A stretch of 64,000 nucleotides of DNA from an uncultured Bacteroidales bacterium. GTDB lineage: Bacteria; Bacteroidota; Bacteroidia; Bacteroidales; F082. The DNA is taken from positions 108,305 to 172,304 of the forward strand of contig CAMHJX010000003.1 of assembly GCA_946185535.1 (NCBI GenBank), read 5' to 3'. Below, piece by piece: positions 1 to 64,000 of this stretch. The translations under genes were made by a program, and so were the position numbers. Every line of letters starts with the position of its first letter. The stretch's first letter is position 1. The notes beneath the pieces are model-generated. The model searched no databases. It was not told the DNA's origin and was given only the letters and a program-made list of their open reading frames with translations.

Positions 1-1
1 T

Positions 2-1192
2 CTGGTATCGTTGTTCCTGAAACCCATTGCCGGAGCCTTGGATTATGCCTTGCATCCCGAATTTGTGGAAATTATGGCCATCATCGTGGCCTTCGATGCT
101 TTCCAGTCCATCCTTTTTGCTCGGCTTCGTTATGAGAATCGCCCCCTCAAGTTCATGACACTGAAGCTCTCTTTCATCATCATGAGTTTGTTGCTGAACT
201 TGTTCATTTTCTATCTGGCGCCCTACTTGAAAGAACACTATCCCTCCATGATGGAATGGTACCATGCCAGCTATCAGGTGGGTTATATTTTCATCGCCAA
301 CTTGATTTGCACCGTGTTGGTCACTTTAGGATTTATTCCCGAAATCAAGAAACTGCGCACTGGCATCGACCGTGACTTGTTGAAAGAAATGCTGAAATAT
401 ACTTGGCCCATTCTGCTTTTGGGTTTGGCTGGCATTCTCAACCAAGTGGCTGACAAGATTGTATTCAAGAAAATCGTCCCCGGTCTGGAGGGTGAGGAAC
501 AACTCGGCATCTACGGTGCTTGCGTCAAGATAGCGATGATTATGGCGATGATCACGCAAGCCTTCCGTTATGCTTACGAGCCTTTTGTCTTTGGTGGCAA
601 GCGCGACACCGCCGACAAAGAGACCCAAGCCAAGGTGATGAAATACTTCATTATCTTCACGCTGCTGGCTTTTCTTGCCGTGGTGATGTATATGCCTTTA
701 TTGAAGTATCTCGTTGGGTCAGATTATCATGAAGGATTGCGAGTGGTTCCCATCGTGATGATGGCCGAAATCTTCATGGGCATCTATTTCAACCTTTCGT
801 TTTGGTACAAGCTCACCGACCAGACTTGGTGGGGAGCCATCTTCAGTGCTATTGGTTGCGCAGTGTTGCTGGCCATTAACTTTATCTTTGTGCCTAAATA
901 CGGCTATATGGCTTGCGCTTGGGGCGGTTTTGCGGGCTATGCCACCTGTATGGTGCTGTCCTATTTCGTTGGGCAGAAAAAGGCTCCTATACCATACGAT
1001 TTGAAGTCGGCATTCCTTTATTTTGCTATTGCCTTAGCTTTGTATTTCGCGCAAAAGTACATCCACATCGAAAACAATGTTTGGACCTTGGTCGTCAACA
1101 CAGGGTTGTTGTTGGTGTTCTTCGCGTTCATCTGTTGGAAGGAGAAGGATTTGGTGAAGGGCGTTTTAGGATGGATTAAGAAGCGGATATAG
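2..1192 (+). CDS. Polysaccharide flippase (Wzx/MATE-like), 5'-truncated by window edge
   Basis: This is the C-terminal part of a multispanning inner-membrane oligosaccharide or lipid-linked sugar flippase. The open frame runs back to the window edge (the first in-frame codon is at position 2), so the TTG at 11 is not a convincing start and the gene begins outside. About 395 residues are visible, against roughly 480 for the family. At least ten hydrophobic segments can be seen, separated by short basic loops such as FARLRYENRP and FGGKRDTADKE, and the chain ends in a basic tail (GWIKKRI), as is common for polysaccharide biosynthesis transporters. Known family role: translocation of surface-polysaccharide repeat units. 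The substrate cannot be inferred. It converges on the GH28 gene with a 9-bp gap, leaving no room for a terminator between them. Confidence 0.8.
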   Translation: MVSLFLKPIAGALDYALHPEFVEIMAIIVAFDAFQSILFARLRYENRPLKFMTLKLSFIIMSLLLNLFIFYLAPYLKEHYPSMMEWYHASYQVGYIFIANLICTVLVTLGFIPEIKKLRTGIDRDLLKEMLKYTWPILLLGLAGILNQVADKIVFKKIVPGLEGEEQLGIYGACVKIAMIMAMITQAFRYAYEPFVFGGKRDTADKETQAKVMKYFIIFTLLAFLAVVMYMPLLKYLVGSDYHEGLRVVPIVMMAEIFMGIYFNLSFWYKLTDQTWWGAIFSAIGCAVLLAINFIFVPKYGYMACAWGGFAGYATCMVLSYFVGQKKAPIPYDLKSAFLYFAIALALYFAQKYIHIENNVWTLVVNTGLLLVFFAFICWKEKDLVKGVLGWIKKRI

Positions 1193-1201
1193 GTCACTAG
1201 G

Positions 1202-2677
1202 TTATTTTCGCTCAAAAACGGTTTCTTTTGTTTCGCTATCAGGTTCTGTCACACTAAGATTGCTGATATTATGGTTGTTAACATCATCCATCACGATGGC
1301 TGTGCGGTAGTCTTTTTTCAGTGCGGTCAGTTTGATGTTATGCATGGCCAAGCCATCGACATGGCGGATGAAGAAGCCCCAGGCAGGAAGCTCCATGTGT
1401 TGCGAGAACTCGGGATAGGCTTTGGGCATCTCGGGCACTTTGTCCAACTCGTCAAGGCCGACATGGGCATAATGTGGGTCGCCACCACCAGGGAAGACAA
1501 TCTCAATGTTCTCCAATTTGACATTTTTGATCTTGCTGTCTTTCAGTCCGATGATACCACAAGGTGAGATGTTGCGCGGCAGGTCTTCGATGGGACCTTC
1601 GTATTCGTAGCCCGCATCGGGCTTGGTGGCGGCTACCTCGCAGTAAAGGTTGCGGATGGTGATGCCGTCCATGAAGCTCTGTTTGTCGCGACGGGCACCT
1701 ATGTTGAGGTAGATGGCATTGCCCACATTGGTAGCATAGAGTGAGTCTACAAGGATGTTCTCACATATACCGCCGTCGACGCTCTGTATGGTGATGGCAC
1801 TGCGGTAGGTGTCGTATACAACGTTATCGATGATCTTCACATTTTTGAATCCGCCTGCGCCCATGGTGCCGAACTTGATGCCGCTGGCGCTGCTACGGGC
1901 GGTGCAGTGACGCACTTCGATGTTTTGGCACAACTTCTTGACACTATGCGACTTGAGACAGATGGCATCATCGCTCGCGTCGATGTAGCTGTTGGTTAAG
2001 AGGAAGCCGTCGCAGTCCACGATGTCGATGCCGTCGTTATTCCAGAAGGCAGTGCTTTGGATGCGCACATTGTTGACTTTGACATTTTCGCATTGGTCGT
2101 ACATGGTGACCCAATTGGCGGCATTGCGGAAGGTTACATTGTCGACTTCCACATTCTTGCACTCCCTGAAAATCAGCAGTCGGGGACGGAATCCCTCGCC
2201 AACACGGTCGTTGCTCAGCTTGTCTTTCATGAGGCCTTTGTGTACGAGGTCGGTGCAATTGTTGCCCAATTCTCGCCCTTGTCCCTCAATGACGCCACCA
2301 CTGTTATAGACGCCGATGAGTCGGATGTTTTCGACGCCTTCGGCGAGGATGAGGCCGTGGTCGTTGGTGGCGTTGAGGCGGTCGTAGTCGAAGGGGTTGG
2401 TGCTGCCCACGAGTACTGCACCTTCCATCAGTTCAATGGTGACATTGGACTTGAGATGGATGCTGCCTGTCAGGTAGCGGCCTACCCAGAAACGCAGGGT
2501 GCCACCGCCTTGTTCAGCAATCCAGTCGATGGCGAATTGGATGCTACGGGTGTTCATGGTCACGCCGTCGCTGCGGATACCGAACTTGGAGGCGTTGTAG
2601 ATAGGTTTTGGCTCTTGTGCGATGGTTTGGAGGGCCATCAGTAGGGAGAGGCAGAGGGTTAGGAGGTGTTTTTTCAT
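1202..2677 (-). CDS. Glycoside hydrolase family 28 (polygalacturonase-like)
   Basis: A secreted pectin-degrading enzyme is predicted. The N-terminus MKKHLLTLCLSLLMALQTIA is a Sec signal peptide. The mature protein starts with the pectate-lyase-superfamily motif YNASKFGIRSDGVTMNT and continues as a right-handed beta-helix. GH28 acidic residues are visible in NNDGIDIVDC and DASDDAICLKS, and the usual GHG/RIK region appears here as SGIKFGTMG. Length (491 aa) is normal for Bacteroidota GH28. Family knowledge: hydrolysis of galacturonosyl or rhamnogalacturonan linkages in the periplasm. The GH106-like gene lies immediately upstream on the same strand, so a rhamnogalacturonan role is reasonable, though no SusC/SusD pair is present here. 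Start ATG at 2677 gives an intact signal peptide. Confidence 0.88.
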   Translation of the reverse strand: MKKHLLTLCLSLLMALQTIAQEPKPIYNASKFGIRSDGVTMNTRSIQFAIDWIAEQGGGTLRFWVGRYLTGSIHLKSNVTIELMEGAVLVGSTNPFDYDRLNATNDHGLILAEGVENIRLIGVYNSGGVIEGQGRELGNNCTDLVHKGLMKDKLSNDRVGEGFRPRLLIFRECKNVEVDNVTFRNAANWVTMYDQCENVKVNNVRIQSTAFWNNDGIDIVDCDGFLLTNSYIDASDDAICLKSHSVKKLCQNIEVRHCTARSSASGIKFGTMGAGGFKNVKIIDNVVYDTYRSAITIQSVDGGICENILVDSLYATNVGNAIYLNIGARRDKQSFMDGITIRNLYCEVAATKPDAGYEYEGPIEDLPRNISPCGIIGLKDSKIKNVKLENIEIVFPGGGDPHYAHVGLDELDKVPEMPKAYPEFSQHMELPAWGFFIRHVDGLAMHNIKLTALKKDYRTAIVMDDVNNHNISNLSVTEPDSETKETVFERK

Positions 2678-2706
2678 ACTATGTCTTACTATGTTGTTTT
2701 GCTAAT

Positions 2707-2760
2707 GGCAGGGGTTAACACCGCCTGCTTAATGTCTGGCGCCCCTACGGGGCTGGGTTA
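2707..2760 (+). repeat. REP-like element, copy C (hairpin 2741-2753)
   Basis: This block aligns with the segment at 56218-56270 beside the IS200-like transposase gene: both have GGCAGGG, then CGCCTG, a C+CCCTA+GGG hairpin and CTGGGTTA in the same order. The hairpin GCCCCTACGGGGC occupies 2741-2753. The element overlaps the end of the GH106 gene, supplying its last codons (NPAP) and stop at 2745-2747. Confidence 0.6.
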
Positions 2761-5666
2761 TGATATAATCTGACTGGTCCTAGCAAGCCCATGGGTTGCA
2801 AAGGTTGGTCTCTTTTGGGATGGTTCACATATATCCAAGTGGTCGGGTTCTCCTCTCGGCTGAGGGTCTTGAGGTAGTTGCCCATGGTGGTGGTCGCGCG
2901 GACTTCAAGGTCATTTTCGCCTTCTTGGAGGTAATCTGTGATATCGTAGATTCTACGACCAAAATACTGTACACCAGCAGATTGTTCGTTAACGAACACT
3001 TCGGAAACACCTTCCACGAGGCCTAGATTTAGGATTGTAGAGACGGTGTGCACACCGTCTCTACCGCAGTTGATGGTTTTGTGATAAACGATGGTTCCGC
3101 AGAAATGCTGGTACGCCTCGTTATCCTTCAGGTCGAACAAGGTGTCGAAATGTGCACTGATTGTATCATTTAAGAGGCTATGGCACAGGGTCACATCCCA
3201 GTTGTCTGAGATGTCGGTAGCGGGTAAAGTATCGGTAATGGTGTGGAGTGGTTGCCAGATGGGGAGGTCGATAGGCGCAGATTTTTCGAACACGACAAGT
3301 ACCATCTCCACAGGACCCAAGTCAAAGGTATAGCTGCCATCCTTGTCAAGAGGCAAGGCATAGCGTTTGCCCGTTTGCAAATCCCAAATCTGGGCTTGTC
3401 GCTTGTGAGTCAATGCTTTGCTGAAGGTGATTTTGGTTTGATGTGCGTTGTAACGATGGCTGTTGCTCAACAGAATCAATTCGCTGCCGTTGTCAGTGGT
3501 ATAGCGGTTTTGCATGACAAATGGGTCGGGATTCTTGATTTCAAGGTAATACGGCAATTTTTGGACGTGCAGAAGGCTGTCGTACCAAGGAATGAGGCCT
3601 TCTTTGGGTGGCTCTACGACGACAAATTGTTCCTTGTGCTGCATCACCTTGTCCATAGTGGCCTTCACAAGGGAATCATTTTTTTGATGGTTGCCTGGCC
3701 TTCCTAACGATTGGTAAGGTATCGTGTCGATGCATACAATCTTGCCGCCCGATTCCACAAACTCCAGCAGTCGATGTGCAGTTTCAGGGTGCAGGCTCTC
3801 CACATCAATAAGCATTAAAGTGTTGTATTTGCGCTTGTTGAAACAGAGGTTGCCTTTTTTGATGTTCGACTGGTTGATGATATTTTCGCTCACATAGTCC
3901 ACGCCTCCACCGCATTTGTTGATGGCTTCCCAAATCAAGGTCTTGTAGGGCGCACGAGTGGTGTTGGGGAAGGGCTCGTTCTGCATCCCGATGGTGCTCC
4001 ACATGTCGTTTTCGGGATTAAGGATGGCGATATCGGCGTAATATGTGCCATGTTGAAGGGCGTAAGAGAGCCGTGCCTTGTAATCGTTGTAGTACTTGAA
4101 ATACGGCCACCAGTTGTTGTTTTCGCTGTAGTAGGCACCATAGCGTACCCAGCCGGGGAAATTGGCTTCAAGATTAGGTGAGTAGTTGAAGCCGTGAAAA
4201 ACGCTGTGGGTCACGCCCGACATGGCCGATTGGTCGCCTCCAATCTTCAGCTGCTCAAGCGTCATGTTAAAGACGGTGTAGGTGTTGGTCATCTCCTCGC
4301 AGCTGACGGTGCGGTTACCGGCGAGATGTGCTGCTGACGACACGAACTTGTTGACCATGGTGTAGGCACGACCGCGTCGGTAGTCGGTTTCCGACATTTC
4401 CTCACCGGGTTTGTGTTTTAGCCAGTTGGTGGTCCACGACTCGCCCTCAGGGATGTCGTAGCCCATGGCATTCTCCAAGGGATAGAAGCCGCGACCGTAA
4501 GCTTGGGCACGGGCTTTCACTCCTAGTTGGTGGCACCAATGCAAATAGGTGCTGGTGAAGCGTTCCTGCATCAGCTGGGCCTTAAAGTCTTCGAAATCGT
4601 ATCGCGCGCGTTGGATTTCATGTTGGAAGGCTTCTGTGACGGGTATTACAGGGTCATAGTTGATTGCGCTGCCCATCGAGCCGATCTTGAAGAGGATAAA
4701 AGGCAACCATTTCGTGATGTCATAGCCGTAACGCTTTTCGAACTCCTCGGCCATGTCGGAGGTCCAGTTGGCGCCTTCGAGCTCCATGCTGTCGGTGAAG
4801 AGGGCTCGGATGTTGCCTTTCAGCGGTCCGATTTGTGTCTCGATTTTGTCCGACATGTTGTAAAGGTAACGGTTGACTGCCTCAGTATTGAAATGGTCGA
4901 GCACGGGACCAGCTGCCCCTGGTGCGCCGTTGATGACTTCCAAGAAACCGTTGATCTTCACCAAGGCGGCCAAAGTGTAGTTTCCTTCTGGTACTTCGAT
5001 GATGATTATACTGTCAACCGGCCTTTCGACAGGCTCAAGGACCTTGCTTTGCGTTGTCCAAATGGTAATCCCCTCATCAACACTTGAAGCTGGATTTGGA
5101 TAAAGTTTCAGCGACATCAGCTCTTTGATGTTTCCCTTGTATGGCGAACTTACCTTGGGCATGGCTTTCTCGCAGAGGCTGTCACGAATGATGGTCAGCG
5201 TTGTGGGTCCTGTCACTGTTTCAGCATAGTTGACCACGATTTGCGCCCGTTCATCTTCATTGAGGAACTCGGCTCCAAAAGGCCAACCCGAGCCAACAAG
5301 TAGGTCGCAGGTCATGTCGAGTTGTTTTGCTTCATCGAAGCATACCTTGAGCATGTCAATCCACTCGGGGCTGAGCCATTGCAAAGAAGGTTTTCCGAGG
5401 CTGTCGCAGTAGGTAGGGAAGGCGATGGGGTTGATCTCCACGCCACCGATGCCAGCCTCTTTCAAGAGGCGCATCTCACGCACGAGTTCGTCGGCTTCCA
5501 CTTTGTCGCCGTTCCACCACCAGCGCACAAAAGGATGGTATTCCGAGGTGGGTTGCTGAAACGCCTCGTATAGTTGCTCGGTTGTCAGTCCGTCGGTTTT
5601 CGGCTGGCATTGGTAGAGGACAAGGGCAAAGCCCAGTAGTAAGATAAGGAGTTTCAGCAGCTTCAT
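2745..5666 (-). CDS. GH106-like alpha-L-rhamnosidase family lipoprotein
   Basis: A large (973 aa) cell-envelope glycosidase. The N-terminus MKLLKLLILLLGFALVLYQC is a lipoprotein signal with the acylated Cys at residue 20. The motif HPFVRWWWNGDKV followed by LLKEAGIGGVEINPIAFP is the hallmark of the GH106/alpha-rhamnosidase-like superfamily, a TIM barrel, here followed by a C-terminal beta-sandwich (EVFVNEQSAGVQYFGRRIYDITDYL). Known family activity: removal of terminal rhamnose from pectic rhamnogalacturonan. It sits just upstream of the GH28 gene. Two oddities: residues about 206-216 (KVLEPVERPV) come from a dispersed repeat at 5019-5049, and residues about 868-877 (GRDGVHTVST) are encoded by a 28-bp palindrome at 3037-3064. 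Neither breaks the frame, but either could affect folding. The 3' end lies in REP-like DNA. Confidence 0.85.
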   Translation of the reverse strand: MKLLKLLILLLGFALVLYQCQPKTDGLTTEQLYEAFQQPTSEYHPFVRWWWNGDKVEADELVREMRLLKEAGIGGVEINPIAFPTYCDSLGKPSLQWLSPEWIDMLKVCFDEAKQLDMTCDLLVGSGWPFGAEFLNEDERAQIVVNYAETVTGPTTLTIIRDSLCEKAMPKVSSPYKGNIKELMSLKLYPNPASSVDEGITIWTTQSKVLEPVERPVDSIIIIEVPEGNYTLAALVKINGFLEVINGAPGAAGPVLDHFNTEAVNRYLYNMSDKIETQIGPLKGNIRALFTDSMELEGANWTSDMAEEFEKRYGYDITKWLPFILFKIGSMGSAINYDPVIPVTEAFQHEIQRARYDFEDFKAQLMQERFTSTYLHWCHQLGVKARAQAYGRGFYPLENAMGYDIPEGESWTTNWLKHKPGEEMSETDYRRGRAYTMVNKFVSSAAHLAGNRTVSCEEMTNTYTVFNMTLEQLKIGGDQSAMSGVTHSVFHGFNYSPNLEANFPGWVRYGAYYSENNNWWPYFKYYNDYKARLSYALQHGTYYADIAILNPENDMWSTIGMQNEPFPNTTRAPYKTLIWEAINKCGGGVDYVSENIINQSNIKKGNLCFNKRKYNTLMLIDVESLHPETAHRLLEFVESGGKIVCIDTIPYQSLGRPGNHQKNDSLVKATMDKVMQHKEQFVVVEPPKEGLIPWYDSLLHVQKLPYYLEIKNPDPFVMQNRYTTDNGSELILLSNSHRYNAHQTKITFSKALTHKRQAQIWDLQTGKRYALPLDKDGSYTFDLGPVEMVLVVFEKSAPIDLPIWQPLHTITDTLPATDISDNWDVTLCHSLLNDTISAHFDTLFDLKDNEAYQHFCGTIVYHKTINCGRDGVHTVSTILNLGLVEGVSEVFVNEQSAGVQYFGRRIYDITDYLQEGENDLEVRATTTMGNYLKTLSREENPTTWIYVNHPKRDQPLQPMGLLGPVRLYHNPAP
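3037..3064. repeat. 28-bp perfect palindrome, copy 1 (GTAGAGACG...CGTCTCTAC)
   Basis: A perfect 28-bp palindrome with outer arms GTAGAGACG/CGTCTCTAC and core GTGTGCACAC. It lies inside the GH106-like coding region and is read through in frame. The same outer arms with different cores occur at 24346-24373 and 58063-58090. Confidence 0.85.
5019..5049 (-). repeat. Half copy of the 66-bp dispersed repeat inside GH106 gene
   Basis: The segment CGGCCTTTCGACAGGCTCAA followed by GGACCTTGCTT is nearly the reverse complement of the right half of the 66-bp repeats at 17637-17702 and 62482-62547 (one substitution and one missing base). It is translated in the host gene as KVLEPVERP. Confidence 0.75.
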
Positions 5667-5776
5667 TGTGTTAGGTGCATTGAAGCAGCAAATTTAGGAA
5701 AATAATTGAATTTCATGTTTTTCTCTTGCAATATCCAAGACTTTCCTGTTTTATAATTCTATGACAAGATCCGCAA

Positions 5777-6070
5777 TTACAAATGCCGCTCGAAATCCAT
5801 CCGTTCGTGAAGGATTCGAACGATTTCCACGCCATCTTCTACGAGAATGTAGAAAATCAGGTGTTTGTATATGTGATGACCATATAGACCTGGCATGATT
5901 TCCTGGTATTCCTTGTCCAAATAGGTAGGACGGTTTGCGATATCTTGACAGGCTTTTACCAGCTCGTGATAGTAAAAGTCAGCTTGGTCCTCTGACCAAG
6001 TCTCAAGCGTGTACAACCAGATGGAATCCAGGTCTTCTACCGCTTTGTTAGACAGGTGAAATTTAGCCAT
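5777..6070 (-). CDS. RelE/ParE family toxin
   Basis: A 97-residue type II toxin of the RelE/ParE superfamily. The opening MAKFHLSNKAVEDLDSIWLY and the later GLYGHHIYKHLIFYILVEDG and IVRILHERMDF match the conserved strands of ParE-like toxins, including the basic RILHERMD ending. Its start overlaps the stop of the upstream antitoxin gene by 8 bp, a classic coupled toxin-antitoxin layout. Known family targets are DNA gyrase (ParE) or ribosome-bound mRNA (RelE). Sequence alone leans to ParE because the partner is ParD-like. The pair sits between two glycoside hydrolase genes on the same strand. Confidence is high for the family and lower for the target. Confidence 0.88.
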   Translation of the reverse strand: MAKFHLSNKAVEDLDSIWLYTLETWSEDQADFYYHELVKACQDIANRPTYLDKEYQEIMPGLYGHHIYKHLIFYILVEDGVEIVRILHERMDFERHL

Positions 6071-6311
6071 TACGACGGGCGGATTTCAGTTGTTTCAAAT
6101 GTTCTTCGGGATCAAAGTCCTCGCATACTCCACTATCAATACCTTCTTGGATGGCAGCTCTCAAATACTCCATTTTCTTTTCTCTTTCCTCCAAAAGCCG
6201 AAGGCCTGCCCGGACTACCTCACTGGCATTGTTATATCTTCCGCAGAGAATGCTGTTCTGAATAAACTCCTCATAATGAGGACCCAAGGATGCTGTTACT
6301 GTTCTGCTCAT
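6063..6311 (-). CDS. ParD-like ribbon-helix-helix antitoxin
   Basis: An 82-residue antitoxin. The start at 6311 is preferred over the upstream frame because MSRTVTASLGPHYEEFIQN is the usual ParD N-terminus, and the longer frame runs through the promoter and operator. A ribbon-helix-helix is visible (TVTASLGPHYEEFI, then GRYNNASEVVRAGLRLLEER), and the acidic C-terminal tail SGVCEDFDPEEHLKQLK would wrap the toxin. It overlaps the toxin start by 8 bp. Autoregulation is likely: a near-perfect palindrome lies 24 bp upstream of the start (6335-6353). Confidence 0.88.
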   Translation of the reverse strand: MSRTVTASLGPHYEEFIQNSILCGRYNNASEVVRAGLRLLEEREKKMEYLRAAIQEGIDSGVCEDFDPEEHLKQLKSARRNG

Positions 6312-6334
6312 AGTGATTTGTTTTATGCCGCAAA

Positions 6335-6353
6335 TGTAAGAATATTTCTTACA
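6335..6353. promoter_or_regulatory. Palindromic operator candidate of the ParD/RelE operon
   Basis: TGTAAGAA-TAT-TTCTTACA, perfect 8-bp arms around a 3-bp spacer, sits 24 bp upstream of the antitoxin start codon. Ribbon-helix-helix antitoxins bind such short inverted repeats to repress their own promoter. Binding is inferred and the palindrome is directly visible. Confidence 0.6.
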
Positions 6354-6416
6354 ACATAGGAAAAAAACTGAGTTTTTTCCAAAATCGATAAAAACCACAA
6401 CTTTGGAAAAAACTCA
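6353..6416 (-). terminator. Rho-independent terminator of the GH97 gene
   Basis: A perfect 15-bp inverted repeat (arms 6369-6383 and 6402-6416, 18-nt loop) is followed on the minus strand by a run of eight T (after a G). It lies 19 bp after the GH97 stop codon and insulates the toxin-antitoxin promoter. The stem is AT-rich. The 15-mer TTTGGAAAAAACTCA also occurs at 11341-11355. Confidence 0.7.
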
Positions 6417-6434
6417 AATTCTTTAAAGGTCTTA

Positions 6435-8423
6435 TTAGAATACCATCACGGCACCGCCGCCTTTGGCGAGATGCACTTTCACCTTGTTGCCCCACACTTG
6501 GGCTTGTTCAGAAACATAGTCTTTGGCCACACGGTTGGCATTGGGACCATCGCGGAAGATATGTCCCGACTTGGCGCCGAAGTTGGGCAGCACGCTGAGG
6601 TCGATTTCAATGTCGCGTTCTTCCCAGTTGGTAATGGCACCCACATACCAGTGGAAGTCCTTGCGACGGGCGATGACGAGGTATTCGCCCACCTTGCCGT
6701 CGAGCACCATGGTCTCATCCCAAGTGGTGGGAACGGAAGCGATGAATTGGGTGCATTCATCTTCTTTCATGTAGTTGCTCGGACTGTCGCAGAGCATGTT
6801 GAAAGGTGACTCAAAGATCACATATTCTGCAAGCTGACGGCAGCGCGTGCCTTGACTCATCGGCTCGGTATAGATGGCGGCGAAGTTGTTCTTGTTGGCG
6901 TTTTTCATCGCGCCTTGGGTGTAGTCGAGCGGACCGGCCAACATGCGGATGAAGGGGATGGTGACTTCGTTGGTGACAAGGTCGCTCTCGTTGTCCCACT
7001 TGGCTTGTTCGAGGCCATACACGCCCTCGTGGTTGAGCACATTGGGATAGGTGCGGTTGAGGCCTGTGGGTTTGTAGGCACCGTGGAAGTCGATGAAGAG
7101 GTGGTGACGGGCGGCGGTTTCGGCCATGCGGTAGTAGAAGTCGACGATCATCTGGTCGTCGCCGTCCATGAAGTCGACCTTGAAACCTTTCACGCCCATG
7201 TCGGCATAGTGTTGGCAGACGCGCTCCATGTCCTTGTCGATGGCGGCATAGCCCATCCAAAGCACGATGCCCACATTGCGCTCGGCGCCATAGTCCACCA
7301 GTTCCTTGATGTCGATTTCGGGCACTACTTGGAAGAGATCTGCTTTTTTGTTGACGGCCCAGCCTTCGTCCAAAATGACATATTCGATGCCGTATTGGGA
7401 GGCGAAATCGATGTAGTACTTATAAGTGTCGTTGTTGATGCCTGCCTTGAAGTCGACACCATAGATATTCCAAGCGTTCCACCAGTCCCAAGCCACCTTT
7501 CCAGGCTGGATCCACGAGACATCACTAATGCGATTGGGTGAGGCTAAGAGATAAACCAAGTCGTTGTCGGCCAACTCTTTGTCGTTTTCCGAGATGGTGA
7601 TGATGCGCCAAGGGAACGAACGTTTACCCTCCACTTTGGCGATGTAGTTCTCGCGTTCCTTCACAATCCATTGCAGGTTGTTGTGGCCGCCTTGCTCGCG
7701 GGTCTTGGGATAGGGCGCGTGGACGGCGGAGAGTCCGTTTTTGCCGTTGGCGTTACGTAGATACAAGCCGGGGAAGTCCTCCAAGTCGGCTTCGGTAATG
7801 ACGGCTTTTTTCCCGTCCTTGAGTTCGACCAGCAAAGGCAGAAAAGCGAGCTTTTCGGGGTCCATCTGGTTGAGGCTGATGTGGGAGTAGGTGTTCTCAA
7901 AAGAGTTGTAGAACTGTTGGTCGATGAGTGGACCTTCTTGTCCGGCACGCCTTAAAACATACGGGATAAGGCCTTGATAATCCTTGTCAAAGTTAAAATC
8001 TGCGGTCTCGTTTTCTATGATGATAGGCTTACGGAAGTCGGTCTCAAAACGGTATGCCACACCAGCATCGTAGGCGCGGAAGACAACTTTGTAGTTGCCT
8101 TTGAAGGTTAGTGTCAGTTCCTCGTAGACTTCAGGGATTTCGGCTTTTTTGTATAGGGGTGAGGTTAAAGGCTGGTTGACCGAGCGCGTTTTGGCGCTTT
8201 TCACGACAGGTTTTGTGCCAAGCGTGGTGCCATCGGTGAGTTTCATCCCTATGGGCGAGGGCGTCAATACGCAGGTGTTTCCATGCATGACGGAATAGGT
8301 GAGTTGCTCACCCACTTCAATGGTGACGGTGATGTCCTTGTCGGGCGATTGCAAGGTGTATTGCTTTTGGGCAAAGGCGCTAACGCAAAGCATAAGGAGC
8401 ACAGAGAGGAGGAGTTTTTTCAT
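6435..8423 (-). CDS. Glycoside hydrolase family 97, retaining subgroup
   Basis: A 662-aa secreted alpha-glycosidase with signal peptide MKKLLLSVLLMLCVSAFAQ. The GH97 N-terminal beta-sandwich runs to about residue 300, the TIM barrel follows (SWIQPGKVAWDWWNAWNIYG, then IEYVILDEGW), and a C-terminal all-beta domain ends the chain. The segment GVKGFKVDFMDGDDQ carries an Asp at the place where retaining GH97 enzymes have their nucleophile, whereas SusB-type inverting members lack it. This points to the alpha-galactosidase-like retaining branch rather than starch alpha-glucosidase (inference from family knowledge). It is followed by its own terminator. No starch-utilisation genes flank it. Confidence 0.9.
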   Translation of the reverse strand: MKKLLLSVLLMLCVSAFAQKQYTLQSPDKDITVTIEVGEQLTYSVMHGNTCVLTPSPIGMKLTDGTTLGTKPVVKSAKTRSVNQPLTSPLYKKAEIPEVYEELTLTFKGNYKVVFRAYDAGVAYRFETDFRKPIIIENETADFNFDKDYQGLIPYVLRRAGQEGPLIDQQFYNSFENTYSHISLNQMDPEKLAFLPLLVELKDGKKAVITEADLEDFPGLYLRNANGKNGLSAVHAPYPKTREQGGHNNLQWIVKERENYIAKVEGKRSFPWRIITISENDKELADNDLVYLLASPNRISDVSWIQPGKVAWDWWNAWNIYGVDFKAGINNDTYKYYIDFASQYGIEYVILDEGWAVNKKADLFQVVPEIDIKELVDYGAERNVGIVLWMGYAAIDKDMERVCQHYADMGVKGFKVDFMDGDDQMIVDFYYRMAETAARHHLFIDFHGAYKPTGLNRTYPNVLNHEGVYGLEQAKWDNESDLVTNEVTIPFIRMLAGPLDYTQGAMKNANKNNFAAIYTEPMSQGTRCRQLAEYVIFESPFNMLCDSPSNYMKEDECTQFIASVPTTWDETMVLDGKVGEYLVIARRKDFHWYVGAITNWEERDIEIDLSVLPNFGAKSGHIFRDGPNANRVAKDYVSEQAQVWGNKVKVHLAKGGGAVMVF

Positions 8424-8477
8424 GTTGGTATAGTTTTATGCAGGCAAAAATAAAGATTTTTGCCACACTTCACAAAA

Positions 8478-8507
8478 AAAGCCACCGAAATCGCTTTCGA
8501 TGGCTTT
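8478..8507 (-). terminator. Terminator of the ECF operon
   Basis: AAAGCCACCGAAA-TCGC-TTTCGATGGCTTT forms a 13-bp stem with one mismatch and a tetraloop. Read on the minus strand it is followed by seven T. It lies 136 bp beyond the stop of the barrel protein gene, after a second long hairpin. Confidence 0.75.
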
Positions 8508-8527
8508 AATGATGCCTCTTTATTTGG

Positions 8528-8614
8528 CACGCAGAATCCGCAGAACTATATGAAACGCGAAGCGACGCGAAGTTTGCCTCTGGCAGGTTCAGCGTATTCT
8601 GCGATTTCTGCGTG
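8528..8614. repeat. Long imperfect inverted repeat downstream of the barrel gene
   Basis: The arms 8528-8545 (CACGCAGAATCCGCAGAA) and 8597-8614 are complementary over 18 bp with two mismatches, enclosing a 51-nt loop containing ACGCGAAGCGACGCGAAG. It has no coding potential and may be a REP-type element or part of a 3' UTR. Confidence 0.55.
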
Positions 8615-8642
8615 AGAAATAATTCATCCGGCAGGCTGTAGG

Positions 8643-9941
8643 TTATAGTTTAATCTCGACGCCGATGCTCCTGAACTTGTCCGTCGTAATCCCTGGCTTG
8701 TACTCGGGCAGAAGGTTAGTGAAGACCCGAATGCCGTGAAAGATGCCTATCAAGTTGGTGTTGAAACTGACACCCATTTCCAGTTTCCAGGGGTTGAAGA
8801 GTTGCGGGGCTTCGGTACCGACCCAGCCTTCCCAGTTGCTCGACTGGTCGCGGGTGTTGAGTAGTCCCATCATCCGGCGTCCGAAGAAAGCATCCACCGA
8901 AAAACTGTTGTTTCCAGTTTTTCCGAGATAGTAATGAAACTCAACGGGGATGCCAAGATAAAAGCTCATGAGCATGTTTTTTTGAATCGGTGTCTGTCCA
9001 TCGATGCACTCCAAGCCGCCATCATCGGTCAATTTCACTTGATGGTCCAAATACTGGTAATTCAACATGGCTGCCAAGCCGGTGTTCAACCCTAGGTGCT
9101 TGCTGAACCTAAATCCTGTTTGCAACTCCCATGAAAAGGTTCTTGTGTCGGTATGTCTGAAAGGACTCTCAAAATCAATGGGATTAGGGTCAGAGCGATC
9201 GCCTATTGTGGCTCTGAAAGAAATCGAATTGTTCCAAATCTTACGGTGTTCGGTGTATGTTATTTCGCCGTCGACTTCTTTGGTCTTGATTACCCTCACA
9301 TCTGTTTGCTGATAAGGCCAATTATTAGTTGCCTCATAATCATACAATGTAATTTTGCCTCGTAGGATATCGCTGCCGTATTGAAAATTTCCTTCATAAG
9401 TATTCACCACAGCATCACCTTCACCCGAAATGGTATCAATAGTCAATTGGGCTTGGTCCCAAATCTTCATACCTGGCGAGTTTTCCGGATTGGGAATGTG
9501 ATAATGCCGGACATGAAAACTTGAATACATGCAAAGGTTGAGGTTGGTCCAGTCCTCCGGTACAGATGCTGCGGAGGCAACGACATAATCCGCCTCAGCC
9601 GTAGCATTGTTCAAAAGGTTGATTTGCCCGAAGGTCATGGGACCTTCAATCTCCACCACGGTGCCTCGGGGCAACTGTGTGTTTTCAAGGATGGTCAAGG
9701 TTGAGTCTTTGACATTGCAGAGCTGCACATTGTAGGCCCGTGCCGCCAAATCATCTTCGGTGATGATGGCCACGCGGTAGCCGCTGTCGGCCTCGTGGTG
9801 AATGAGATGGACATTCCATCCTGAATAGATTTCCAGCTCGTTGATGCGCTGGTTGATGTTTTGCTCGATGGCGACTTCTTCCTGGGCGAAGCCTATCTGT
9901 GCAGCCAAAAGAATGGCTAATGATAAATAGATGCGTTTCAT
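8643..9941 (-). CDS. Outer-membrane beta-barrel protein with N-terminal GIN-like region
   Basis: A 432-aa envelope protein with signal peptide MKRIYLSLAILLAAQIGFAQ. The start at 9941 is chosen because it gives this clean signal, while the longer frame needs a TTG. Residues about 25-140 resemble the head-GIN/DUF2807 type of beta-solenoid (RINELEIYSGWNVHLIHHE, INLLNNATAEADYVVA). The C-terminal half shows alternating aromatic strands and ends in IGVEIKL, typical of an outer-membrane barrel. It is the last gene of the sigma/anti-sigma operon, 12 bp behind the anti-sigma gene, so it may be the sensor or main output of that ECF circuit. Specific function unknown. Confidence 0.7.
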   Translation of the reverse strand: MKRIYLSLAILLAAQIGFAQEEVAIEQNINQRINELEIYSGWNVHLIHHEADSGYRVAIITEDDLAARAYNVQLCNVKDSTLTILENTQLPRGTVVEIEGPMTFGQINLLNNATAEADYVVASAASVPEDWTNLNLCMYSSFHVRHYHIPNPENSPGMKIWDQAQLTIDTISGEGDAVVNTYEGNFQYGSDILRGKITLYDYEATNNWPYQQTDVRVIKTKEVDGEITYTEHRKIWNNSISFRATIGDRSDPNPIDFESPFRHTDTRTFSWELQTGFRFSKHLGLNTGLAAMLNYQYLDHQVKLTDDGGLECIDGQTPIQKNMLMSFYLGIPVEFHYYLGKTGNNSFSVDAFFGRRMMGLLNTRDQSSNWEGWVGTEAPQLFNPWKLEMGVSFNTNLIGIFHGIRVFTNLLPEYKPGITTDKFRSIGVEIKL

Positions 9942-9953
9942 GATTTCCAAGTT

Positions 9954-10661
9954 TTAATTGAGTTTGATTTCCAAGGCCAGCGATCCGTTTTTCATGTTCG
10001 GGTCTTGCGGCTGACCGAATAAGGTCCTGTCTTCCATGACAGGTTTGGTGAAGAATTCGGGGTCCTTCTGACATTCGTAGCACACCAGGTTGAGGCTCCG
10101 GATGACTCTCCGCTGGGGCTTTTGAACGGCTGAAGGCGTTTCGTTTTCAGTGGGTATGGTGTTGGATCCAATATTCGTAGTGTCATGGGGCTCCGTCGGC
10201 TTGACCTCGGCAAGCATGGGCTGTTCGACCACTTCTTCGATGATTTGTGTCTTTGGCTTCTCTTTCTTCATCGGGGCGTTTTGTGGGACGACGGGTGTCT
10301 CTTCTGCCAAAAATGTTTCGTTAGCAACAGGTCGTTCAAACACGGCATCGTTCGCCTCGGTCTTGCCGGAATCAACGGTTTTTGTTTCTTCAACAAGGAT
10401 TTTCTGTTCCATCTCGGGTTGCTGTTTCGCGCTTGGTTTGACGAGCAGCCAAAGCAGCAGGCATGCCGCTGCCGCGCCCATGGCCCACCAAAGCGGAATG
10501 AGTTTTCTATGCTTGTGCGGCATGGCAACCGTCTTTTCCTCATCGGCAAGACGGTCAATCAGGTCTCCAAGTTCCTTTTGTCGGCGGGCGTTCTTCCCGT
10601 GTTCTTCCAGACTGTCGAGCAGCTGGCGGACTTCCTCGTTCATTTCGTTTTCAGTATTCAT
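9954..10661 (-). CDS. Single-pass membrane anti-sigma-like protein
   Basis: A 235-aa protein with an acidic, helical N-terminal cytosolic part (EEVRQLLDSLEEHGKNARRQ, LGDLIDRLADEE), one membrane segment (LWWAMGAAAACLLLWLLV, about residues 53-70) and a long low-complexity periplasmic region rich in E, K, P and T. That layout, and its position directly after an ECF sigma gene, is what anti-sigma factors look like. No ZAS zinc motif is visible, so assignment rests on topology and context. The barrel protein gene follows in the same operon. Confidence 0.6.
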   Translation of the reverse strand: MNTENEMNEEVRQLLDSLEEHGKNARRQKELGDLIDRLADEEKTVAMPHKHRKLIPLWWAMGAAAACLLLWLLVKPSAKQQPEMEQKILVEETKTVDSGKTEANDAVFERPVANETFLAEETPVVPQNAPMKKEKPKTQIIEEVVEQPMLAEVKPTEPHDTTNIGSNTIPTENETPSAVQKPQRRVIRSLNLVCYECQKDPEFFTKPVMEDRTLFGQPQDPNMKNGSLALEIKLN

Positions 10662-10715
10662 CCTTGTTCCTGTTTATAACTGTTCAATGTTCAATAATAA
10701 CTATAACATTTGACG

Positions 10716-10780
10716 CGGGACACGGGACTTCGGGACACGGGACAAACCAAACGTCTCGCGTCTCGCAGTCTCGCGTCTCG
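10716..10780. repeat. Four 13-bp units at 15-bp spacing, two direct and two inverted
   Basis: CGGGACACGGGAC occurs at 10716 and 10731, and GTCTCGCGTCTCG at 10753 and 10768. Each pair is spaced 15 bp, and the second unit is an imperfect (10/13) reverse complement of the first. The cluster sits between the sigma and anti-sigma genes and would fold into an mRNA hairpin. Confidence 0.7.
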
Positions 10781-10795
10781 TGTCTAATATCTAAT

Positions 10796-11287
10796 TTACA
10801 GTTGCTCATCTTTATGCTGTTTTATGGCTTCACGTAACGACTTGTAGGCGCGCGACAGCGTTGCATACACATGGGTGCTACTCATGCCCGTCGCCTTCTC
10901 GATTTCTTCCACGCTGAGGCCATCCTCATATTTCATCAAGATGGCATCGCGTTGGCGCTGGGGCAGTTGCTCGACGAGTTTTCGGGCCAGTCGGTAGCGT
11001 TCCTCGGTGTCGTCCTGTGGTGGCTCGGCAAGCATCAGGCTCTCTGTATCGATGGGTACCGTGGGCTTCTGTTTCCTAAGCAGGTCGATGCTGCGTCGCT
11101 TCACGATGGTCAGGCTCAACTTTTCCATGTCCTGACTTTTCATCGTCGCGCGTTGTTCCCAGAGTGTGATGACGGCTTCTTGAACGGCATCCGCTGCGCT
11201 GTCGGCATCACCGACGATGCTCTCGGCGGTCCGCTGCAATCGGGGTTGCAGTCGCAGGATGTCTCGTTTGAACTCTTCGGTCGTCAT
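10796..11287 (-). CDS. ECF RNA polymerase sigma factor
   Basis: A sigma-70 family protein of the extracytoplasmic-function type, 163 aa from the ATG at 11287 (MTTEEFKRDILRLQPRLQRT). The longer frame would run into the upstream iterons and is rejected. Region 2 is visible as ESIVGDADSAADAVQEAVITLWEQ and region 4 as LPQRQRDAILMKYEDGLSVEEIEKATGMSSTHVYATLSRAYKSL, a clear helix-turn-helix. It should direct RNA polymerase to envelope-related promoters, held in check by the membrane protein encoded next. It is divergent from the ATPase gene at 11474. Confidence 0.92.
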   Translation of the reverse strand: MTTEEFKRDILRLQPRLQRTAESIVGDADSAADAVQEAVITLWEQRATMKSQDMEKLSLTIVKRRSIDLLRKQKPTVPIDTESLMLAEPPQDDTEERYRLARKLVEQLPQRQRDAILMKYEDGLSVEEIEKATGMSSTHVYATLSRAYKSLREAIKQHKDEQL

Positions 11288-11364
11288 TACCTTCGGTCGT
11301 TTGCTATTATATCGTGGAAACGACCGAAATCTTACATTTTTTTGGAAAAAACTCAGCAAACTTC

Positions 11365-11475
11365 GGAAAAGTGTATATTTCGACCTGTAGTTTTTTCGGA
11401 AAAGTGTATTTCTTTTGTTGCTATTTATGCGGAAAAGTGTATTTTTGCAGGTGAAAAATTATAGGAAAAGTGTAT
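11365..11475 (+). repeat. Four exact 33-bp iterons (GGAAAAGTGTAT) ending at the ATPase start codon
   Basis: The 12-mer GGAAAAGTGTAT occurs at 11365, 11398, 11431 and 11464, each exactly 33 bp apart with no mismatch, while the intervening 21 bp differ. The last copy overlaps the ATG at 11474. A promoter fits inside units 2-3: TTTG 11414-11417 and TATTTTTG 11440-11447. The array looks like a multi-site operator. Confidence 0.9.
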
Positions 11476-12823
11476 GTTAAGAAGAAAAGTTCAAACAGAA
11501 ATCGCTGAATATCTTGATAATGGGTCTGAAAAGATACTGATTCTCGATGGAGCACGACAGATAGGAAAGTCCTATATCATTAGACATGAAGGGAAAAAGC
11601 GTTTCAAGAATTACATCGAGATTGATTTGTATGAGGATAAGAAAGGCGACCGGCTTTTTGAAGGTACCCGTAATAAAGAAGACTTTTACCTCCGGCTCAG
11701 CACCATTGCCGGCAACCGATTGGGTGAGAAATCAAACACATTGGTGTTTTTGGATGAGATACAAGCCTATCCCGACATGCTCACCCTTTTGAAATTCTTG
11801 CGTCAAGATGATAGGTTTACTTATATCGTCAGCGGTTCGCAGTTGGGGATTGCGTTAAACGAGACGCTTTCAAAGCCTGGTGGGAGAATCAAGGTGGTGA
11901 AAATGTTTCAGCTTGATTTTGAGGAGTTTCTATGGGCTAACAATGTAGGAGAAGAGTTTATCAATCATGCACGACAGAGTTATATGCAAAGAGTCTCATT
12001 GGACGAACCGTTGCATAATCGAATGATGGACTTGTTCAAAAAATATCTATTGGTCGGGGGGCTACCTGATGCCGTGAACAAGTTCATAGAGACACATAAT
12101 ATTGTCGAAGTGAGATCGGCACAAAAGGATGTCTATGAACTTTACAAGGGCGATGCGAGCCAGTACGACAAAGAACGGAAATTGGTCATTGAGCGCATAT
12201 ATGAGTTGGTGCCCTCCTATCTTGAGAACAAAAAGAAACGGGTTCATTTCAACCAGATAGAGAACAAGAAACAGGCAAGAGCATGGCAGTATCAAGCTGA
12301 GTTTGAGTATCTTGTGAAAAGCGGTATCTGCAACGAGGTGAAGGCCGTCTCCAACCCAAGGTTCCCGCTTGTGGAATCGGAGAGCAAGAACCTGCTGAAA
12401 CTGTATCTGAACGATGTGGGGCTGTTGACGCGGCTTCTTTATCAGTATAGTATTTCCGCCATCATGAATGATGAAAAAAGCGTTAACTTGGGTTCGGTAT
12501 ATGAATCGGTGGTGTGCAGCGAACTTGTTGCACACGGCTTCCCGCTGTTCTATTATGACAATAAGAAAAAAGGCGAGGTTGAGTTCCTTGTAAACGACTA
12601 TGACCTGCTTTCGGTGGTTCCTGTCGAAGTGAAGTCGGGGAAGGATTACAACATACATGCCTTGTTGGATGCTTTTGTCTCTACACCGGACTATCACATC
12701 AAGCAGGGCTTTGTGTTATCAAACGAACGAGAAGTCACACAAAACGGGAAAGTGACTTACCTTCCCGTTTATTTTGTCATGTTTTTTATTCCCTCAACGC
12801 CACCTGAAAAGATGATAGTGTGA
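11474..12823 (+). CDS. AAA-family ATPase with DUF4143 C-terminal domain
   Basis: A 449-aa cytosolic P-loop ATPase. Walker A is GARQIGKSY (residues about 27-35) and Walker B LVFLDEIQAYPDML (about 92-105); a sensor-like SGSQLGI follows. The C-terminal half contains the DUF4143 region, a PD-(D/E)XK-like fold, with GSVYESVVCSELVAHG and GEVEFLVNDY...VPVEVKSGKDYN. The E and K in VEVKSG are the expected nuclease-like residues. Family members are widespread single-gene accessory loci whose function is unproven. The gene has no operon partner and starts within the fourth iteron, which points to tight autoregulation (inference). Confidence 0.88.
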   Translation: MLRRKVQTEIAEYLDNGSEKILILDGARQIGKSYIIRHEGKKRFKNYIEIDLYEDKKGDRLFEGTRNKEDFYLRLSTIAGNRLGEKSNTLVFLDEIQAYPDMLTLLKFLRQDDRFTYIVSGSQLGIALNETLSKPGGRIKVVKMFQLDFEEFLWANNVGEEFINHARQSYMQRVSLDEPLHNRMMDLFKKYLLVGGLPDAVNKFIETHNIVEVRSAQKDVYELYKGDASQYDKERKLVIERIYELVPSYLENKKKRVHFNQIENKKQARAWQYQAEFEYLVKSGICNEVKAVSNPRFPLVESESKNLLKLYLNDVGLLTRLLYQYSISAIMNDEKSVNLGSVYESVVCSELVAHGFPLFYYDNKKKGEVEFLVNDYDLLSVVPVEVKSGKDYNIHALLDAFVSTPDYHIKQGFVLSNEREVTQNGKVTYLPVYFVMFFIPSTPPEKMIV

Positions 12824-12872
12824 TTTTTAGTGCAAGCGCTTTCGATGGCTTAGGAGTAACTATGAAGTATGT

Positions 12873-13475
12873 TTAGAACCGATGCTCATAACCCATTGTA
12901 AGAAAGGTACCGAAGAAACCTCCATAAAAAGAGGATTGGCCTTTTTCGGTTACATGGTTGGCACATAATTGACTTTGCATGCCTATACGGAGACGATCAT
13001 TTTCGGATAGTCGTATACGACCGCCCAATTCCACTTCTGGGCCTATACCAAAGTTGATAGTCTCGTTGGCATCATAGCGTGTGTTCGTCGCGCGTTCCAC
13101 AAAAAGTCCTGCATTGACATAAAACCATTTATGTGTGAATTCGGCACGCACGGGAACGCGGATGAAATGCCGTAGTCCTTCCCTGTGGTCGTCTGGAATA
13201 ATATAACCGCCTTCGGAAAAGCCCCATCGGTAATTATACTCAACACCAGCCAGCAACGACCAATGCTCGTTGAAACTGACTTTGGCGTCCACTCCTGCAT
13301 TCGCGTGATAGACCTCATCTAATAGTCTTACCGAACCATCCAATACATATCCTATTTTTGTATAAGGAATAATCGACCATTCTTTCGTGTCCTGTGCCTT
13401 TGCCGTAAAGCAGCAAAGGAAAGCGATGGCCATTGTGGCCAAAATCCGCTTATTGAAACTTTTTATCGTTTTCAT
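12873..13475 (-). CDS. Outer-membrane beta-barrel protein of unknown function
   Basis: A 200-aa envelope protein. The start at 13475 gives signal peptide MKTIKSFNKRILATMAIAFL...AKAQ; the longer frame adds a charged extension and is rejected. After the signal, alternating polar and aromatic strands (WSIIPYTKIGYVLDGSV, HWSLLAGVEYNYRWGF, WFYVNAGLFVERAT) end in LTMGYEHRF, a terminal Phe typical of barrel insertion. A Bacteroidota promoter element TACTTTTG lies on the minus strand at 13502-13509. It converges with the ATPase gene. No specific substrate or partner is suggested by neighbours. Confidence 0.65.
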   Translation of the reverse strand: MKTIKSFNKRILATMAIAFLCCFTAKAQDTKEWSIIPYTKIGYVLDGSVRLLDEVYHANAGVDAKVSFNEHWSLLAGVEYNYRWGFSEGGYIIPDDHREGLRHFIRVPVRAEFTHKWFYVNAGLFVERATNTRYDANETINFGIGPEVELGGRIRLSENDRLRIGMQSQLCANHVTEKGQSSFYGGFFGTFLTMGYEHRF

Positions 13476-13785
13476 AGTTGTATGATTTTGAATTGCACTG
13501 ACAAAAGTATGCAAAAAAATGCTTGTCAAGGGGTTTTCGGGAGGCCTAAAAATTCTGTCCATGCTTTTTTTGATTGTAAAATCTTATTTCTTTGACAATC
13601 AACAATATGAATACGATATGGACAAAATTTTGTCCCTATAAAAATTAGTAAAGAAAGGAATCAGATGGCTTTAAACTGTGTTCCAAGCATCACATTTCAA
13701 GGTCTTTGGTGGCTTTATCCATATAATAAAAGCCATCTAACGGTAACATTAGACGGCTTTAAGATCACCAAATAATTACTTTAGA
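13476..13785. other. Intergenic region with promoter and terminator
   Basis: This 310-bp gap holds the promoter of the barrel gene (minus-strand TACTTTTG at 13502-13509) and the terminator of the DUF1573 gene (13729-13760). I see no open frame or structured RNA in the rest. Confidence 0.5.
13729..13760 (-). terminator. Terminator after the DUF1573 gene
   Basis: AAAGCCATCTAA and TTAGACGGCTTT form a 12-bp stem with one mismatch around an 8-nt loop, 25 bp after the stop codon. On the minus strand it is followed by TTTATTATA. Confidence 0.7.
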
Positions 13786-14244
13786 TCAGTTCTTGTTGAC
13801 GGGAGAACCGTTGCCGAAACCGTTTGTCTTCTCAGGGAGGACTTCGGTGGTTTGGTCTAGCACTCGGCCCTTGATGCGAAGCACAACTGTGGGATTGTTG
13901 ACGGCGTTGGAGGTCACGGTCACAGTCTTGTTGATGATGCCGGGACGGTTGGTGCGGTAGGTCACCTTGATGATGTCTGACTCGCCTGGGAGGATGGGTT
14001 CCTGAGGCCAGGAAGGGATAGTGCAGCCGCAACTTGACTTTGGTTTCTGAATCAGCAGGGGCTCGTTGCCTGTGTTGGTGAAACGGAATTCGCATTTGCC
14101 GTTGCCGTTGAAAGGCACATCGCCATAGTCGTGAACGACTTTCTCAAATTCGATTTCAGGACCGCTCTGGGTCTTTGCGTCTTGCGCCTTGGCCGCTCCT
14201 GCCATAAGGAGCATGATGCCAAGCAGATAAATCATTTTCTTCAT
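13786..14244 (-). CDS. DUF1573 domain-containing secreted protein
   Basis: A 152-aa exported protein with signal peptide MKKMIYLLGIMLLMAGAAKAQ. The DUF1573 immunoglobulin-like fold is recognisable from VVHDYGDVPFNGNGKCEFRF, NTGNEPLLIQKPKSSCGCT and the following strands up to VVLRIKGRVL. These small proteins are common in the Bacteroidota periplasm or surface and their biochemical role is not settled. The SCGCT motif with two close cysteines is the conserved signature. It has its own terminator and appears monocistronic. Confidence 0.88.
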   Translation of the reverse strand: MKKMIYLLGIMLLMAGAAKAQDAKTQSGPEIEFEKVVHDYGDVPFNGNGKCEFRFTNTGNEPLLIQKPKSSCGCTIPSWPQEPILPGESDIIKVTYRTNRPGIINKTVTVTSNAVNNPTVVLRIKGRVLDQTTEVLPEKTNGFGNGSPVNKN

Positions 14245-14467
14245 TTTGTTATGATTTTAAAATGTGAATAATAAGTGATTTGTGTTTTAGGGTGATACTT
14301 TGTTTTACACTTCGTAATGGAAATGATGCTGCGAAACTACCGCCTTTGTCAAGCGGTCGGACAAACATTCCAAACAAATCTGAGTATAAATCAATGTAAA
14401 ATACTGAAAACTAATACGATAGTTCAATGCCTATTCCGAACATTATTTGGAAAAAGTCCAGGTTTTT

Positions 14468-15880
14468 TTAACCTTCTTCCATCTTTTTCCGTCGGCGCCC
14501 GCGTATTTTATCCACCATATTGACGGTGGTTCCAAGGTAATCCGCTTCCTCTTGGCGCGAGAGTTTGAAATAAGAGAGGATGTAGGATTTCCGCTCGTCC
14601 TCGTCCAAGTCGGGGTATTTCTGCTGAAGGGTTTCCACAAGCTCTGGGTAAAGCTGGTCAACCACTTCCAGCATGGCTTCCCAATGGTCTTTGTCGTCAT
14701 AAACGGAGGTCTCCAAATCCTTGAGAAGATTGGCTTTTTTGTTGCTGTTCAGATAATTGTCCAACAACAACATGATACGCTGTTCCTTCATCAAAGCCTC
14801 CGAAAGGCGGTCGGCATAATCCTGTTGGATTTGCTCATGCTCGGCGTGCTTTTGTGCCAAGTCTTTGTTCTGCTGCTTGAAGTGGAACAGCTCGGCATTG
14901 ATTTCGGCCTCGCGCTTGCGTCGCCTTGCCAAGCGGATTTGCGAAACCAACAACGCAGCCAAGACCAAAATCGCTACCAAACTGACAATGACGATGATGC
15001 GTTGCTTGATGATGATTTTCCGATTCAACTCGTTCTGCATCACCTCGCTGTCGTATTTATGGCTGATAAGTGCAAGATTGTTCTCCTGTTGCTCTATTTC
15101 TTTTAGATTGTTGCCTTCTTCGTACAAACATCCATATTTGCAAGCGGTTTCATAATCGCCGAGTTCTTCGGCATAATCGGACAAGACACCGTAATAGAAC
15201 CAAGTATCCTCGTTAGGCTCTGTTTGGGACACAAGTTCCTCCAAACGGCTGTAATAATAATCAGCAGAATCCAAGTTGCCGGACTCATAGAAGATGTTCC
15301 CCATGTCATGATAATAATACATCAGCAAGTTGTCGTCAGCATCTGCAATCGAAGCTTGCCAAAACTGGCTAAGGTAGTTGGCCGACTTTTCGTAATCCCC
15401 CGCATTGAAATACATGACATGAAAGGCTGACAAGCAGTCGCGCTTTGCTTCCAATGACCCGCTTTGTTCGGCATACTCTAGGGCCTGATCCAAATAATAT
15501 GCTGAACTATCAAATTGTCCATGGTACTGATAGAAATCGCCCAACTCCCTCAATGCCTCGGCTCGGTCGGCATAGTCTTCGCCAAAGCCCTCGGCAGCAG
15601 CCTTCAACAACGAAACAACTTCTTCTTTGTCAGCATAGTAGCCCAAGCATTGCGCAATATGATACCGTGCATGAGCCACCGTCAGAGTTTGATTCGCCAT
15701 AAGGCCGTAATGCTCCGCTTCTTTAAACAAGCGCATGGCCTCCACCTTTTTGCCTGAATCCAACTGAATACGAGCGTTTTCCAAGGCATCTTGGGCAGTT
15801 TGCTTCACATCACGGGATGTAGGATGGCAAGCCGCCAACAATGTGACAAGGAAAAACAAAACCAGATGATGCAGTTTCAT
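14468..15880 (-). CDS. TPR lipoprotein with transmembrane segment, coiled coil and C-terminal HTH
   Basis: A 470-aa membrane regulator typical of Bacteroidota. From ATG 15880 it begins with a lipoprotein-like signal (MKLHHLVLFFLVTLLAAC). Helical TPR-type repeats occupy residues about 25-255 (ARIQLDSGKKVEAMRLFKEA, ALRELGDFYQYHGQFDSSAY). A membrane segment IIVIVSLVAILVLAALLV at about 280-297 is followed by a long coiled coil, and the C-terminus has a helix-turn-helix LSRQEEADYLGTTVNMVDKIRGRRRKK. The layout implies extracytoplasmic sensing coupled to a cytoplasmic DNA-binding tail. Target genes are unknown. It stands alone between the DUF1573 gene and the Trk genes. Confidence 0.75.
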   Translation of the reverse strand: MKLHHLVLFFLVTLLAACHPTSRDVKQTAQDALENARIQLDSGKKVEAMRLFKEAEHYGLMANQTLTVAHARYHIAQCLGYYADKEEVVSLLKAAAEGFGEDYADRAEALRELGDFYQYHGQFDSSAYYLDQALEYAEQSGSLEAKRDCLSAFHVMYFNAGDYEKSANYLSQFWQASIADADDNLLMYYYHDMGNIFYESGNLDSADYYYSRLEELVSQTEPNEDTWFYYGVLSDYAEELGDYETACKYGCLYEEGNNLKEIEQQENNLALISHKYDSEVMQNELNRKIIIKQRIIVIVSLVAILVLAALLVSQIRLARRRKREAEINAELFHFKQQNKDLAQKHAEHEQIQQDYADRLSEALMKEQRIMLLLDNYLNSNKKANLLKDLETSVYDDKDHWEAMLEVVDQLYPELVETLQQKYPDLDEDERKSYILSYFKLSRQEEADYLGTTVNMVDKIRGRRRKKMEEG

Positions 15881-16151
15881 GGGGACAAAAATAAACAAGA
15901 TCTCGTTTCAGCATCACAAAACTACCACTTTTGACAAGCGGTTGAAAGGGCAGTCCAAACTTTTTCAAGGTTTTTGAAATGTAATAATTTGTAAATGAAT
16001 TAGTTGAAAGTTTATTCGTTCCAAACTTTTTTCGGTGAAAGTTCAAGGATTTTGGATTAAAGTGTTGGTAACAGACAGCAATTTCTGAAGAAAAGTGTTG
16101 CTAAAAAAGCATCGGCAAACTCTCCAAGGTCCTTTGCCTTTACGCGTGTTT

Positions 16152-17615
16152 TTAATTCTTCCAGAATCCCCTCGAAAGCAAAGTAATCAGCGAGAACAGT
16201 TCCACCCTGCCAAGGATCATCATAAGCATGAGTATCCATTTGGAGGCCAAGGGGAAAGCAACATACGAGCCGCCAGGTCCCACCTGCCCGATACCCGTGC
16301 CTACATTGCTCAAAGTGGCTATCGACGCGCCTATGGCGGTGTTGAAATCAGTCCCCGTGAAGAGTAAAACGACGACCCCTATAAGGAAAACGAGAAAATA
16401 GATGAAAATGAAGGATACATTCTTATAAACACCGCTGGTCGAGATGGACTTCCCGTTGACTTTCACGGGCAGCACGGCATTGGGGTGGATGATACGCTTC
16501 AACTCCAACACTGAGTTTTTAACGAAAATCAGATGACGGAAAATCTTGACACCGCCAGCCGTGGAGCCTGAGCAACCACCGATGAACATCAGCAAGAACA
16601 AGATAATCCATAGGAAAACAGGCCATGCTGTATAATCGCTAATGAAAAAGCCTGTGGTGGTGAATGCGGAGATGACGCTGAAGAACGATTCGCGGAAAGC
16701 AGTACCAAAGCTCTTGTTGCAACCGAACAGCAGTACCAGACCGATACCGATACCTAAGAAAATGGTATAAAGCAAGAAAGTCTTGAACTCTTGGTTTTTT
16801 AGGATGGCGAACGACTTCCAACTCATCGAAAGCAAGAGCAACGAGAAGTTGCAGCCCGACAGTACCATGAAGACGCTTACCACGACTTGGGAATAGTTGG
16901 AAAAGGCACCGAGACTCTCTGTCCGTGTAGAGAAGCCGCCCGAACTGATGGTACTCATCGAATGGCAGAGTGCATCATAGAAGTCCATGTCGCCGAAATA
17001 GAGTAGTACGGTTTCCAGCAGGGTGAAAAACAGATACATTCCCCAAATACGCCTCACGGTATGCATAATGCGGGGATGCAACTTGTCGTAGTTGATGCCA
17101 TTGATTTCGGCCACAAAGAGTTGCATGCCACTCATGCTCAGATAAGGCAAGATGGCGATGGTGAACACGATGATGGCCAAGCCGCCAATCCATTGCGTCA
17201 TGCTGCGCCAGAGGAGGATGTCTTTCGGGATAGATTCGATGCGGGTGAGGATGGTGGATCCCGTGGTGGTGAAGCCCGACAAGGCCTCGAAGAAGCCATC
17301 CGTGAAGTTGGGCACACTCTTGCTGAGCAAGAATGGCATGGCTCCGAAGAGTGAGAGCACGAGCCAAGAGATGCAGACGACATACACGCCGTCGCGTGAA
17401 CTGGTCTTGTCGTTTTTGTGGTTGCGCGTGGCAATGAGCAGGATGAAACCTGTCAGCAGGGTGATGAGAGCCGAGAAGGGCATACTGAAGGCATACAGCC
17501 CGTGGTGGAGATAAGTCACGGGGAGTACCGTCAGCATGAAGAAACCTTCGATGAGCAGCAACTGGCCTTCAATGCGGAGGACTAAAGGATGGTTTATTTT
17601 AGTTTTCCACTTCAT
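16152..17615 (-). CDS. trkH: Trk/Ktr-type potassium uptake membrane subunit
   Basis: A 487-aa integral membrane protein of the TrkH/KtrB superfamily, which forms the K+ translocation pore. Four membrane-pore-membrane repeats are seen; the selectivity-filter glycines appear in ALSGFTTTGSTIL, STISSGGFSTRTES, SAFTTTGFFISD and ATLSNVGTGIGQVGP. GGCSGSTAGGVKIFR is a further hallmark. It is co-transcribed with trkA just upstream (93-bp gap holding a 66-bp inverted repeat). Length and motifs are complete, so a functional transporter is expected. Confidence 0.93.
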   Translation of the reverse strand: MKWKTKINHPLVLRIEGQLLLIEGFFMLTVLPVTYLHHGLYAFSMPFSALITLLTGFILLIATRNHKNDKTSSRDGVYVVCISWLVLSLFGAMPFLLSKSVPNFTDGFFEALSGFTTTGSTILTRIESIPKDILLWRSMTQWIGGLAIIVFTIAILPYLSMSGMQLFVAEINGINYDKLHPRIMHTVRRIWGMYLFFTLLETVLLYFGDMDFYDALCHSMSTISSGGFSTRTESLGAFSNYSQVVVSVFMVLSGCNFSLLLLSMSWKSFAILKNQEFKTFLLYTIFLGIGIGLVLLFGCNKSFGTAFRESFFSVISAFTTTGFFISDYTAWPVFLWIILFLLMFIGGCSGSTAGGVKIFRHLIFVKNSVLELKRIIHPNAVLPVKVNGKSISTSGVYKNVSFIFIYFLVFLIGVVVLLFTGTDFNTAIGASIATLSNVGTGIGQVGPGGSYVAFPLASKWILMLMMILGRVELFSLITLLSRGFWKN

Positions 17616-17636
17616 TACATTATTTCTAGTTCGGCC

Positions 17637-17702
17637 CTTCGACGGGCTCAGGGACCTTAACTGGTCGAAAAAGCGAAGGTCGTTGAGCTTGTCGAAACGC
17701 CG
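17637..17702. repeat. 66-bp dispersed inverted repeat between trkA and trkH
   Basis: The element has complementary ends (CTTCGACGGGCTCA... and ...TTGAGCTTGTCGAA). It is collinear without gaps with the 66-bp copy at 62482-62547. A half copy lies within the GH106-like gene at 5019-5049. Confidence 0.85.
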
Positions 17703-17708
17703 ACTTTT

Positions 17709-19049
17709 CTAATGGAACAATCTTTCAACAGCGGGGATACCGGCAGGCAAGGCCAGCACCACCACTTGGTCGTCGGTCTCGATTTGGAAGTCGTCGGTGG
17801 CAATGAAGCTCTCCCCATCGCGGGTGATGCCGCAGATGATGGCATCGGTGGGCATGGCCAACTGCCCGATGGGCTTGCGCGTGACCGCTGAGCCAGCTCT
17901 AACTTCAAACTCCACAATGTCGGCATCAATACCACTGAGGCTCTTCAGGGTGGACACTTTGGCGCCTAAGGTGTATTTCACCATGTAGCTGGCCGCGATG
18001 AGTTTCTTGTTGATGATGGAGTCGATGCCGATGTTCTGCGAGATGTCGATATAATCGATGTTCTCGACAAGGGCGATGGTCTTCTTCACGCCGAACGACT
18101 TGGCCTGAAGGCAAGTCAAGATGTTGGTCTCGGTGTTGTCAGTGACGGCAATGAAGGCATCCATGTCCTTGATGCCCTCGTCCTCAAGCAGGTCGAGGTT
18201 TCGGGCATCGGCATTGACAACCAAAGCCTCAGAGAGGTAGTTGGTCAAGTCCATGCAGCGCTCCTTGTCGATTTCCAAAATCTTGATGTTCAGCTCTTTC
18301 TCAAGGCGTTTGGCGGTAATTCTTCCCACACGACCTCCACCCACAATCATGACATTGTGGACATTGATTTGTTTCTTGCCGCTCAGTTTGATGATGTCCT
18401 TGATGGCATGTGGTTTAGTGACCACATACACCATATCGGCCACTTGGAAGACCTCATCGCCTTGAGGTACGAAAGTATTTTGGCGGCGGTGGATGGCAGC
18501 GATACGGAACTCGATATGTTCATACTGGTTGATGACCTCGTCGACGGTCTTGCCAAGGATTTCGGCCTCGGGTTCCAGTTTCACCATGAAGAGCTGGAGG
18601 TTACCTCCAGCGAAGTCGTAAGTCTCCGAGGAAGCGTTTTTCTTCAGTAATGAGATGATTTCCTGTGCGGCAATGTCTTCGGGCGAGAGCAAGCCATCAA
18701 TGCCGAGGTCTTGGTACATGCGCCACACTTCTGGGCTCAGGTTCTCCATCGTGTTGACGCGCGCGATGACTTGTTTGGCACCCAATTTCTTGGCGATGAT
18801 GCCTGTCAGCAGGTTGATATGCTCATCGTGGAGCACGGCAATCATAAGGTCGGCTTTTTTCACATTGGCGCGTTGCAGCACGGCGGTCGAGGTGGAGTCG
18901 CCCGTGATGGTCATCAAGTCGCTGTGCGATTCCATCATCTTCAGCAGTTCCTCGTGCGGGTCCACGATGGTGATGTTATGGTTGCTGCGCACCAAGGCTT
19001 CCGCCAAGTGCATGCCTACTTCTCCGTCTCCAGCTATTATGATATTCAT
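17709..19049 (-). CDS. trkA: Trk system potassium transporter regulatory subunit TrkA
   Basis: A 446-aa cytosolic gating subunit with two RCK modules in tandem. The first Rossmann motif is IIIAGDGEVGMHLAEAL (residues 3-19) with ITIVDPHEE following; the second is VMIVGGGRVGRITAKRL (about 232-248) with ILEIDKERC. Each is followed by a RCK-C domain (EAEILGKTVDEVINQYEHIEF; VTRKPIGQLAMPTDAIICGI). Family role: NAD(H)/ATP-dependent control of the TrkH pore. It precedes trkH in the same transcription unit. Confidence 0.93.
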   Translation of the reverse strand: MNIIIAGDGEVGMHLAEALVRSNHNITIVDPHEELLKMMESHSDLMTITGDSTSTAVLQRANVKKADLMIAVLHDEHINLLTGIIAKKLGAKQVIARVNTMENLSPEVWRMYQDLGIDGLLSPEDIAAQEIISLLKKNASSETYDFAGGNLQLFMVKLEPEAEILGKTVDEVINQYEHIEFRIAAIHRRQNTFVPQGDEVFQVADMVYVVTKPHAIKDIIKLSGKKQINVHNVMIVGGGRVGRITAKRLEKELNIKILEIDKERCMDLTNYLSEALVVNADARNLDLLEDEGIKDMDAFIAVTDNTETNILTCLQAKSFGVKKTIALVENIDYIDISQNIGIDSIINKKLIAASYMVKYTLGAKVSTLKSLSGIDADIVEFEVRAGSAVTRKPIGQLAMPTDAIICGITRDGESFIATDDFQIETDDQVVVLALPAGIPAVERLFH

Positions 19050-19167
19050 TTCATTTCACTTTATAAAAGTGCAAATGTAGGCAAATAATTGAATATGTTG
19101 CAGCTTTTTTCTCGTTTTCTATTACAAGGTTATTTCTTCGTTGTCTTTGGCGTGTTGTATTCTTGCA

Positions 19168-20205
19168 TTATTCTTCCAACGGCAAGGCATACCATAATGT
19201 GTCCACTGTATGACCTGCAACGATACCGTATCCACCTTTCACATTGGAATAGGTCTGGATGGGTTCGGCAAATAACTGCATGGACATATCGCCTTGGTCG
19301 CAGGTGTACAAATAGTTGTAGTATTCTTTTGAGAGATGTTCCAACTTAATGGGCAATTGGAAGAATGCTGGGTCGTATTCCTCATCCACAGTTAACCAAA
19401 CCGTCATTTTGAATTTAAGCTGATAAGACTTGCCGTCGAAAAGCACATCAGTGAATACTCCTAAGGGCTTTGTGTCGAGGTCGCTGAAATCGATGTATTC
19501 ATTGTTGGGAAGTGCCGAGCCAAAAACGGGGTCGTCATATTCAAAGGAACAATCGTAGCTGTTTCTCAGTGGATGGTCGTTTTTCCAGTTTGGAATGTAA
19601 ATCTTGAAACAATCGACTTGCCCGGGGTTGGGGTCGGTGAGTTCAAACGACAAAGTCACCTCTGCAGATATTCTTAATAAACTGTCTGTTTTCTCTTCAT
19701 AAGTATCATTATAAGTATACTCATACCATGAGTCCCAATGAGCCACATCTGCGCTCAATTGAGCCTCTATGGCATTGGGGAGTGGGCTTGTTTCAGCCTC
19801 CACATCATCAAAACCATTAGCCGAAGCTGTGATTTTGATGATGTCGCCCATAGCAGGACAATAATCATAAGTATAGACTTTCCTGATATGCCCAAGATTC
19901 GGGTCGTTTGGGTCCCAAATGTCGTAGCTGACCACGGTGTCATTATGTGGAGTCATCTCGCCAAGTAAGTTGCCATTCACATAGAGCGTGGCCACAAGGT
20001 CATCAGGAGCAGTAGTATTGGCATGGTTGTCCAAGAAAAAGAAGCTTTTGCTAATGCTGGCTTTGACGGGTTGCCCAGGCTCCATGAGGCTGTTGATGAC
20101 TAATTTTGGGTCGGTCTGCTCGCCGTTGAATTCGATTTCTTTCTCGCAGGAGGTGAGGAGTACTGCAGTAACGATGGTTATTAAGGTTAGAAGGTTGGTT
20201 TTCAT
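19168..20205 (-). CDS. DUF4249 family surface lipoprotein
   Basis: A 345-aa lipoprotein (signal MKTNLLTLITIVTAVLLTSC, lipidation at the Cys). DUF4249 features are visible: EIEFNGEQTDPKLVINSLMEPGQPVKASISKSFFFLD near the N-terminus and a C-terminal YNYLYTCDQGDMSMQLFAEPIQTYSNVKGGYGIVAG. Such proteins nearly always follow a TonB-dependent receptor of the type found directly upstream here, and are thought to act with it at the cell surface. A 35-bp imperfect inverted repeat separates the two genes, so expression of the lipoprotein could be attenuated relative to the receptor. Confidence 0.85.
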   Translation of the reverse strand: MKTNLLTLITIVTAVLLTSCEKEIEFNGEQTDPKLVINSLMEPGQPVKASISKSFFFLDNHANTTAPDDLVATLYVNGNLLGEMTPHNDTVVSYDIWDPNDPNLGHIRKVYTYDYCPAMGDIIKITASANGFDDVEAETSPLPNAIEAQLSADVAHWDSWYEYTYNDTYEEKTDSLLRISAEVTLSFELTDPNPGQVDCFKIYIPNWKNDHPLRNSYDCSFEYDDPVFGSALPNNEYIDFSDLDTKPLGVFTDVLFDGKSYQLKFKMTVWLTVDEEYDPAFFQLPIKLEHLSKEYYNYLYTCDQGDMSMQLFAEPIQTYSNVKGGYGIVAGHTVDTLWYALPLEE

Positions 20206-20224
20206 TGTTGTATTTTGTTTTCTT

Positions 20225-20323
20225 GACTATGGCCAATGGCTATTGACTATGACCGCTTTATTAAAATTGTAAGCGTTTCTATTATCAAAAAGCGGTCATT
20301 GTCATAGGCCATAAGCCATGGTC
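20225..20323. repeat. 35-bp imperfect inverted repeat between receptor and lipoprotein genes
   Basis: Arms 20225-20259 and 20289-20323 match at 28 of 35 positions as inverted repeats, with a perfect inner stem ATGACCGCTTT/AAAGCGGTCAT and a 29-nt loop. It may act as a terminator or mRNA-stabilising hairpin. Confidence 0.7.
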
Positions 20324-20326
20324 GAA

Positions 20327-22747
20327 TTAGAATTTATAACTATAACTCACCGACGGAATAATCGGGAACAAACTCGCCTGCATCAGCACTTTCTTTTCCG
20401 TTAGCGTGGCCTCATCCCATTTATAATCAGTGTAGATGATGAAGGGGTTGTTGTGGTTGTATGCATTGTAGACGCTGATGTTCCAGGTACGGGTGCCATA
20501 TTTCTTTTGCTTGTGGAAGTTCATACCCACATCCAAACGGTGGTAGCTGCCCAAGCGGAAGTTGTTGCGTTCCAAGGCGTTGATAGAATAGATGTTGCCC
20601 CATTCATCGAGCAGGCCTTCGTAAACCTGTGTGCCGAGCGTGCCGCAGTTGCCGCTGCTGAAGACCCATGTGCCGCTGAGGTCGAAACGGTCGCTGAACT
20701 TATGCTGCACAGTGATGCTGAGGTCGTGGCGACGGTCGTACTTGGCGGGAAACACCTTCCCTTGGTTAAGGACCATACCTTCACGGTCGAACTGTCGCTT
20801 GGCATGTGCCCAGGTGTATGCGACCCATCCCGTGGTCTTGCCGAAGCTGCGTTGCACAAGCAACTCTACACCATAGGCCCAGCCTTTGCCCATGCAGACT
20901 TTCTCATCCCAGCGCTCCGAAGAGCCGAAGAACGAGGCACCGTCCTTGTATTCCAACAGATTATCCATGGATTTGTAGTAGCCTTCAACGGAGATGTCGA
21001 ATAAGCGCGGTAACTCATAAAATGCACCCAATGACACTTGATGGGCATTCATCGGCACGATGTTGGCCGTGACGGGCACCCAAAGGTCGGTGGGCAGGCT
21101 GAGGCTGCTGTTAGAGAGCAAGTGAACATACTGCGTCATATAGGCATAGCCCGCCTTGAGTGAGAGGTTGGAAGCCAGCATCACGCTGGTGCTGAGGCGC
21201 GGCTGCACGCTTTGGTAGGTTTTGCCCTCGACGGTGAAGGTGGAGTAATGCACACCTGCGTTCACGCGGAAGATGTCACCAAAAGTCATGTTGTCTTCGG
21301 CATAAAGGGCTGTCTCGTGGGCAAACACCTTGGGCGAACCTGCCGTAGTGTCCACCTCGGTCTCGTTGCCTGCAACAATCTTCATTGCCTGCACTTCTGG
21401 ACGGAACATATGGTAGGTATAATTGCCGCCGAAACGGATTTCGTGGTTGGGCAGGGGCGTATAGTCGAAGTCGACTTTGGCCGTCAGGTCGTTGATGCCC
21501 GACTTGTAGGCCATGTTGAATTCATCTTTGATGGAGGCGGTGCTTTCCTGATAATGATAAACATTCTCTTCCGTGATGCCCATACCCAGGTTGTGGCGGT
21601 ATTGAGTGTAGTTGACCGAGGCATCCATGAAGAGTTGCTGCGACATCACATGGTTCCAGCGTAGGGCAGCCACTTTGTTGCCCCATTTCCAGTCCATGTT
21701 GAGGTAGTTTTGATATTGGATTTCATCGTAAGCGTAGTCTTTGTTCTTTATACCGAGGTAGACAGCGTCGTCGCCTGAGTAGAAACTCAGATAGAGTCGG
21801 TCTTTGTCGGAGATCTTCCAGTTGAGTTTGCCGTTGAAGTCGTAGAAATAATAGCCAGCCTTCAGCTTGTTGATTTCCTCCAGTTGCGACTTGGCAATCC
21901 AGAGGGCGGGTTTCATCAGCAAGTCGCTGTAGGTACGGCGGAAGGAAAGGTTGAATGAGAGCTTGTCTTTCAAGATGGGACCTTCCAAATTAAGCTTCGA
22001 CGAAATCAGTCCTACGCTTACATTACCGTGGTATTGCTGCATGTCGCCTTCCTTCATGCGTATGTCGACCACCGATGAGAGGCGACCACCGAAATGTGCC
22101 GGGAAGCTGCCTTTGTATAAGGTAACATTTTTAAGGGCGTCAGGGTTGAAGACGGAGAAAAAGCCCATCATGTGATTGACATTGTAGACGGGCACGCCGT
22201 CGAGCAAAAGCAGGTTCTCATCGGGTCCGCCGCCGCGCACATACATGCCCGCTGAGCCTTCCGAGCCGTTTTGCACGCCAGGCAACAGCTGGATAGCTTT
22301 CAGCACATCGGCCTCGCCAAATAGGGTAGGGATGCTCTTGATTTGCTGCACGGGAAGTTCTACTACGCTCATCTGCGGGCTGCGGGCACTCACTGTGGCG
22401 CGCGTGCCTTCCACTACCACCTCATCTAAAGTCGTGTTGGTCTCAAGGGCGAAGTTGAGGCTGATGTTTTCTTTCAAATCAAAAGCCTTGTTCTGTTGTG
22501 TGTAGCCTACATAAGAGATTTGCAGGTCAACTTGACCTGGGTTCAAAGTGAGGGTATAGAAGCCGTAACTATTGGTGGCACAGCCTTTCCCTGAGTTTTT
22601 GTCGACAATGGTTGCTCCAATGAGGGTTTCCTTGCTGGCAGCATCCATCACATAGCCACTGATGGTGCGTTTCTGCGCAAGAACTGACGCACAAACCAGC
22701 ATCAAACCGATGATGATGAGCCATTTGTGAATAAACAAAGGTTTCAT
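20327..22747 (-). CDS. TonB-dependent receptor (carboxypeptidase-regulatory-like plus plug)
   Basis: An 806-aa outer-membrane receptor. Signal peptide about residues 1-24, then a CarboxypepD-regulatory-like domain (RTISGYVMDAASKETLIGATIVDKNSGKG), plug (FGEADVLKAIQLLPGVQNGSEG, YVRGGGPDENLLLLDGVPVYN) and a C-terminal 22-strand-type barrel ending SVSYSYKF. The plug follows the pattern of receptors paired with DUF4249 lipoproteins, and that gene lies just downstream. Substrate unknown. No SusD partner is present, which argues against a standard glycan-import pair. Confidence 0.92.
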   Translation of the reverse strand: MKPLFIHKWLIIIGLMLVCASVLAQKRTISGYVMDAASKETLIGATIVDKNSGKGCATNSYGFYTLTLNPGQVDLQISYVGYTQQNKAFDLKENISLNFALETNTTLDEVVVEGTRATVSARSPQMSVVELPVQQIKSIPTLFGEADVLKAIQLLPGVQNGSEGSAGMYVRGGGPDENLLLLDGVPVYNVNHMMGFFSVFNPDALKNVTLYKGSFPAHFGGRLSSVVDIRMKEGDMQQYHGNVSVGLISSKLNLEGPILKDKLSFNLSFRRTYSDLLMKPALWIAKSQLEEINKLKAGYYFYDFNGKLNWKISDKDRLYLSFYSGDDAVYLGIKNKDYAYDEIQYQNYLNMDWKWGNKVAALRWNHVMSQQLFMDASVNYTQYRHNLGMGITEENVYHYQESTASIKDEFNMAYKSGINDLTAKVDFDYTPLPNHEIRFGGNYTYHMFRPEVQAMKIVAGNETEVDTTAGSPKVFAHETALYAEDNMTFGDIFRVNAGVHYSTFTVEGKTYQSVQPRLSTSVMLASNLSLKAGYAYMTQYVHLLSNSSLSLPTDLWVPVTANIVPMNAHQVSLGAFYELPRLFDISVEGYYKSMDNLLEYKDGASFFGSSERWDEKVCMGKGWAYGVELLVQRSFGKTTGWVAYTWAHAKRQFDREGMVLNQGKVFPAKYDRRHDLSITVQHKFSDRFDLSGTWVFSSGNCGTLGTQVYEGLLDEWGNIYSINALERNNFRLGSYHRLDVGMNFHKQKKYGTRTWNISVYNAYNHNNPFIIYTDYKWDEATLTEKKVLMQASLFPIIPSVSYSYKF

Positions 22748-22872
22748 AAATCAAAGTTTAATAAGTCAATATGCCACTTTAACGGCACTGATTCTTGTTT
22801 ATTGCCGAGAAAATGATTTTTTGTATGACAATATGAATGCCTTGTGAGCTATAAGTGTGTTCATGGAACTAT

Positions 22873-23505
22873 TCACCAAATATCCGACCAAGTCACTGAA
22901 ATCACGTGGTTGGTGGATTTCTCGCCTTCTTTGAAGATATTGGCCATGCCGAAGGTGTAGCGTACCTCGATGAACCAATAGCTTAAAGCGGCCGTGAGGC
23001 CATAGTCAATGCGGTTGAAACTGCCCAATTCCCAAGGGGTTATGTACTGCTGTTTCTTCTTGCCTTTCACTTCCATAATGTTGTTGCCGCCTATGCAAAA
23101 ACCGATTTGCGGTCCGATGCGCAGTCGTGGAATCATGGATTCATCCTCATCGTTTTCGTTCCATTTGCGTAGATAGATGTTGAGCAGCAGCGGCACATTG
23201 ATGTAGTGTGATTTTTCCTTGTAGTGGATGGTATTATTGTTTTCAATCAAGCCTTTCTTGGAACTTGTGCCTTGCCGTGAATAAATTATATCGATTTCGG
23301 CACCTATAATGCTACGCTCGGGAATGAGCGCAATGCGTACACCACCAGTGAAATCGGTACGGAAGGTTGTGCTGTCGTTGCCGCTGATTTTCATGGTGGA
23401 AAAAGTCGGGCCAAGCATTAGGCCGCCTCCGAGTTGTTGGGCCGTCATTGAGCCGGTACCGAAGAGCCATAATAGGAGCAGTATGAGCAGTTTTTTGTCT
23501 TTCAT
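22873..23505 (-). CDS. PorT-like outer-membrane beta-barrel protein
   Basis: A 210-aa barrel protein with signal peptide MKDKKLLILLLLWLFGTGSMTAQ from ATG 23505. The sequence LGGGLMLGPTFSTMKISGNDS, GGVRIALIPERSIIGAEIDIIYSRQG and YINVPLLLNIYLRK is typical of the outer-membrane beta-barrel (OMP_b-brl_2/PorT) family. Role unknown. It is divergent from the AlkZ-like gene, and its promoter region is shared. Confidence 0.7.
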   Translation of the reverse strand: MKDKKLLILLLLWLFGTGSMTAQQLGGGLMLGPTFSTMKISGNDSTTFRTDFTGGVRIALIPERSIIGAEIDIIYSRQGTSSKKGLIENNNTIHYKEKSHYINVPLLLNIYLRKWNENDEDESMIPRLRIGPQIGFCIGGNNIMEVKGKKKQQYITPWELGSFNRIDYGLTAALSYWFIEVRYTFGMANIFKEGEKSTNHVISVTWSDIW

Positions 23506-23581
23506 AGATTGCAAAAGTACGCCATTTTTTGGAAACAGAATCCTTTTTCTTAAAAAATCAATAGAACAATTGTTTTGGAGA

Positions 23582-23615
23582 TTTGTGTAAATAGGTCGAA
23601 AAAAGTGTACCTTTG
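23582..23615 (+). promoter_or_regulatory. Promoter of the AlkZ-like gene
   Basis: TTTG at 23582-23585 and TACCTTTG at 23608-23615 (22-bp spacer) fit the Bacteroidota -33/-7 consensus. The start codon follows at 23635. Confidence 0.65.
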
Positions 23616-23634
23616 CACAAGAATCAGAAGACTA

Positions 23635-24684
23635 ATGAATCCCGTCGCCCTCCGATTACTCAACCAGCAGCTCATCAGCCCGCAGTTTGACAAGCCCGAA
23701 GCGGTAGTCAACCACATGGGCGCGATGCAGGCGCAGGAATATCGCCTGATGCGCTGGGCGGTGGCGATGCGGACCAAGAAACCTTCAGCCAAAGCCTTCA
23801 AGAAAGCTTTCGACAGCGGGCGGATCATCCGTATGCACCTGATGCGCGGCACTTGGCAACTCGTGTCGGCCGAGGACTATTGGCCCTTGCTCGAACTTTG
23901 TTCGGCGAAGGCATTGGCGGTCATCAAAGGATGGATGAATAGTAACAAGATTACCATTCCTGAAGAGGAAGTGAAACGCATCAGGGAAATCCTTGTCCAG
24001 ACGGCTGCCGAAAAGGGCAGCGTCACCAAGGAAGACTTTGTTGAGGCCTTGGCGGAGAAAGACATCCATATAGACGACCATCGTTTGTCGTACCACATCC
24101 GCTATGCCGAGTTGTCGGGCACGCTCTGCAGTGGCAACTTGTTGCCGATGAAGGCAACCTACGCCCTTGCCGCCGATAAGGTGAAGCCTCATGTCAAGAG
24201 GGATCGTGACGAGACCTTGGCAATGCTCGCGCGAAAATATTTCCAAAGCCGCCAGCCAGCCACCTTGGAGGATTTCGTATGGTGGTCGGGGCTGAATATC
24301 AACGATTGCAGGCGGGGAATTGAAATATTAGGTAATTCCCTGCATGTAGAGACGCAAAATTTTGCGTCTCTACCACGCAGGGAATATTATTATACGAATG
24401 ATTGCCGCACCCGAGGTTTCCGCAAAGGCAAATATCTCCTGATTCCGCCTTACGACGAATACCTCATCGGCTACAAGAGCCGCGACATCGTCCTCTCGCC
24501 TGACTATAGTCACAAAGCCCACAACAACAGTGGCATCTTCCAGCCTATCATTGCCCACGACGGCATCATCTGCGGCAACTGGACGCCTTTCAAGGATGAC
24601 CTACAAGCCACATTCTTCATGGGTGAGCATGTGACTGACCTCCAAGAGGAATGGAAACGATACAAGACATACCAACTAAAATGA
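23635..24684 (+). CDS. AlkZ-like winged-helix (HTH_42) DNA glycosylase family protein
   Basis: A 349-aa protein of the HTH_42/DUF1006 family, tandem winged helices wrapped round DNA. Start 23635 lies behind a good promoter; the longer frame runs through that promoter. HMGAMQAQEYRLMRWAV contains a Q-x-Q motif (Q32 and Q34), as in AlkZ-type interstrand-crosslink DNA glycosylases, whereas YcaQ types have Q-x-D. Thus a DNA-repair or self-resistance role against alkylating agents is a fair inference. Residues about 234-250 (NSLHVETQNFASLPRR) are encoded by a palindromic repeat insertion (24334-24384) and look foreign. First gene of a three-gene unit. Confidence 0.75.
   Translation: MNPVALRLLNQQLISPQFDKPEAVVNHMGAMQAQEYRLMRWAVAMRTKKPSAKAFKKAFDSGRIIRMHLMRGTWQLVSAEDYWPLLELCSAKALAVIKGWMNSNKITIPEEEVKRIREILVQTAAEKGSVTKEDFVEALAEKDIHIDDHRLSYHIRYAELSGTLCSGNLLPMKATYALAADKVKPHVKRDRDETLAMLARKYFQSRQPATLEDFVWWSGLNINDCRRGIEILGNSLHVETQNFASLPRREYYYTNDCRTRGFRKGKYLLIPPYDEYLIGYKSRDIVLSPDYSHKAHNNSGIFQPIIAHDGIICGNWTPFKDDLQATFFMGEHVTDLQEEWKRYKTYQLK
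24334..24384. repeat. 28-bp perfect palindrome, copy 2, with outer arms, inside a gene
   Basis: The perfect palindrome at 24346-24373 (arms GTAGAGACG/CGTCTCTAC, core CAAAATTTTG) is enclosed by a further 9-bp inverted pair ATTCCCTGC/GCAGGGAAT. It lies in frame within the AlkZ-like gene. Confidence 0.85.
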
Positions 24685-24691
24685 AAAGAAT

Positions 24692-25432
24692 ATGAAAGAA
24701 AAACCTTCGTCCGGCACCAAACAGTTTCTGTTGACGCTTCTCGCGACAACCTTCTCCATCATACTCACCTTCGGCACCTCAGCCATCATCGATAGACGCC
24801 ACAAAGAGGCGGCCAAGAAGGAAATGGTCATGATGATTCTCTATGACTTTGACAAAACCATTGAACAATTGGAAGATGCAAGTTCCGCTTTCCAGAAGGC
24901 AAAACGGAATCAACAGGAGCTTGCCTTTCATCCGGAGTATTTCGACAGCCTTCGTTTCCAATTTACAGATGCTTTGAAGGTTTCCCAAATGGAATTTTCT
25001 GAAACGACAGAAAACATTTTTTCTTCCAATATAGAGACTTTCAATACCCTCGGCAATGTCAATTTTGTTCATGAAGTTTCTTCTTTCTACAGTTTGCGCC
25101 ATAAATACGAAGAAGACCTATTGGTTGGATATAAAAAAGAGATGACGGAGTCAGGATTAATGAAGTCTGTAGGAAAACTTCTCAAATTTGACTTTCCTAA
25201 TTATTATTTCACGAATCAAGTTTATTTGAAGTCATTGAAGAGTACACGAGACCTTTGCATGAAAATGATGAAGGTCAGCGAGGATGAAATGAAAGAATTC
25301 AGCAACCAACGCATAGTGAATGAAGATCATGGAGAAGATTATGGAATCTCTAATGAACAGTTGCTGAAAGAGATGTTTGAGGAAGAGGAAATTCTCAAAC
25401 AGGCCATAGAGAAGCTTGAACAAAACCAATAA
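24692..25432 (+). CDS. Membrane-anchored protein of unknown function
   Basis: I do not recognise this 246-aa protein. One N-terminal membrane anchor is visible (FLLTLLATTFSIILTFGTSAII, about residues 12-33), followed by a basic stretch and a largely helical soluble part rich in E, K and F, with coiled-coil potential (IEQLEDASSAFQKAKRNQQEL; LLKEMFEEEEILKQAIEKLEQ). It starts 7 bp after the AlkZ-like gene and ends 10 bp before the acetyltransferase gene, so the three are probably co-transcribed. Confidence 0.7.
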   Translation: MKEKPSSGTKQFLLTLLATTFSIILTFGTSAIIDRRHKEAAKKEMVMMILYDFDKTIEQLEDASSAFQKAKRNQQELAFHPEYFDSLRFQFTDALKVSQMEFSETTENIFSSNIETFNTLGNVNFVHEVSSFYSLRHKYEEDLLVGYKKEMTESGLMKSVGKLLKFDFPNYYFTNQVYLKSLKSTRDLCMKMMKVSEDEMKEFSNQRIVNEDHGEDYGISNEQLLKEMFEEEEILKQAIEKLEQNQ

Positions 25433-25442
25433 GCCAAAAAAA

Positions 25443-26081
25443 ATGAACATCAGATTAGAACAACCCAAAGATTATCGAGAGGTAGAGAACCTCACGCGTG
25501 AGGCGTTTTGGAACGTCTATCGTCCAGGATGCTTGGAGCATTATGTACTCAACCAATACAGAACCAACCCCGATTTCATCCCGGAACTTGACTTTGTGAT
25601 GGAGGAAGATGGCAAGATTATAGGCCATGTTATGTTTTCGAAAGCCGAGCTTGTCTTAAATGACGGCACCAAGAAGCCCTCGTGGACCTTTGGCCCCATC
25701 AGCATCCATCCCGACTACAAACGCAAAGGCTACGGGTTGAGGCTTTTGAATTATGCATTGGATAAAGCACGTGGATTGGGTATCGGTTTCCTCTGCATGG
25801 AGGGCAATATCGACTTCTACAAGCACGCTGGCTTTGACCTCGCCAGTAAATTCAAGATCCATTATCACGATGAGCCGCGCGATGCCGAGGTGCCTTATTT
25901 CCTTGCCCAAGAACTCATCCCTGGCTGGCTTCAGAAGGAAGGTGTTACCGAGGCCACCTATTGCCCGCCAAAGGGCTATTTCGTCGCGGATGAGAACCAG
26001 GAAGCGTTCGAGGCATACGATGCCACCTTCCCGAAAAAGGAAAAACTCCGCCTGCCTGGACAATTGGGATACGAAGGATAG
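25443..26081 (+). CDS. GNAT family N-acetyltransferase
   Basis: A 212-aa acetyl-CoA-dependent acetyltransferase. Start ATG 25443 (MNIRLEQPKDYREVENLTRE) is preferred to 25416, which would overlap the upstream gene. The acetyl-CoA-binding motif is ISIHPDYKRKGYGLRLLNYAL (Q/RxxGxG type), with GHVMFSKAELVL before it and FYKHAGFDLASKF after. Substrate unknown. Members with a C-terminal ...PPKGYFVADENQEAFEAYDATFP region are usual in Bacteroidota and Firmicutes. Confidence 0.9.
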   Translation: MNIRLEQPKDYREVENLTREAFWNVYRPGCLEHYVLNQYRTNPDFIPELDFVMEEDGKIIGHVMFSKAELVLNDGTKKPSWTFGPISIHPDYKRKGYGLRLLNYALDKARGLGIGFLCMEGNIDFYKHAGFDLASKFKIHYHDEPRDAEVPYFLAQELIPGWLQKEGVTEATYCPPKGYFVADENQEAFEAYDATFPKKEKLRLPGQLGYEG

Positions 26082-26187
26082 CTATGAAATGGTTATTTGC
26101 AGTGTGCCATTTGATTTTTGCAATGATGAATTTTATAAGTAGATGAGCAGAATTAGTTTACAGAAAAGGCAGGAAAATTTGGCCGTC

Positions 26188-26249
26188 AGCAGTCAGCCAT
26201 CAGCAGTCAGCCTTGGTGCTACCGAGCTGATAGCTGACGGCTGATAGCT
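26188..26249. repeat. Imperfect inverted repeat (CAGTCAGC / GCTGATAGCTG type)
   Basis: Arms 26188-26211 and 26226-26249 pair at 19 of 24 positions, and each arm is itself a tandem of AGYHGTCAGC-like units. It lies after the acetyltransferase gene and may serve as a transcript end. Confidence 0.65.
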
Positions 26250-26312
26250 TACAGCTAAGAAGCTTATAATAATGCAGTTTAATTTTGAATAGATACTTAA
26301 ATAAATAAACCT

Positions 26313-26582
26313 ATGGAACTAAAATTTTGTCAGAGCTGCGGAATGCCGCTCACCCAAGAGATTCTCGGCACCAATGCCGATGGAAGCAAGAACGAAGACT
26401 ACTGCATGTATTGCTATAAAGACGGCAAGTTTACGCAGGACTGCACCATGGAAGAGATGATCGAGTTTTGCTCGCAGTTTGTCGATGAAGTCAACAAGAA
26501 CATGCCCAAACCCATGACCAAGGACGAGTACAAAGGCATGATGCGGCAGTTTTTCCCGACGCTGAAGCGTTGGAAACAGTGA
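26313..26582 (+). CDS. Small putative zinc-ribbon protein
   Basis: An 89-aa cytosolic protein. The N-terminal half holds a zinc-ribbon motif with two Cys pairs, FCQSCGMPL and YCMYCYKDG, and the second half is helical and acidic with VDEVNKNMPKPMTKDEYKGMMRQFFP. This matches the putative zinc ribbon family (Zn_ribbon_2) found as short stand-alone proteins. Function unknown. It precedes the FAD oxidoreductase gene by 4 bp and is likely co-transcribed. Confidence 0.85.
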   Translation: MELKFCQSCGMPLTQEILGTNADGSKNEDYCMYCYKDGKFTQDCTMEEMIEFCSQFVDEVNKNMPKPMTKDEYKGMMRQFFPTLKRWKQ

Positions 26583-26586
26583 ATTC

Positions 26587-28053
26587 ATGGCGCAACGGAC
26601 GGCAATAATCATCGGCGCAGGCATCTCGGGACTTACCACGGCTGTCTATCTGCAACGTTCAGGCATCCAGACGCTTGTATTGGAGAAGGCTGCTGGTCCA
26701 GGAGGAGTTTCCACCAGCTGGAAGCGCAAAGGCTACATTTTCGAGGGTGGCATCCATTGGCTCATCGGGGCCAAGAAAGAAATCCCTTTGCATCAGATTT
26801 GGTTGGAAACGGGTGCATTGCAGGATAACAACCCTGTCTTTTTCAAAGATCCTATCTATACCTTGGTGGACGAAAAAGGTAGCATGCCGTTGTTTCGCGA
26901 CTTGCATGGATTGGAAATAACAGGTTTTAGGGACAAGTTTGCCTTGTGGCGTCTCCGTTTTCACTTGGCCTGTTTCAAGAATTTCCATCAGCCTATCGGA
27001 GATTTAAGGGGCCTAAAAGTCCGAAACCCCAAGCCGTTTTCTGTTTGGGAATATGTCAAGATGCTGCCTGCCGTCCTCATCACGCCATTTTTGATGGCCC
27101 AGTCGGCGCGAACCTATGCCAAATGGTTCAAGAATCCACGGATAAGGGCACTTTTGGCCGCCGTTGTGGAGCCTGAAATCAATGCGTTGTCGTTCATCTA
27201 CACCCTTGGCACCTTCAATGTGGGCGATAGCGGCTATCCTAAAGGCGGCTCGCTACGCATGGCGCAAAACATGGCCGAAACATTCAAAAGTTGTGGTGGA
27301 GTAATCCGATACCAGACCACAGTGACGGAGGTTTTCCTTGAAGGGAAACAGTGGTCGGTTCGTACCAAGGAAGAGGTGCTTGTGGCAGATGTCGTAGTCA
27401 TTTCAGCGGATGCCCGAAGCGCCATCGACACGCTTTTTAAGGAGCCGTTACAAGACAGTTGGGCCAAGAAAATGCGGTTGGGGCTTCGAACAACCCAGTG
27501 CATGTTTCTAGGTATTGGGGTCAATTCCGATTTGTCCTCATGTCCTCGTTCCATGCAGATTGTGTTGCCTCATCCCTTGCATGCCGCTGGGCATACCTAC
27601 CAAACGATTGTCGTGAACAACTATGTCACAGAGGAAGGCTATGCTCCCGAAGGGTGCAGTGTCATCACTTGTCTGCTTCACGGCCCCACCTACGGTTATT
27701 GGAAAGCGGCCAAGGAAGACGGCAGCTATGCAGCCAAGAAAAAAGAGGTGATGTCGCATTTTATCGAAGCCATCAGTGAGGTGATTCCCGAAATCAGGGA
27801 TGCCGTGGCTGTGACCGATATGGCCACGCCGCTCACCTACGAGCGTTATTGCAGCACCTTTGAGGGAAGCTACATGACGGACTGGCCGCCCTTCCGACGC
27901 TTGTACCACGCGCCCGTTCGTTACCGTGAAGGCTTATATTTTACGGGGCAGCGGACGGCCTATTCCGGCGGACTTCCCCCGGCAGCCCAAAGCGGTCGCA
28001 CCACTGCCCAAACGGTTTGCAAAGACCTTGGCGTGGAGTTCGTTGGGGCATAA
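26587..28053 (+). CDS. FAD-dependent oxidoreductase of the phytoene desaturase/CrtISO type
   Basis: A 488-aa flavoprotein. The dinucleotide-binding motif IIIGAGISGLTTAVYLQRSG (residues about 7-26) with LVLEKAAGPGGVSTSWKRKGYIFEGGIHWLIG is typical of carotenoid isomerase/desaturase-like enzymes. The C-terminal FAD motif is LYFTGQRTAYSGGLPPAAQSGRTTAQ. No other carotenoid genes are nearby, so the substrate may be a different polyene or lipid. Co-transcribed with the zinc-ribbon gene. Confidence 0.85.
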   Translation: MAQRTAIIIGAGISGLTTAVYLQRSGIQTLVLEKAAGPGGVSTSWKRKGYIFEGGIHWLIGAKKEIPLHQIWLETGALQDNNPVFFKDPIYTLVDEKGSMPLFRDLHGLEITGFRDKFALWRLRFHLACFKNFHQPIGDLRGLKVRNPKPFSVWEYVKMLPAVLITPFLMAQSARTYAKWFKNPRIRALLAAVVEPEINALSFIYTLGTFNVGDSGYPKGGSLRMAQNMAETFKSCGGVIRYQTTVTEVFLEGKQWSVRTKEEVLVADVVVISADARSAIDTLFKEPLQDSWAKKMRLGLRTTQCMFLGIGVNSDLSSCPRSMQIVLPHPLHAAGHTYQTIVVNNYVTEEGYAPEGCSVITCLLHGPTYGYWKAAKEDGSYAAKKKEVMSHFIEAISEVIPEIRDAVAVTDMATPLTYERYCSTFEGSYMTDWPPFRRLYHAPVRYREGLYFTGQRTAYSGGLPPAAQSGRTTAQTVCKDLGVEFVGA

Positions 28054-28075
28054 TTCAGCATGGAAAAGATGAAGC

Positions 28076-28957
28076 TCAATCGCACTCCTCCAACCATTTT
28101 TCTAGTATCTCACAGTATTTGTCGGTTTGTTCGACGAAGCAAGTGTGACGTGCGCCTTTGAAGACTTCCCAGCGGCTGTTGGGAATGTTCTCGTAGAGCG
28201 AGGCAGCCACCACAGGGGTGCAGATGTCGCGGGTGCCACTGCAAATGAGGCAAGGCTGTGTGATTTGGTGCAGACGGTCGGTGTATTCGAAGTCGGCTAA
28301 ATCGCCCAAAGGTTGATATTCGTTGGGACCCCAGCCGTAGAGGTAGGCTTCGTTGCCGGCGCGTTTCGGGCGACGGATACACTCGGGCGAGTTTTCGTCC
28401 ACGCTGATGACATAACGCTCATAGTAATGCTCGTTGGCGCGGAGGTAGTCGGGGTCGTCCCATTTCCTGGTGGCTTCGGCATGGCGGATGGCCTCTTGGT
28501 CTTCTGCCGACATGTATTTGATGAGGCGGTGCTGCTCGCTGGCCCACAACGAGCTGGAAGCATGGCCCGAGGAGAGGATGACCGACTTGATGCCCTTGGG
28601 CTGGCAGTCGATGATGTAGGCGATGGCCTGCATGGCGCCCCACGACTGGCCGAGGAGGTGGAGCTGGTCGAGGTGCAGGTGTTCGCGCAAGGCGATAAGC
28701 TCGTTGATCCAGGTCTCTTGGGTCCACAGTTCGGGGTGGCCGTCGAGGTAGGAGTTACCGCAGCCGATTTGGTCGTAAGAGATGACCTGACGGCCCGTGT
28801 CGGCAATGCGGTCTAAGACTTCGAAATAGTTATGTGTGCTGCCTGGTCCGCCGTGCAGACAAAGCAGTGCGGGCTTGCTTGAAGGCTCACCGACAATGCG
28901 GTAGTAAGTCTGGTAGCCGAGATAAGGCATATAGCCTTCTTGGATGGGGTGATTCAT
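28076..28957 (-). CDS. Proline iminopeptidase-type alpha/beta hydrolase
   Basis: A 293-aa alpha/beta hydrolase (start ATG 28957, MNHPIQEGYMPYLGYQTYYR). The oxyanion motif HGGPGS is at residues about 35-40 and the nucleophile elbow GQSWGAMQA at about 105. The acid and His are in SGTRDICTP and GARHTCF. HGGPGS plus GQSWG is diagnostic for the prolyl aminopeptidase group (peptidase S33). No signal peptide, so cytosolic. It converges with the oxidoreductase gene. Confidence 0.88.
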   Translation of the reverse strand: MNHPIQEGYMPYLGYQTYYRIVGEPSSKPALLCLHGGPGSTHNYFEVLDRIADTGRQVISYDQIGCGNSYLDGHPELWTQETWINELIALREHLHLDQLHLLGQSWGAMQAIAYIIDCQPKGIKSVILSSGHASSSLWASEQHRLIKYMSAEDQEAIRHAEATRKWDDPDYLRANEHYYERYVISVDENSPECIRRPKRAGNEAYLYGWGPNEYQPLGDLADFEYTDRLHQITQPCLICSGTRDICTPVVAASLYENIPNSRWEVFKGARHTCFVEQTDKYCEILEKWLEECD

Positions 28958-29020
28958 GGGGTGAGGTGTTTTTGTTTGGTGCAAAGATACATTTTTTTCA
29001 TCCAAACAGATCACATTTTG

Positions 29021-29167
29021 TCAGTCTTGCGGAATGCCCAGCATCGCCTCAATCGGCACGGTGCTGTCCATCAGGCCGATGCGAGTGTCGGAGGCGTGGC
29101 GGTTTACGCCAGTATATTCCAATGAGGCGTCCTCGTAGCGGCGGAACTTCAGGATGGCATCGTTCAT
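29021..29167 (-). CDS. Small ORF (48 aa) ending in the duplicated 60-bp block
   Basis: The frame MNDAILKFRRYEDASLEYTG... ends SDTRIGLMDSTVPIEAMLGI followed by PQD and stop. I do not recognise it. The C-terminal peptide SDTRIGLMDSTVPIEAML is shared with a 31-aa frame at 29996-30091. It could be a small protein or the tail of a decayed gene split by insertion of the NYN gene. Confidence 0.35.
   Translation of the reverse strand: MNDAILKFRRYEDASLEYTGVNRHASDTRIGLMDSTVPIEAMLGIPQD
29039..29098. repeat. 60-bp direct repeat, left copy (flanks the NYN gene)
   Basis: It is identical to 30014-30073 except for two substitutions, in the same orientation. The two copies bracket the NYN gene and its leader. 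Confidence 0.9.
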
Positions 29168-29193
29168 TTGGGCATGGTTGAATTATCCCAAAA

Positions 29194-29835
29194 TTACACT
29201 TCTTTGTACTTTTTCCATTTGTCGGGGATAACTAGTTTATAACCACTCCTTTTAAGGATTATCTCGTCAGGAAGAACGCTTTGCTTGAAGCGGGTTTCAT
29301 ACCACTGCATACGGATGACATTGATACCTGGTATCTTGGCAATTGCTTCGGAATGATGACTTGGCGGGAAGAACACATATACCCGAGCCCCAGCACTTTT
29401 GGCTAACTCTATCGCAGGTATCATGTCGCTATCGGCTGACACGACAATTGCAATGTCACAATCACCATTCTTCGCATCGTTTACAATCTGTGTGGCAATA
29501 CGCACATCGCTTTCTTTCTCCTCGTATGTGTTGATATTGAAGCCACATCGTTTGCATACGATTTTCTTCTTCAAGTACTTGCCCATTATCAGGTGGAACT
29601 TTGGATTTTCCTTGTTGGCATCGAAAAACATGCTCTGTCGATGAGCTTTGTCCTCATTATTGATAGGTCTGGCAGAGAAATACTTCACAGCCATAAGCTC
29701 CTGGTTTTTCAGCATAAATTTCTCGAACAATTTCACCAAGTCGAGCCAATAATACCTTTTCCATGAAGAGTTTTTCTTCAATCCGTAGTAGAAATTGAAG
29801 CCGTCTACATATACAATAACCTTCTGTTTATTCAT
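29194..29835 (-). CDS. NYN domain-containing protein (LabA/PIN-like nuclease)
   Basis: A 213-aa protein with a PIN-like NYN fold. Start ATG 29835 (MNKQKVIVYVDGFNFYYGLKK) begins directly with the first catalytic Asp strand. The others are seen in EKESDVRIATQIVNDAKNGD and DIAIVVSADSDMIPAIELAKSAGARV. KRCGFNINTYEEKES has a Cys pair typical of the LabA-like subgroup. Predicted metal-dependent RNase. Its leader contains an intrinsic-terminator-like hairpin directly before the start, and the gene lies between 60-bp direct repeats at the edge of the AT-rich island. Confidence 0.88.
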   Translation of the reverse strand: MNKQKVIVYVDGFNFYYGLKKNSSWKRYYWLDLVKLFEKFMLKNQELMAVKYFSARPINNEDKAHRQSMFFDANKENPKFHLIMGKYLKKKIVCKRCGFNINTYEEKESDVRIATQIVNDAKNGDCDIAIVVSADSDMIPAIELAKSAGARVYVFFPPSHHSEAIAKIPGINVIRMQWYETRFKQSVLPDEIILKRSGYKLVIPDKWKKYKEV

Positions 29836-29842
29836 ATCGTTC

Positions 29843-29897
29843 AAAAAAATAGCCAACTTTTTGGGTTGGCTGGGCCTCGGCAATATCTCATCCGAGG
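29843..29897 (-). promoter_or_regulatory. Attenuator-like leader of the NYN gene
   Basis: On the minus strand a hairpin CCTCGG...CCGAGG (29892-29897 / 29875-29880) is followed by AGCCAAC-7 nt-GTTGGCT (29865-29871 / 29851-29857) and ATTTTTTT (29843-29850), that is, an intrinsic terminator ending 7 nt before the start codon at 29835. A -7 element TATTTTTG lies upstream on the minus strand at 29910-29917, so the hairpins are in the transcribed leader. Confidence 0.65.
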
Positions 29898-29995
29898 GGG
29901 ATTCATGTGCAAAAATACAAACATTTTCCCATTTCGCAAGTGCTTTGTCGAAAATTAATTGTTTTTTCGTATGAAGTTTGTGTTTGCAATACCAT

Positions 29996-30091
29996 TTACT
30001 CCATCTCAGTCCTCAGCATCGCCTCAATCGGCACGGTGCTGTCCATCAGGCCGATGCGGGTGTCGGAGGGGTGATTTAACCTCGCATTCAT
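29996..30091 (-). other. 31-aa frame carrying the right copy of the duplicated block
   Basis: MNARLNHPSDTRIGLMDSTV then PIEAMLRTEME, stop. It shares the block SDTRIGLMDSTVPIEAML with the ORF at 29021-29167, on either side of which the sequences differ. Probably a remnant, not a functional gene. Confidence 0.3.
30014..30073. repeat. 60-bp direct repeat, right copy
   Basis: Partner of 29039-29098, with 58 of 60 bases identical. The intervening 915 bp contain the NYN gene. Confidence 0.9.
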
Positions 30092-30109
30092 TATTATTGT
30101 TGTGATATG

Positions 30110-31602
30110 TTAAAACTCAATTTCCACATTCCTATCGTTCACAATATCATCAATCGCCTTGTTTAGTAATCTTTTAAGATGTTTGGCGGTTTTGTCTAAT
30201 TCGTAGATGCCAGCAGTGGAATTGAATTCATTGTCTTTTTCCATGAAATTTTCAAGCGTGAAACTAACCGTTGCGTATTCTTGTGGATTATGATACAATG
30301 TGGCAATTTCTCTTTGTTTAGTTTCGGGAAAGTTGGGAATCATTATCCTATCAAAATACGAAGGCGATAAATGGCCACCTGAACCTCCAACAGTCATACA
30401 ATCTGTCAACCCACTTTCCTTATAATATTGAAGAATACTTCTAATCGTAATAACCCTATGCAAGTCATTGTCTAATACAGATCTTAGGATATGAGCATGG
30501 GCATTATTAATTGTATTTTGGTCATCATCAAGAAAAACCATTGTTCTGCCTGTTCCACTTTCACCAAATAGAATATCGCCAAATTGAACAGTTGCTATTT
30601 TTGCAGGTGTTCCGATATACTCATCATTCCTTACAATTCCGTAATTTGTTATTTGTTTAGGGGTGATAAGCCGATAAAAACCTTTTATATAATGGTCGCT
30701 GTCTATGCGTGTACCCAATAGTTTTAATTCCAGACTCGGGCCGGGTATTAATTTCAAATGCTGATGTGTCAATGGAGAATACCCATTCTTATAATTCAAA
30801 ACACTATACAATCCCTTCTTGAAAAATACTTTGTATAAAGAAGCGTCCAATCTTCCAACCTCTTTCACCTCGTTCAGCTTAGGCAACTGATAACCGAATT
30901 GATTAGGCTTTTGATTTTCATTCAATTCTTTTTCAATTTGTTGCAAAATTTCAGCATGGCGTTGACGGATGAGTTTTTCTTTGTTGACAATAGCCCGTGT
31001 GAGAATAGAAATGTAAATGATGGTTCTTTCAGGATTAGTATTTGGCAGTGGTATTTTACAATCCAAAAACATAGTTTTTGCATGGCGTATTGTAGCTCCT
31101 TTTGGAACCATAAAATCTAATTGTTCACGAAATATGTCAGCCTTGATAAATGCCAATAGATAAAACGCCATTCATCCGCCACTGGAAGTTTGTAAATTGC
31201 ACCTGAAAGCATACAATTCAGATAGTTTTTGTCAAGGATTACAATTTCACCAATGTTGCTGTCTTTTGAAATTAGCAAGTCGCCCTCTTTCAAATTCATT
31301 GATACGAATTCAGACGGCAAAATAGGCAACGCGGTTTCTTTGTTTAAATCCAGCAAAAACGAATATGGTTGCAATGCTTTTGTCCGTATAAAATGGAATG
31401 ATGATTTGTCGATATAACTAAGTGAGCCAACTTCTACTCCCAAATCCTTCCGCTCTAGAGGCCTGAGCAAAAAATCTCTCACCAACATAAATTTCTTGTT
31501 AGGCATGACAAGCCTTACATATTGTGAAGATGACAAAGTAAAGTCTTTATCTACAACATCTTGCCATTTTACCGAACTTGGTGTGTGAATATAGTTGCCC
31601 AT
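30110..31602 (-). pseudogene. Specificity (S) subunit of a restriction-modification system, frameshifted
   Basis: Two overlapping frames, 31117-31602 (161 aa, MGNYIHTPSSVKWQDVVDKD) and 30110-31171 (353 aa), together make one S subunit of about 500 residues. The first half has the usual target-recognition features (FMLVRDFLLRPLERKDLGVEVGSLSYIDKSSF; EGDLLISKDSNIGEIVI). The second resumes as AFYLLAFIKADIFREQLDFM followed by VPKGATIRHA, a classic HsdS segment, in another frame. Correct reading needs a shift near 31150-31171, where no long homopolymer is present. It is 1 bp from the methylase gene. Either a real inactivating frameshift, a sequencing error, or two separate half-subunits. Confidence 0.75.
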
Positions 31603-31603
31603 C

Positions 31604-33730
31604 TTATTTTTCTTTTATAAACAAATCCTGTAACGTTTTTTCTTGTCCCATGCACCATTGTCGGAAATCAGCAACTGTTTGTGTAAAATCCTCGTCAAGA
31701 ACTGGTTTGCCGTCTTTGTCAATTTCGGTCTCGAAAGTCTCATAATTGATTTTGTAGATTGGTGAGAAATATTTCACACGCTTACTGGTCTTTACTTCAT
31801 AACCTACTTTTTGTATGTCTCGGACAAAGATTTCGTAATTCTGTTCCTTTAGCCTTTGCAGCTCATCATCTGCTGGTTTGTATGCTACTATTATTGTGGT
31901 ATTTACTCCAGTTTCTGCAAAAACATTGGCTGGCATATCAAACAAGGCGACAATCCGCATTTTGTCCATAAGCCATTGACGTGCCACTCGATGCGAGTCA
32001 ATGCTTGCTATCGAATTTGAAAGCACAATACCCAAACGACCATTTTCTCTCAAAATGCGGTATGCATTTTCGAGGAATACTACGCCAAGGTCGATTTTTT
32101 GTCCATAGAGTTGCCAAAGTTCATAACATTGTATCACTTCCAAATCTTTCGGGTCTTTTGGAACAAAAGCACGATCTTCTCCAAAAGGAGGATTGGTGAG
32201 CACCACATCAAACTTTTTTATCTTTTCGGTGTCAGGGCGCTCATCCCAATTGCCGTTTTTGTTCATTTTAGGAATCAGTTGCAACGGCTCACCCTTGCTG
32301 CTGAACTTGGTGAGTAATGAACCGTAACCATCGGCTTGCGATACTATTTTTGCGTTTCCGTCACCATTGAGGAGCATATTGAGCGTTGCCAACATCACCA
32401 TTTGGTCGTCGATGTCCATTCCGAATATATTCTTGTCATCCAATTTGCTTTTTGAATTGACATAAGAAACCGAAAGGAAGTCAGCAATTCCTACTGTTGG
32501 GTCAATGATGGTTTCTCCATTGCGAGGATTTACAATATTTACCAAAAAGTCTATCATGGGCAACGGAGTAACAAACTGTGCGTTTTGGTCTTTGGAAAAC
32601 TGTCCGGCAAACTTATAGAACACAAGTTGGTAAAGGTCTGTTTTTTGAGAATTAACAAACGAGTAATCCTGAAACTGATATACTACTTCAATCAGTATGC
32701 GAATGTGTTTTTCGTTTTTGAAGTCGAACAACTTATCTTGTAAAATTCGGTAATAAGTTTCGCCTGCATCGTTTTTTAAGTTCGATATTCGTTTAATAAA
32801 TTCTTGTATTCCTTTGTCTGCCAGATTATTAAATTGTCGCTCTTCAGTTTTTACATAAAAATCGAGTTTGCGGTCAGGCTGTTTTTCATTACGCTTTTCA
32901 TCAAATATCTTGAGCGACAGAATTTGCACAAGTATTTGAAACCCCATTTGGTTAACCATTCCGAGTTTGTCCATTGTCCGCAAGATAGCAGACATTGCAT
33001 CATTGATTTGAGTTGATTGCAACCCTGAAATAATATCCAAATCGTTGATAGTTCTTTTTGAGCGATCGGTTTCTTTTGAGCCAGCCCAATTTAATACTTT
33101 GTTAAGATCCGGAATGTTACGATATGGATCGGGCAAATGCAACGATAATTCTTTGGTTCCACTATCTATTCCCTTTGTGTTGTATTCGTCGCTGTAACGT
33201 AAATATTTACCATCATATTTGCGGAAAAGATATAGTCTTTCCGTATCATACAGAACACCTAAACAAAAAACGGCTTCGCTTTCTTTCATATAAGCTTTCA
33301 ACTGTTTGTCCCAAACTTCCGATATGTTTTTGCTGTTCTCTTTTTTGAATTCAAGTGCAACAATAAGGTTTTTGCGCAACCATTCAAGACTTTCGGCGTT
33401 GTTGTTTTGATGATAGTCTTTGTATTTGTCAAACCAAATGGCATCGGTAAATATTGCTCCATCAAGTTTTATTGCTGCTGAACTTTTATTGCCTTTTGGG
33501 AAATGGATTTCAGTTCCGATCAAATCTTTAGGAAACAATCCTGAATAGACTATGCTATAAAGGAACTGCCACTTGTAGTATTGTTCGTTTTTTGAACCAT
33601 CTTTTTTGCGGAATGTGACCATTTTTCCTGTGGTGGTATGTTCGGGCAAAAAGCATGGATATTCTACTATTGACGAATAGTGTTTATCAAATTCCGCTTT
33701 TGCTTCAGTAAATGATTTTGATTTAGTCAT
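31604..33730 (-). CDS. BcgI-like fused nuclease/N6-adenine DNA methyltransferase
   Basis: A 708-aa protein. The N-terminal part carries a PD-(D/E)XK-type pattern (KLDGAIF with D90; IVALEFKKE with E127-x-K129), as in HSDR_N domains. The central and C-terminal part is an N6-adenine methylase with catalytic NPPF at residues 513-516 and SAM-binding motif I at about 410-419. That motif reads DPTVGIADFL instead of the usual DPxCGxGGFL, so cofactor binding may be altered. With a separate S subunit next to it and no HsdR gene, the layout is that of BcgI-like type IIB/IIG systems. The S subunit is frameshifted. The gene is AT-rich relative to the chromosome around it. Confidence 0.8.
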   Translation of the reverse strand: MTKSKSFTEAKAEFDKHYSSIVEYPCFLPEHTTTGKMVTFRKKDGSKNEQYYKWQFLYSIVYSGLFPKDLIGTEIHFPKGNKSSAAIKLDGAIFTDAIWFDKYKDYHQNNNAESLEWLRKNLIVALEFKKENSKNISEVWDKQLKAYMKESEAVFCLGVLYDTERLYLFRKYDGKYLRYSDEYNTKGIDSGTKELSLHLPDPYRNIPDLNKVLNWAGSKETDRSKRTINDLDIISGLQSTQINDAMSAILRTMDKLGMVNQMGFQILVQILSLKIFDEKRNEKQPDRKLDFYVKTEERQFNNLADKGIQEFIKRISNLKNDAGETYYRILQDKLFDFKNEKHIRILIEVVYQFQDYSFVNSQKTDLYQLVFYKFAGQFSKDQNAQFVTPLPMIDFLVNIVNPRNGETIIDPTVGIADFLSVSYVNSKSKLDDKNIFGMDIDDQMVMLATLNMLLNGDGNAKIVSQADGYGSLLTKFSSKGEPLQLIPKMNKNGNWDERPDTEKIKKFDVVLTNPPFGEDRAFVPKDPKDLEVIQCYELWQLYGQKIDLGVVFLENAYRILRENGRLGIVLSNSIASIDSHRVARQWLMDKMRIVALFDMPANVFAETGVNTTIIVAYKPADDELQRLKEQNYEIFVRDIQKVGYEVKTSKRVKYFSPIYKINYETFETEIDKDGKPVLDEDFTQTVADFRQWCMGQEKTLQDLFIKEK

Positions 33731-34165
33731 TTTGCCTTGCGTTTTGTGCGCTTACTTATCTGTTTTCGGTTTGGCGGACAATCTTTTGGAGCAAAAAGAA
33801 CGTGGACTTGAACATTATCCACGTCTTAGGCCCTGAGATTGCCCGCTTCACCAGATAAGTCAAGCCCACGCCAAAGCGCAGGCATTTACTTGACTTATTC
33901 GAGGTGAAGCATATTAAGTTTCTCAGGTTTAAGACGCTACCGAATAAATAGCAAACGCTATGATTTATAATATGTTATTGCAGTTTTTCTTTTTTATAAT
34001 TTATCTGTTTGTTTAATGATTCTGATGTCTCGATATAATTTTAATTGTTGTTTATGGGTGCAAAGATAATGGATTACTTTGTGAATGGCAAAAAGTTTTT
34101 GATACAATAATTACAGTCGGCGTTATGAGAAAACTAATACGCATGTTTATCCTCAAAATAACTCT
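33731..34165. other. 435-bp intergenic region containing a structured RNA candidate
   Basis: No open frame is visible. The right part (33946-34165) is AT-rich with no clear feature. The left part holds the rod-like RNA candidate annotated separately (33791-33945). Confidence 0.6.
33791..33945 (-). ncRNA. Rod-shaped structured RNA candidate (6S-like fold)
   Basis: Nested perfect complementary segments form a long rod: 33823-33828/33930-33935, 33832-33838/33921-33927, 33845-33852/33903-33910, 33855-33864/33889-33898 and an apical stem 33870-33872/33881-33883, 34 bp in total with asymmetric internal loops. On the minus strand the rod is followed by a hairpin (33818-33824/33800-33806) and TTCTTTTTG, an intrinsic terminator, giving an RNA of about 150 nt. 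Size and shape resemble 6S RNA, but no primary-sequence match can be claimed. An alternative is a regulatory element of the island. Confidence 0.55.
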
Positions 34166-36238
34166 TTATAAGCCAAAAAATTCGTTACAATTAAATAAAA
34201 ACAGTTTTTCCTGAAGTAGTACCAAATAATACCAATCTTCCGTAAGTAGTGCACGAGATAAGTTGTCCATCAGCAGAGTCATGTTATGTTTGAACAACAG
34301 CGAAGCCTCTGTTTCATTGGGCATCTTTGCACATTCCAACACCTTTGGACTTGAAAGACGTTCACAATAGTCATCCATCCATTTCAATAAAGCATCATAC
34401 CTTAATATCGCATCTTCTAAAGGATTATCACAAAAGCGATGGATTTTCCCCGCTTCTAATACCTTGTGCATATCATAACTAGAACTCCATCCAGCGTGGT
34501 TCTTATAATCTCTAATATACTCATAAAGGTAATTGGATACAATGAACCTGCGTGAAGGATTATAATCTCCATTTAATGTCTTTTCAAACAAAACAATCAA
34601 TGATGATAAATCCAGAACAAAGAGTGTCTGGGGCGTTACAAACCTAAATCTTTTAGGATCTTTTAGATTCTTGGGCCAAGGGCACAACTTGAAGTCCGTA
34701 AAAAGAAACCTATAGTAACTCCATAACAGGTCGTCTGCCCTACAATTCAATAGAAATGATGGCTTAGCGTTGTAATTGTTCTGAAGTTGAACATCTACAT
34801 TAACTGTTGTGTCAACCCCTGCCGCCTCAAAGATAGTTTGTAAAACTTCCTTAGCTGTCATTTGAGAGTTTATTTTGATAGGTCGCATTATACAGTTACC
34901 TCCTTGTTCCATTACATCTGTCAATGCCCGATGCACTATGCTATAGTATTTATCATATACGGCTATAATTCTAACTTTTCTGTCTTCGCCAACTATGTTT
35001 AGAATAAACTCTTCATCTTTATTCTTGCCAAGCATTGTTCGAGCCATCAAAGTCTTATTGCTGGCAATTAAACAATGTCTATGCTCTTGTCCATCATCAT
35101 ACAATACGCACTTACCCTCTGTTACAGTGTCATACTCTTTATAAACTATAGAATTCATCGGAGATTCTAATAATTCAATATAAAAAAGGGTATCTAATTC
35201 ATTGTCATTGAATCTAAGTGCATTGTTATACCAAATATCAACTGCTGTTTGAGGGAATCCGCTGTTCGCAAATGCTCTTGCCGAAAAGACTACACTTTGT
35301 GGGGTGGAGTATTGAAATGAAAGGCCTATCTTTTGTAATCCGACGAGTTCTTGCGGGGATGTAAGCGATGTAGTATTGATGTAATTCAAAACAGTCCATT
35401 CATCTTGAGGATGACGCTCCCATAGTTGCTTAATAGGTTTATACGCATCAGCATATTGGGCCAATTCCATGAACGAAAGAAATTGCGCAACCAACTCCTG
35501 GTCACTTACTTCTGCAAATGTGGCTTTTGTTTCCTCGTTAATTGTGTTCAATATATCTTCGTCCGTAGGTTTGTCTTGTCTCGTTTGAGTTGGATGATAA
35601 ACATCTGGGAAATACTTTGCCATGGTTTTAATAGGTACTAGTTTCATCGTGTTGAAATCCCCGCCCTGCACAGACTTATTGATAATACCCAAACAATGAT
35701 ATTGACCATTTACCATGTGAAATAAGCCCATACCCGAACAACCTTTTTCTGCGGTGATTGCCTTGGTGGAGCCGCCACTTATCACATCTTTCAACCGCCA
35801 ATTGTATCCGCGTTCATTGGTTGGAAAAAAATCAAGATAAAGGCCGTCCTCAATATGATTAGGAAACCCGTATGAACCAAATGCTTCATCTAATTTATAG
35901 TCTGAAGAGAGGACTAAACTATGCTCATAATCGAACCTCACCTGGGGTTTTTCTATCTCCAAAATTGCCCAGTCTGCATCAACGTCTGCGTCCACAAGCC
36001 TTTTAAACTCAAGTGCCACTTCAGCATCTTTCAAATATATGGTAGCTGAGATCTTTTTCCAGTCTGGTGATAGGATTTCATTACCTTCATCATCAGTCTC
36101 CTTCATACAATGTAAAGCCGTAATAAGGTAATATTTCCTCTGACTAGCGATGATGGTACCAGTCCCTTGTATTGAATGATTTAGGAGGGACGTTTGATAT
36201 AATGTCTTTGCTGAGAAAAATTCTAAGTTATCTATCAT
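34166..36238 (-). CDS. Trypsin-like protease / helical / GreAB-C-like / PIN multidomain protein
   Basis: A 690-aa protein with four parts. Residues 1-210: trypsin-like protease with a visible triad, H43 (ITALHC), D89 (DADWAIL) and S168 (KGCSGMG). About 225-370: helical, TPR-like. About 375-440: segment resembling the GreA/GreB C-terminal domain (MLGKNKDEEFILNIVGEDRK, VRIIAVYDKYYSIVHRAL). About 535-690: PIN-like nuclease with D543 (FVLDLSS), E573 (NYLYEYI) and D668 (LLTEDWYY). Similar helical-GreAB-C-PIN chains have been described as conflict-system proteins; fusion to a protease is notable. Its start overlaps the stop of the lactamase gene (ATGA), so the two are translationally coupled. Predicted: proteolytic activation of an RNase effector. 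Domains 3 and 4 are inferred from motifs. Confidence 0.72.
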   Translation of the reverse strand: MIDNLEFFSAKTLYQTSLLNHSIQGTGTIIASQRKYYLITALHCMKETDDEGNEILSPDWKKISATIYLKDAEVALEFKRLVDADVDADWAILEIEKPQVRFDYEHSLVLSSDYKLDEAFGSYGFPNHIEDGLYLDFFPTNERGYNWRLKDVISGGSTKAITAEKGCSGMGLFHMVNGQYHCLGIINKSVQGGDFNTMKLVPIKTMAKYFPDVYHPTQTRQDKPTDEDILNTINEETKATFAEVSDQELVAQFLSFMELAQYADAYKPIKQLWERHPQDEWTVLNYINTTSLTSPQELVGLQKIGLSFQYSTPQSVVFSARAFANSGFPQTAVDIWYNNALRFNDNELDTLFYIELLESPMNSIVYKEYDTVTEGKCVLYDDGQEHRHCLIASNKTLMARTMLGKNKDEEFILNIVGEDRKVRIIAVYDKYYSIVHRALTDVMEQGGNCIMRPIKINSQMTAKEVLQTIFEAAGVDTTVNVDVQLQNNYNAKPSFLLNCRADDLLWSYYRFLFTDFKLCPWPKNLKDPKRFRFVTPQTLFVLDLSSLIVLFEKTLNGDYNPSRRFIVSNYLYEYIRDYKNHAGWSSSYDMHKVLEAGKIHRFCDNPLEDAILRYDALLKWMDDYCERLSSPKVLECAKMPNETEASLLFKHNMTLLMDNLSRALLTEDWYYLVLLQEKLFLFNCNEFFGL

Positions 36239-37281
36239 ACTATAATATATTTTACTCCTTCCGATATTGTGAATTTATCTTTTTCTGTTTCCTTCAGTAA
36301 TCCAACATTCCGTTTCATAATGGTTTTAAGCGGATAGTTGAAATAGAGAGCAATTGGAGTTTCATTTCTCCTTGCCCACGCATCAATACAAGCAATCGTT
36401 TGCCTATCTGGATGGTATGCCCCTCCTGTACCACCATTTGTTGAAATTAGGAAATTGGAGCAATAAATTAATTCAAATAACCGACGATTGATGTTTGCTT
36501 TACTTCCATGATGAGATACTTTTATTAAATCAACAGACAATGGGGTTTCAGTTGTTGCACCAAGTCTTTCTAAGGAATCCGCTATGATATTTGCCTCTGC
36601 ATCGCCTAAAAACAGAAGCGTTTTGCCTTCCGCCATAATACGCAATGCAATAGACGTTTTATTCATAAAAGATGTTCTCCTTTGGCGAAATTCTGTGGCA
36701 AGTTGCGTAAGCTCTTTGGCAGCATCTCGTTGCACGTTTCCAAACGAGACTTCTTCATCCGTGTCAGGATCATCTTCCAAACCTTCTTTTTCTTGATACT
36801 CTCGATAATGCTTGAGTAACTCTCTTTGTATTTCCTTTGTTGGTGATAAAATCTCTATTTGGAAAGGTCCAATTATCATCGGCTCCTTTTCTGTAATCAC
36901 ATTGTTACTCCACTCTCCAATCGCACCTTGTTTTTTTAGTTTTTCAAGATGTTTTGATAGAACATAAGCATCCTCATAAGCAGCCACATTCTCTTCGTTA
37001 TCAAAATCTACAATATTTGCGCAATTTGCCCAAACATAATCGACTAAGCAAAGTTCACCTTTTAGCTTTTCAAAAAACCTCAACAGTCCTGTTATATGGT
37101 CTGCATCGAAATGAGTCAAGACTAACAAATCAATATGCCCTAGACTTAAATAGCACTCTGAAATGGCATTAGCAGTTTCTTCTGGTCCTCCATCAATAAC
37201 TATCCTAAAGACCTTTCCTGCTTGTTCTGCCTCAACTATAAAGGCATCGCCATGCGCAGCCTGTAAAGAGATTATCCTCAT
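36235..37281 (-). CDS. ComEC/Rec2-like metallo-beta-lactamase-fold hydrolase
   Basis: A 348-aa cytosolic MBL-fold protein. Metal-binding signature LTHFDADHITG (HxDADH) is at residues about 56-66, with IDGGPEET before it, LFLGDAEAN in the middle and VSHHGSKANINRRLF later. This is the soluble DUF/COG2333-type lactamase related to the ComEC C-terminal domain, but without membrane segments. It may cleave a nucleic acid or nucleotide signal. It overlaps the downstream protease/PIN gene by 4 bp and is driven by a good promoter (37310-37340), so the two form a compact two-gene operon. Role as sensor, regulator or effector is open. Confidence 0.82.
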   Translation of the reverse strand: MRIISLQAAHGDAFIVEAEQAGKVFRIVIDGGPEETANAISECYLSLGHIDLLVLTHFDADHITGLLRFFEKLKGELCLVDYVWANCANIVDFDNEENVAAYEDAYVLSKHLEKLKKQGAIGEWSNNVITEKEPMIIGPFQIEILSPTKEIQRELLKHYREYQEKEGLEDDPDTDEEVSFGNVQRDAAKELTQLATEFRQRRTSFMNKTSIALRIMAEGKTLLFLGDAEANIIADSLERLGATTETPLSVDLIKVSHHGSKANINRRLFELIYCSNFLISTNGGTGGAYHPDRQTIACIDAWARRNETPIALYFNYPLKTIMKRNVGLLKETEKDKFTISEGVKYIIV

Positions 37282-37309
37282 AATCCAGCATTTCGTTTTT
37301 TCTTTTGTG

Positions 37310-37340
37310 CAAAATTACAAATCTTTCCCTATTTGGCAAA
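37310..37340 (-). promoter_or_regulatory. Promoter of the lactamase / protease-PIN operon
   Basis: On the minus strand TTTG (37337-37340), a 19-bp spacer and TAATTTTG (37310-37317) match the Bacteroidota consensus closely. The start codon is 29 bp further at 37281. Confidence 0.7.
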
Positions 37341-37435
37341 ATGATTTATTCCTCAATTTCCATCAGCCGCTTTCATTCGAACAGGGGGACAAGTTGTCCC
37401 CACCTGGATTTGGGTAATCAATGACAGTAGTATTA

Positions 37436-38944
37436 TTACATCACCCTCCCAATAAACCTCACAAACCCTTCAATATTCCCCTCCACGCTGGCCTGCTCCA
37501 ATGCTGCCATGTATTCCTGTCGGCGCTCCACGGGAATCACCACCCAGGGATAGCCTGCCGTCACCAATTGGCTGTTCATCACGAAACGCGCCGTGTGGCC
37601 GTTGCCGTCCATGTAGGGGTGGATATAGACGAAGAAGAAATGCCCTAAAATGGCACGCACCAGCGCATTCTCCTCCTCGGTCATCAAGTCCGACAAGGTA
37701 CTCATCGCGTCCAATATGGCATCGGGGTTCAACGGCATGTGCATAGAGTTTCGGATATACACCTGATGCCTGCGGTACCCAATCAAATCCGAAGCCTTCA
37801 CAATGCCCGCCCTGACGCATGGCTCAAACAACTGAAAATGCCAGTCCTGATGCCCTTTCACATACAAAAGTGCGGGCGCCTTGCCCGAAAAACAGTCCTT
37901 CACGCCTTGTTTCAGCAATTCGTAGGCTTGATAATACCCACGAGCTGCCAAGGCATTCCTGCGTTCCATGTCCTCCTCGTTTTCCTCGGGGTTCCAATTG
38001 CCACTGCGAACACGCTCCAACAGGCCTTCCGTAATCTTATAGCCTTCAATCGACAAGGAGTTATAGCTATCCTTCACATACGTCGCATCCATCATCGCCA
38101 GCACCGATGCCGCATCCTGCTGCACCGGTTGAACTTTCAATGTGTCCAGTACCACCTTCCGCATCTGCATCCACATCAAGCGGATACGGGATACGTAGGG
38201 CGACTCGGCGAAGGTCTTCATCTGCACGTTCTCCTCAAATGGATTCTCCTCCGTCACCGCATGACCCACTTGGCGCATCATGCGCAACAACTCATCCGCC
38301 ATCTCCACACGTCCGATGGAACGCAGCGCACCTGCCACGCGACCCGCCCGGGTGGTATGGCCGCCATCGATGGCCGCCAACACGATGGGCGAAACGTCAC
38401 GCAGGCTTGCCAGGCAAGTCCTTGCCTCCAACGCATCACGCCGATAATAGTCTGGCCCCACCATCAGCAAGGCATACGCCATCGGATACAACCGCACACC
38501 ATAGCGCGGTTCTTGCATCACCTCTGGTGGCAGGGCCGCCTTGATGTCGACAAGCGAAGTCCCGAAAGGCAGTTGCAGGATGTTGTTTGTCCCTTTCTCG
38601 CAGCGCACAATCAATTGCCTGGGAATCACTGTCTTCCCGCTGTGGAAATAGAGAGACAGCTCTGGCGACAAGCACCAAGCCCCGTTGAATCGTTTGTCCA
38701 AATAAGCCGTAATGAAATGCCAGTACGACACATACCACACCGTGGAATCACCCTCGCTTCCTGGCGACGACGGGATATACCAGCCTTTCATGACCATTTG
38801 CAAGTATCCGCTGTTCACCAATCGTTCTGTATGTGTCCGTCCCAGCGTGTCCGCTCCTTGGATCACTAAATTGTCCCCATGGGCATCCTGATACGCCTTC
38901 AGCACTTCTAACGACTCCGCCAATTTCTCTTGTATTGTTGCCAT
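37436..38944 (-). CDS. Fic family protein with N-terminal AbiEi-like helix-turn-helix region
   Basis: A 502-aa Fic-domain protein, predicted to transfer AMP or a similar group to a target. The active-site loop is HPYMDGNGHTARF (residues about 445-457); the catalytic His is present, but the Arg of the canonical HxFxxGNGRxxR is His here. An inhibitory motif S-LSI-EG (SLSIEGYKI, about residue 302) marks a class II, self-inhibited Fic. Residues 1-200 look like an AbiEi-type winged-helix antitoxin (AYQDAHGDNLVIQGADTLGR...LVNSGYLQMVMKGWYIPSS), giving a possible DNA-binding module. Four 24-bp iterons end exactly at its start codon, so autoregulation is likely. Confidence 0.85.
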   Translation of the reverse strand: MATIQEKLAESLEVLKAYQDAHGDNLVIQGADTLGRTHTERLVNSGYLQMVMKGWYIPSSPGSEGDSTVWYVSYWHFITAYLDKRFNGAWCLSPELSLYFHSGKTVIPRQLIVRCEKGTNNILQLPFGTSLVDIKAALPPEVMQEPRYGVRLYPMAYALLMVGPDYYRRDALEARTCLASLRDVSPIVLAAIDGGHTTRAGRVAGALRSIGRVEMADELLRMMRQVGHAVTEENPFEENVQMKTFAESPYVSRIRLMWMQMRKVVLDTLKVQPVQQDAASVLAMMDATYVKDSYNSLSIEGYKITEGLLERVRSGNWNPEENEEDMERRNALAARGYYQAYELLKQGVKDCFSGKAPALLYVKGHQDWHFQLFEPCVRAGIVKASDLIGYRRHQVYIRNSMHMPLNPDAILDAMSTLSDLMTEEENALVRAILGHFFFVYIHPYMDGNGHTARFVMNSQLVTAGYPWVVIPVERRQEYMAALEQASVEGNIEGFVRFIGRVM

Positions 38945-39184
38945 ATTAGTATATTTTGCGCCGTTGTTGTTAGTTTATTTTGTTTTACTAACATTAGTTT
39001 ATTTTGTCTTGCCAACATTAGTTTTTGACGCTGCAAAAATACAAATCTTTTTCTATTTCAACAACATATTTACTGCAAAAAGTAATAAAAACACTCCACT
39101 TTTTGCTGCAGAGTTTTATTAAATGCGGTAGTTTTTATTAGTTTATTTTGCTTTGCTGTTATTAGCTTATTTTGCAAGCATCTT
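38945..39184 (-). repeat. 24-bp iterons (ATTAGTTTATTTTG) upstream of the Fic gene
   Basis: Units begin at 38945, 38969, 38993 and 39017, exactly 24 bp apart, the first directly abutting the Fic start codon. Two more begin at 39137 and 39161, again 24 bp apart and in register (5 x 24 bp from 39017). The sixth runs into the end of the HEAT-like gene. A minus-strand -7 element TATTTTTG (39034-39041) precedes the four proximal units, so these would be in the transcribed leader. Confidence 0.88.
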
Positions 39185-39661
39185 CCCACGCAGGTGTTTC
39201 AAAGCCGCAGGAAGTTCCTCTGGCTCCATCATCTGAAGGGTGGCGTTGATTTCTTCGAGCAACTCGGGATAATGGGCACTCTGCGCGTATGCCAACTTAA
39301 TGGCTAAGCTCTTCACGCCGATGGGTTCATCGGAAAGGATGGCGTTGAAGCAGAAATCGAGGAAATCGGTGCGGGTGTGGTCGGGGTCAAAAGAGGTCCG
39401 TTCCAAGAGGTTCATGATGAGGCGGCGTTTGGTGGTGCTTGCCGTGCGCATGGCCTCATCAATTAGGATGTCTTGACGTTCAGTCAGCCAGGAGTCTGCG
39501 GTTTTGGGCAGATGGGTCAGCACCCAGGCGGCGTTGTCGGAAGTGCGTTTGTCGGGGTCGAAAAGCAACTGAAACAGTTCTTCCTTGAAATCGGCTTTGG
39601 CCAACGCCTTGGCATCGTAGCCGCTGATTCTGCCTGATAATATCGCTTTCAGTTCTGACAT
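39167..39661 (-). CDS. HEAT-like helical protein of unknown function
   Basis: A 164-aa soluble, entirely helical protein. Pairs of amphipathic helices (KEELFQLLFDPDKRTSDNAAWVLTHL; RRLIMNLLERTSFDPDHTRTDFLDFCF; IGVKSLAIKLAYAQSAHYPELLEEI) suggest a HEAT/armadillo-type stack. No catalytic motif is apparent. Stand-alone proteins like this are frequent in Bacteroidales. Its stop codon lies inside the most distal Fic iteron. It ends the AT-rich island on this side. Confidence 0.65.
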   Translation of the reverse strand: MSELKAILSGRISGYDAKALAKADFKEELFQLLFDPDKRTSDNAAWVLTHLPKTADSWLTERQDILIDEAMRTASTTKRRLIMNLLERTSFDPDHTRTDFLDFCFNAILSDEPIGVKSLAIKLAYAQSAHYPELLEEINATLQMMEPEELPAALKHLRGKMLAK

Positions 39662-39767
39662 AATGGTTTATTTCACAACAAATTTCGTCGTTTCACTCGT
39701 TCAAGTTTGATTTACACCGCAAAGCTACATCTTTTTTTCATTTTCAATGGTGATTTGGTTTCATAAT

Positions 39768-39831
39768 GTCCATATTAATGTCCACATTTGGTTTTCGTTT
39801 CGGAACGGATAATGCGCTAATTTTGCGACCG
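39768..39831 (+). promoter_or_regulatory. Promoter/operator block P1 of the CAT-YjdF operon
   Basis: This 64-bp block is collinear without gaps (49 of 64 identical) with P2 at 45905-45968. Shared parts are GTCCATA, ATGTCCA, TGGTTTT, AACGGATAAT and the -7 element TAATTTTG (39818-39825). TGTCCA occurs twice, 12 bp apart. Likely a regulator site plus promoter. Confidence 0.75.
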
Positions 39832-39861
39832 AATTGATATGTACAAAAAGGCACACTTACA

Positions 39862-40479
39862 ATGAAACGAGAAATCAACCCACAGGAGACGAATCGGGCA
39901 CAAGCATTTGAGCTATGGATGAAGTCGCCCATGCCGATGGTGACGCTCACCAAGACCTTCGACGTGACGCGGCTTTATAAGGTGAGTAGACGAAAAGGGT
40001 TGAAATTCAATGCGATTTTGTGCTGGTGCATCGGCAAGGCAGCAAGCCAGATGGAGGAATTCTACTTGCTTCCCGAGCATGGGAAATTGTTCAAGTACGA
40101 CCGTTTAGCCGTCAATATCATCGTAAACAACAAGGTTGGTGGTATCAATTCGTGCGATATTTCTTATACTGATGATTTTGAGCAGTTTAGTACCGAATAC
40201 TTGACTTTGACTCAATCGGTGAGTTTGTCTTGTAAAAGCACTTTCGAGTCTGATTCTATGGTCATCGGGACTTCGGCAATGACTACTACCGAATTGGATG
40301 GCATTGTCAACCAATACACAGACCAGTTTTGCAATCCTATGGTGATGTGGGGCAAATATCGCAAAGGTTGGTTCAAGGTCACCTTACCCATATCCTTCCA
40401 GTTCCATCATGTGCAGATGGATGGTGGACATGGAGCAAGATTTTTGGATGAATTGCAAAGAACCATGAATGAGCTATGA
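39862..40479 (+). CDS. Chloramphenicol acetyltransferase-like protein
   Basis: A 205-aa trimeric-type acetyltransferase of the CAT family. The active-site motif HHVQMDGGH (family HHxxxDG) lies near the C-terminus at residues about 187-195, and KTFDVTRLYKVSRRKGLKFNAILCWCIGKAA is the usual N-terminal region. Substrate uncertain: many chromosomal CAT-like proteins do not use chloramphenicol. First gene of an operon with yjdF (ATGA overlap), a flavodoxin-fold reductase, a Cys-rich protein and a TonB receptor, which suggests detoxification of an aromatic or xenobiotic compound. Confidence 0.88.
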   Translation: MKREINPQETNRAQAFELWMKSPMPMVTLTKTFDVTRLYKVSRRKGLKFNAILCWCIGKAASQMEEFYLLPEHGKLFKYDRLAVNIIVNNKVGGINSCDISYTDDFEQFSTEYLTLTQSVSLSCKSTFESDSMVIGTSAMTTTELDGIVNQYTDQFCNPMVMWGKYRKGWFKVTLPISFQFHHVQMDGGHGARFLDELQRTMNEL

Positions 40480-40889
40480 CAACCAGTTCGCTAACCATCC
40501 TGTTCGAAGCCCCTTTTTGGATTGGTCTGTTCGAAAGGACAGATCAAGAAGGACTGCATGTTTGCAAGGTGACTTTCGGTGCTGAGCCAACAGATAAAGA
40601 AGTACTGGAGTTTGTTGACAAGAACTGGCATAGGCTTCAGTTCAGCCAGGGAGTTAAGGCAGCTTCCTCTTTGGAGAACAAAAAGAATCCAAAGAGACAA
40701 CTTCGTGAGGCCAAGAAGCAGATGCGGTCTCTAGGTATTGGAACCAAGTCACAGCAGGCTTTGAAACTGCAACAGGAGCAAAACAAGACAGAACGCAAGA
40801 AGCAGTCGAAGGCAGAACGAGAGGCAGAAAAGCAACGCCAGTTTGACCTTCGGCAGGTAAAGAAGAAAGAAAAACATAAAGGGCATTGA
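40476..40889 (+). CDS. yjdF: YjdF family protein (DUF2992)
   Basis: A 137-aa protein with an N-terminal beta-rich part (SLTILFEAPFWIGLFERTDQEGLHVCKVTFGAEPTDKEV) and a long, very basic helix (KNPKRQLREAKKQMRSLGIG...KAEREAEKQRQ). These are the marks of YjdF. In Firmicutes the homologues are controlled by a riboswitch sensing azaaromatic compounds; no such leader is visible here and the gene is instead coupled by a 4-bp overlap to the CAT-like gene. That context still fits a response to toxic aromatics. Confidence 0.88.
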   Translation: MTTSSLTILFEAPFWIGLFERTDQEGLHVCKVTFGAEPTDKEVLEFVDKNWHRLQFSQGVKAASSLENKKNPKRQLREAKKQMRSLGIGTKSQQALKLQQEQNKTERKKQSKAEREAEKQRQFDLRQVKKKEKHKGH

Positions 40890-40891
40890 GT

Positions 40892-42067
40892 ATGACAATT
40901 ATATTGAATACAATTGAGGAAAAATCTGTTTTAGAACAGATTAGCAATCTTATTCAAGACAATGAAAGGGAGATTGTCAATACCTCGGACATGAAAATCG
41001 CCCACTGCATGGGCTGCAACCAGTGCTGGCTCAAAACGCCTGGCGTGTGCGCCATCAAGGACGATTATGAGAACATTCTCAAGAAACTGGTGAAGGCCGA
41101 TAACCTCTGGCTTGTCTCCGACACACGGTTTGGCTTTCTGGATTACAAAGGCAAACGAATGATGGATCGTATTATGCCTATGCTGAACATGACCATAGGT
41201 TTCCGCGACGGCTGGATGCGCCATGAGTTGCGCTACCATGCGCTCAACATCGGTCTTTTGTATAAAGGTGCCGCTGACCAAGCGTTGTTGGAAGATTGGT
41301 GCAAACGTACCGCCGCCAACATCGGTGGACATTCGTTGGGTGCTATTCCCTTGAATGCTACTTCCAGCATGGTTCAAAACTCTAAACACTCAACTCTAAA
41401 CTCTAAACCAACTCATCTCGTCATTATCAACGGCAGCCCAAGAGTGCAGAAATACAGTAATACCGACAAAATCATCCACACCTTCGCCAAAGGCTTGAAA
41501 GAGGGTGGTATCACCTGGGAACTTCACAACCTCTCCAGCCGTAAAGAATGGAACGCAGCACGCGAAGCCTTTCTCAACAACGAACGCATCCTCATCGCGT
41601 TTCCGCTATATGTGGAGTGTGTGCCTAGCTTGATGCTGGAATTCTTGGAAACACTGCCTAAGGAACATAAGAAGCCTGCCGAACTATCCTTTATGCTTCA
41701 CGGAGGTATGGATGAAGGGAATGAGTTCCGCCTGTGTGAACGCTTCCTGCACGGATTGCCCGGACAACTTGGTTGCAGTTACGGCGGCACACTCATCCAT
41801 GGCGGCAGTTTCCGTATCCGCACCGCTCCAGCCGATCAAGTGGCCAAGATGGTGACTCCTTATGTTGAAATGGGGCGACTCTTTGCACAAAAAGGTAATT
41901 TCCTCTCTCCCGAAGCCGTCAAATTTACAGGCATGGAACAATATCCTTGGCTGGTTCGCAAAATGGTGAGCTTGTTGTTTTTGAAGAAAGTCAACGGGGA
42001 GTTTGAGCAGTTCGCCAAAGATTGGGGCTGCACTCGCCCGTTAGGTGATAAGCCGTATAGTGAATAA
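40892..42067 (+). CDS. Tandem NAD(P)H/FMN reductase-like (flavodoxin fold) protein
   Basis: A 391-aa protein with two flavodoxin-fold reductase regions. The first (about 1-150) has IAHCMGCNQCWLKTPGVCAIKDDYENI, the typical Cys-rich loop, but its FMN-binding N-terminal loop is reduced. The second (about 170-391) starts THLVIINGSPRVQKYSNTDKII, an intact GSPR FMN loop. The linker (NSKHSTLNSKPT) is encoded by tandem ACTCTAAAC-type repeats at about 41377-41408, suggesting fusion of two ORFs. Start 40892 gives ATG just after the yjdF stop; 40886 would be TTG. Confidence 0.82.
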   Translation: MTIILNTIEEKSVLEQISNLIQDNEREIVNTSDMKIAHCMGCNQCWLKTPGVCAIKDDYENILKKLVKADNLWLVSDTRFGFLDYKGKRMMDRIMPMLNMTIGFRDGWMRHELRYHALNIGLLYKGAADQALLEDWCKRTAANIGGHSLGAIPLNATSSMVQNSKHSTLNSKPTHLVIINGSPRVQKYSNTDKIIHTFAKGLKEGGITWELHNLSSRKEWNAAREAFLNNERILIAFPLYVECVPSLMLEFLETLPKEHKKPAELSFMLHGGMDEGNEFRLCERFLHGLPGQLGCSYGGTLIHGGSFRIRTAPADQVAKMVTPYVEMGRLFAQKGNFLSPEAVKFTGMEQYPWLVRKMVSLLFLKKVNGEFEQFAKDWGCTRPLGDKPYSE

Positions 42068-42085
42068 GAAGAAAAAAGTATTGAT

Positions 42086-42517
42086 ATGGAATTATCAACT
42101 TGGTTTAAGGGATTCGAGAAAGGCATTGCACAGCTTTCACCAGAACAACGGTCAGTTTTCTTCGCGGAATGCGGAAAGAACTGTGTGAAAGGCGGTACGC
42201 TTTCGGTTTACCAAAAACTCTATGAGGACGCTAAAGGGGACATGGATGTTTTTTTTGAGATGGCCAATGATTTGCCCGGAGTGAAAGGTGAGGTCGTCGA
42301 AAAAGGTCGTGTCTATCGGTTGGTCTTTTTGGAATGTACTTGTGAATTGTGCAAAAAAGGATATGTCACAATACCTTTGCTCTGTGAATGTTCGCGCCAA
42401 AGCGTGATGTATTCGATGCAAAGTTTGTGGAAAGGCAAAAATTTCACCGTAACGCTTTGTCACTCCATCTTGGGTGGGGGAGCGGATTGTGAAATGAGAA
42501 TAGAGGTAGAAAAATGA
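42086..42517 (+). CDS. Cysteine-rich conserved hypothetical protein
   Basis: A 143-aa cytosolic protein with nine Cys, including FAECGKNCVKGG near the N-terminus and ECTCELCKKGYVTIPLLCECSRQ in the middle. The Cys pattern suggests metal or cluster binding, or redox activity. I cannot name the family with certainty. It lies 18 bp after the reductase gene and 10 bp before the TonB receptor, as part of the same operon. Confidence 0.75.
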   Translation: MELSTWFKGFEKGIAQLSPEQRSVFFAECGKNCVKGGTLSVYQKLYEDAKGDMDVFFEMANDLPGVKGEVVEKGRVYRLVFLECTCELCKKGYVTIPLLCECSRQSVMYSMQSLWKGKNFTVTLCHSILGGGADCEMRIEVEK

Positions 42518-42527
42518 ACACGAAAAT

Positions 42528-44876
42528 ATGAAAACACTGAAATTGATAACGCTTACCGCTGCACTGCTGATGACGGTTTCGGCATTAGCTCAAAACCAAA
42601 ACTTAGTTGGCTACATCACCGATGAAAAAGGTGATCCTATGCCTTTCGTGAATGTGATGCTGCTTTCGCTTCCCGACTCGACTTTCGTGCAAGGAACGGT
42701 GACCGATGAACAAGGTTCATTCCTCTTGCCGACCGACAAAAAAGACGGCCTGCTGAAAGTGTCATGCGTGGGCTACCAAACCCAGTATATAAGGCCCACA
42801 AACGGCCTGACCATCCAGATGATGATGGATGCTCAACTCCTTGGCGAAGTGGTTGTGAAGAGCCAGTTGCCACAAACGCGGCTGACAGGTAACTCGATGA
42901 TTACCACCATCCAAGGCTCGGTGCTTGAGGATTCGGGGACTGCACAAGAGATGCTGACCAAAGTGCCAGGAATGACGGGCAGCGAGGATGGCCTTGAGGT
43001 CTTGGGCAAAGGCTCACCGATTATCTATATCAACGGGCGGCTGATGCGCGACGACAGCGAACTGCGCCGCCTGCGCAGCGACGACATCCGTGATGTGGAA
43101 GTCATCAACAACCCGGGAGCGCAATATGATGCCACGGTGAGGGCGGTGGTCCGCATCCGTACCAAAAAACAACAAGGCGATGGCCTCAGCCTCGACCTGA
43201 ACTTGACCGACGACCAAGACTTACAGTACGGCTTCAACACACCACGCGGGAAACTCGGCTTGAACTACCGTAAAAACGGTGTCGATGTGTTCGGCTCGGT
43301 GTATTACAGACACACGGACTACCGCCAATACAGCAGTTTGGAGGAAATCGCCAACACCACCAAAGTGTTCCGTCAGGGAGGTCCCTACACCATGACTTGG
43401 AAGAACGACCAACTCGTTTATACCGCTGGCGCCAACTGGCAAGTCTCCGACAATCATTCCTTGGGCATCCGCGCCGACCTGACGCATTATCTCGGCGGCG
43501 AGAATAAGGTCATCTATGATGAGAATGTCTTTGAAAACGATGTCTTCCTCGACCATCTCTACAGCGTGCAGACCAGCAAGGAAACCAAGCCGCTCGGTAT
43601 CCTCACCAACGCTTATTACAACGGCACAGCGGGCAAACTCGGCATCGACTTTAACATCGACTTCCTGAACACAGCGACCAACACCGACCGTGAAAATGTG
43701 GAGCAAAGCCTGATAGAAGATGACTTTGTCAGAAGCAGGTCGGGAGCGGAGAGCAGGCTCTATGCCTCCAAGTTGGTGCTTTCCTATCCCGTTTGGAAAG
43801 GCAGCATAGAGGCAGGCACGGAGATGACCTTCGCCAAGCGTCACAACACCTATTGGATTGACAAACAAACCATTGCCAACACCGATGCCGACATCACGGA
43901 AAACAATATCGCTGCCTTTGCGCAATATGCCTGCGATTTCGGGAAATGGGGTCAAACCAGTGTTGGAATGCGTTACGAACACACGCTTTTGGACTATAGG
44001 GATGTGACCAACAACGATTTCCTCTATCGTCCGCAGGACGAGTTCTTCCCGACGGCCTCCTATTCCGTTGCCTTGGGCAAGGTGGAGATGGGCCTGTCGT
44101 ATGGCATCAAGACCAACCGTCCGAGTTTCTTCGCGATGAACGACGCCGTCACCTACATCAGCCGCTATTCGATGCAGGCGGGCAACTCGCAACTGCTCAA
44201 CGAGCGTATTCAAGACCTTACGCTGAATGTGGGATACAAGTGGCTCGCGTTCACGGCTTCCTACGGACATTGCAAAAACCCCATCACGCAGTGGGCCTAC
44301 CTCACCGATGGCGATGCCGCACTCATCAAACACATCAACCTCGATAAACCTGTGAATACGATTGGTGCCTACATTTCGGCAACACCGAGAGCGGGTATTT
44401 GGTCGCTCAACGCCACCGCAGGCATGGAGAAGCAAGACCTTTGGCTCGACCTTGAAGACATCCATGTTCCAGAAGGTACACGCAGGGTCTATTTCGACAA
44501 GCCTGTCTTTACCTTCAACGCCTTCAACACATTCAGTTTCAAGCATGATTGGAAAATCGACATCAACTTCATGTTCCGCTCGCACGGCCATCAGTTGAAT
44601 TTCTACAACGATTACAACTACTTAAACCTTGGCGTTGTCGTGCAGAAGAGCTTCCTGAAGGACAAGTCGCTTACCATCCGTGCCGCCGTGCTCGACATCC
44701 TGCGACGCAGTGGCATGAACGAATACAGCGACATGGGCTACTACCAAATCCAGCAGAACAATGTTTTCTCGACGCACAAGTTCCAAGTGTCGTTATATTA
44801 TCGCCTGAATTCGACGCGCAGCAAATACAAAGGCACGGGCGCTGGTAAGGATGCGCAAGAAAGAATGAAATCATAG
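42528..44876 (+). CDS. TonB-dependent receptor, outer-membrane beta-barrel family type
   Basis: A 782-aa outer-membrane protein with signal peptide MKTLKLITLTAALLMTVSALAQ. A carboxypeptidase-regulatory-like domain follows (NLVGYITDEKGDPMPFVNVMLLSLPDSTFVQGTVTDEQGSF), then a plug-like segment (EMLTKVPGMTGSEDGLEVLGKGSPIIYINGRLMRDDSEL), then an outer-membrane beta-barrel family C-terminal domain. The TonB box is not obvious, as usual in this subgroup. Last gene of the CAT-YjdF operon, possibly an importer or signalling receptor for the inducing compound. Confidence 0.9.
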   Translation: MKTLKLITLTAALLMTVSALAQNQNLVGYITDEKGDPMPFVNVMLLSLPDSTFVQGTVTDEQGSFLLPTDKKDGLLKVSCVGYQTQYIRPTNGLTIQMMMDAQLLGEVVVKSQLPQTRLTGNSMITTIQGSVLEDSGTAQEMLTKVPGMTGSEDGLEVLGKGSPIIYINGRLMRDDSELRRLRSDDIRDVEVINNPGAQYDATVRAVVRIRTKKQQGDGLSLDLNLTDDQDLQYGFNTPRGKLGLNYRKNGVDVFGSVYYRHTDYRQYSSLEEIANTTKVFRQGGPYTMTWKNDQLVYTAGANWQVSDNHSLGIRADLTHYLGGENKVIYDENVFENDVFLDHLYSVQTSKETKPLGILTNAYYNGTAGKLGIDFNIDFLNTATNTDRENVEQSLIEDDFVRSRSGAESRLYASKLVLSYPVWKGSIEAGTEMTFAKRHNTYWIDKQTIANTDADITENNIAAFAQYACDFGKWGQTSVGMRYEHTLLDYRDVTNNDFLYRPQDEFFPTASYSVALGKVEMGLSYGIKTNRPSFFAMNDAVTYISRYSMQAGNSQLLNERIQDLTLNVGYKWLAFTASYGHCKNPITQWAYLTDGDAALIKHINLDKPVNTIGAYISATPRAGIWSLNATAGMEKQDLWLDLEDIHVPEGTRRVYFDKPVFTFNAFNTFSFKHDWKIDINFMFRSHGHQLNFYNDYNYLNLGVVVQKSFLKDKSLTIRAAVLDILRRSGMNEYSDMGYYQIQQNNVFSTHKFQVSLYYRLNSTRSKYKGTGAGKDAQERMKS

Positions 44877-44892
44877 GTCAGAGGACGGATTG

Positions 44893-45816
44893 TCACATTC
44901 CCAGTTTGGCTTTAAGCCTTTGTCGTGCCTTGGTGACTGAGGCAGGCGAGATACCCAAAAGAAGGGCTTGCTCGGTTACGGAAAACTGAAGTCGGGAAAG
45001 CATGATTAGGCGGACATCACCACGGGTGAGGTTGGGATGCTCCTCTCGAAGCGATTCGGGCGTGAGGGAGAAGCCGTTTCGGAACACGCGTTCCATTTCG
45101 ACCCATTCATTGTCCTGAATATAGCGGGGCGCGGCGTGAAGCTCTTGCAGCAGGTGGTTCTGGCCAGCAAGGGAATGGATCAAGAGATAGGATTCAACAT
45201 CGCCCTCGGGTCCAGTGCCTTCTTGGGGCATAAACGATTCGCGCTCATCGTTGCCGGCGCGAATGACCATCAGGAATGCCCTCACATTCTTGCCAAAGAT
45301 TTCGGACACTTGCGGGATGCTGAGTGCCGCACCACATTCCACGCAGGTATGGGCCAGCCCGATACCGACAAGCATCAGTTGATAATAGAGCATTTCGGCA
45401 TCTTTTCCCTGCAAACCGAAAGACTGGCTGATGGCGGCAATCGACTCCCGTTTGAAGCCCACTTGGGTGTCGATATAATCCTCGAAAGAGGCTGCCGAAA
45501 CCTTGTCGTCCATCACCAATTTGAAAAGTTGGGGTTCGTCAATGGCGAACCAAAGGAAGGCTAAGCCCATGCCTTTGAAAGGCGGATTCAAGGAAAAGCC
45601 TGCGCCTACTCGCTCCTTGAACAAACGGCGGGCTTCGGTGCGGACGGCTTCCAGAACACCTTCCATGGAGCCAAACTTAGAGAAAATGGCATTGACGCCA
45701 CAACCCAACGCCGAGGAAAGGTTTCGGGCTGTAAGTGCGGAAGTGCCGCCTTTTCTCACGATGTCAATAGCAGCAGCGAGTATTTTTTCTTTCGTTATGC
45801 TTGTCGGTCTTGCCAT
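44893..45816 (-). CDS. TetR-type regulator with extra C-terminal helix-turn-helix
   Basis: A 307-aa transcription factor. The N-terminal TetR HTH is ITKEKILAAAIDIVRKGGTSALTARNLSSALGCGVNAIFSKFGSME (residues 7-52), followed by the helical ligand domain. Unusually for TetR (about 200 aa) there is a C-terminal extension ending in SVTEQALLLGISPASVTKARQRLKAKLGM, itself HTH-like. It converges on the TonB receptor and is divergent from the GIN lipoprotein gene. Its leader contains AACGGAACGG near TTATAATCCG, resembling the AACGGATAAT core of blocks P1 and P2, so it is the likely controller of both promoters (inference). Confidence 0.85.
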   Translation of the reverse strand: MARPTSITKEKILAAAIDIVRKGGTSALTARNLSSALGCGVNAIFSKFGSMEGVLEAVRTEARRLFKERVGAGFSLNPPFKGMGLAFLWFAIDEPQLFKLVMDDKVSAASFEDYIDTQVGFKRESIAAISQSFGLQGKDAEMLYYQLMLVGIGLAHTCVECGAALSIPQVSEIFGKNVRAFLMVIRAGNDERESFMPQEGTGPEGDVESYLLIHSLAGQNHLLQELHAAPRYIQDNEWVEMERVFRNGFSLTPESLREEHPNLTRGDVRLIMLSRLQFSVTEQALLLGISPASVTKARQRLKAKLGM

Positions 45817-45904
45817 AATAAAACAACCGTTCCGTTATAATCCGATGCAAAAGTAAGGAAATCACATACAATTCCAATGTTATTTAGGCACAAAATGTCG
45901 CAAA

Positions 45905-45968
45905 GTCCATAAAAATGTCCATATATGGTTTTAATTTCAAAACGGATAATAAAGTATTTTTGCAGCCG
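45905..45968 (+). promoter_or_regulatory. Promoter/operator block P2 of the GIN lipoprotein gene
   Basis: Counterpart of P1. It contains GTCCATA, ATGTCCATATATGG (with the palindrome CCATATATGG), AACGGATAAT and the -7 element TATTTTTG at 45955-45962. The opposing tetR promoter is marked by minus-strand TACTTTTG at 45848-45855. Confidence 0.75.
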
Positions 45969-46038
45969 TTTAGGTATGAACAAGTAGAATCGTATTAAAA
46001 CCGATGTCCCGATGGTATATAACAGCGGCCGTTTTATA

Positions 46039-46878
46039 ATGAAAAAATATCTTGCCATCCTCACAACCCTTGTTTCGTTTGCATTGGGCAGTTGCCAAAA
46101 GTTTGCTGGCGATCCCGTAACACAAGACTTCAACATCGAAGGTTCTTACACTGAACTCCAAGTAGAGGACGGTTTTGGGGTCACAGTGAGTGATGCGGCA
46201 ACCGCTATTACCATCACCGCTGGCGAAAACGTCATGCCGAAGGTCGTTGTGGAAAAAGTCAGTAACAAGTTGAGAATCCACCTCAAGCCCATGGCCAGCA
46301 GCTATGGTTCGGAGATGAAAGTGATACTGCCTTATAACGCCGATTTGACCAGCGTTGAGCTTTCGGGCGGCTCGGAGTTCCATTCGGAATATGCTCTTGA
46401 TGGTGAAAAGATTGAAGTGGATTTGTCGGGAGGTTCGGAATTCTATTGCAACCTTTATGCTGACGAGGTTGATGTTGACATGTCGGGTGGTTCGGAATTT
46501 ATCGGCGACGTTGAGGCTGATGAGATCGATATGGATTTGTCGGGTGCTTCCAAAACCGAAGGCTATGTGGCGGCGAGAGAGCTTGACATCGAATTGAGCG
46601 GTGGCTCCGAAGCCACTCTTGAAGGCAAAGTCAACAAGCTTGAAGTCAATTTGTCGGGTGGCAGTAACATCATGAAAAAGGTGGTTGGGAGCAGATATGC
46701 TCTGGTTTGCGACCAATGCGAAGGTGAAATGTCGGGCGGGAGCGACGCCTATATCCACTGCGACGGCAGCATCAAAGTCAACCTTTCGGGTGGCAGCGAA
46801 TTGCACTATACGGGCAATGCCGCCACTTCGGGCTGCACCTCTTCTGGCGGTTCGAATGTCTGTCATGATACGCTATGA
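46039..46878 (+). CDS. Head GIN domain (DUF2807) lipoprotein with SGGSE repeats
   Basis: A 279-aa lipoprotein (MKKYLAILTTLVSFALGSC, lipidated Cys at 19). The DUF2807 beta-solenoid is unusually regular: LSGGSEF, DLSGGSEF, DMSGGSEF, DLSGASK, ELSGGSEA, NLSGGSN, EMSGGSD and NLSGGSEL recur about every 20 residues from residue 110 onward. Such proteins sit on the cell surface or periplasmic face; role unknown. Start 46039 is preferred because it gives the signal. The promoter is P2, shared in pattern with the CAT operon. It overlaps the DUF3795 gene by 4 bp. Confidence 0.88.
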   Translation: MKKYLAILTTLVSFALGSCQKFAGDPVTQDFNIEGSYTELQVEDGFGVTVSDAATAITITAGENVMPKVVVEKVSNKLRIHLKPMASSYGSEMKVILPYNADLTSVELSGGSEFHSEYALDGEKIEVDLSGGSEFYCNLYADEVDVDMSGGSEFIGDVEADEIDMDLSGASKTEGYVAARELDIELSGGSEATLEGKVNKLEVNLSGGSNIMKKVVGSRYALVCDQCEGEMSGGSDAYIHCDGSIKVNLSGGSELHYTGNAATSGCTSSGGSNVCHDTL

Positions 46879-47216
46879 GCAAAATGATTGCCTTTTGCGG
46901 CCTCGACTGTGAACAGTGCGATGCCTTCATCGCCACAAAGAACAACAACCAAGCCTTGCGAGAGAAAACCGCATGGCTTTGGTCTGAATTGAACAACGCC
47001 ACCATACTTCCCGAGCATATCAATTGCGAGGGTTGCCGCGTCAATGGACGAAAGACGGTTTACTGCGAAAGCCTATGTGCCATCCACCAATGTGCGCTGA
47101 AAAAAGGCGTTACAACTTGCGGCGACTGCCCAGAAATGGAGCAATGCCCGACGGTGGGAGCAGTTTTTGCCCATAATCCTCAAGCACGGAAGAATTTAAT
47201 AGAGAAGAAAGGGTAA
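46875..47216 (+). CDS. DUF3795 domain-containing Cys-rich protein
   Basis: A 113-aa cytosolic protein with the DUF3795 Cys pattern: IAFCGLDCEQCDAFIAT at the N-terminus, INCEGCRVNG in the middle and CAIHQCALKKGVTTCGDCPEMEQCP near the end. Eleven cysteines suggest metal binding. Function unknown. Coupled to the GIN lipoprotein gene by an ATGA overlap; the nuclease gene follows after 5 bp but differs in base composition. Confidence 0.88.
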   Translation: MSKMIAFCGLDCEQCDAFIATKNNNQALREKTAWLWSELNNATILPEHINCEGCRVNGRKTVYCESLCAIHQCALKKGVTTCGDCPEMEQCPTVGAVFAHNPQARKNLIEKKG

Positions 47217-47221
47217 TTTTT

Positions 47222-48421
47222 ATGGCAGAAATAAACGATTCTCTATTAAAGGTAGCAAAAGAATTAAATGAGCTTTATTCATTCAAAAAAGCGGCTCTAC
47301 CGTATTCGTTAAATGTTATCAGTGAGCTTCATGCTGATGAGAATGCAAATTCACGCATATTGCGCGGATTGTTACAATATTCGTATAATGGTCGTTTCCC
47401 CATTTTGCAGTCTTTTTTTGAACTTATTGATTCATTGGGTGATTGTGAAGTTGAATTAGCTATCAAAAATCCAGAATTAACCAACGAAGAAAATAGGATA
47501 GATTTGCTAATAAAAGAAAAAGGGGCTTATGCCATAATCATTGAGAATAAAATTTGGAATGCATATGATCAAGAAACTCAAATAGAAAGGTATATAGACT
47601 ATGTTGATAGTTTAGGTATTCCCAAACGAAAAATCTTCGTTGTTTATCTGACCCGTGATGGCAATAAAAAGATTTCCGACAATAGTTTAACCGCCAAGGC
47701 AAAAAAGTATCTTGGATGCTCAAATATGAACAATGGCCGGTTTATTTGTATGAATTTTAAGGATGACATTATGCCTTGGCTAGATACACTTGTCGGTATG
47801 AAGGAAATACAGAAAGAACCTTTATTATCATCGGCAATAATCCAATACGGTGATTATTTGGGAAAAACCTTTGATGCACGAAAGGAAGATATTGAAATCG
47901 AAAATGAATTAGAAAAAAAACTTATGGAAAAGCTCCAAATTGAAAACTTTCAAGAACTTCTTCAAGTAAGGGAAGATGTAGATAGACTATACGATATTGT
48001 TACTTCGAGAACTAATGGTTGGATAAATTGTTTATGTGAGAAAAAGATATGTAAAGCAATTAAAAGAAAGGGGTATTCTATAATATATTCCGATTTTGGT
48101 TATGGTAAATTCCGTCTTGAAGTTGGTATTCCTGAATGGAAAAAGAGTAGCTGGGCAATACAAACTGGGAAAAACTCTATTCTATGGTCAGGCATTTGGA
48201 ATAATCCGGAAAATAAGGTCGCAAAGAAATATAAAAGTCTGTTAAATAATGTTTATGAAAAATATGATGTTGAGGGTTGGATTGGATGGAATCGGCATAA
48301 AGAATACAAATTGAACGATGCTTTTTGGATTAGTTTTGAAGCTCATCCCACGAAGTTTGTCAACTTTATTATCAATGAAATAGAAAGAGTTGTAGAAGCT
48401 ACAAAGGATATGAAACTATAG
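47222..48421 (+). CDS. PD-(D/E)XK nuclease superfamily protein (PDDEXK_4 type)
   Basis: A 399-aa predicted nuclease. The catalytic pattern is RIDLLIKEKGAYAIIIENKIWNAYDQETQIERYIDYV: Asp at about 91 and E-x-K at about 105-107, with the trailing Q...Q...Y. The N-terminal LNVISELHADENANSRILRGLLQY is the usual start of this family. The remainder is helical and then alpha/beta, probably a target-binding region. AT-rich codon use unlike its neighbours suggests horizontal acquisition; families like this are frequent in defence loci, but no partner gene is apparent. Confidence 0.85.
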   Translation: MAEINDSLLKVAKELNELYSFKKAALPYSLNVISELHADENANSRILRGLLQYSYNGRFPILQSFFELIDSLGDCEVELAIKNPELTNEENRIDLLIKEKGAYAIIIENKIWNAYDQETQIERYIDYVDSLGIPKRKIFVVYLTRDGNKKISDNSLTAKAKKYLGCSNMNNGRFICMNFKDDIMPWLDTLVGMKEIQKEPLLSSAIIQYGDYLGKTFDARKEDIEIENELEKKLMEKLQIENFQELLQVREDVDRLYDIVTSRTNGWINCLCEKKICKAIKRKGYSIIYSDFGYGKFRLEVGIPEWKKSSWAIQTGKNSILWSGIWNNPENKVAKKYKSLLNNVYEKYDVEGWIGWNRHKEYKLNDAFWISFEAHPTKFVNFIINEIERVVEATKDMKL

Positions 48422-48458
48422 ATTTGTGTGCTTTTAAACTGAGTGAAAGAACTCTTTT

Positions 48459-48959
48459 ATGAAGCATTTGCCCGACATTATTACGATATTTAGGTTCATA
48501 GGAGCCATTAGCCTTCTGTTTTTCGATGTCGGAAGCATTGTCTTTTGGATCTTCTATTTCATATGTGGCCTCAGCGATATGGCAGATGGCTATCTCGCCC
48601 GAAAACTCGGATGTGAAAGCCAAGTAGGTGCATTGCTGGATAGTTTGGCTGATTTGGCCTTCGTGATATGCTGTTGCTTTAAATTGATACCTGTATTGGC
48701 ATTTCCAAAATGGTTGTGGATTTGGGGCGGAGTGATTGTCGCCATCAAGGTCATCAATCAAATCTCTGCGTTAGTGATGTACAAGAAATGCATCTTTCCT
48801 CACACCATTGCAAATAAAGTAACGGGGGTTCTGCTTTTTGTTGGAGTTCCTTTGACGGTCTTTTTGGAATCGTTTGTTCCGATGATTATTATAGCCGCTG
48901 TCGCAACATTTGCTGCTGTTCAGGAGGGGCATTTCATTAGGACGGAAAAGGGGCACTAA
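48459..48959 (+). CDS. CDP-alcohol phosphatidyltransferase family protein
   Basis: A 166-aa membrane enzyme of phospholipid synthesis. The complete CDP-alcohol phosphotransferase motif is visible: DMADGYLARKLGCESQVGALLDSLAD (family DG-xx-AR-x8-G-xxx-D-xxx-D), at residues about 40-65. Four to five hydrophobic segments surround it. The alcohol acceptor cannot be told. Small size fits PgsA/PssA-like members. It converges with the HUH fusion gene with a 4-bp overlap. Confidence 0.88.
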   Translation: MKHLPDIITIFRFIGAISLLFFDVGSIVFWIFYFICGLSDMADGYLARKLGCESQVGALLDSLADLAFVICCCFKLIPVLAFPKWLWIWGGVIVAIKVINQISALVMYKKCIFPHTIANKVTGVLLFVGVPLTVFLESFVPMIIIAAVATFAAVQEGHFIRTEKGH

Positions 48960-50005
48960 TCATTCTCGCAAATTTGTCGTGCCAAATCGTTGAGCACGAG
49001 GCATTGGCTTCTGCTGATGGTTATCTGTTCGTTGTGGTGTTCCCATGGGGAAAGGATGAGTAGTTGACCTCGTGCGCATGCCTCCATGCGGGTTCCGCTT
49101 GGCTTGGCGAGTTCGGTGAGGCCGTTTTCCTGTAAGTAAATCAGAGGCAAGCCCTCGTTAAAGGCTGCCCTCATCACCGCTTTCTCACCAGGAGAGATAG
49201 CGGGAGAAACAAGCACTGCGCCTTGTCTGGCAGCTGTTAGGTATTCCTTTACTTTTGCTTGTATTTCTGCTTCAGTTAGGCGACGAGAGCATTGCACAAA
49301 TAAGCGGATAGGGCGGTTGAGCAGGAAACAGTTACCGATGGCAGAGAATGAAACTCCAGCAACAGTTAGGTTTCGTTGGACACGGAATAAATCGGGGTGC
49401 TCGCGTTTCATAAGCAAGCGGCGAGGGTTGTCGGACAAATAGCGGAGCCATGTTTCAAGTTGCCCTGCTCGTAACAGGAGCTTGTCATTGTAGCCACGAG
49501 CAAAGAGCATTCCGTGGGTGCGGTCTTCGCCTCGTCTGTCTTTGTGGGGCGCGGGTTGGGTTTGTTGCGTTGGCAACGACGGGACAGAAGGCAAACCCAA
49601 CACCAACTCGCGGTAATGCTTGTTGCAGCTCTGCTTAAACCCACGCAGCGCCATGCCAAGCGGTTTTTCCATCCTATCTCTGACAAAAAGGATGCCGTGC
49701 AAATGGTCGGGCATCATTTGTAGTGCGATGACCTCCACTTCGGGATGGTGCAATGGTGCCGCCCACCACTCGTCTGCAACGCGTTGGCCTAACGCTGAAA
49801 GCTCAATGTGCGGCTCTTCAGGGCTGCCTTCAAGAGCTTCGCTTTTACCTACAACATGCCCAAATAGAGCACGACGCCCCTCCGTGACCATCGTGATCAT
49901 GTAGATTTGGCGGCCTGTATAGTCATGCCCAACACAACGGCGAAGCATGGAAGGTTTTTTTTCGCCAGCAAAGGCTTTCTGTGCTTCGTAGGTTTCTTTT
50001 TTCAT
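48956..50005 (-). CDS. Y1 (HUH) transposase-like protein with C-terminal DprA/SLOG-like region
   Basis: A 349-aa protein. Residues about 25-200 are a REP-associated-type Y1 transposase domain: the HUH motif is MMPDHLHGILF (H101, H103), and the candidate catalytic Tyr is Y189 in LRYLSDNPRRLL. The C-terminal part (about 225-330) has RLFVQCSRRLTEAE, GAVLVSPAISPGEKAVMRAAFNEGLPLIYL and MEACARGQLLILSPW, which resembles a Rossmann DprA/SLOG-type domain. It lacks transposon ends that I can see. Likely a domesticated or RAYT-type HUH nuclease rather than a mobile element. The fold of the second domain is inferred. Confidence 0.7.
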   Translation of the reverse strand: MKKETYEAQKAFAGEKKPSMLRRCVGHDYTGRQIYMITMVTEGRRALFGHVVGKSEALEGSPEEPHIELSALGQRVADEWWAAPLHHPEVEVIALQMMPDHLHGILFVRDRMEKPLGMALRGFKQSCNKHYRELVLGLPSVPSLPTQQTQPAPHKDRRGEDRTHGMLFARGYNDKLLLRAGQLETWLRYLSDNPRRLLMKREHPDLFRVQRNLTVAGVSFSAIGNCFLLNRPIRLFVQCSRRLTEAEIQAKVKEYLTAARQGAVLVSPAISPGEKAVMRAAFNEGLPLIYLQENGLTELAKPSGTRMEACARGQLLILSPWEHHNEQITISRSQCLVLNDLARQICEND

Positions 50006-50117
50006 GCAGCAGCTTCTTGTTTTTACACTGCAAAGATAGAATTCTTTCTACAATTATTCCAAAAACTTGCGGAAACGAGGCTTATGCTGTATTTTTGCAG
50101 CGTATAAAACGTTTGCA

Positions 50118-50636
50118 ATGGAAACTGAAAGAATCCTACTCCGCCCCTGGCGCGATGATGACGCAGCTGCACTTTTCAAATATGCTTCCGACCCTGATGT
50201 CGGTCCTCGTGCCGGCTGGCCTCCGCATAAGAGTGTGGAAGAGAGCCTGGAGATTATCCACACTGTGTTTCATAACGATACCAATTGGGCTATTGAACTC
50301 AAGGCGACAGGTGAGGCCATCGGCGCAATAGGCTATTTGCCTGCGCCTGAAAGCAATCTCCCAGCCCGCGAAGGTGAGCCTCTAATCGGTTACTGGGTCG
50401 GCAAACCCTACTGGAACCAAGGCATTTGCACGGAAGCGCTTGAATTAATGCTTGACCATATCCGTAAGACAACCGACATCAAATCACTGATCAGCAGTCA
50501 TTACTTTGATAATCCTGCTTCAGGAAAGGTGATGGAAAAGTGTGGTTTCGAACCTACTGGTGAGACCTGCATCGACGAGAAACTGACAGGCACGACAAAA
50601 CCAACACGAGTGATGAGGCTGGAAATCTGTAGATAG
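50118..50636 (+). CDS. GNAT acetyltransferase (RimJ/RimL-like)
   Basis: A 172-aa acetyltransferase, from ATG 50118 (METERILLRPWRDDDAAALFKYASDPDVGP), typical of the RimJ/RimL/SpeG-like group. The acetyl-CoA region is IGYWVGKPYWNQGICTEALELMLDHI, and the C-terminal FDNPASGKVMEKCGFEPTGE is also diagnostic. The -7 element TATTTTTG lies at 50090-50097. Substrate (ribosomal protein N-terminus or small amine) not determinable. Confidence 0.9.
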   Translation: METERILLRPWRDDDAAALFKYASDPDVGPRAGWPPHKSVEESLEIIHTVFHNDTNWAIELKATGEAIGAIGYLPAPESNLPAREGEPLIGYWVGKPYWNQGICTEALELMLDHIRKTTDIKSLISSHYFDNPASGKVMEKCGFEPTGETCIDEKLTGTTKPTRVMRLEICR

Positions 50637-50647
50637 AAGAAAAAGTG

Positions 50648-50655
50648 TATCTTTG
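50648..50655 (+). promoter_or_regulatory. -7 element of the T9SS esterase gene
   Basis: TATCTTTG directly follows AAAAGTG and precedes the ATG at 50685 by 29 bp. Confidence 0.55.
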
Positions 50656-50684
50656 CCCAAAATAATCTAACAACTCTTATCACT

Positions 50685-51785
50685 ATGAAAACAAGAAACC
50701 TACTTAAAATCAGCGTATTATCCGCTCTTCTGCTGTTTTGTGGACAACTTTTCTCACAGATTCAGACTTTTGAATGGCAAGGCACACAACGGCAATATCT
50801 CATTAAAATACCAGAAAGCCATTCTGAGACAATGCCCATCCTGTATTTCTTGCATGGCTTGGGCGACAACATCACCCGGTTGGACAATGAGTTCCATTTC
50901 CAACAGGTGGCCGATGAGTTTCAATGGGCAGTTGTGATTCCTCAAGCATTATCTCAGTCGGGTGCAACCATGTGGAATGCTGGACTGATGGCAAGCAGCA
51001 TCGATGACTCAGGCTTCTTGATGGCGCTCCTTGATGCATTGGCCGAGCAATATCCCATCAATCTCGACAGCGTCTTCTTCACGGGCTTTTCGATGGGCGG
51101 TTTCATGACGCATCGCATGGCCATCGAGCATGGCGACCGCATCACCGCATGTGCACCTGTCAGCGGACTGATTACGCATTCCATGGCGAATCAAACGGCT
51201 GTAGCACCCGTGAGGATGTTGCACATTCATGGCACTACGGATCCCGTGGTGGGTTACGATGGCAACTCGCAATACTTTGGTGGTAACTTGGGTCTCAATG
51301 TCGACGCCATCCTTGATTATTGGAAAAACGCCAACCGTTGCGTTGCCGAACCCGTCATCGACACTTTCCCCGACCTAAAAAACGATGGGCTGCGTTTTGT
51401 GCGTTATACTTACGAGGGTGATGCTGAACTGCAACACATCAAGGTCATTGGCGGCAACCACACCTGGTATATGAGCGAAAACCAATACGACATCGGTTAT
51501 CTGACCGAGATTCATAAGTTTTTTACCATCAACAACGGATATGTTGATGTTGCTGAACATGAGCAAAATACACTGCAACTTTGGCCCAACCCGACTTCGG
51601 GATGTGTCACCATCAAAGTGGAAGAGTCAACGGTTGTTGAAGTGATGGATGTCCAAGGTCGTTGCGTGGCTAAGTATGCATTGAAGTCTGGCACTCAACA
51701 AATCGAGTTGAGAGACCTTACCGAAGGCTTGTATTTCATCAAAGGAGAGAATGGTGCAGTAACAAAAGTAATGCTGACCAAATAA
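50685..51785 (+). CDS. Secreted esterase (CE1/PHB-depolymerase-like) with T9SS sorting domain
   Basis: A 366-aa exported alpha/beta hydrolase. Signal peptide to about residue 25 (...LLFCGQLFSQ). The catalytic part has ILYFLHGLGDN (oxyanion), GFSMGGFMTHRMA (nucleophile Ser about 140), VGYDGNSQ region and GGNHTWY (His). Residues about 300-366 form a type IX secretion C-terminal sorting domain (LQLWPNPTSGCVTIKVEE ... LTEGLYFIKGENGAVTKVMLTK). Likely a surface-attached feruloyl or acetyl-xylan type esterase acting on plant polymers. Substrate is inferred from the family. Confidence 0.88.
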   Translation: MKTRNLLKISVLSALLLFCGQLFSQIQTFEWQGTQRQYLIKIPESHSETMPILYFLHGLGDNITRLDNEFHFQQVADEFQWAVVIPQALSQSGATMWNAGLMASSIDDSGFLMALLDALAEQYPINLDSVFFTGFSMGGFMTHRMAIEHGDRITACAPVSGLITHSMANQTAVAPVRMLHIHGTTDPVVGYDGNSQYFGGNLGLNVDAILDYWKNANRCVAEPVIDTFPDLKNDGLRFVRYTYEGDAELQHIKVIGGNHTWYMSENQYDIGYLTEIHKFFTINNGYVDVAEHEQNTLQLWPNPTSGCVTIKVEESTVVEVMDVQGRCVAKYALKSGTQQIELRDLTEGLYFIKGENGAVTKVMLTK

Positions 51786-51796
51786 TCCCTAAAGCG

Positions 51797-52429
51797 ATGC
51801 TTGAACCAAAATTCGATACCTGCTTCTTTGAGCGTTATGCCATGGTCTCATTGGCCACGCTGTTGGGTGAGCATTATGCCCATTTGGTCAACCGCGACCG
51901 GCCTGACTTGCAGGATGAAGAACAAAGTATCGGTATCGAGGTGACACGAGCCATCCGCGAGAACAAGAATGTGGCCAATGCTTTGGTGAACGAGATGGCG
52001 GGCGAAGACATCAAGGAAGTGAATGCGGAGGATTTGCGTCATATCAATCAAAGTGGTTATGCCTACGGCTTGGGCGATGGCAGCATCATCGGTCGCAATG
52101 AATACGAATTCTGGTCATTGGCCTTGCCCTTGAAGCGCATCCTCGAAATCAAGATGGACAAGGTGAACAACGGCTTTTACGGCGATTTCGATGAGTTTGG
52201 TCTTTTCGTCTTCACTAAGGAAGACTTGGACCTCGATCAAATCAAGCAGACTATTGCTTTCATGAGGGAGAAACAAGCCTACCAGAACCGACTCTATTCA
52301 CGGCTCTTCATCTCACAAATACAAGCTATGTACGATTGTGACCTTGAGACGGGGCAATACAAAAAATATAAGGTCAGTCGCGAACAAAGGCGACAGTTTT
52401 ACGATGAAGCCATAAAAACAGGCTTGTAG
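51797..52429 (+). CDS. Hypothetical protein, possible PD-(D/E)XK-like fold
   Basis: A 210-aa soluble protein I do not recognise with certainty. The segment NRDRPDLQDEEQSIGIEVTRAIRENKN resembles the PD...(E)xT-type active site of divergent PD-(D/E)XK enzymes, with a mixed alpha/beta region following (YGDFDEFGLFVFTKEDLDL). It starts 11 bp after the esterase gene and may share its transcript. Its stop codon lies within a strong bidirectional hairpin (52425-52494). Confidence 0.55.
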   Translation: MLEPKFDTCFFERYAMVSLATLLGEHYAHLVNRDRPDLQDEEQSIGIEVTRAIRENKNVANALVNEMAGEDIKEVNAEDLRHINQSGYAYGLGDGSIIGRNEYEFWSLALPLKRILEIKMDKVNNGFYGDFDEFGLFVFTKEDLDLDQIKQTIAFMREKQAYQNRLYSRLFISQIQAMYDCDLETGQYKKYKVSREQRRQFYDEAIKTGL

Positions 52430-52494
52430 GGCTGTCGTATTACGGCAGCCGCTTTGAATATTTCATGCGGCTGCCACAGTGTGACAGCCCTACA
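52425..52494. terminator. Bidirectional hairpin between convergent genes
   Basis: Perfect outer arms TGTAGGGCTGTC/GACAGCCCTACA (52425-52436, 52483-52494) and perfect inner arms GGCAGCCGC/GCGGCTGCC (52444-52452, 52467-52475) make a strong GC-rich hairpin covering the stop of one gene and abutting the other. No long T-run on either side. Confidence 0.65.
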
Positions 52495-52499
52495 TTCTG

Positions 52500-54080
52500 T
52501 TATTTGATGATTTTGGCTACAAATGTGTTTTTAAATGTCCTGATAACGAGCAAATAAGTTCCGTTGGTCAGATTTTGGAACAAATCCCCGATTTCAATAC
52601 GATTGAGACCTGCTTGTGCCTTGCTTAAATCCTTGTTGACCAAAAGTTTACCGTCAACGGAATAGATCTTGGCAAACAAATCGCAACCGTTTTCACATTC
52701 GATTTCGGCATAGCTTGAAGCTGTAACGGGGTTGCCGACAATGTGAATAGTTTGCTCGTTTTGAAGAGTTTCTTGAACTCCATTAGGGTCATATTCGTAG
52801 GCACCTATGTCGATGCAATTGTCGCTAACACGTTGGTTTCCATCCAAGTCAAAGCCATTGAGAAGATTTGCTGGCGTTTCTGGAGAGCCGGCATTGATGC
52901 ATGGGCTATCGGGATCAAGTTGGTAGTTTTCGTTATCTGGGTCAGCAAAAAGCGGGTCTGCATCAATGCAGTTTTCATATACGGTGATAACATCGTGATT
53001 TGAAATATTCTCAAGTCCGTACTGCACTAAGCAGTTGTGAAATTCTGGGGCGCAGTCGTCGAGGGTCCACGACCACATCTGAACGGGTTCTTCGAGTGGG
53101 ACATTATTGGTGTTGCCGTAGATGATGCAGTTCCATAGGACGGGTGAGCTGTGCTGGTAGAAGAAGATGCCGCCACAGTTGACGCCGACGGAATGATTGT
53201 CCACCACGGTGAGGTTGCTGACCAGTGGCGATGAGTCGCTGATGGCCAAACCACCTCCGAAGTGCCCCGAAGTGTTATGGGCAAAAAGCGAATTAGTAAT
53301 GCTACAGGGATTGTCGAAGCAGCGAATCAGATAAAGTCCGCCGCCGTTAATGCCAAAATTGTGCTCAAAGCGGCAACGGTCGATTTTTGCCATACAGCTG
53401 TCTATGCTCAATGCTCCGCCGATGGCAGTTTCACCATTGTTGTAATAAAAATCAGTTGTAGTGATTTCCACCTCGCATTTCAGAAAACGCAGTCCCCCGC
53501 CATACATGAAATACACTGTGTCCAACCTTGTGTAAGTCAGATTGTTGTTAACCTTACAATCGTGAATCATCACTTTTGAGTTTTCGGCATTTAGGGCGCC
53601 ACCGTGTTCGCGTGAAAAGTTGCAGAACAGGTTGCAATGGCTTATTTCCACATTGGTGCAGTCGAAAATGCGAAGGGCGCCACCATCTTGGTCATCATCA
53701 AGGGCGGCTTTGCCGTATTGGAAGTGGCAGTAATTGAATCTGCTTGCACTGGCTTTGTTCAAGCGGATGCCGTTCCAGCCACCGCGACCCATGTTGAAGA
53801 GGTGAAAACCTGTGGTATCGGCTATAGTAAAGAGGATGGAATCGTTTTCCGTGCCTGATGCTATCAATGACGCACCATTTTCTACTTTAATGCTGTAAAA
53901 GCTGTCAAACAGCACCGTCGTTCCAGCGGCGATACGCAATGAATCTTGGACTTTGACATCGCCTGTGACCAGCACTGTGTCGGCTTCCCAGATGCCGGAT
54001 TGTAACCCCGAAACCTCAATGGTTTGGGCTTGGGCAAAGATGGTGACTGTCAATAACAAAAGTAATAATCTGTTTTTCAT
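52500..54080 (-). CDS. T9SS-secreted right-handed beta-helix protein
   Basis: A 526-aa surface protein, from ATG 54080 with signal MKNRLLLLLLTVTIFAQAQ. The middle (about 80-370) is a right-handed parallel beta-helix of the choice-of-anchor Q type: FNYCHFQYGKA, IFDCTNVEISHCNLFCN, SNLTVVDNHSVGVNCGGI, and ending DPDSPCINAGSPETPANLLNGFDLDGNQRVSDNCIDIGAYEY. A type IX sorting domain closes the chain (IEIGDLFQNLTNGTYLLVIRTFKNTFVAKIIK). Probably a polysaccharide-binding or adhesive surface protein; catalytic residues not seen. Confidence 0.85.
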   Translation of the reverse strand: MKNRLLLLLLTVTIFAQAQTIEVSGLQSGIWEADTVLVTGDVKVQDSLRIAAGTTVLFDSFYSIKVENGASLIASGTENDSILFTIADTTGFHLFNMGRGGWNGIRLNKASASRFNYCHFQYGKAALDDDQDGGALRIFDCTNVEISHCNLFCNFSREHGGALNAENSKVMIHDCKVNNNLTYTRLDTVYFMYGGGLRFLKCEVEITTTDFYYNNGETAIGGALSIDSCMAKIDRCRFEHNFGINGGGLYLIRCFDNPCSITNSLFAHNTSGHFGGGLAISDSSPLVSNLTVVDNHSVGVNCGGIFFYQHSSPVLWNCIIYGNTNNVPLEEPVQMWSWTLDDCAPEFHNCLVQYGLENISNHDVITVYENCIDADPLFADPDNENYQLDPDSPCINAGSPETPANLLNGFDLDGNQRVSDNCIDIGAYEYDPNGVQETLQNEQTIHIVGNPVTASSYAEIECENGCDLFAKIYSVDGKLLVNKDLSKAQAGLNRIEIGDLFQNLTNGTYLLVIRTFKNTFVAKIIK

Positions 54081-54170
54081 ACTTTGAAATCTTTTCAAGT
54101 CGCAAAAGTAAGGCATATTTTCATTTTTCGCCTTATTTCAATAAAAATAATTATTTTTGCAGATTCAAAA

Positions 54171-54905
54171 ATGAGGAATACTTCGTTAATGGATAATTCT
54201 GCCTCCATATTCAATCACATGTCACAAGTGGAAGGTCCGTTCTCTTTTGAATGGATCTTTTGGGCTGTTTTGTTGGGATTGTTCTTGGGTCTTGTCATCA
54301 ATATGGGTCCAGCCTTCATTACTTTGGTGCAAACCAGTCTGCATCAGGACTTTAAGTCGGCAGTACAGTTTGCTTTCGGCGTGATTTTGAACGATGCCAT
54401 TGTGATAGCCATTTGCATTTTCACCTCGGTTCAGTTGGGGGTATCGTTCAACTCGGGCGTACCTTGGTTTTGCATAGGGGCAGGAGCCATTTTGGTGGCG
54501 TTTGGAATAATGACATTTTTCTTGAAGGCAAGAAATAGGGAGACGCGCCATGAGCAAAGAGCCAAGGAATTGTTGGAAGAGCAAGATGATAGCCCGTCAC
54601 CCTTCTTTTTCATCGGTAAAGGGTTTGCTCTCAATGTGTTGAATCCTTTCGTATGGATTTTTTGGTTTTCGGCAGTGGCCATTGTTGTGGGCGGTACCAA
54701 GAACACCATCATCACCATTATCTTTTTCACTATCGTGTTGAGTACCAGTTTCGCACTTGATGTTTTGAAAGCTTGGGGCGCGGCGAAGCTGAAACGCTTT
54801 TTCGATGCTGATCGTACCACGTTGATGAACCGCGTTGCTGGCATTTTGTTGGTGATTTGTGGTCTTTATTTCATTGTTTATAAGGGAATTATGAACCTCG
54901 TATAA
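54171..54905 (+). CDS. LysE family amino-acid exporter-like protein
   Basis: A membrane protein of about 244 aa with six hydrophobic segments. The LysE signature is visible in FLGLVINMGPAFITLVQTSLHQDFKSAVQFAFGVILNDAIVIAI, and in FALNVLNPFVWIFWFSAVAIVVGG (NPxxWIFW). The start is uncertain: ATG 54171 lies only 12 bp after the -7 element TATTTTTG (54152-54159); ATG 54189 or 54219 are alternatives. The insertion of a charged loop (KARNRETRHEQRAKELLEEQDDS) between segments is usual. Export substrate unknown. The HdeD gene follows after 11 bp. Confidence 0.85.
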   Translation: MRNTSLMDNSASIFNHMSQVEGPFSFEWIFWAVLLGLFLGLVINMGPAFITLVQTSLHQDFKSAVQFAFGVILNDAIVIAICIFTSVQLGVSFNSGVPWFCIGAGAILVAFGIMTFFLKARNRETRHEQRAKELLEEQDDSPSPFFFIGKGFALNVLNPFVWIFWFSAVAIVVGGTKNTIITIIFFTIVLSTSFALDVLKAWGAAKLKRFFDADRTTLMNRVAGILLVICGLYFIVYKGIMNLV

Positions 54906-54916
54906 ATCATATTACT

Positions 54917-55510
54917 ATGGAAGTCAAAAAAGCAAATTCTGGCTGGATCGCGTTCCTTGTGAGCGGAATCGTTGCCATTGGTTATGGTGTATTAGCCATT
55001 TCGTTTACGGAGCAATTTATCGACATTCTCGAGATAGTCATGCGTGTTTCAGGCATCTGCATTGCTGCAACAGGTGCCATTTTCTTGATTGCCGCGATAA
55101 TGCGTATAAGGAAGAAATTGCCTTGGGGCTTGATTCTTTTGGAAGCTGTGGCATTGATTACCGTTGGAGTACTTTCCGCCATTTATGCTACAGAAGCCCT
55201 TAAATTATTGGTGATTCTGATTGGTATGTGGGCAGCCATCATCGGTGCTTTCATGCTGCTTGTGATGTCGCGCACCAAGAACCTGTGGAACAAGGGCTTT
55301 TATATTGTGAGTGCTATCCTAAGCATAGCATTCGGCGTGCTGCTCATTGCACATCCCTTCGGATTCGTGAAATGGTTTATCAGCTTGTCAGGTATCATCG
55401 CTTTGGTATTTGGCCTTATCATGATGATGTTTGGCTTTGCTATTCGTCGTGCCGACAAGGAAGTCAAAGTGGAAGTCGTTGAGAGTCGAATAGAAGAAAG
55501 TAATCTTTAA
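54917..55510 (+). CDS. HdeD/DUF308 family membrane protein
   Basis: A 197-aa protein with six membrane segments in pairs (WIAFLVSGIVAIGYGVLAISF, VSGICIAATGAIFLIAAIM, LGLILLEAVALITVGVLSAIYA and so on), matching the HdeD/DUF308 family named after the E. coli acid-resistance membrane protein. A short charged tail (VKVEVVESRIEE) ends the chain. Probably co-transcribed with the LysE-like gene. It overlaps the convergent rluA-type gene by 4 bp. Biochemical role is not known. Confidence 0.85.
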   Translation: MEVKKANSGWIAFLVSGIVAIGYGVLAISFTEQFIDILEIVMRVSGICIAATGAIFLIAAIMRIRKKLPWGLILLEAVALITVGVLSAIYATEALKLLVILIGMWAAIIGAFMLLVMSRTKNLWNKGFYIVSAILSIAFGVLLIAHPFGFVKWFISLSGIIALVFGLIMMMFGFAIRRADKEVKVEVVESRIEESNL

Positions 55511-56199
55511 TCCGACAACTGCTGAAACGCTGTCCAAGGCGCCACTTCAGGCAAGGGCGCTGTTATCTCTAATTGTGTCTTCAAAACGGGGTGTTCGAAG
55601 GCGATACGCCAGGCATGCAGGCTGATGGAAGCATCAGGGTTGCTACGCGGATAGCCGTATTTCAAATCGCCACGGATGGGACAACCGATGTGCGCCAACT
55701 GGCAACGAATCTGATGGTGCCTTCCCGTAAACAACTCGATTTCAAGTAGATAAAAAGTCTCTGATTTGCCGACTACACGATAGCTGAGTCTCGCCAACTT
55801 AGCTTCTTTAGTACCTTCGGGCACGACGAACGACTTGTTCATCTTCTCGTTCTTGACAAGGTAGTCCTCCAATACATCGGCTTGTTTGGGCGGATGGTTT
55901 TTCACAAGAGCTAAGTAGGTCTTGCGAAAGTCTCGGTCTTTCACCTTCACCGTCATGCGCGACAGGGCTTTACTCGTCTTGGCAAACATCACGGCGCCGC
56001 TCACGGGGCGGTCGATGCGATGGACAAGGCCGGCAAAGACATTCCCTGGCTTGTCGTATTTCTCCTTGATGTATTCTTTGACGTCATCGAGTAGGCATTT
56101 GTCGCCCGTTTTGTCGCCTTGTACAATCTCGGAGGGGAGCTTGTTCACTATTATCAGGTGATTGTCTTCGTAGAGGATTCTATTTGATATGTTGCTCAT
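55507..56199 (-). CDS. RluA family pseudouridine synthase
   Basis: A 230-aa RNA-modifying enzyme. Catalytic motif HRIDRPVSGAVMFAKTSKAL (family HRLDxxTSG, catalytic Asp in RIDRP) is at residues about 61-80, and the C-terminal FTGRHHQIRCQLAHIGCPIRGDLKYG is diagnostic. No N-terminal S4 domain is present, so it belongs to the short subgroup (RluA/TruC-like). Target uridine in rRNA or tRNA cannot be told. Confidence 0.9.
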   Translation of the reverse strand: MSNISNRILYEDNHLIIVNKLPSEIVQGDKTGDKCLLDDVKEYIKEKYDKPGNVFAGLVHRIDRPVSGAVMFAKTSKALSRMTVKVKDRDFRKTYLALVKNHPPKQADVLEDYLVKNEKMNKSFVVPEGTKEAKLARLSYRVVGKSETFYLLEIELFTGRHHQIRCQLAHIGCPIRGDLKYGYPRSNPDASISLHAWRIAFEHPVLKTQLEITAPLPEVAPWTAFQQLSD

Positions 56200-56217
56200 G
56201 GTTGTTTGTGTTAGGGC

Positions 56218-56270
56218 AGGGACTGACGTCGCCTGTTTACTGGTTTGTCGTCCCTATGGGACTCTGGGTT
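56218..56270 (+). repeat. REP-like element A (hairpin 56250-56262) at the 3' side of tnpA
   Basis: GGGACTGACGTCGCCTG and the hairpin GTCCCTATGGGAC correspond to the B element on the other side of tnpA, and to copy C at 2707-2760. Confidence 0.65.
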
Positions 56271-56718
56271 AGAGGAGATAACGTTCGTCAAATTCGATAC
56301 CGTTTTCTTTCAAAAAGCGTTTAAACTCATCACGAACAGACTCTTCGTGATGATGTTGTTCTTGGGTTTCGATGTAATGTATAGTCTTTGTTAGCAGTGA
56401 CGGACTGACGCAGAAAGCACCATATCCTTCCTGCCAGGCAAAGGATTCGTAGTATTTGTCAAGGGTCTTTATCCACCTGCTGCTGTTGGCCTTGATTTTC
56501 TGCACAAATTCAGACACACTCATGGTTTTGGGCATGGTGGCTAGGATATGGATGTGGTTTTCTATTCCACCCACGGTAACAGGATAGCCATCTACATTTC
56601 GTATGATACCTCCTATATATGCGAAGACTTTAGGCAGGTCTTCGTACTTTATGCAGACGCTGGTACTCTTTACGTGGAACACGATGTGGATGTTTAGTTT
56701 TGTGTAGGTGTTTGCCAT
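56269..56718 (-). mobile_element. tnpA: IS200/IS605-type TnpA (Y1 transposase)
   Basis: A 149-aa single-domain HUH transposase. The HUH motif is GIENHIHILATMP (H55, H57), the conserved WQEGYGAFCVS is at 95-105 and the catalytic Tyr with its metal-ligand Gln is in HYIETQE (Y115, Q119). Length and motifs are complete, so it should be active. It moves single-stranded DNA, recognising hairpins at the element ends. REP-like hairpins flank it on both sides (56250-56262; 56800-56812, 56821-56833, 56897-56909), though exact ends of the element cannot be set by eye. Confidence 0.9.
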
Positions 56719-56766
56719 AGCGTTTAGGTTTTCTGTGTTCTTTGTTCAGGCGTTTTTGTCGCCTAG

Positions 56767-56909
56767 CAGGGACTCACGTCGCCTGTTTACCGGTCTGTCA
56801 CCCCTACGGGGTTCCGTAGAGTCCCGGAGGGACGGTATATCAGTATGCAGGCGACGTGAGTCCCTGTGTTCTAGTCTAGTCGCCTGTCTCAGTCAAGTCC
56901 CGTAGGGAC
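56767..56909. repeat. REP-like hairpin cluster B upstream of tnpA
   Basis: A perfect 19-bp inverted repeat (56767-56785 and 56848-56866, CAGGGACTCACGTCGCCTG) encloses hairpins ACCCCTACGGGGT (56800-56812) and GTCCCGGAGGGAC (56821-56833). A further GTCCCGTAGGGAC lies at 56897-56909. Same hairpin family as elements A and C. Confidence 0.85.
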
Positions 56910-56936
56910 GACAGAAAGAAAGCCTGCTTACAGTCT

Positions 56937-58022
56937 TTAGCCTGTCAATGACTCCTCCGACTCACAGATAACTCCACTCCCAATAACATAAGGCTCCACC
57001 TCGTGGTAAACCACGCCAAACTGCCCAGGTGCCACACCCGAGATGGCCACTTCGGAAACAATGTCGGCACCACGCTCGATGAGGCGAATCGTGCCATAAG
57101 TGAACTCAGGCTGGTGGCGTATTTTGAAGCGTATACGCTGGCCGTCGATGAACTGCAAAGCAGGATTCATCGGTTGCAAGTCGCCCATAGGAACGATGTT
57201 AGTGTATTGCGCCACGGGATCATAGCCTTGCGAAACATAGACGATGTTATTCGGGATGTCTTTTTTGACAACGAACCACGGACCGCCGCCGAGACCTAAG
57301 CCTTTGCGCTGTCCGATGGTGTGGAACCAAAAGCCCTTGTGACGCCCCAATTTCTTGCCTGTCTCCAACTCCACGATGTCACCTGGCATCTCGCCAAGGT
57401 ATTCGCGGATATAGTCGTTGTAGTTGATCTTTCCCAAGAAGCAGATGCCCTGGCTATCATGACGTTCTGCGCTTGGTAGCTTGTATTGGGCGGCTAAACG
57501 ACGTACCTCGGGTTTGGGAATGTCGCCAATGGGGAAGATGACCTTGCTCAGTTGTGCGTAAGTGATACGGCCCAAGAAATAGGTCTGGTCCTTGAAGGTG
57601 TCGGCTGCCGTGCCGAGCCAGAAGATGCCGTTTTCATCCTCCCACGAGCGGGCATAATGACCTGTGGCAATCTTGTCGAAATTGTGACCTTCTTTTTCCT
57701 CGAAGGCACCGAGCTTGATCCAACGGTTGCACATCACGTCGGGATTGGGCGTAAGACCCTTGCGCACCATCTCCATGGTGTATTTTCCGACCGTCTCAAA
57801 ATACTCGTGTTGCAGGTCCACGATGTCGAACTTGCAGCCGTATTTCTTGGCGATGTAGGTTGTAATCTCGATGTCCTCCTCCGACGGACAGCTCGACAGG
57901 TCTTCCTTGCCCTCCATACCGATTTTGATATAGAAGATATGCGGGTCGTAGCCCTGCTCCTTGAGCAGTGGCACCACCACGGAGCTGTCGACGCCCCCCG
58001 AAACCAACGCGGCTATGTTCAT
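56937..58022 (-). CDS. mnmA: tRNA-specific 2-thiouridylase MnmA
   Basis: A 361-aa cytosolic enzyme that thiolates U34 of tRNAs for Lys, Glu and Gln. PP-loop SGGVDSSVVV is at residues 8-17. The first catalytic Cys is in NPDVMCNRWIKLG (about 98) and the second in DSQGICFLGKINYNDYI (about 195). The C-terminal beta-barrel (RIRFKIRHQPEFTYGTIRLIE) is complete. It looks fully functional. A 28-bp palindromic repeat lies just upstream of its start, between it and the GH92 gene. Confidence 0.93.
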   Translation of the reverse strand: MNIAALVSGGVDSSVVVPLLKEQGYDPHIFYIKIGMEGKEDLSSCPSEEDIEITTYIAKKYGCKFDIVDLQHEYFETVGKYTMEMVRKGLTPNPDVMCNRWIKLGAFEEKEGHNFDKIATGHYARSWEDENGIFWLGTAADTFKDQTYFLGRITYAQLSKVIFPIGDIPKPEVRRLAAQYKLPSAERHDSQGICFLGKINYNDYIREYLGEMPGDIVELETGKKLGRHKGFWFHTIGQRKGLGLGGGPWFVVKKDIPNNIVYVSQGYDPVAQYTNIVPMGDLQPMNPALQFIDGQRIRFKIRHQPEFTYGTIRLIERGADIVSEVAISGVAPGQFGVVYHEVEPYVIGSGVICESEESLTG

Positions 58023-58062
58023 GGGTTTGATATTTTCTGCAAAAATAGGTATTTTTCGGTTT

Positions 58063-58090
58063 GTAGAGACGTTGCGCGCAACGTCTTTAC
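58063..58090. repeat. 28-bp palindrome, copy 3 (one mismatch)
   Basis: Arms GTAGAGACG/CGTCTTTAC around core TTGCGCGCAA, intergenic between the GH92 gene stop and the mnmA start. Same family as copies at 3037 and 24346. Confidence 0.85.
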
Positions 58091-58096
58091 ATCATT

Positions 58097-60448
58097 TCAT
58101 TCTGTCATCGAATACGGCTTGTCCTCGGGTCTCATGCCACGTTCCAGATTCGGCTCACCATCCATTTCGAAGACCAGTTCCCCACCTTGCATCAATTGCT
58201 CATGGGTGATATATAATTTGCTGATTTCTTTTCCGTTAAATGTCACCTTTTGAATATAACGATTCTCATCACTCACTTTTGGGGCCTTGATTTCCAATGT
58301 CTTGCCATTGCCCAAGCGCACTTTCAGATAGGGCAGATAAGGTGCACCTAATACATATTGGTCGCTGCCGGGACAGACGGGATAGAAGCCCATCGCGGAG
58401 AAGATGTACCAGGCTGACATCTGGCCGCAGTCATCGTTACCGCAGAGGCCGTCGATGTTGTTTTTGTAGAAGCGGTTCATGATTTCGCGCAGCCAGTATT
58501 GGGTCTTGTAGGGTTGTGAAGTCCAGTTGTACAAATAAGCGATGTGATGTGCAGGTTCGTTTCCATGGTTATAGCAGCCCATCAAGCCTTCCTCGGTGAC
58601 ATCTTCCGTGTTCTCGAAGAACTCGGTCGGCAGTTGCATGACGAACAATGTGTCCAAATTACGAACAAACTGTGCGTCACCGCCCATGGCCTCAATGAGG
58701 CCTTTCACATCCTGCGGCACATAGAACGAATACACCCACGAGTTGCCCTCCACGAAGCCTTCGCCTTCGGTGTCGAAGAGGCTGAAGGGTGCTTTCCAAG
58801 AGCCATCGCTCATCTTGGGTCGGGCAAAGCCCAGTCCGGTGTCAAAGGTGTTACGCCAATTGGCAGCGCGCTGTTTGTAGATATTGGCAATTTCTTGGTT
58901 GCCAGCTTTCAATGCAGCTTGGTAAATGGCCCAGTCATCGTAGGCATATTCCAAAGTGATAGAGACGCAGCCATTGTTCTTGTCGAAGGGGACATAACCG
59001 AGTTGTTGGTAGTCATCAAGGTTCACATAATATGGACAAGTTGAACTCTGTTGCATGGCATTTAACATAGCGTCTTTTTGGTCGGCAGTGCCTTTGGCAT
59101 AGGCATCCGAAAGCACCGAAACGGCGTGGTAGCCGATCATGCACCAGTTGTCGTTGCCCATGTGCGACCACACGGGTAGTAGTCCGTGGACGCTCTGTTC
59201 GCTGTGTTTCAGCATGGATTGCACCATGTCGGCATTGCGCTCGGGTTGCAACACATTAAAAAGCGGATGCAAGGCACGGTAGGTGTCCCAAAGCGAGAAT
59301 ACGGTATAGTTGGTAAAGCCCTCGGCTTGGTGGATGTTGTGGTCGAGGCCGCGGTATTGTCCGTCCACATCCATATAGATAGAAGGATTAATCATGGTGT
59401 GATATAACGAGGTATAGAGCATAGCTTTCTGATCCTCAGTGCCTTCGGCTTGCAGGATAGAGAGTTCCTTGTTCCATTTGGATTGCGTTTCGGCCAACAA
59501 TTGCTCAAAATTGCGACCGTCGGTTTCGGCGTGAAGGTTGCGCAAGGCGCCTTCGGTGCTGGTGGCGGAGAGGGCGACTTTCATCTCCAAAGTATTGGGT
59601 TGGTCGAAGGTGAAGTAAGCCACAATCTTGCGCCCCGTCATCTCGGGGAAATTGTGTTTGACATCGAACTTACCCCAACCGCCGTTGTATTTGGGTTTCT
59701 GCAACTCACGGTAGCCATAGTCCTTGATGGGTTGGTTGAAACTGATGGCGAAGTAGGTGTAATTTGTTCTCGCCCAGCCATTGGTGATGCGGTAGCCCGT
59801 CAGCAGGGTGTCGTTTTCCACGCGGAGGTTGGCCCAGAGGGTCTTGCCGTCGTAGTTGTAGATGCCGTGCTGTAAGTCAAGGATGATGCTGCCATTCTGG
59901 CCTTCCGGATAGGTATAGCGATGAATGCCAGCGTGTTCCGTGGCTGTCAGTTGGGCTTTGATGCCATAATCCTGCAAAAACACCTCATAATAACCTGGCA
60001 CGGCTGTTTCTGTGTCATGGCTGAAACGGGAGCGGTAGCCTGCATCGGGGTTGGTTTGTGTACCCGGATTGAACTTGGTTTCTCCCGTGACAGGCATCAC
60101 CAAGATATCGCCCAAATCAGAGTGCCCTGTGCCGCTGAAATGGGTGTGGCTAAAGCCTACTATGGTGCTGTCTTTGTGTTGATAACCAGCGCAGTACTCA
60201 TACACCCGAGGTTGATAAACACCATCGATGTTGTGCGGCACGGTGTCAGTGTCGGGGCTGAGCTGCACGATGCCGAAAGGTGCACAGGCACCTGGGAAGG
60301 TATGCCCCATGCCGTTCGTCCCGATGATGGGATTGACGTATTGGATATAATCGGCAATGTTGTCGTTTTCGGTGGTGGCCTTTGGCTTTTCGGTACAACC
60401 TATGGCCATAAGGCCTAAAACAAACAACAAATAATGGATCTTTTTCAT
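58097..60448 (-). CDS. Glycoside hydrolase family 92 alpha-mannosidase lipoprotein
   Basis: A 783-aa surface or periplasmic lipoprotein (MKKIHYLLFVLGLMAIGC, lipidated Cys at 18). GH92 features: YVNPIIGTNGMGHTFPGACAPFGIVQLSPDT near the N-terminus, GFSHTHFSGTGHSDLGDILVMP, the AYDDWAIYQAAL helical barrel and the C-terminal DDCGQMSAWYIFSAMGFYPVCPGSDQYVLGAP. Known activity: calcium-dependent inverting exo-alpha-mannosidase acting on mannans or N-glycans. It is divergent from dnaG with overlapping promoters. Confidence 0.93.
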   Translation of the reverse strand: MKKIHYLLFVLGLMAIGCTEKPKATTENDNIADYIQYVNPIIGTNGMGHTFPGACAPFGIVQLSPDTDTVPHNIDGVYQPRVYEYCAGYQHKDSTIVGFSHTHFSGTGHSDLGDILVMPVTGETKFNPGTQTNPDAGYRSRFSHDTETAVPGYYEVFLQDYGIKAQLTATEHAGIHRYTYPEGQNGSIILDLQHGIYNYDGKTLWANLRVENDTLLTGYRITNGWARTNYTYFAISFNQPIKDYGYRELQKPKYNGGWGKFDVKHNFPEMTGRKIVAYFTFDQPNTLEMKVALSATSTEGALRNLHAETDGRNFEQLLAETQSKWNKELSILQAEGTEDQKAMLYTSLYHTMINPSIYMDVDGQYRGLDHNIHQAEGFTNYTVFSLWDTYRALHPLFNVLQPERNADMVQSMLKHSEQSVHGLLPVWSHMGNDNWCMIGYHAVSVLSDAYAKGTADQKDAMLNAMQQSSTCPYYVNLDDYQQLGYVPFDKNNGCVSITLEYAYDDWAIYQAALKAGNQEIANIYKQRAANWRNTFDTGLGFARPKMSDGSWKAPFSLFDTEGEGFVEGNSWVYSFYVPQDVKGLIEAMGGDAQFVRNLDTLFVMQLPTEFFENTEDVTEEGLMGCYNHGNEPAHHIAYLYNWTSQPYKTQYWLREIMNRFYKNNIDGLCGNDDCGQMSAWYIFSAMGFYPVCPGSDQYVLGAPYLPYLKVRLGNGKTLEIKAPKVSDENRYIQKVTFNGKEISKLYITHEQLMQGGELVFEMDGEPNLERGMRPEDKPYSMTE

Positions 60449-60468
60449 GGCCTACAGAATTGATTCAA

Positions 60469-60505
60469 TTTGCAAAGGTATGAATTAATTTCGTAGTTTT
60501 GCAAA
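60469..60505. promoter_or_regulatory. Overlapping divergent promoters of dnaG and the GH92 gene
   Basis: For dnaG (+): TTTG 60469-60472 and TAGTTTTG 60494-60501. For GH92 (-): TACCTTTG at 60473-60480 with TTTG at 60502-60505 on the minus strand. The -7 of one lies beside the -33 of the other, so the two polymerases should exclude each other. Confidence 0.65.
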
Positions 60506-60518
60506 ACAAAACACAACG

Positions 60519-62474
60519 ATGGCCATTCCAAGAGAAACAGTGGAGCAAATCCTACAAGCCGCTCACATTGAGGAGGTTGTAGGTGAGTTCGTCACGCTGA
60601 AAAAGCGTGGTTCGAACCTATGGGGAAATTGCCCTTTCCATAATGAGAAAACGCCTTCGTTCAGTGTCAATCCAGCGCGCAACATCTTCAAATGCTTCGG
60701 CTGCGGCAAGGCGGGCGACTCGGCCAAGTTTCTCATGGAACATGAGCATTACACCTATCCCGAGGCTCTGCGTTACCTTGCCAAAAAGTACAACATCAAA
60801 ATCGAGGAGAAACAGCAGACTGCTGAGGAGATCATGCAGCAGAGCATCCGCGAGAAGATGTTCAACATCAACGAGTTCGCCGATAAGTATTTCGTTGATA
60901 CCCTTTGGAATACGGAGGAAGGCAAGACCATTGGCCTTGAGTATTTCCGTGAGCGCGGCTATTTCGACCCCATTATACAGAAATTTCACCTCGGTTACAA
61001 TCCAGCCAAATGGGACGCCTTCACCGAACATGCCAAGAAAAACGGCTATTCTGAAGAGTTGTTGGAGCAAATCGGCCTTTCCATTAAAGGCAACAACGGC
61101 CTCTATGACCGCTACCATGGCCGCGTGATGTTCCCCATCCACAGCCTCACGGGTCGTGTCATCGGCTTCGGTGGCCGTATCCTCACCAACGACAAGAAAA
61201 GCCCGAAATACCAGAACTCGCCCGAGTCGGAGATTTACGACAAGAAACAGACGCTCTATGGCATCTATTTCGCCAAAAATGCCATCGCCAAACAAGACGA
61301 GTGTATCCTTGTGGAAGGCTATTTTGATGTGCTTCGCATGCATCAAATTGGCATCGAGAATGTGGTAGCCAGCAGTGGCACCTCACTGACGATGGAGCAG
61401 ATTCGCCTCGTGAAGCGTTACACGAAGAACATCACCATGCTATACGACGGTGATGCAGCGGGTATCCATGCCGCCTTGCGTGGCACCGACATGATTCTCT
61501 CGGAGGGCATGAATGTCCGTGTGGTGGTATTACCTCCAGAACATGATCCCGACACCTTTGGCAAGGAGTTTTCGACGGAATATGTCAGCAACTACCTGAA
61601 AGAGAACGCAAAAGATTTCATCCGCTTCAAGACCGAACTGTTGCTGAAGGATGCCGAGAACGACCCCATCAAGCGGGGACAGGTCATTCGCGACATCGTG
61701 GAGACCATCTCCGTTATCCCTGACAGCATCTTTCGCATCACCTACGTGAAGGAATGCAGCCGTCTCTTGGACATGCCCGAACAGACGCTCACCAACGAGC
61801 TGAACAAGATATTGCGTTCCAAACTGAAGAAGACTTTAGGCATTGAGGATAATGTGGTTCCCGAAACGGATACCACAACAGTGACACCCAAACAGGAGGA
61901 AACCGTTGAAGACCAGCTGCCGACGGGCTATTATCAGGAGCGTGAATTGGTGAAGTTGTTGCTTATGTACGGCAAAAACACAATCATCGATGAACGAGAA
62001 GATGAAAACGGCGAGAAGGTGTATGAGCAAGTCTCTGTGGCACAGTTGATTGTCGATGACTTGAAGATGGATGGCTTCGTTTTCACCAATGTCGTCAACA
62101 AAAAGGTTTTCGACATCTTCGACCAAGCCATTGATGCAGGCTATATCCCTGATGATCAGGTTTTTGTTTCACATGAGGATGAGACCATTGCCCAATTGGC
62201 TGCCGATTTGCTCTCCACGCCTTACAAGCTTGACCAATGGGAGAAATATGGGATTTTTGTGAAGCGCGAGGAAGACATGTTGAAAGCCACGGTCTTGTCG
62301 TCGATTTACCGTTACAAAGACCTCATCATTGAGGAACGGCGCAAAGCCGTAGAGGAGGAATTGAAAACCGCAACCGACCCCGCCGACCAGCTCATCCTAC
62401 TCAAACAGAAGAAAGACCTCGATGACATCCGCAGGCAAATTAATAAGGAGTTGGGGATAGTTATTGCTAAATAG
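60519..62474 (+). CDS. dnaG: DNA primase DnaG
   Basis: A 651-aa replication primase. The N-terminal zinc-binding domain has CPFHNEKTPSFSV and CFGCGKAGD (CHC2 type, residues about 35-65). The RNA-polymerase-like TOPRIM core contains FGGRILTND, ILVEGYFDVLRMHQIGIENVVASSGTSL and MLYDGDAAGI. The C-terminal helicase-interaction region is present (to VIAK). Complete length, so the chromosomal primase. The methionine aminopeptidase gene follows after a 66-bp repeat. Confidence 0.95.
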   Translation: MAIPRETVEQILQAAHIEEVVGEFVTLKKRGSNLWGNCPFHNEKTPSFSVNPARNIFKCFGCGKAGDSAKFLMEHEHYTYPEALRYLAKKYNIKIEEKQQTAEEIMQQSIREKMFNINEFADKYFVDTLWNTEEGKTIGLEYFRERGYFDPIIQKFHLGYNPAKWDAFTEHAKKNGYSEELLEQIGLSIKGNNGLYDRYHGRVMFPIHSLTGRVIGFGGRILTNDKKSPKYQNSPESEIYDKKQTLYGIYFAKNAIAKQDECILVEGYFDVLRMHQIGIENVVASSGTSLTMEQIRLVKRYTKNITMLYDGDAAGIHAALRGTDMILSEGMNVRVVVLPPEHDPDTFGKEFSTEYVSNYLKENAKDFIRFKTELLLKDAENDPIKRGQVIRDIVETISVIPDSIFRITYVKECSRLLDMPEQTLTNELNKILRSKLKKTLGIEDNVVPETDTTTVTPKQEETVEDQLPTGYYQERELVKLLLMYGKNTIIDEREDENGEKVYEQVSVAQLIVDDLKMDGFVFTNVVNKKVFDIFDQAIDAGYIPDDQVFVSHEDETIAQLAADLLSTPYKLDQWEKYGIFVKREEDMLKATVLSSIYRYKDLIIEERRKAVEEELKTATDPADQLILLKQKKDLDDIRRQINKELGIVIAK

Positions 62475-62481
62475 TCGGGGT

Positions 62482-62547
62482 CTTCGATAGGCTCAGACAC
62501 CCTTAACTCTTGAAAAAGCGAAGGTCCTTGAGCTTGTCGAAAGGCCG
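62482..62547. repeat. 66-bp dispersed inverted repeat between dnaG and map
   Basis: Collinear with the copy at 17637-17702. It encodes the spurious upstream residues RSLSLSKG if the map frame is extended. The map promoter TATTTTTG (62564-62571) begins just after it. Confidence 0.85.
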
Positions 62548-62587
62548 TATTCAAAAAAACACTATTTTTGCACCCAAATTCGTAGAT

Positions 62588-63442
62588 ATGTTTACCAGGC
62601 GTAAAGTATGGCGTGTGCCGGCCGGACAGGAACCGACAGCATTGGACAAGAAAGTGATGGCGATGGAGGCTAAAGGCGCGATGGTGCCCAAGCGTAGCCT
62701 TATTCGCACCCCCGAAGAGATTGAAGGTATCAAGAAGAGTGGTGTCATCAATACGGCTATCCTTGACCTCGTGGGTGAGAAGATTCACGCAGGCATGAGC
62801 ACTTTGGAAATCAACGATCTGGTGCACAACTACACCATCGAGCATGGTGCCATTCCGGCCACTTTGGGCTACGAGGGCTATCCCAAGAGCGTTTGCGTCT
62901 CCATCAACGAGGTGGTCTGCCACGGCATTCCTTCAGCTAAGGAAATTCTTAAGGAAGGTGACATTGTCAATGTGGACTGCACAACGATATTAAATGGCTT
63001 TTATGCAGATGCCTCGCGCATGTATGTCATCGGCAAGACTTCGGCGCGTAAGCAGAAGCTTGTCGATGTGGCCAAGGAATGCCTCTATGTAGGCATGGAG
63101 GCTGCCAAGCCTTTCGGCTTTGTCGGCGACATCGGTAATGCCATCCAACAGCATGCCCACAAAAACGGCTTCAGCGTGGTGCGTGACCTCTGTGGTCATG
63201 GCGTGGGTGTCAAGTTCCACGACGACCCGGAAGTGTTGCATTATGGTAAAAAAGGCACAGGCATGCTCCTTGTCCCTGGAATGGTATTCACCATTGAGCC
63301 GATGATCAACATGGGCACTTGGAAGGTCTTTGTCGACCGCGCCGACGGTTGGACCGTCATTACCGAGGATGAATTGCCCTCAGCTCAGTGGGAGCACACC
63401 TTTTTGATGACCGAGACCGGATTGGAGATTTTGACGCATTAA
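62588..63442 (+). CDS. map: Type I methionine aminopeptidase
   Basis: A 284-aa metalloprotease that removes N-terminal Met. Start ATG 62588 (MFTRRKVWRVPAGQEPTALDKKV) is right: the longer frame consists of repeat DNA and lies upstream of the promoter element. Metal ligands are visible in DIVNVDCTTILNGFYADASRMY (Asp pair), RDLCGHGVGVKFHDDP (His), MVFTIEPMI (Glu) and SAQWEHTFLMTETG (Glu). HGAIPATLGYEGYPKSVCVSINEVVCHGIP is also diagnostic. The N-terminal extension of about 35 residues is usual in Bacteroidota. Confidence 0.94.
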   Translation: MFTRRKVWRVPAGQEPTALDKKVMAMEAKGAMVPKRSLIRTPEEIEGIKKSGVINTAILDLVGEKIHAGMSTLEINDLVHNYTIEHGAIPATLGYEGYPKSVCVSINEVVCHGIPSAKEILKEGDIVNVDCTTILNGFYADASRMYVIGKTSARKQKLVDVAKECLYVGMEAAKPFGFVGDIGNAIQQHAHKNGFSVVRDLCGHGVGVKFHDDPEVLHYGKKGTGMLLVPGMVFTIEPMINMGTWKVFVDRADGWTVITEDELPSAQWEHTFLMTETGLEILTH

Positions 63443-63482
63443 GTGTTACAGGCAAAACACTCTCTTTCCTTGTTCGCCATAG

Positions 63483-63531
63483 AAACCAACAAAGCGCTCC
63501 CTTCTCCGAAACCAGGGAAGCGTTGGTTTTT
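63483..63531 (+). terminator. Terminator after map
   Basis: AAACCAAC...GCGCTCCCT pairs imperfectly with AGGGAAGC-GTTGGTTT and is followed by TTT, 41 bp after the map stop. Confidence 0.6.
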
Positions 63532-63565
63532 AAGATAAAAACTGTCAGCAATAAACAATTGAGAT

Positions 63566-63778
63566 ATGGCACAGATTAAAAGCGAGGTGGCATATCGGGC
63601 CGCTTTGAAAAGAATTGATGAACTTCTTCCGCTGACCGGTGACGATGTACCCGAAGATGACCCGAACATGCTGGAACTTGACATGCTTTCCGACATGGTA
63701 GAGGAATACGAGGACCTTCCTGACTTCGACAACGATTCACCCTTCACGCGTGCGCGCGAAAGCATCCCCTTCGATTAG
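63566..63778 (+). pseudogene. HigA-like antitoxin N-terminal fragment
   Basis: A 70-aa frame. IKSEVAYRAALKRIDELLPL and MLELDMLSDMVEEYED resemble the N-terminal part of HigA-type antitoxins in Bacteroidota, which continue into an HTH domain; none is present here. The end (PDFDNDSPFTRARESIPFD) runs into DNA that on the opposite strand encodes a transposase tail. A 19-bp direct repeat (63713-63731 and 63944-63962) suggests that the gene was truncated by an insertion or recombination. It could also be a genuine small protein. Confidence 0.5.
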
Positions 63779-63982
63779 CGGCCTTAGCTTTTCCTGTTGG
63801 GGCGTGTTGTAAAGTGTTTTAGTGTACAATTCACCGTTTGGCAATCTGATTTTCAGCGTGGTGATGGTTTTGGCTATGAACAGTACCTTGTCAACACTCA
63901 TGTCTATCTTCATCAGGCGCAGCGTTCGTTCCAGCTCCTTGTAGACCTTCCTGACTTCGACAGCTAAAATTTCATGTTTTTC
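63737..63982 (-). pseudogene. C-terminal remnant of a DDE (IS1634-like) transposase
   Basis: A minus-strand frame without a proper start reads VRKVYKELERTLRLMKIDMS, VDKVLFIAKTITTLKIRLPN, GELYTKTLYNTPQQEKLRPL and ends IEGDAFARTREG. This matches the typical C-terminal end of IS1634-type transposases. It is blocked by a stop at 63983-63985, so the rest of the gene, if present, is in another frame or outside the window. It includes one copy of the 19-bp direct repeat. Confidence 0.5.
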
Positions 63983-64000
63983 TTATCGATTGATTATCAA

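Follow-up and report, generated by a model that had tools for sequence, protein, structure and literature searches.

Our analysis suggests that two overlapping genes in the window, by which we mean the whole 64,000-nucleotide stretch of DNA analysed here, probably constitute a two-gene abortive-infection system of the zymogen type, in which a trypsin-sensor protein of 690 amino acids would activate a gated MBL DNase. The gene order, the homologies, the catalytic residues and the extra MBL sequence at two places were observed directly. The precedents are HamM of Hachiman and Avs1a of AVAST, shown by Tuck et al. 2025 (PMC12799240) to be gated pro-DNases that are opened by a partner trypsin, protease-HamA in the case of HamM and Avs1b in that of Avs1a; DNase activity in the tube was shown for HamM, and the MBL-trypsin pair is also present in Lamassu and DRT. 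Taken together with the family matches of the MBL protein, these protease-gated pro-DNases make it most likely that the MBL protein is the executioner and the trypsin its activator, with the C-terminal half of the partner as the sensor.

Both genes are real as judged from the sequence, and their coordinates, strand and ATGA overlap are correct (Table 1). The Bacteroidota promoter consensus is TTTG-N17-23-TAnnTTTG, and the window contains 9 matches to this pattern against 2.13 expected by chance. One of them, at 37310-37340 on the reverse strand, agrees with the common promoter that an earlier note on this DNA had assigned to the pair; predicted as a pattern match to the consensus, it lies 28 bases before the MBL start. 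Since a second match (34061-34092, reverse strand) precedes the methylase gene, the MBL-protease pair looks like its own operon. The AT-rich setting was also borne out, with a GC content of 0.37-0.42 over 30-38 kb compared with 0.43-0.51 in the rest of the window. Of the flanks described in that note, the Fic gene lies upstream and a methylase with two specificity-like frames lies downstream, but no restriction subunit was seen in the supposed restriction module. Pfam gave no match to a STAND NTPase among the 7 genes of 30-39.7 kb.

Table 1. Coordinates of the predicted features of the MBL-protease locus, in window positions.
Feature	Position	Strand	Basis
Predicted Bacteroidota-type promoter of the two-gene operon	37310..37340	-	TTTG, 19 bases, TAATTTTG; pattern match to consensus
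MBL-fold protein, 348 aa, predicted gated pro-DNase (HamM/Avs1a/Lamassu-MBL type)	36235..37281	-	PADLOC/NCBIfam matches, metal-site columns
Gate-1 region of MBL protein, ~aa 84-118, extent approximate	36928..37032	-	alignment; Y102 opposite an Ile of L018
Gate-2 region of MBL protein, aa 148-207	36661..36840	-	alignment; L191 opposite an Ile of L018
ATGA overlap of MBL gene stop and protease gene start	36235..36238	-	sequence
Trypsin / TPR-like / GreAB-C / PIN protein, 690 aa	34166..36238	-	open frame, PADLOC, family profile
Trypsin-like protease domain, aa 1-215, triad H43, D89, S168	35594..36238	-	PADLOC LmuA 1.4e-18; triad columns
Short TPR-like helical stretch, aa 271-352	35183..35428	-	sub-profile of 10 relatives, E 0.005 (weak)
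GreAB-C region, aa 344-459	34862..35209	-	sub-profile of 10 relatives, E 8.8e-6
PIN region, aa 539-672	34223..34624	-	sub-profile E 5e-4; residue columns

The MBL protein was matched in PADLOC by LmuA (MBL model, 3.5e-75), RTasMBL (1.1e-49) and Avs1a (8.9e-33), and by the Avs1a model of NCBIfam (1.4e-45) at 155.7 bits, which is below the cut-off of 420. The PADLOC MBL models that it matches belong to Lamassu, DRT and Avs1. The metal site recognised earlier is present as THFDADH (H57, D59, D61, H62) together with D227, H257 and H258, and its columns are invariant across 51 aligned rows; in a smaller, 15-row alignment two of nine relatives are altered, with D59 differing in L178 and H257 in L176. 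Relative to ComEC-type MBLs, the aligned sequences indicate that the protein carries two insertions near its predicted active site. Between the two conserved blocks, at gate 1, there are about 130 profile positions compared with about 60 residues in ComEC 9ic4, and gate 2 spans about 50 profile positions compared with about 5 residues in ComEC 9vc6, both being comparisons of sequence length only. The columns taken for the cleavage-site isoleucines hold Y102 and L191 instead; they were set from L018 and not from HamM or Avs1a, so the true sites may lie elsewhere. The nearest MBL relative, L076, shares 38-40% identity with the window protein.

In the 690-aa protein the protease triad H43, D89 and S168 is intact, as the earlier note had read it, and its columns are invariant in all nine trypsin-TPR-GreAB-C-PIN proteins, the window copy included; Pfam Trypsin_2 matched the protease fragment at 0.0011, below cut-off. 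On its profile matches, the C-terminal half is a divergent, shortened TPR-GreAB-C-PIN module. A family profile of 10 members matches the window protein with an E of 8e-18 and a score of 60.1 bits, while none of 200 shuffled sequences scored above 2.6, and a profile of eight full-length relatives matches it at aa 24-206 and 398-669 (E 4.9e-21). The TPR-like stretch is only about 80 aa long. The Pfam matches of the C-terminal half were all weak and below cut-off (RA 0.012; GreA_GreB 0.12, or 0.0067 on a fragment) and included none to PIN, and PF20698 matches 12 of the 13 members of comparison set A7, the window protein being the exception. When PDB sequences were searched with a profile of the C-terminal half, the matches were mainly designed TPR proteins, with a marginal one to trigger factor (E 0.018).

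The PIN acids that had been listed for this protein, D543, E573 and D668 (E667/D668 acidic), are in place, but the motif-III acid, which had not been listed, is replaced by H651. The D543 column holds D in 17 of 19 proteins, the two lacking it being among the 10 non-trypsin references, and all 9 trypsin-type proteins have an acid at the E573 column. At the motif-III column an acid, D or E, is found in 8 of the 9 trypsin-type proteins (8 of 8 when the window is excluded) and in 8 of 10 other references. Completeness of the PIN acids varies within the TPR-GreA/B-C-PIN family. The PIN site of the window copy looks damaged, which hints that PIN serves for sensing and not for cutting in this protein. 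The trypsin-to-GreAB-C spacing is about 190 residues in the window protein compared with about 690 in relatives, and the tail after PIN is about 20 residues compared with about 150, so the window protein may have decayed or been retuned.

Searched by protein alone, 200 genomes yielded 7 further full-length trypsin-TPR-GreAB-C-PIN genes, each with an overlapping MBL gene upstream (7/7), although all seven belong to a single family group and a single MBL clade and do not count as separate events. A fragmented trypsin-type copy, L181, has the overlapping MBL gene as well. The same pair was located through its MBL in Dyadobacter (L115) and by protein search on a Runella plasmid (L156, of which L177 of the 200-genome search is the same copy again). 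The MBL operon is common to the window and eight full-length relatives, and the search for co-occurring homologues that the earlier note had proposed found the two genes adjacent in every full-length case (L115 and 7/7 others), which supports its idea that the two genes form a self-contained module whose protease, GreAB-C and PIN share one chain. Defence neighbourhoods were also found, at three of the loci checked: L174 is surrounded by a CBASS cyclase, a 4TM effector and BovA (Borvo), L179 adjoins type I RM and TIR genes, and L180 adjoins a CBASS cyclase and a phospholipase. Two of 10 hand-picked flanking proteins, at L175 and L176, had no PADLOC match. Neither MBL nor trypsin was found at ten TPR-GreAB-C-PIN loci with other N-termini (0/10), two of which, L043 and L058, cover only 325 and 160 upstream bases. 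PF20698 scans gave matches in 5 of 247 and 9 of 385 genomes; 12 of these 14 places were used (those in G739 and G813 were left out) and, once L047 (short frame only) and L063 (no match to the family profile) had been dropped, they provided 10 full-length references, none with a trypsin match. The 690-aa protein itself was found only in its own genome, among 173 genomes of the family (1/173) and 393 of the order (1/393). It was not found in the plasmids searched or in viral and GTDB contigs, the latter two by a pattern method that reaches close relatives only, and the L115 protein had no match in phages or viral contigs.

Trees were built from domain-wise alignments, since MAFFT misaligned both full-length proteins and fragments because the window protein lacks the TPR bulk. 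The MBL tree contains 97 rows from 109 loci, 12 having been dropped as weak, too short or long, or duplicates (L065, L110, L133); further MBL analyses used 36 of the 97 rows, and the p-AU clade test used 31 of them plus 11 new ones. The pair recurs in a second MBL lineage: the window MBL sits in a different clade from the other trypsin-TPR-GreAB-C-PIN partners (p-AU 0.0013), so that the pairing has probably originated on two occasions, unless the MBL gene was exchanged. In the trypsin tree, which covers the 73 loci at which the following gene satisfied a filter on length and motif, the window trypsin stands on a long branch beside STAND-type partners (86/91). This differs from the MBL tree: the loci that the window MBL groups with have trypsins that lie elsewhere. 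The C-terminal tree places the window protein with non-trypsin proteins (90/91), but a single clade was not rejected (p 0.07).

From HamM and Avs1a we infer gating, cleavage and DNase activity for this pair. The MBL protein would be made as an inactive DNase whose two insertions cover the active site, and its partner would be an infection sensor (TPR-like, GreAB-C, PIN) with an N-terminal trypsin domain. When infection is sensed the partner would oligomerise or change shape, the trypsin domain would then cut the gate loops, and the freed DNase would destroy phage and host DNA. The weakest step is the trigger, for which GreAB-C may dock on RNA polymerase, as proposed by Kaur et al. 2021 (PMC8195603), with PIN as a nucleic-acid binder or nuclease. 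It is possible, though doubtful, that GreAB-C-PIN docks on RNA polymerase when phage DNA has stalled it or taken it over, and thereby starts the cascade from trypsin to pro-DNase, instead of or besides cutting transcripts. The protease-gated DNase would then have a fifth type of trypsin-linked sensor, one that it acquired on at least two occasions.

A different division of labour had been suggested in the earlier note, namely that the PIN RNase is freed or controlled by the protease of its own chain, with the lactamase producing, removing or sensing a nucleic-acid signal. We regard this as decidedly unlikely. The protease and PIN do share a chain, PIN is proposed to cut RNAP-bound transcripts (Kaur et al., PMC8195603), the PIN acids are complete in the 8 of 8 other trypsin-type proteins, so that a cutting PIN is possible there, and the MBL protein has a weak match to the anti-Pycsar protein Apyc1 (Pfam, E 0.016, below cut-off). 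However, the adjacent MBL is the obvious substrate and the window PIN lacks its motif-III acid. The MBL resembles the gated DNase families much more closely, its best matches being the Lamassu, DRT and Avs1 MBL models, and in Hachiman and AVAST such proteins are protease-gated DNases (PMC12799240). It also has extra sequence at both gate places, and in the loci examined its gene accompanies only the trypsin-type variant, as a protease substrate would.

It is unlikely that the pair is only a decaying or mispaired remnant, in which a Lamassu-type MBL and a truncated trypsin-GreAB-C-PIN gene stand side by side but no longer form a working system. The missing TPR bulk and post-PIN part, the lost PIN acid and the long branches would fit such a history, but both frames are fully open, the triad and MBL ligands are intact, the ATGA overlap and promoter match are present, and the family profile found no post-PIN remnant in the window outside the gene itself. 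LmuA is the best PADLOC match for both proteins, and L077, a near relative of the MBL, adjoins LmuB and LmuC; a plain Lamassu system with its LmuB/LmuC partner elsewhere in the genome is nevertheless highly improbable. The listed PADLOC matches of the other five genes between 30 and 39.7 kb include no LmuB or LmuC (those of the methylase being 25 out of 41), the LmuB matches in the same genome are weak (6e-5, 2e-4) and on other contigs in a search that was positive in 13 of 14 control genomes, and the C-terminal half is GreAB-C-PIN. A toxin-antitoxin pair was rejected from anatomy only, both genes encoding enzymes.

The preferred reading, a trypsin-sensor protein that activates a gated DNase, would supply a concrete candidate substrate and killing mechanism for the trypsin variant of TPR-GreAB-C-PIN, which until now has been a prediction with no known target, and would add to the sensors that the protease-gated DNase is known to serve. 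Since protease and nuclease action is established in Hachiman and AVAST, what GreAB-C-PIN senses becomes directly testable.

As in the gated MBL-trypsin pairs, the MBL gene lies immediately upstream, the trypsin is N-terminal on the defence protein, the metal site and triad are intact, and extra sequence is found at two places relative to ComEC. Unlike the Hachiman and AVAST pairs, the trypsin is fused to TPR-GreAB-C-PIN and the columns aligned here with the isoleucines hold other residues; neither "PIN" nor "GreA" appears as a word in the main text of Tuck et al. 2025 (PMC12799240). AVAST type 1 differs further in that no STAND NTPase was matched by Pfam near the window pair and the NCBIfam Avs1a score is below cut-off. 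The nearest relatives of the window MBL are from Lamassu with MBL and protease-type LmuA (L077; L076), but among the PADLOC matches listed there is no LmuB/LmuC beside the pair. In the Canu (caspase-nuclease) loci of Tuck et al. 2025 a partner protease likewise frees a pro-nuclease; there the protease is a caspase and not a trypsin, the gene order is different and no GreAB-C-PIN is described. Kaur et al. 2021 (PMC8195603) describe the TPR-GreA/B-C-PIN conflict system (Pfam PF20698) as a constant C-terminus with a swappable N-terminal effector, and trypsin is already among the 13 effectors listed, which weakens the earlier note's claim that it is unusual for one chain to carry both a protease and a nuclease. 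The window protein agrees with that description in its homologous GreAB-C-PIN C-terminus and its trypsin effector, and departs from it in lacking most TPRs and the post-PIN part. Genes of that system are mostly standalone according to the same paper, whereas the trypsin variant stands in an MBL operon in every full-length case found. The pair probably joins two defence designs, each described separately in the literature compared (the main text of PMC12799240 and the available sections of PMC8195603).

The pairing of an MBL gene with a trypsin-TPR-GreAB-C-PIN gene recurs outside the window. When GTDB was scanned with the MBL alignment, one among the best 80 of 398 relatives kept, the Dyadobacter sp. 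3J3 locus L115, was found to have a 1359-aa trypsin-TPR-GreAB-C-PIN protein as partner. This protein had one match in 72,556 plasmid records, on Runella slithyformis pRUNSL03, where an MBL gene lies upstream of the protease gene with overlapping ends. PF20698 (PIN-TPR-GreABC) is above the Pfam cut-off in both proteins, Trypsin_2 above it in the Runella protein and below it in that of L115. A protein-only search covered 200 genomes of the family to which the Dyadobacter genome belongs, and 12 of them had matches: eight full-length places in seven genomes (L115 included), one genome with pieces only and four matching in the trypsin part only. The MBL gene is directly upstream with overlapping ends in 7/7 full-length places other than L115, which are not seven independent events because they are mutual relatives; the overlaps are approximate, since frames were started at the first start codon. 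The fragmented copy likewise has a directly upstream, overlapping MBL gene, and all four trypsin-only places adjoin one, downstream in two. MBL and trypsin are both absent at 10/10 TPR-GreAB-C-PIN loci with other N-termini, the upstream DNA being short in two (L043, L058).

Some arrangements vary. At L184:7104-12981 and L185:2204-8082, trypsin proteins of 1444-1594 aa have the MBL gene downstream rather than upstream. Two distinct trypsin-TPR-GreAB-C-PIN and MBL pairs (L176, L180) occur together in a single genome, G956, and the Runella plasmid locus L156:2724-8002 has three annotated MBL-fold genes in 5.3 kb, the last alone adjoining the protease gene, with a multiubiquitin/ThiF cluster on the opposite side.

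The MBL and 690-aa genes of the window seem to form a separate operon, because of the two presumed promoter matches (table). A Fic-domain gene lies upstream of them, and an N6-methylase gene with two specificity-like frames downstream; GC is 0.37-0.42 across 30-38 kb against 0.43-0.51 in the rest of the window. No type I restriction subunit was seen beside the specificity-like frames, and this restriction module may be broken or incomplete.

Features in and around the gene pair (window positions)
Feature	Position	Strand	Remark
Gene 1: MBL-fold protein, 348 aa	36235-37281	-	stop lies in the ATGA overlap
Gene 2: 690-aa protein	34166-36238	-	ATG overlaps MBL stop as ATGA
Match to what we take to be a Bacteroidota-type promoter	37310-37340	-	ahead of MBL gene
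Second presumed match of this type	34061-34092		ahead of downstream methylase gene
Specificity-like part of restriction module	30110-31602	-	two overlapping frames, 353 + 161 aa
229-aa frame, presumably NYN/PIN-like	29194-29883	-	adjoins restriction module; contains VIVYVDGFNFYYGL

Residues 1-215 of the 690-aa protein are trypsin-like (PADLOC LmuA 1.4e-18), and H43, D89 and S168 are invariant in 9/9 trypsin-TPR-GreAB-C-PIN proteins. Beyond this part Pfam gave only sub-threshold matches, and PF20698 members were therefore collected from whole genomes for comparison. Searched against 612 proteins, the C-terminal half matched three PF20698-type proteins (phmmer, best E 1.4e-7), and a profile of 10 PF20698 members scored 60.6 bits over residues 271-675 (E 8e-18; maximum of 200 shuffles, 2.6 bits). 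Sub-profiles gave E values of 0.005 for the TPR-like part, 8.8e-6 for GreAB-C and 5e-4 for PIN. The middle domain is named by the family definition of Kaur et al. (PMC8195603); among 13 members, Pfam GreA_GreB matched the window protein only, and weakly. Of the PIN acids, D543, E573 and E667/D668 are kept and the motif-III position is H651, whereas it is D or E in 8/8 of the other proteins of the trypsin type. The few TPRs and the apparently damaged PIN site make it more likely that this C-terminal half is a sensor rather than an RNase; in relatives with complete acids the PIN may cut.

The MBL protein matched the PADLOC models LmuA (MBL model, 3.5e-75), RTasMBL (1.1e-49) and Avs1a (8.9e-33), and NCBIfam Avs1a at 155.7 bits, under its cut-off of 420. 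Since LmuA models match both proteins and neither LmuB nor LmuC was seen beside the pair, pairs of this kind may be labelled Lamassu by annotation pipelines. H57, D59, D61, H62, D227, H257 and H258 are invariant in an alignment of 51 rows; in a later 15-row alignment D59 is changed in L178 and H257 in L176. Compared by length with solved ComEC-type MBL sequences, the protein is longer at two places: the second of its two predicted gates has about 50 profile positions against about five residues in ComEC 9vc6, and the whole stretch between two conserved blocks about 130 against about 60 residues in 9ic4. Tuck et al. (2025, PMC12799240) showed HamM to be a pro-DNase gated by two insertions, each cut after isoleucine; Avs1a likewise depends on two isoleucines of this kind, with one cut seen on infection. 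The window residues aligned with the isoleucines of relative L018 are Y102 and L191, tentative candidates for the cut sites. Hydrophobic residues other than isoleucine are common at both columns. By eye, in the 15-row alignment, the nine trypsin-TPR-GreAB-C-PIN-type relatives have I in 5/9 and V in 2/9 at gate 1, and I in 4/9, V in 4/9 and L in 1/9 at gate 2.

By the trees, the pairing probably arose twice, or else the MBL gene was swapped. In a 97-row MBL tree the window MBL falls within a 22-row clade (100/96), apart from L115 and L156; 17 loci of this clade have an ATPase gene resembling that of L076, L077 or L105, PADLOC identifying LmuA, LmuB and LmuC in the L077 partner genes and the other 16 being assigned by similarity only. 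In a 42-row tree, nine Dyadobacter-family-type MBL genes form one clade (98/97) and the window lies in the other (99/99). Holding all 10 in one clade was rejected (p-AU 0.0013), as was one clade in a test with three of them among 36 rows (0.0087). The C-terminal tree points in the same direction, with one clade not rejected (p 0.07). In the trypsin tree the window groups with STAND-type partners and not with the L077 type, although the best single matches of the window trypsin are of the L077 type. The MBL gene alone may therefore have been swapped. Tuck et al. (2025, PMC12799240) found a nuclease to be exchangeable between two Avs systems.

Ten flanking proteins from five loci were hand-picked as worth testing, and eight matched defence models, which is not an enrichment test because hand choice favours defence genes; two (L175, L176) had no defence-model match. 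The eight are a CBASS cyclase, 4TM effector and BovA around L174, a type I methylase, specificity protein and TIR beside L179, and a CBASS cyclase and phospholipase beside L180. At L104:9032-13507 and L131:9026-13381 the MBL gene is followed by a 1451-1491-aa protein passing the serine-protease motif filter, possibly another sensor type; that of L104 has a weak Pfam NACHT match below the cut-off (E 0.0038, scanned ends about 14 codons off). At L018:1309-5372 and L022:390-4944 the MBL gene precedes a 478-483-aa protein (which in L018 matches trypsin and, weakly, an ATPase) and then one of 869-1057 aa, a possible further host system for the MBL-trypsin pair.

No report of the pairing was found in the open-licence papers searched. 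It may already be listed, since Tuck et al. (2025, PMC12799240) mention further loci in their fig. S2C. The anatomy of the pair fits a sensor-protease-zymogen chain, in which GreAB-C-PIN would sense, the trypsin domain would cut and the MBL DNase would kill. In the proposal of Kaur et al. (2021, PMC8195603), GreA/B-C docks on RNA polymerase and PIN cuts the transcript, the N-terminal effector acting if this fails. Trypsin is one of 13 effectors listed there for the TPR-GreA/B-C-PIN system, whose genes the authors describe as mostly standalone; in the proposed chain, the MBL gene would supply the missing substrate for the trypsin effector.
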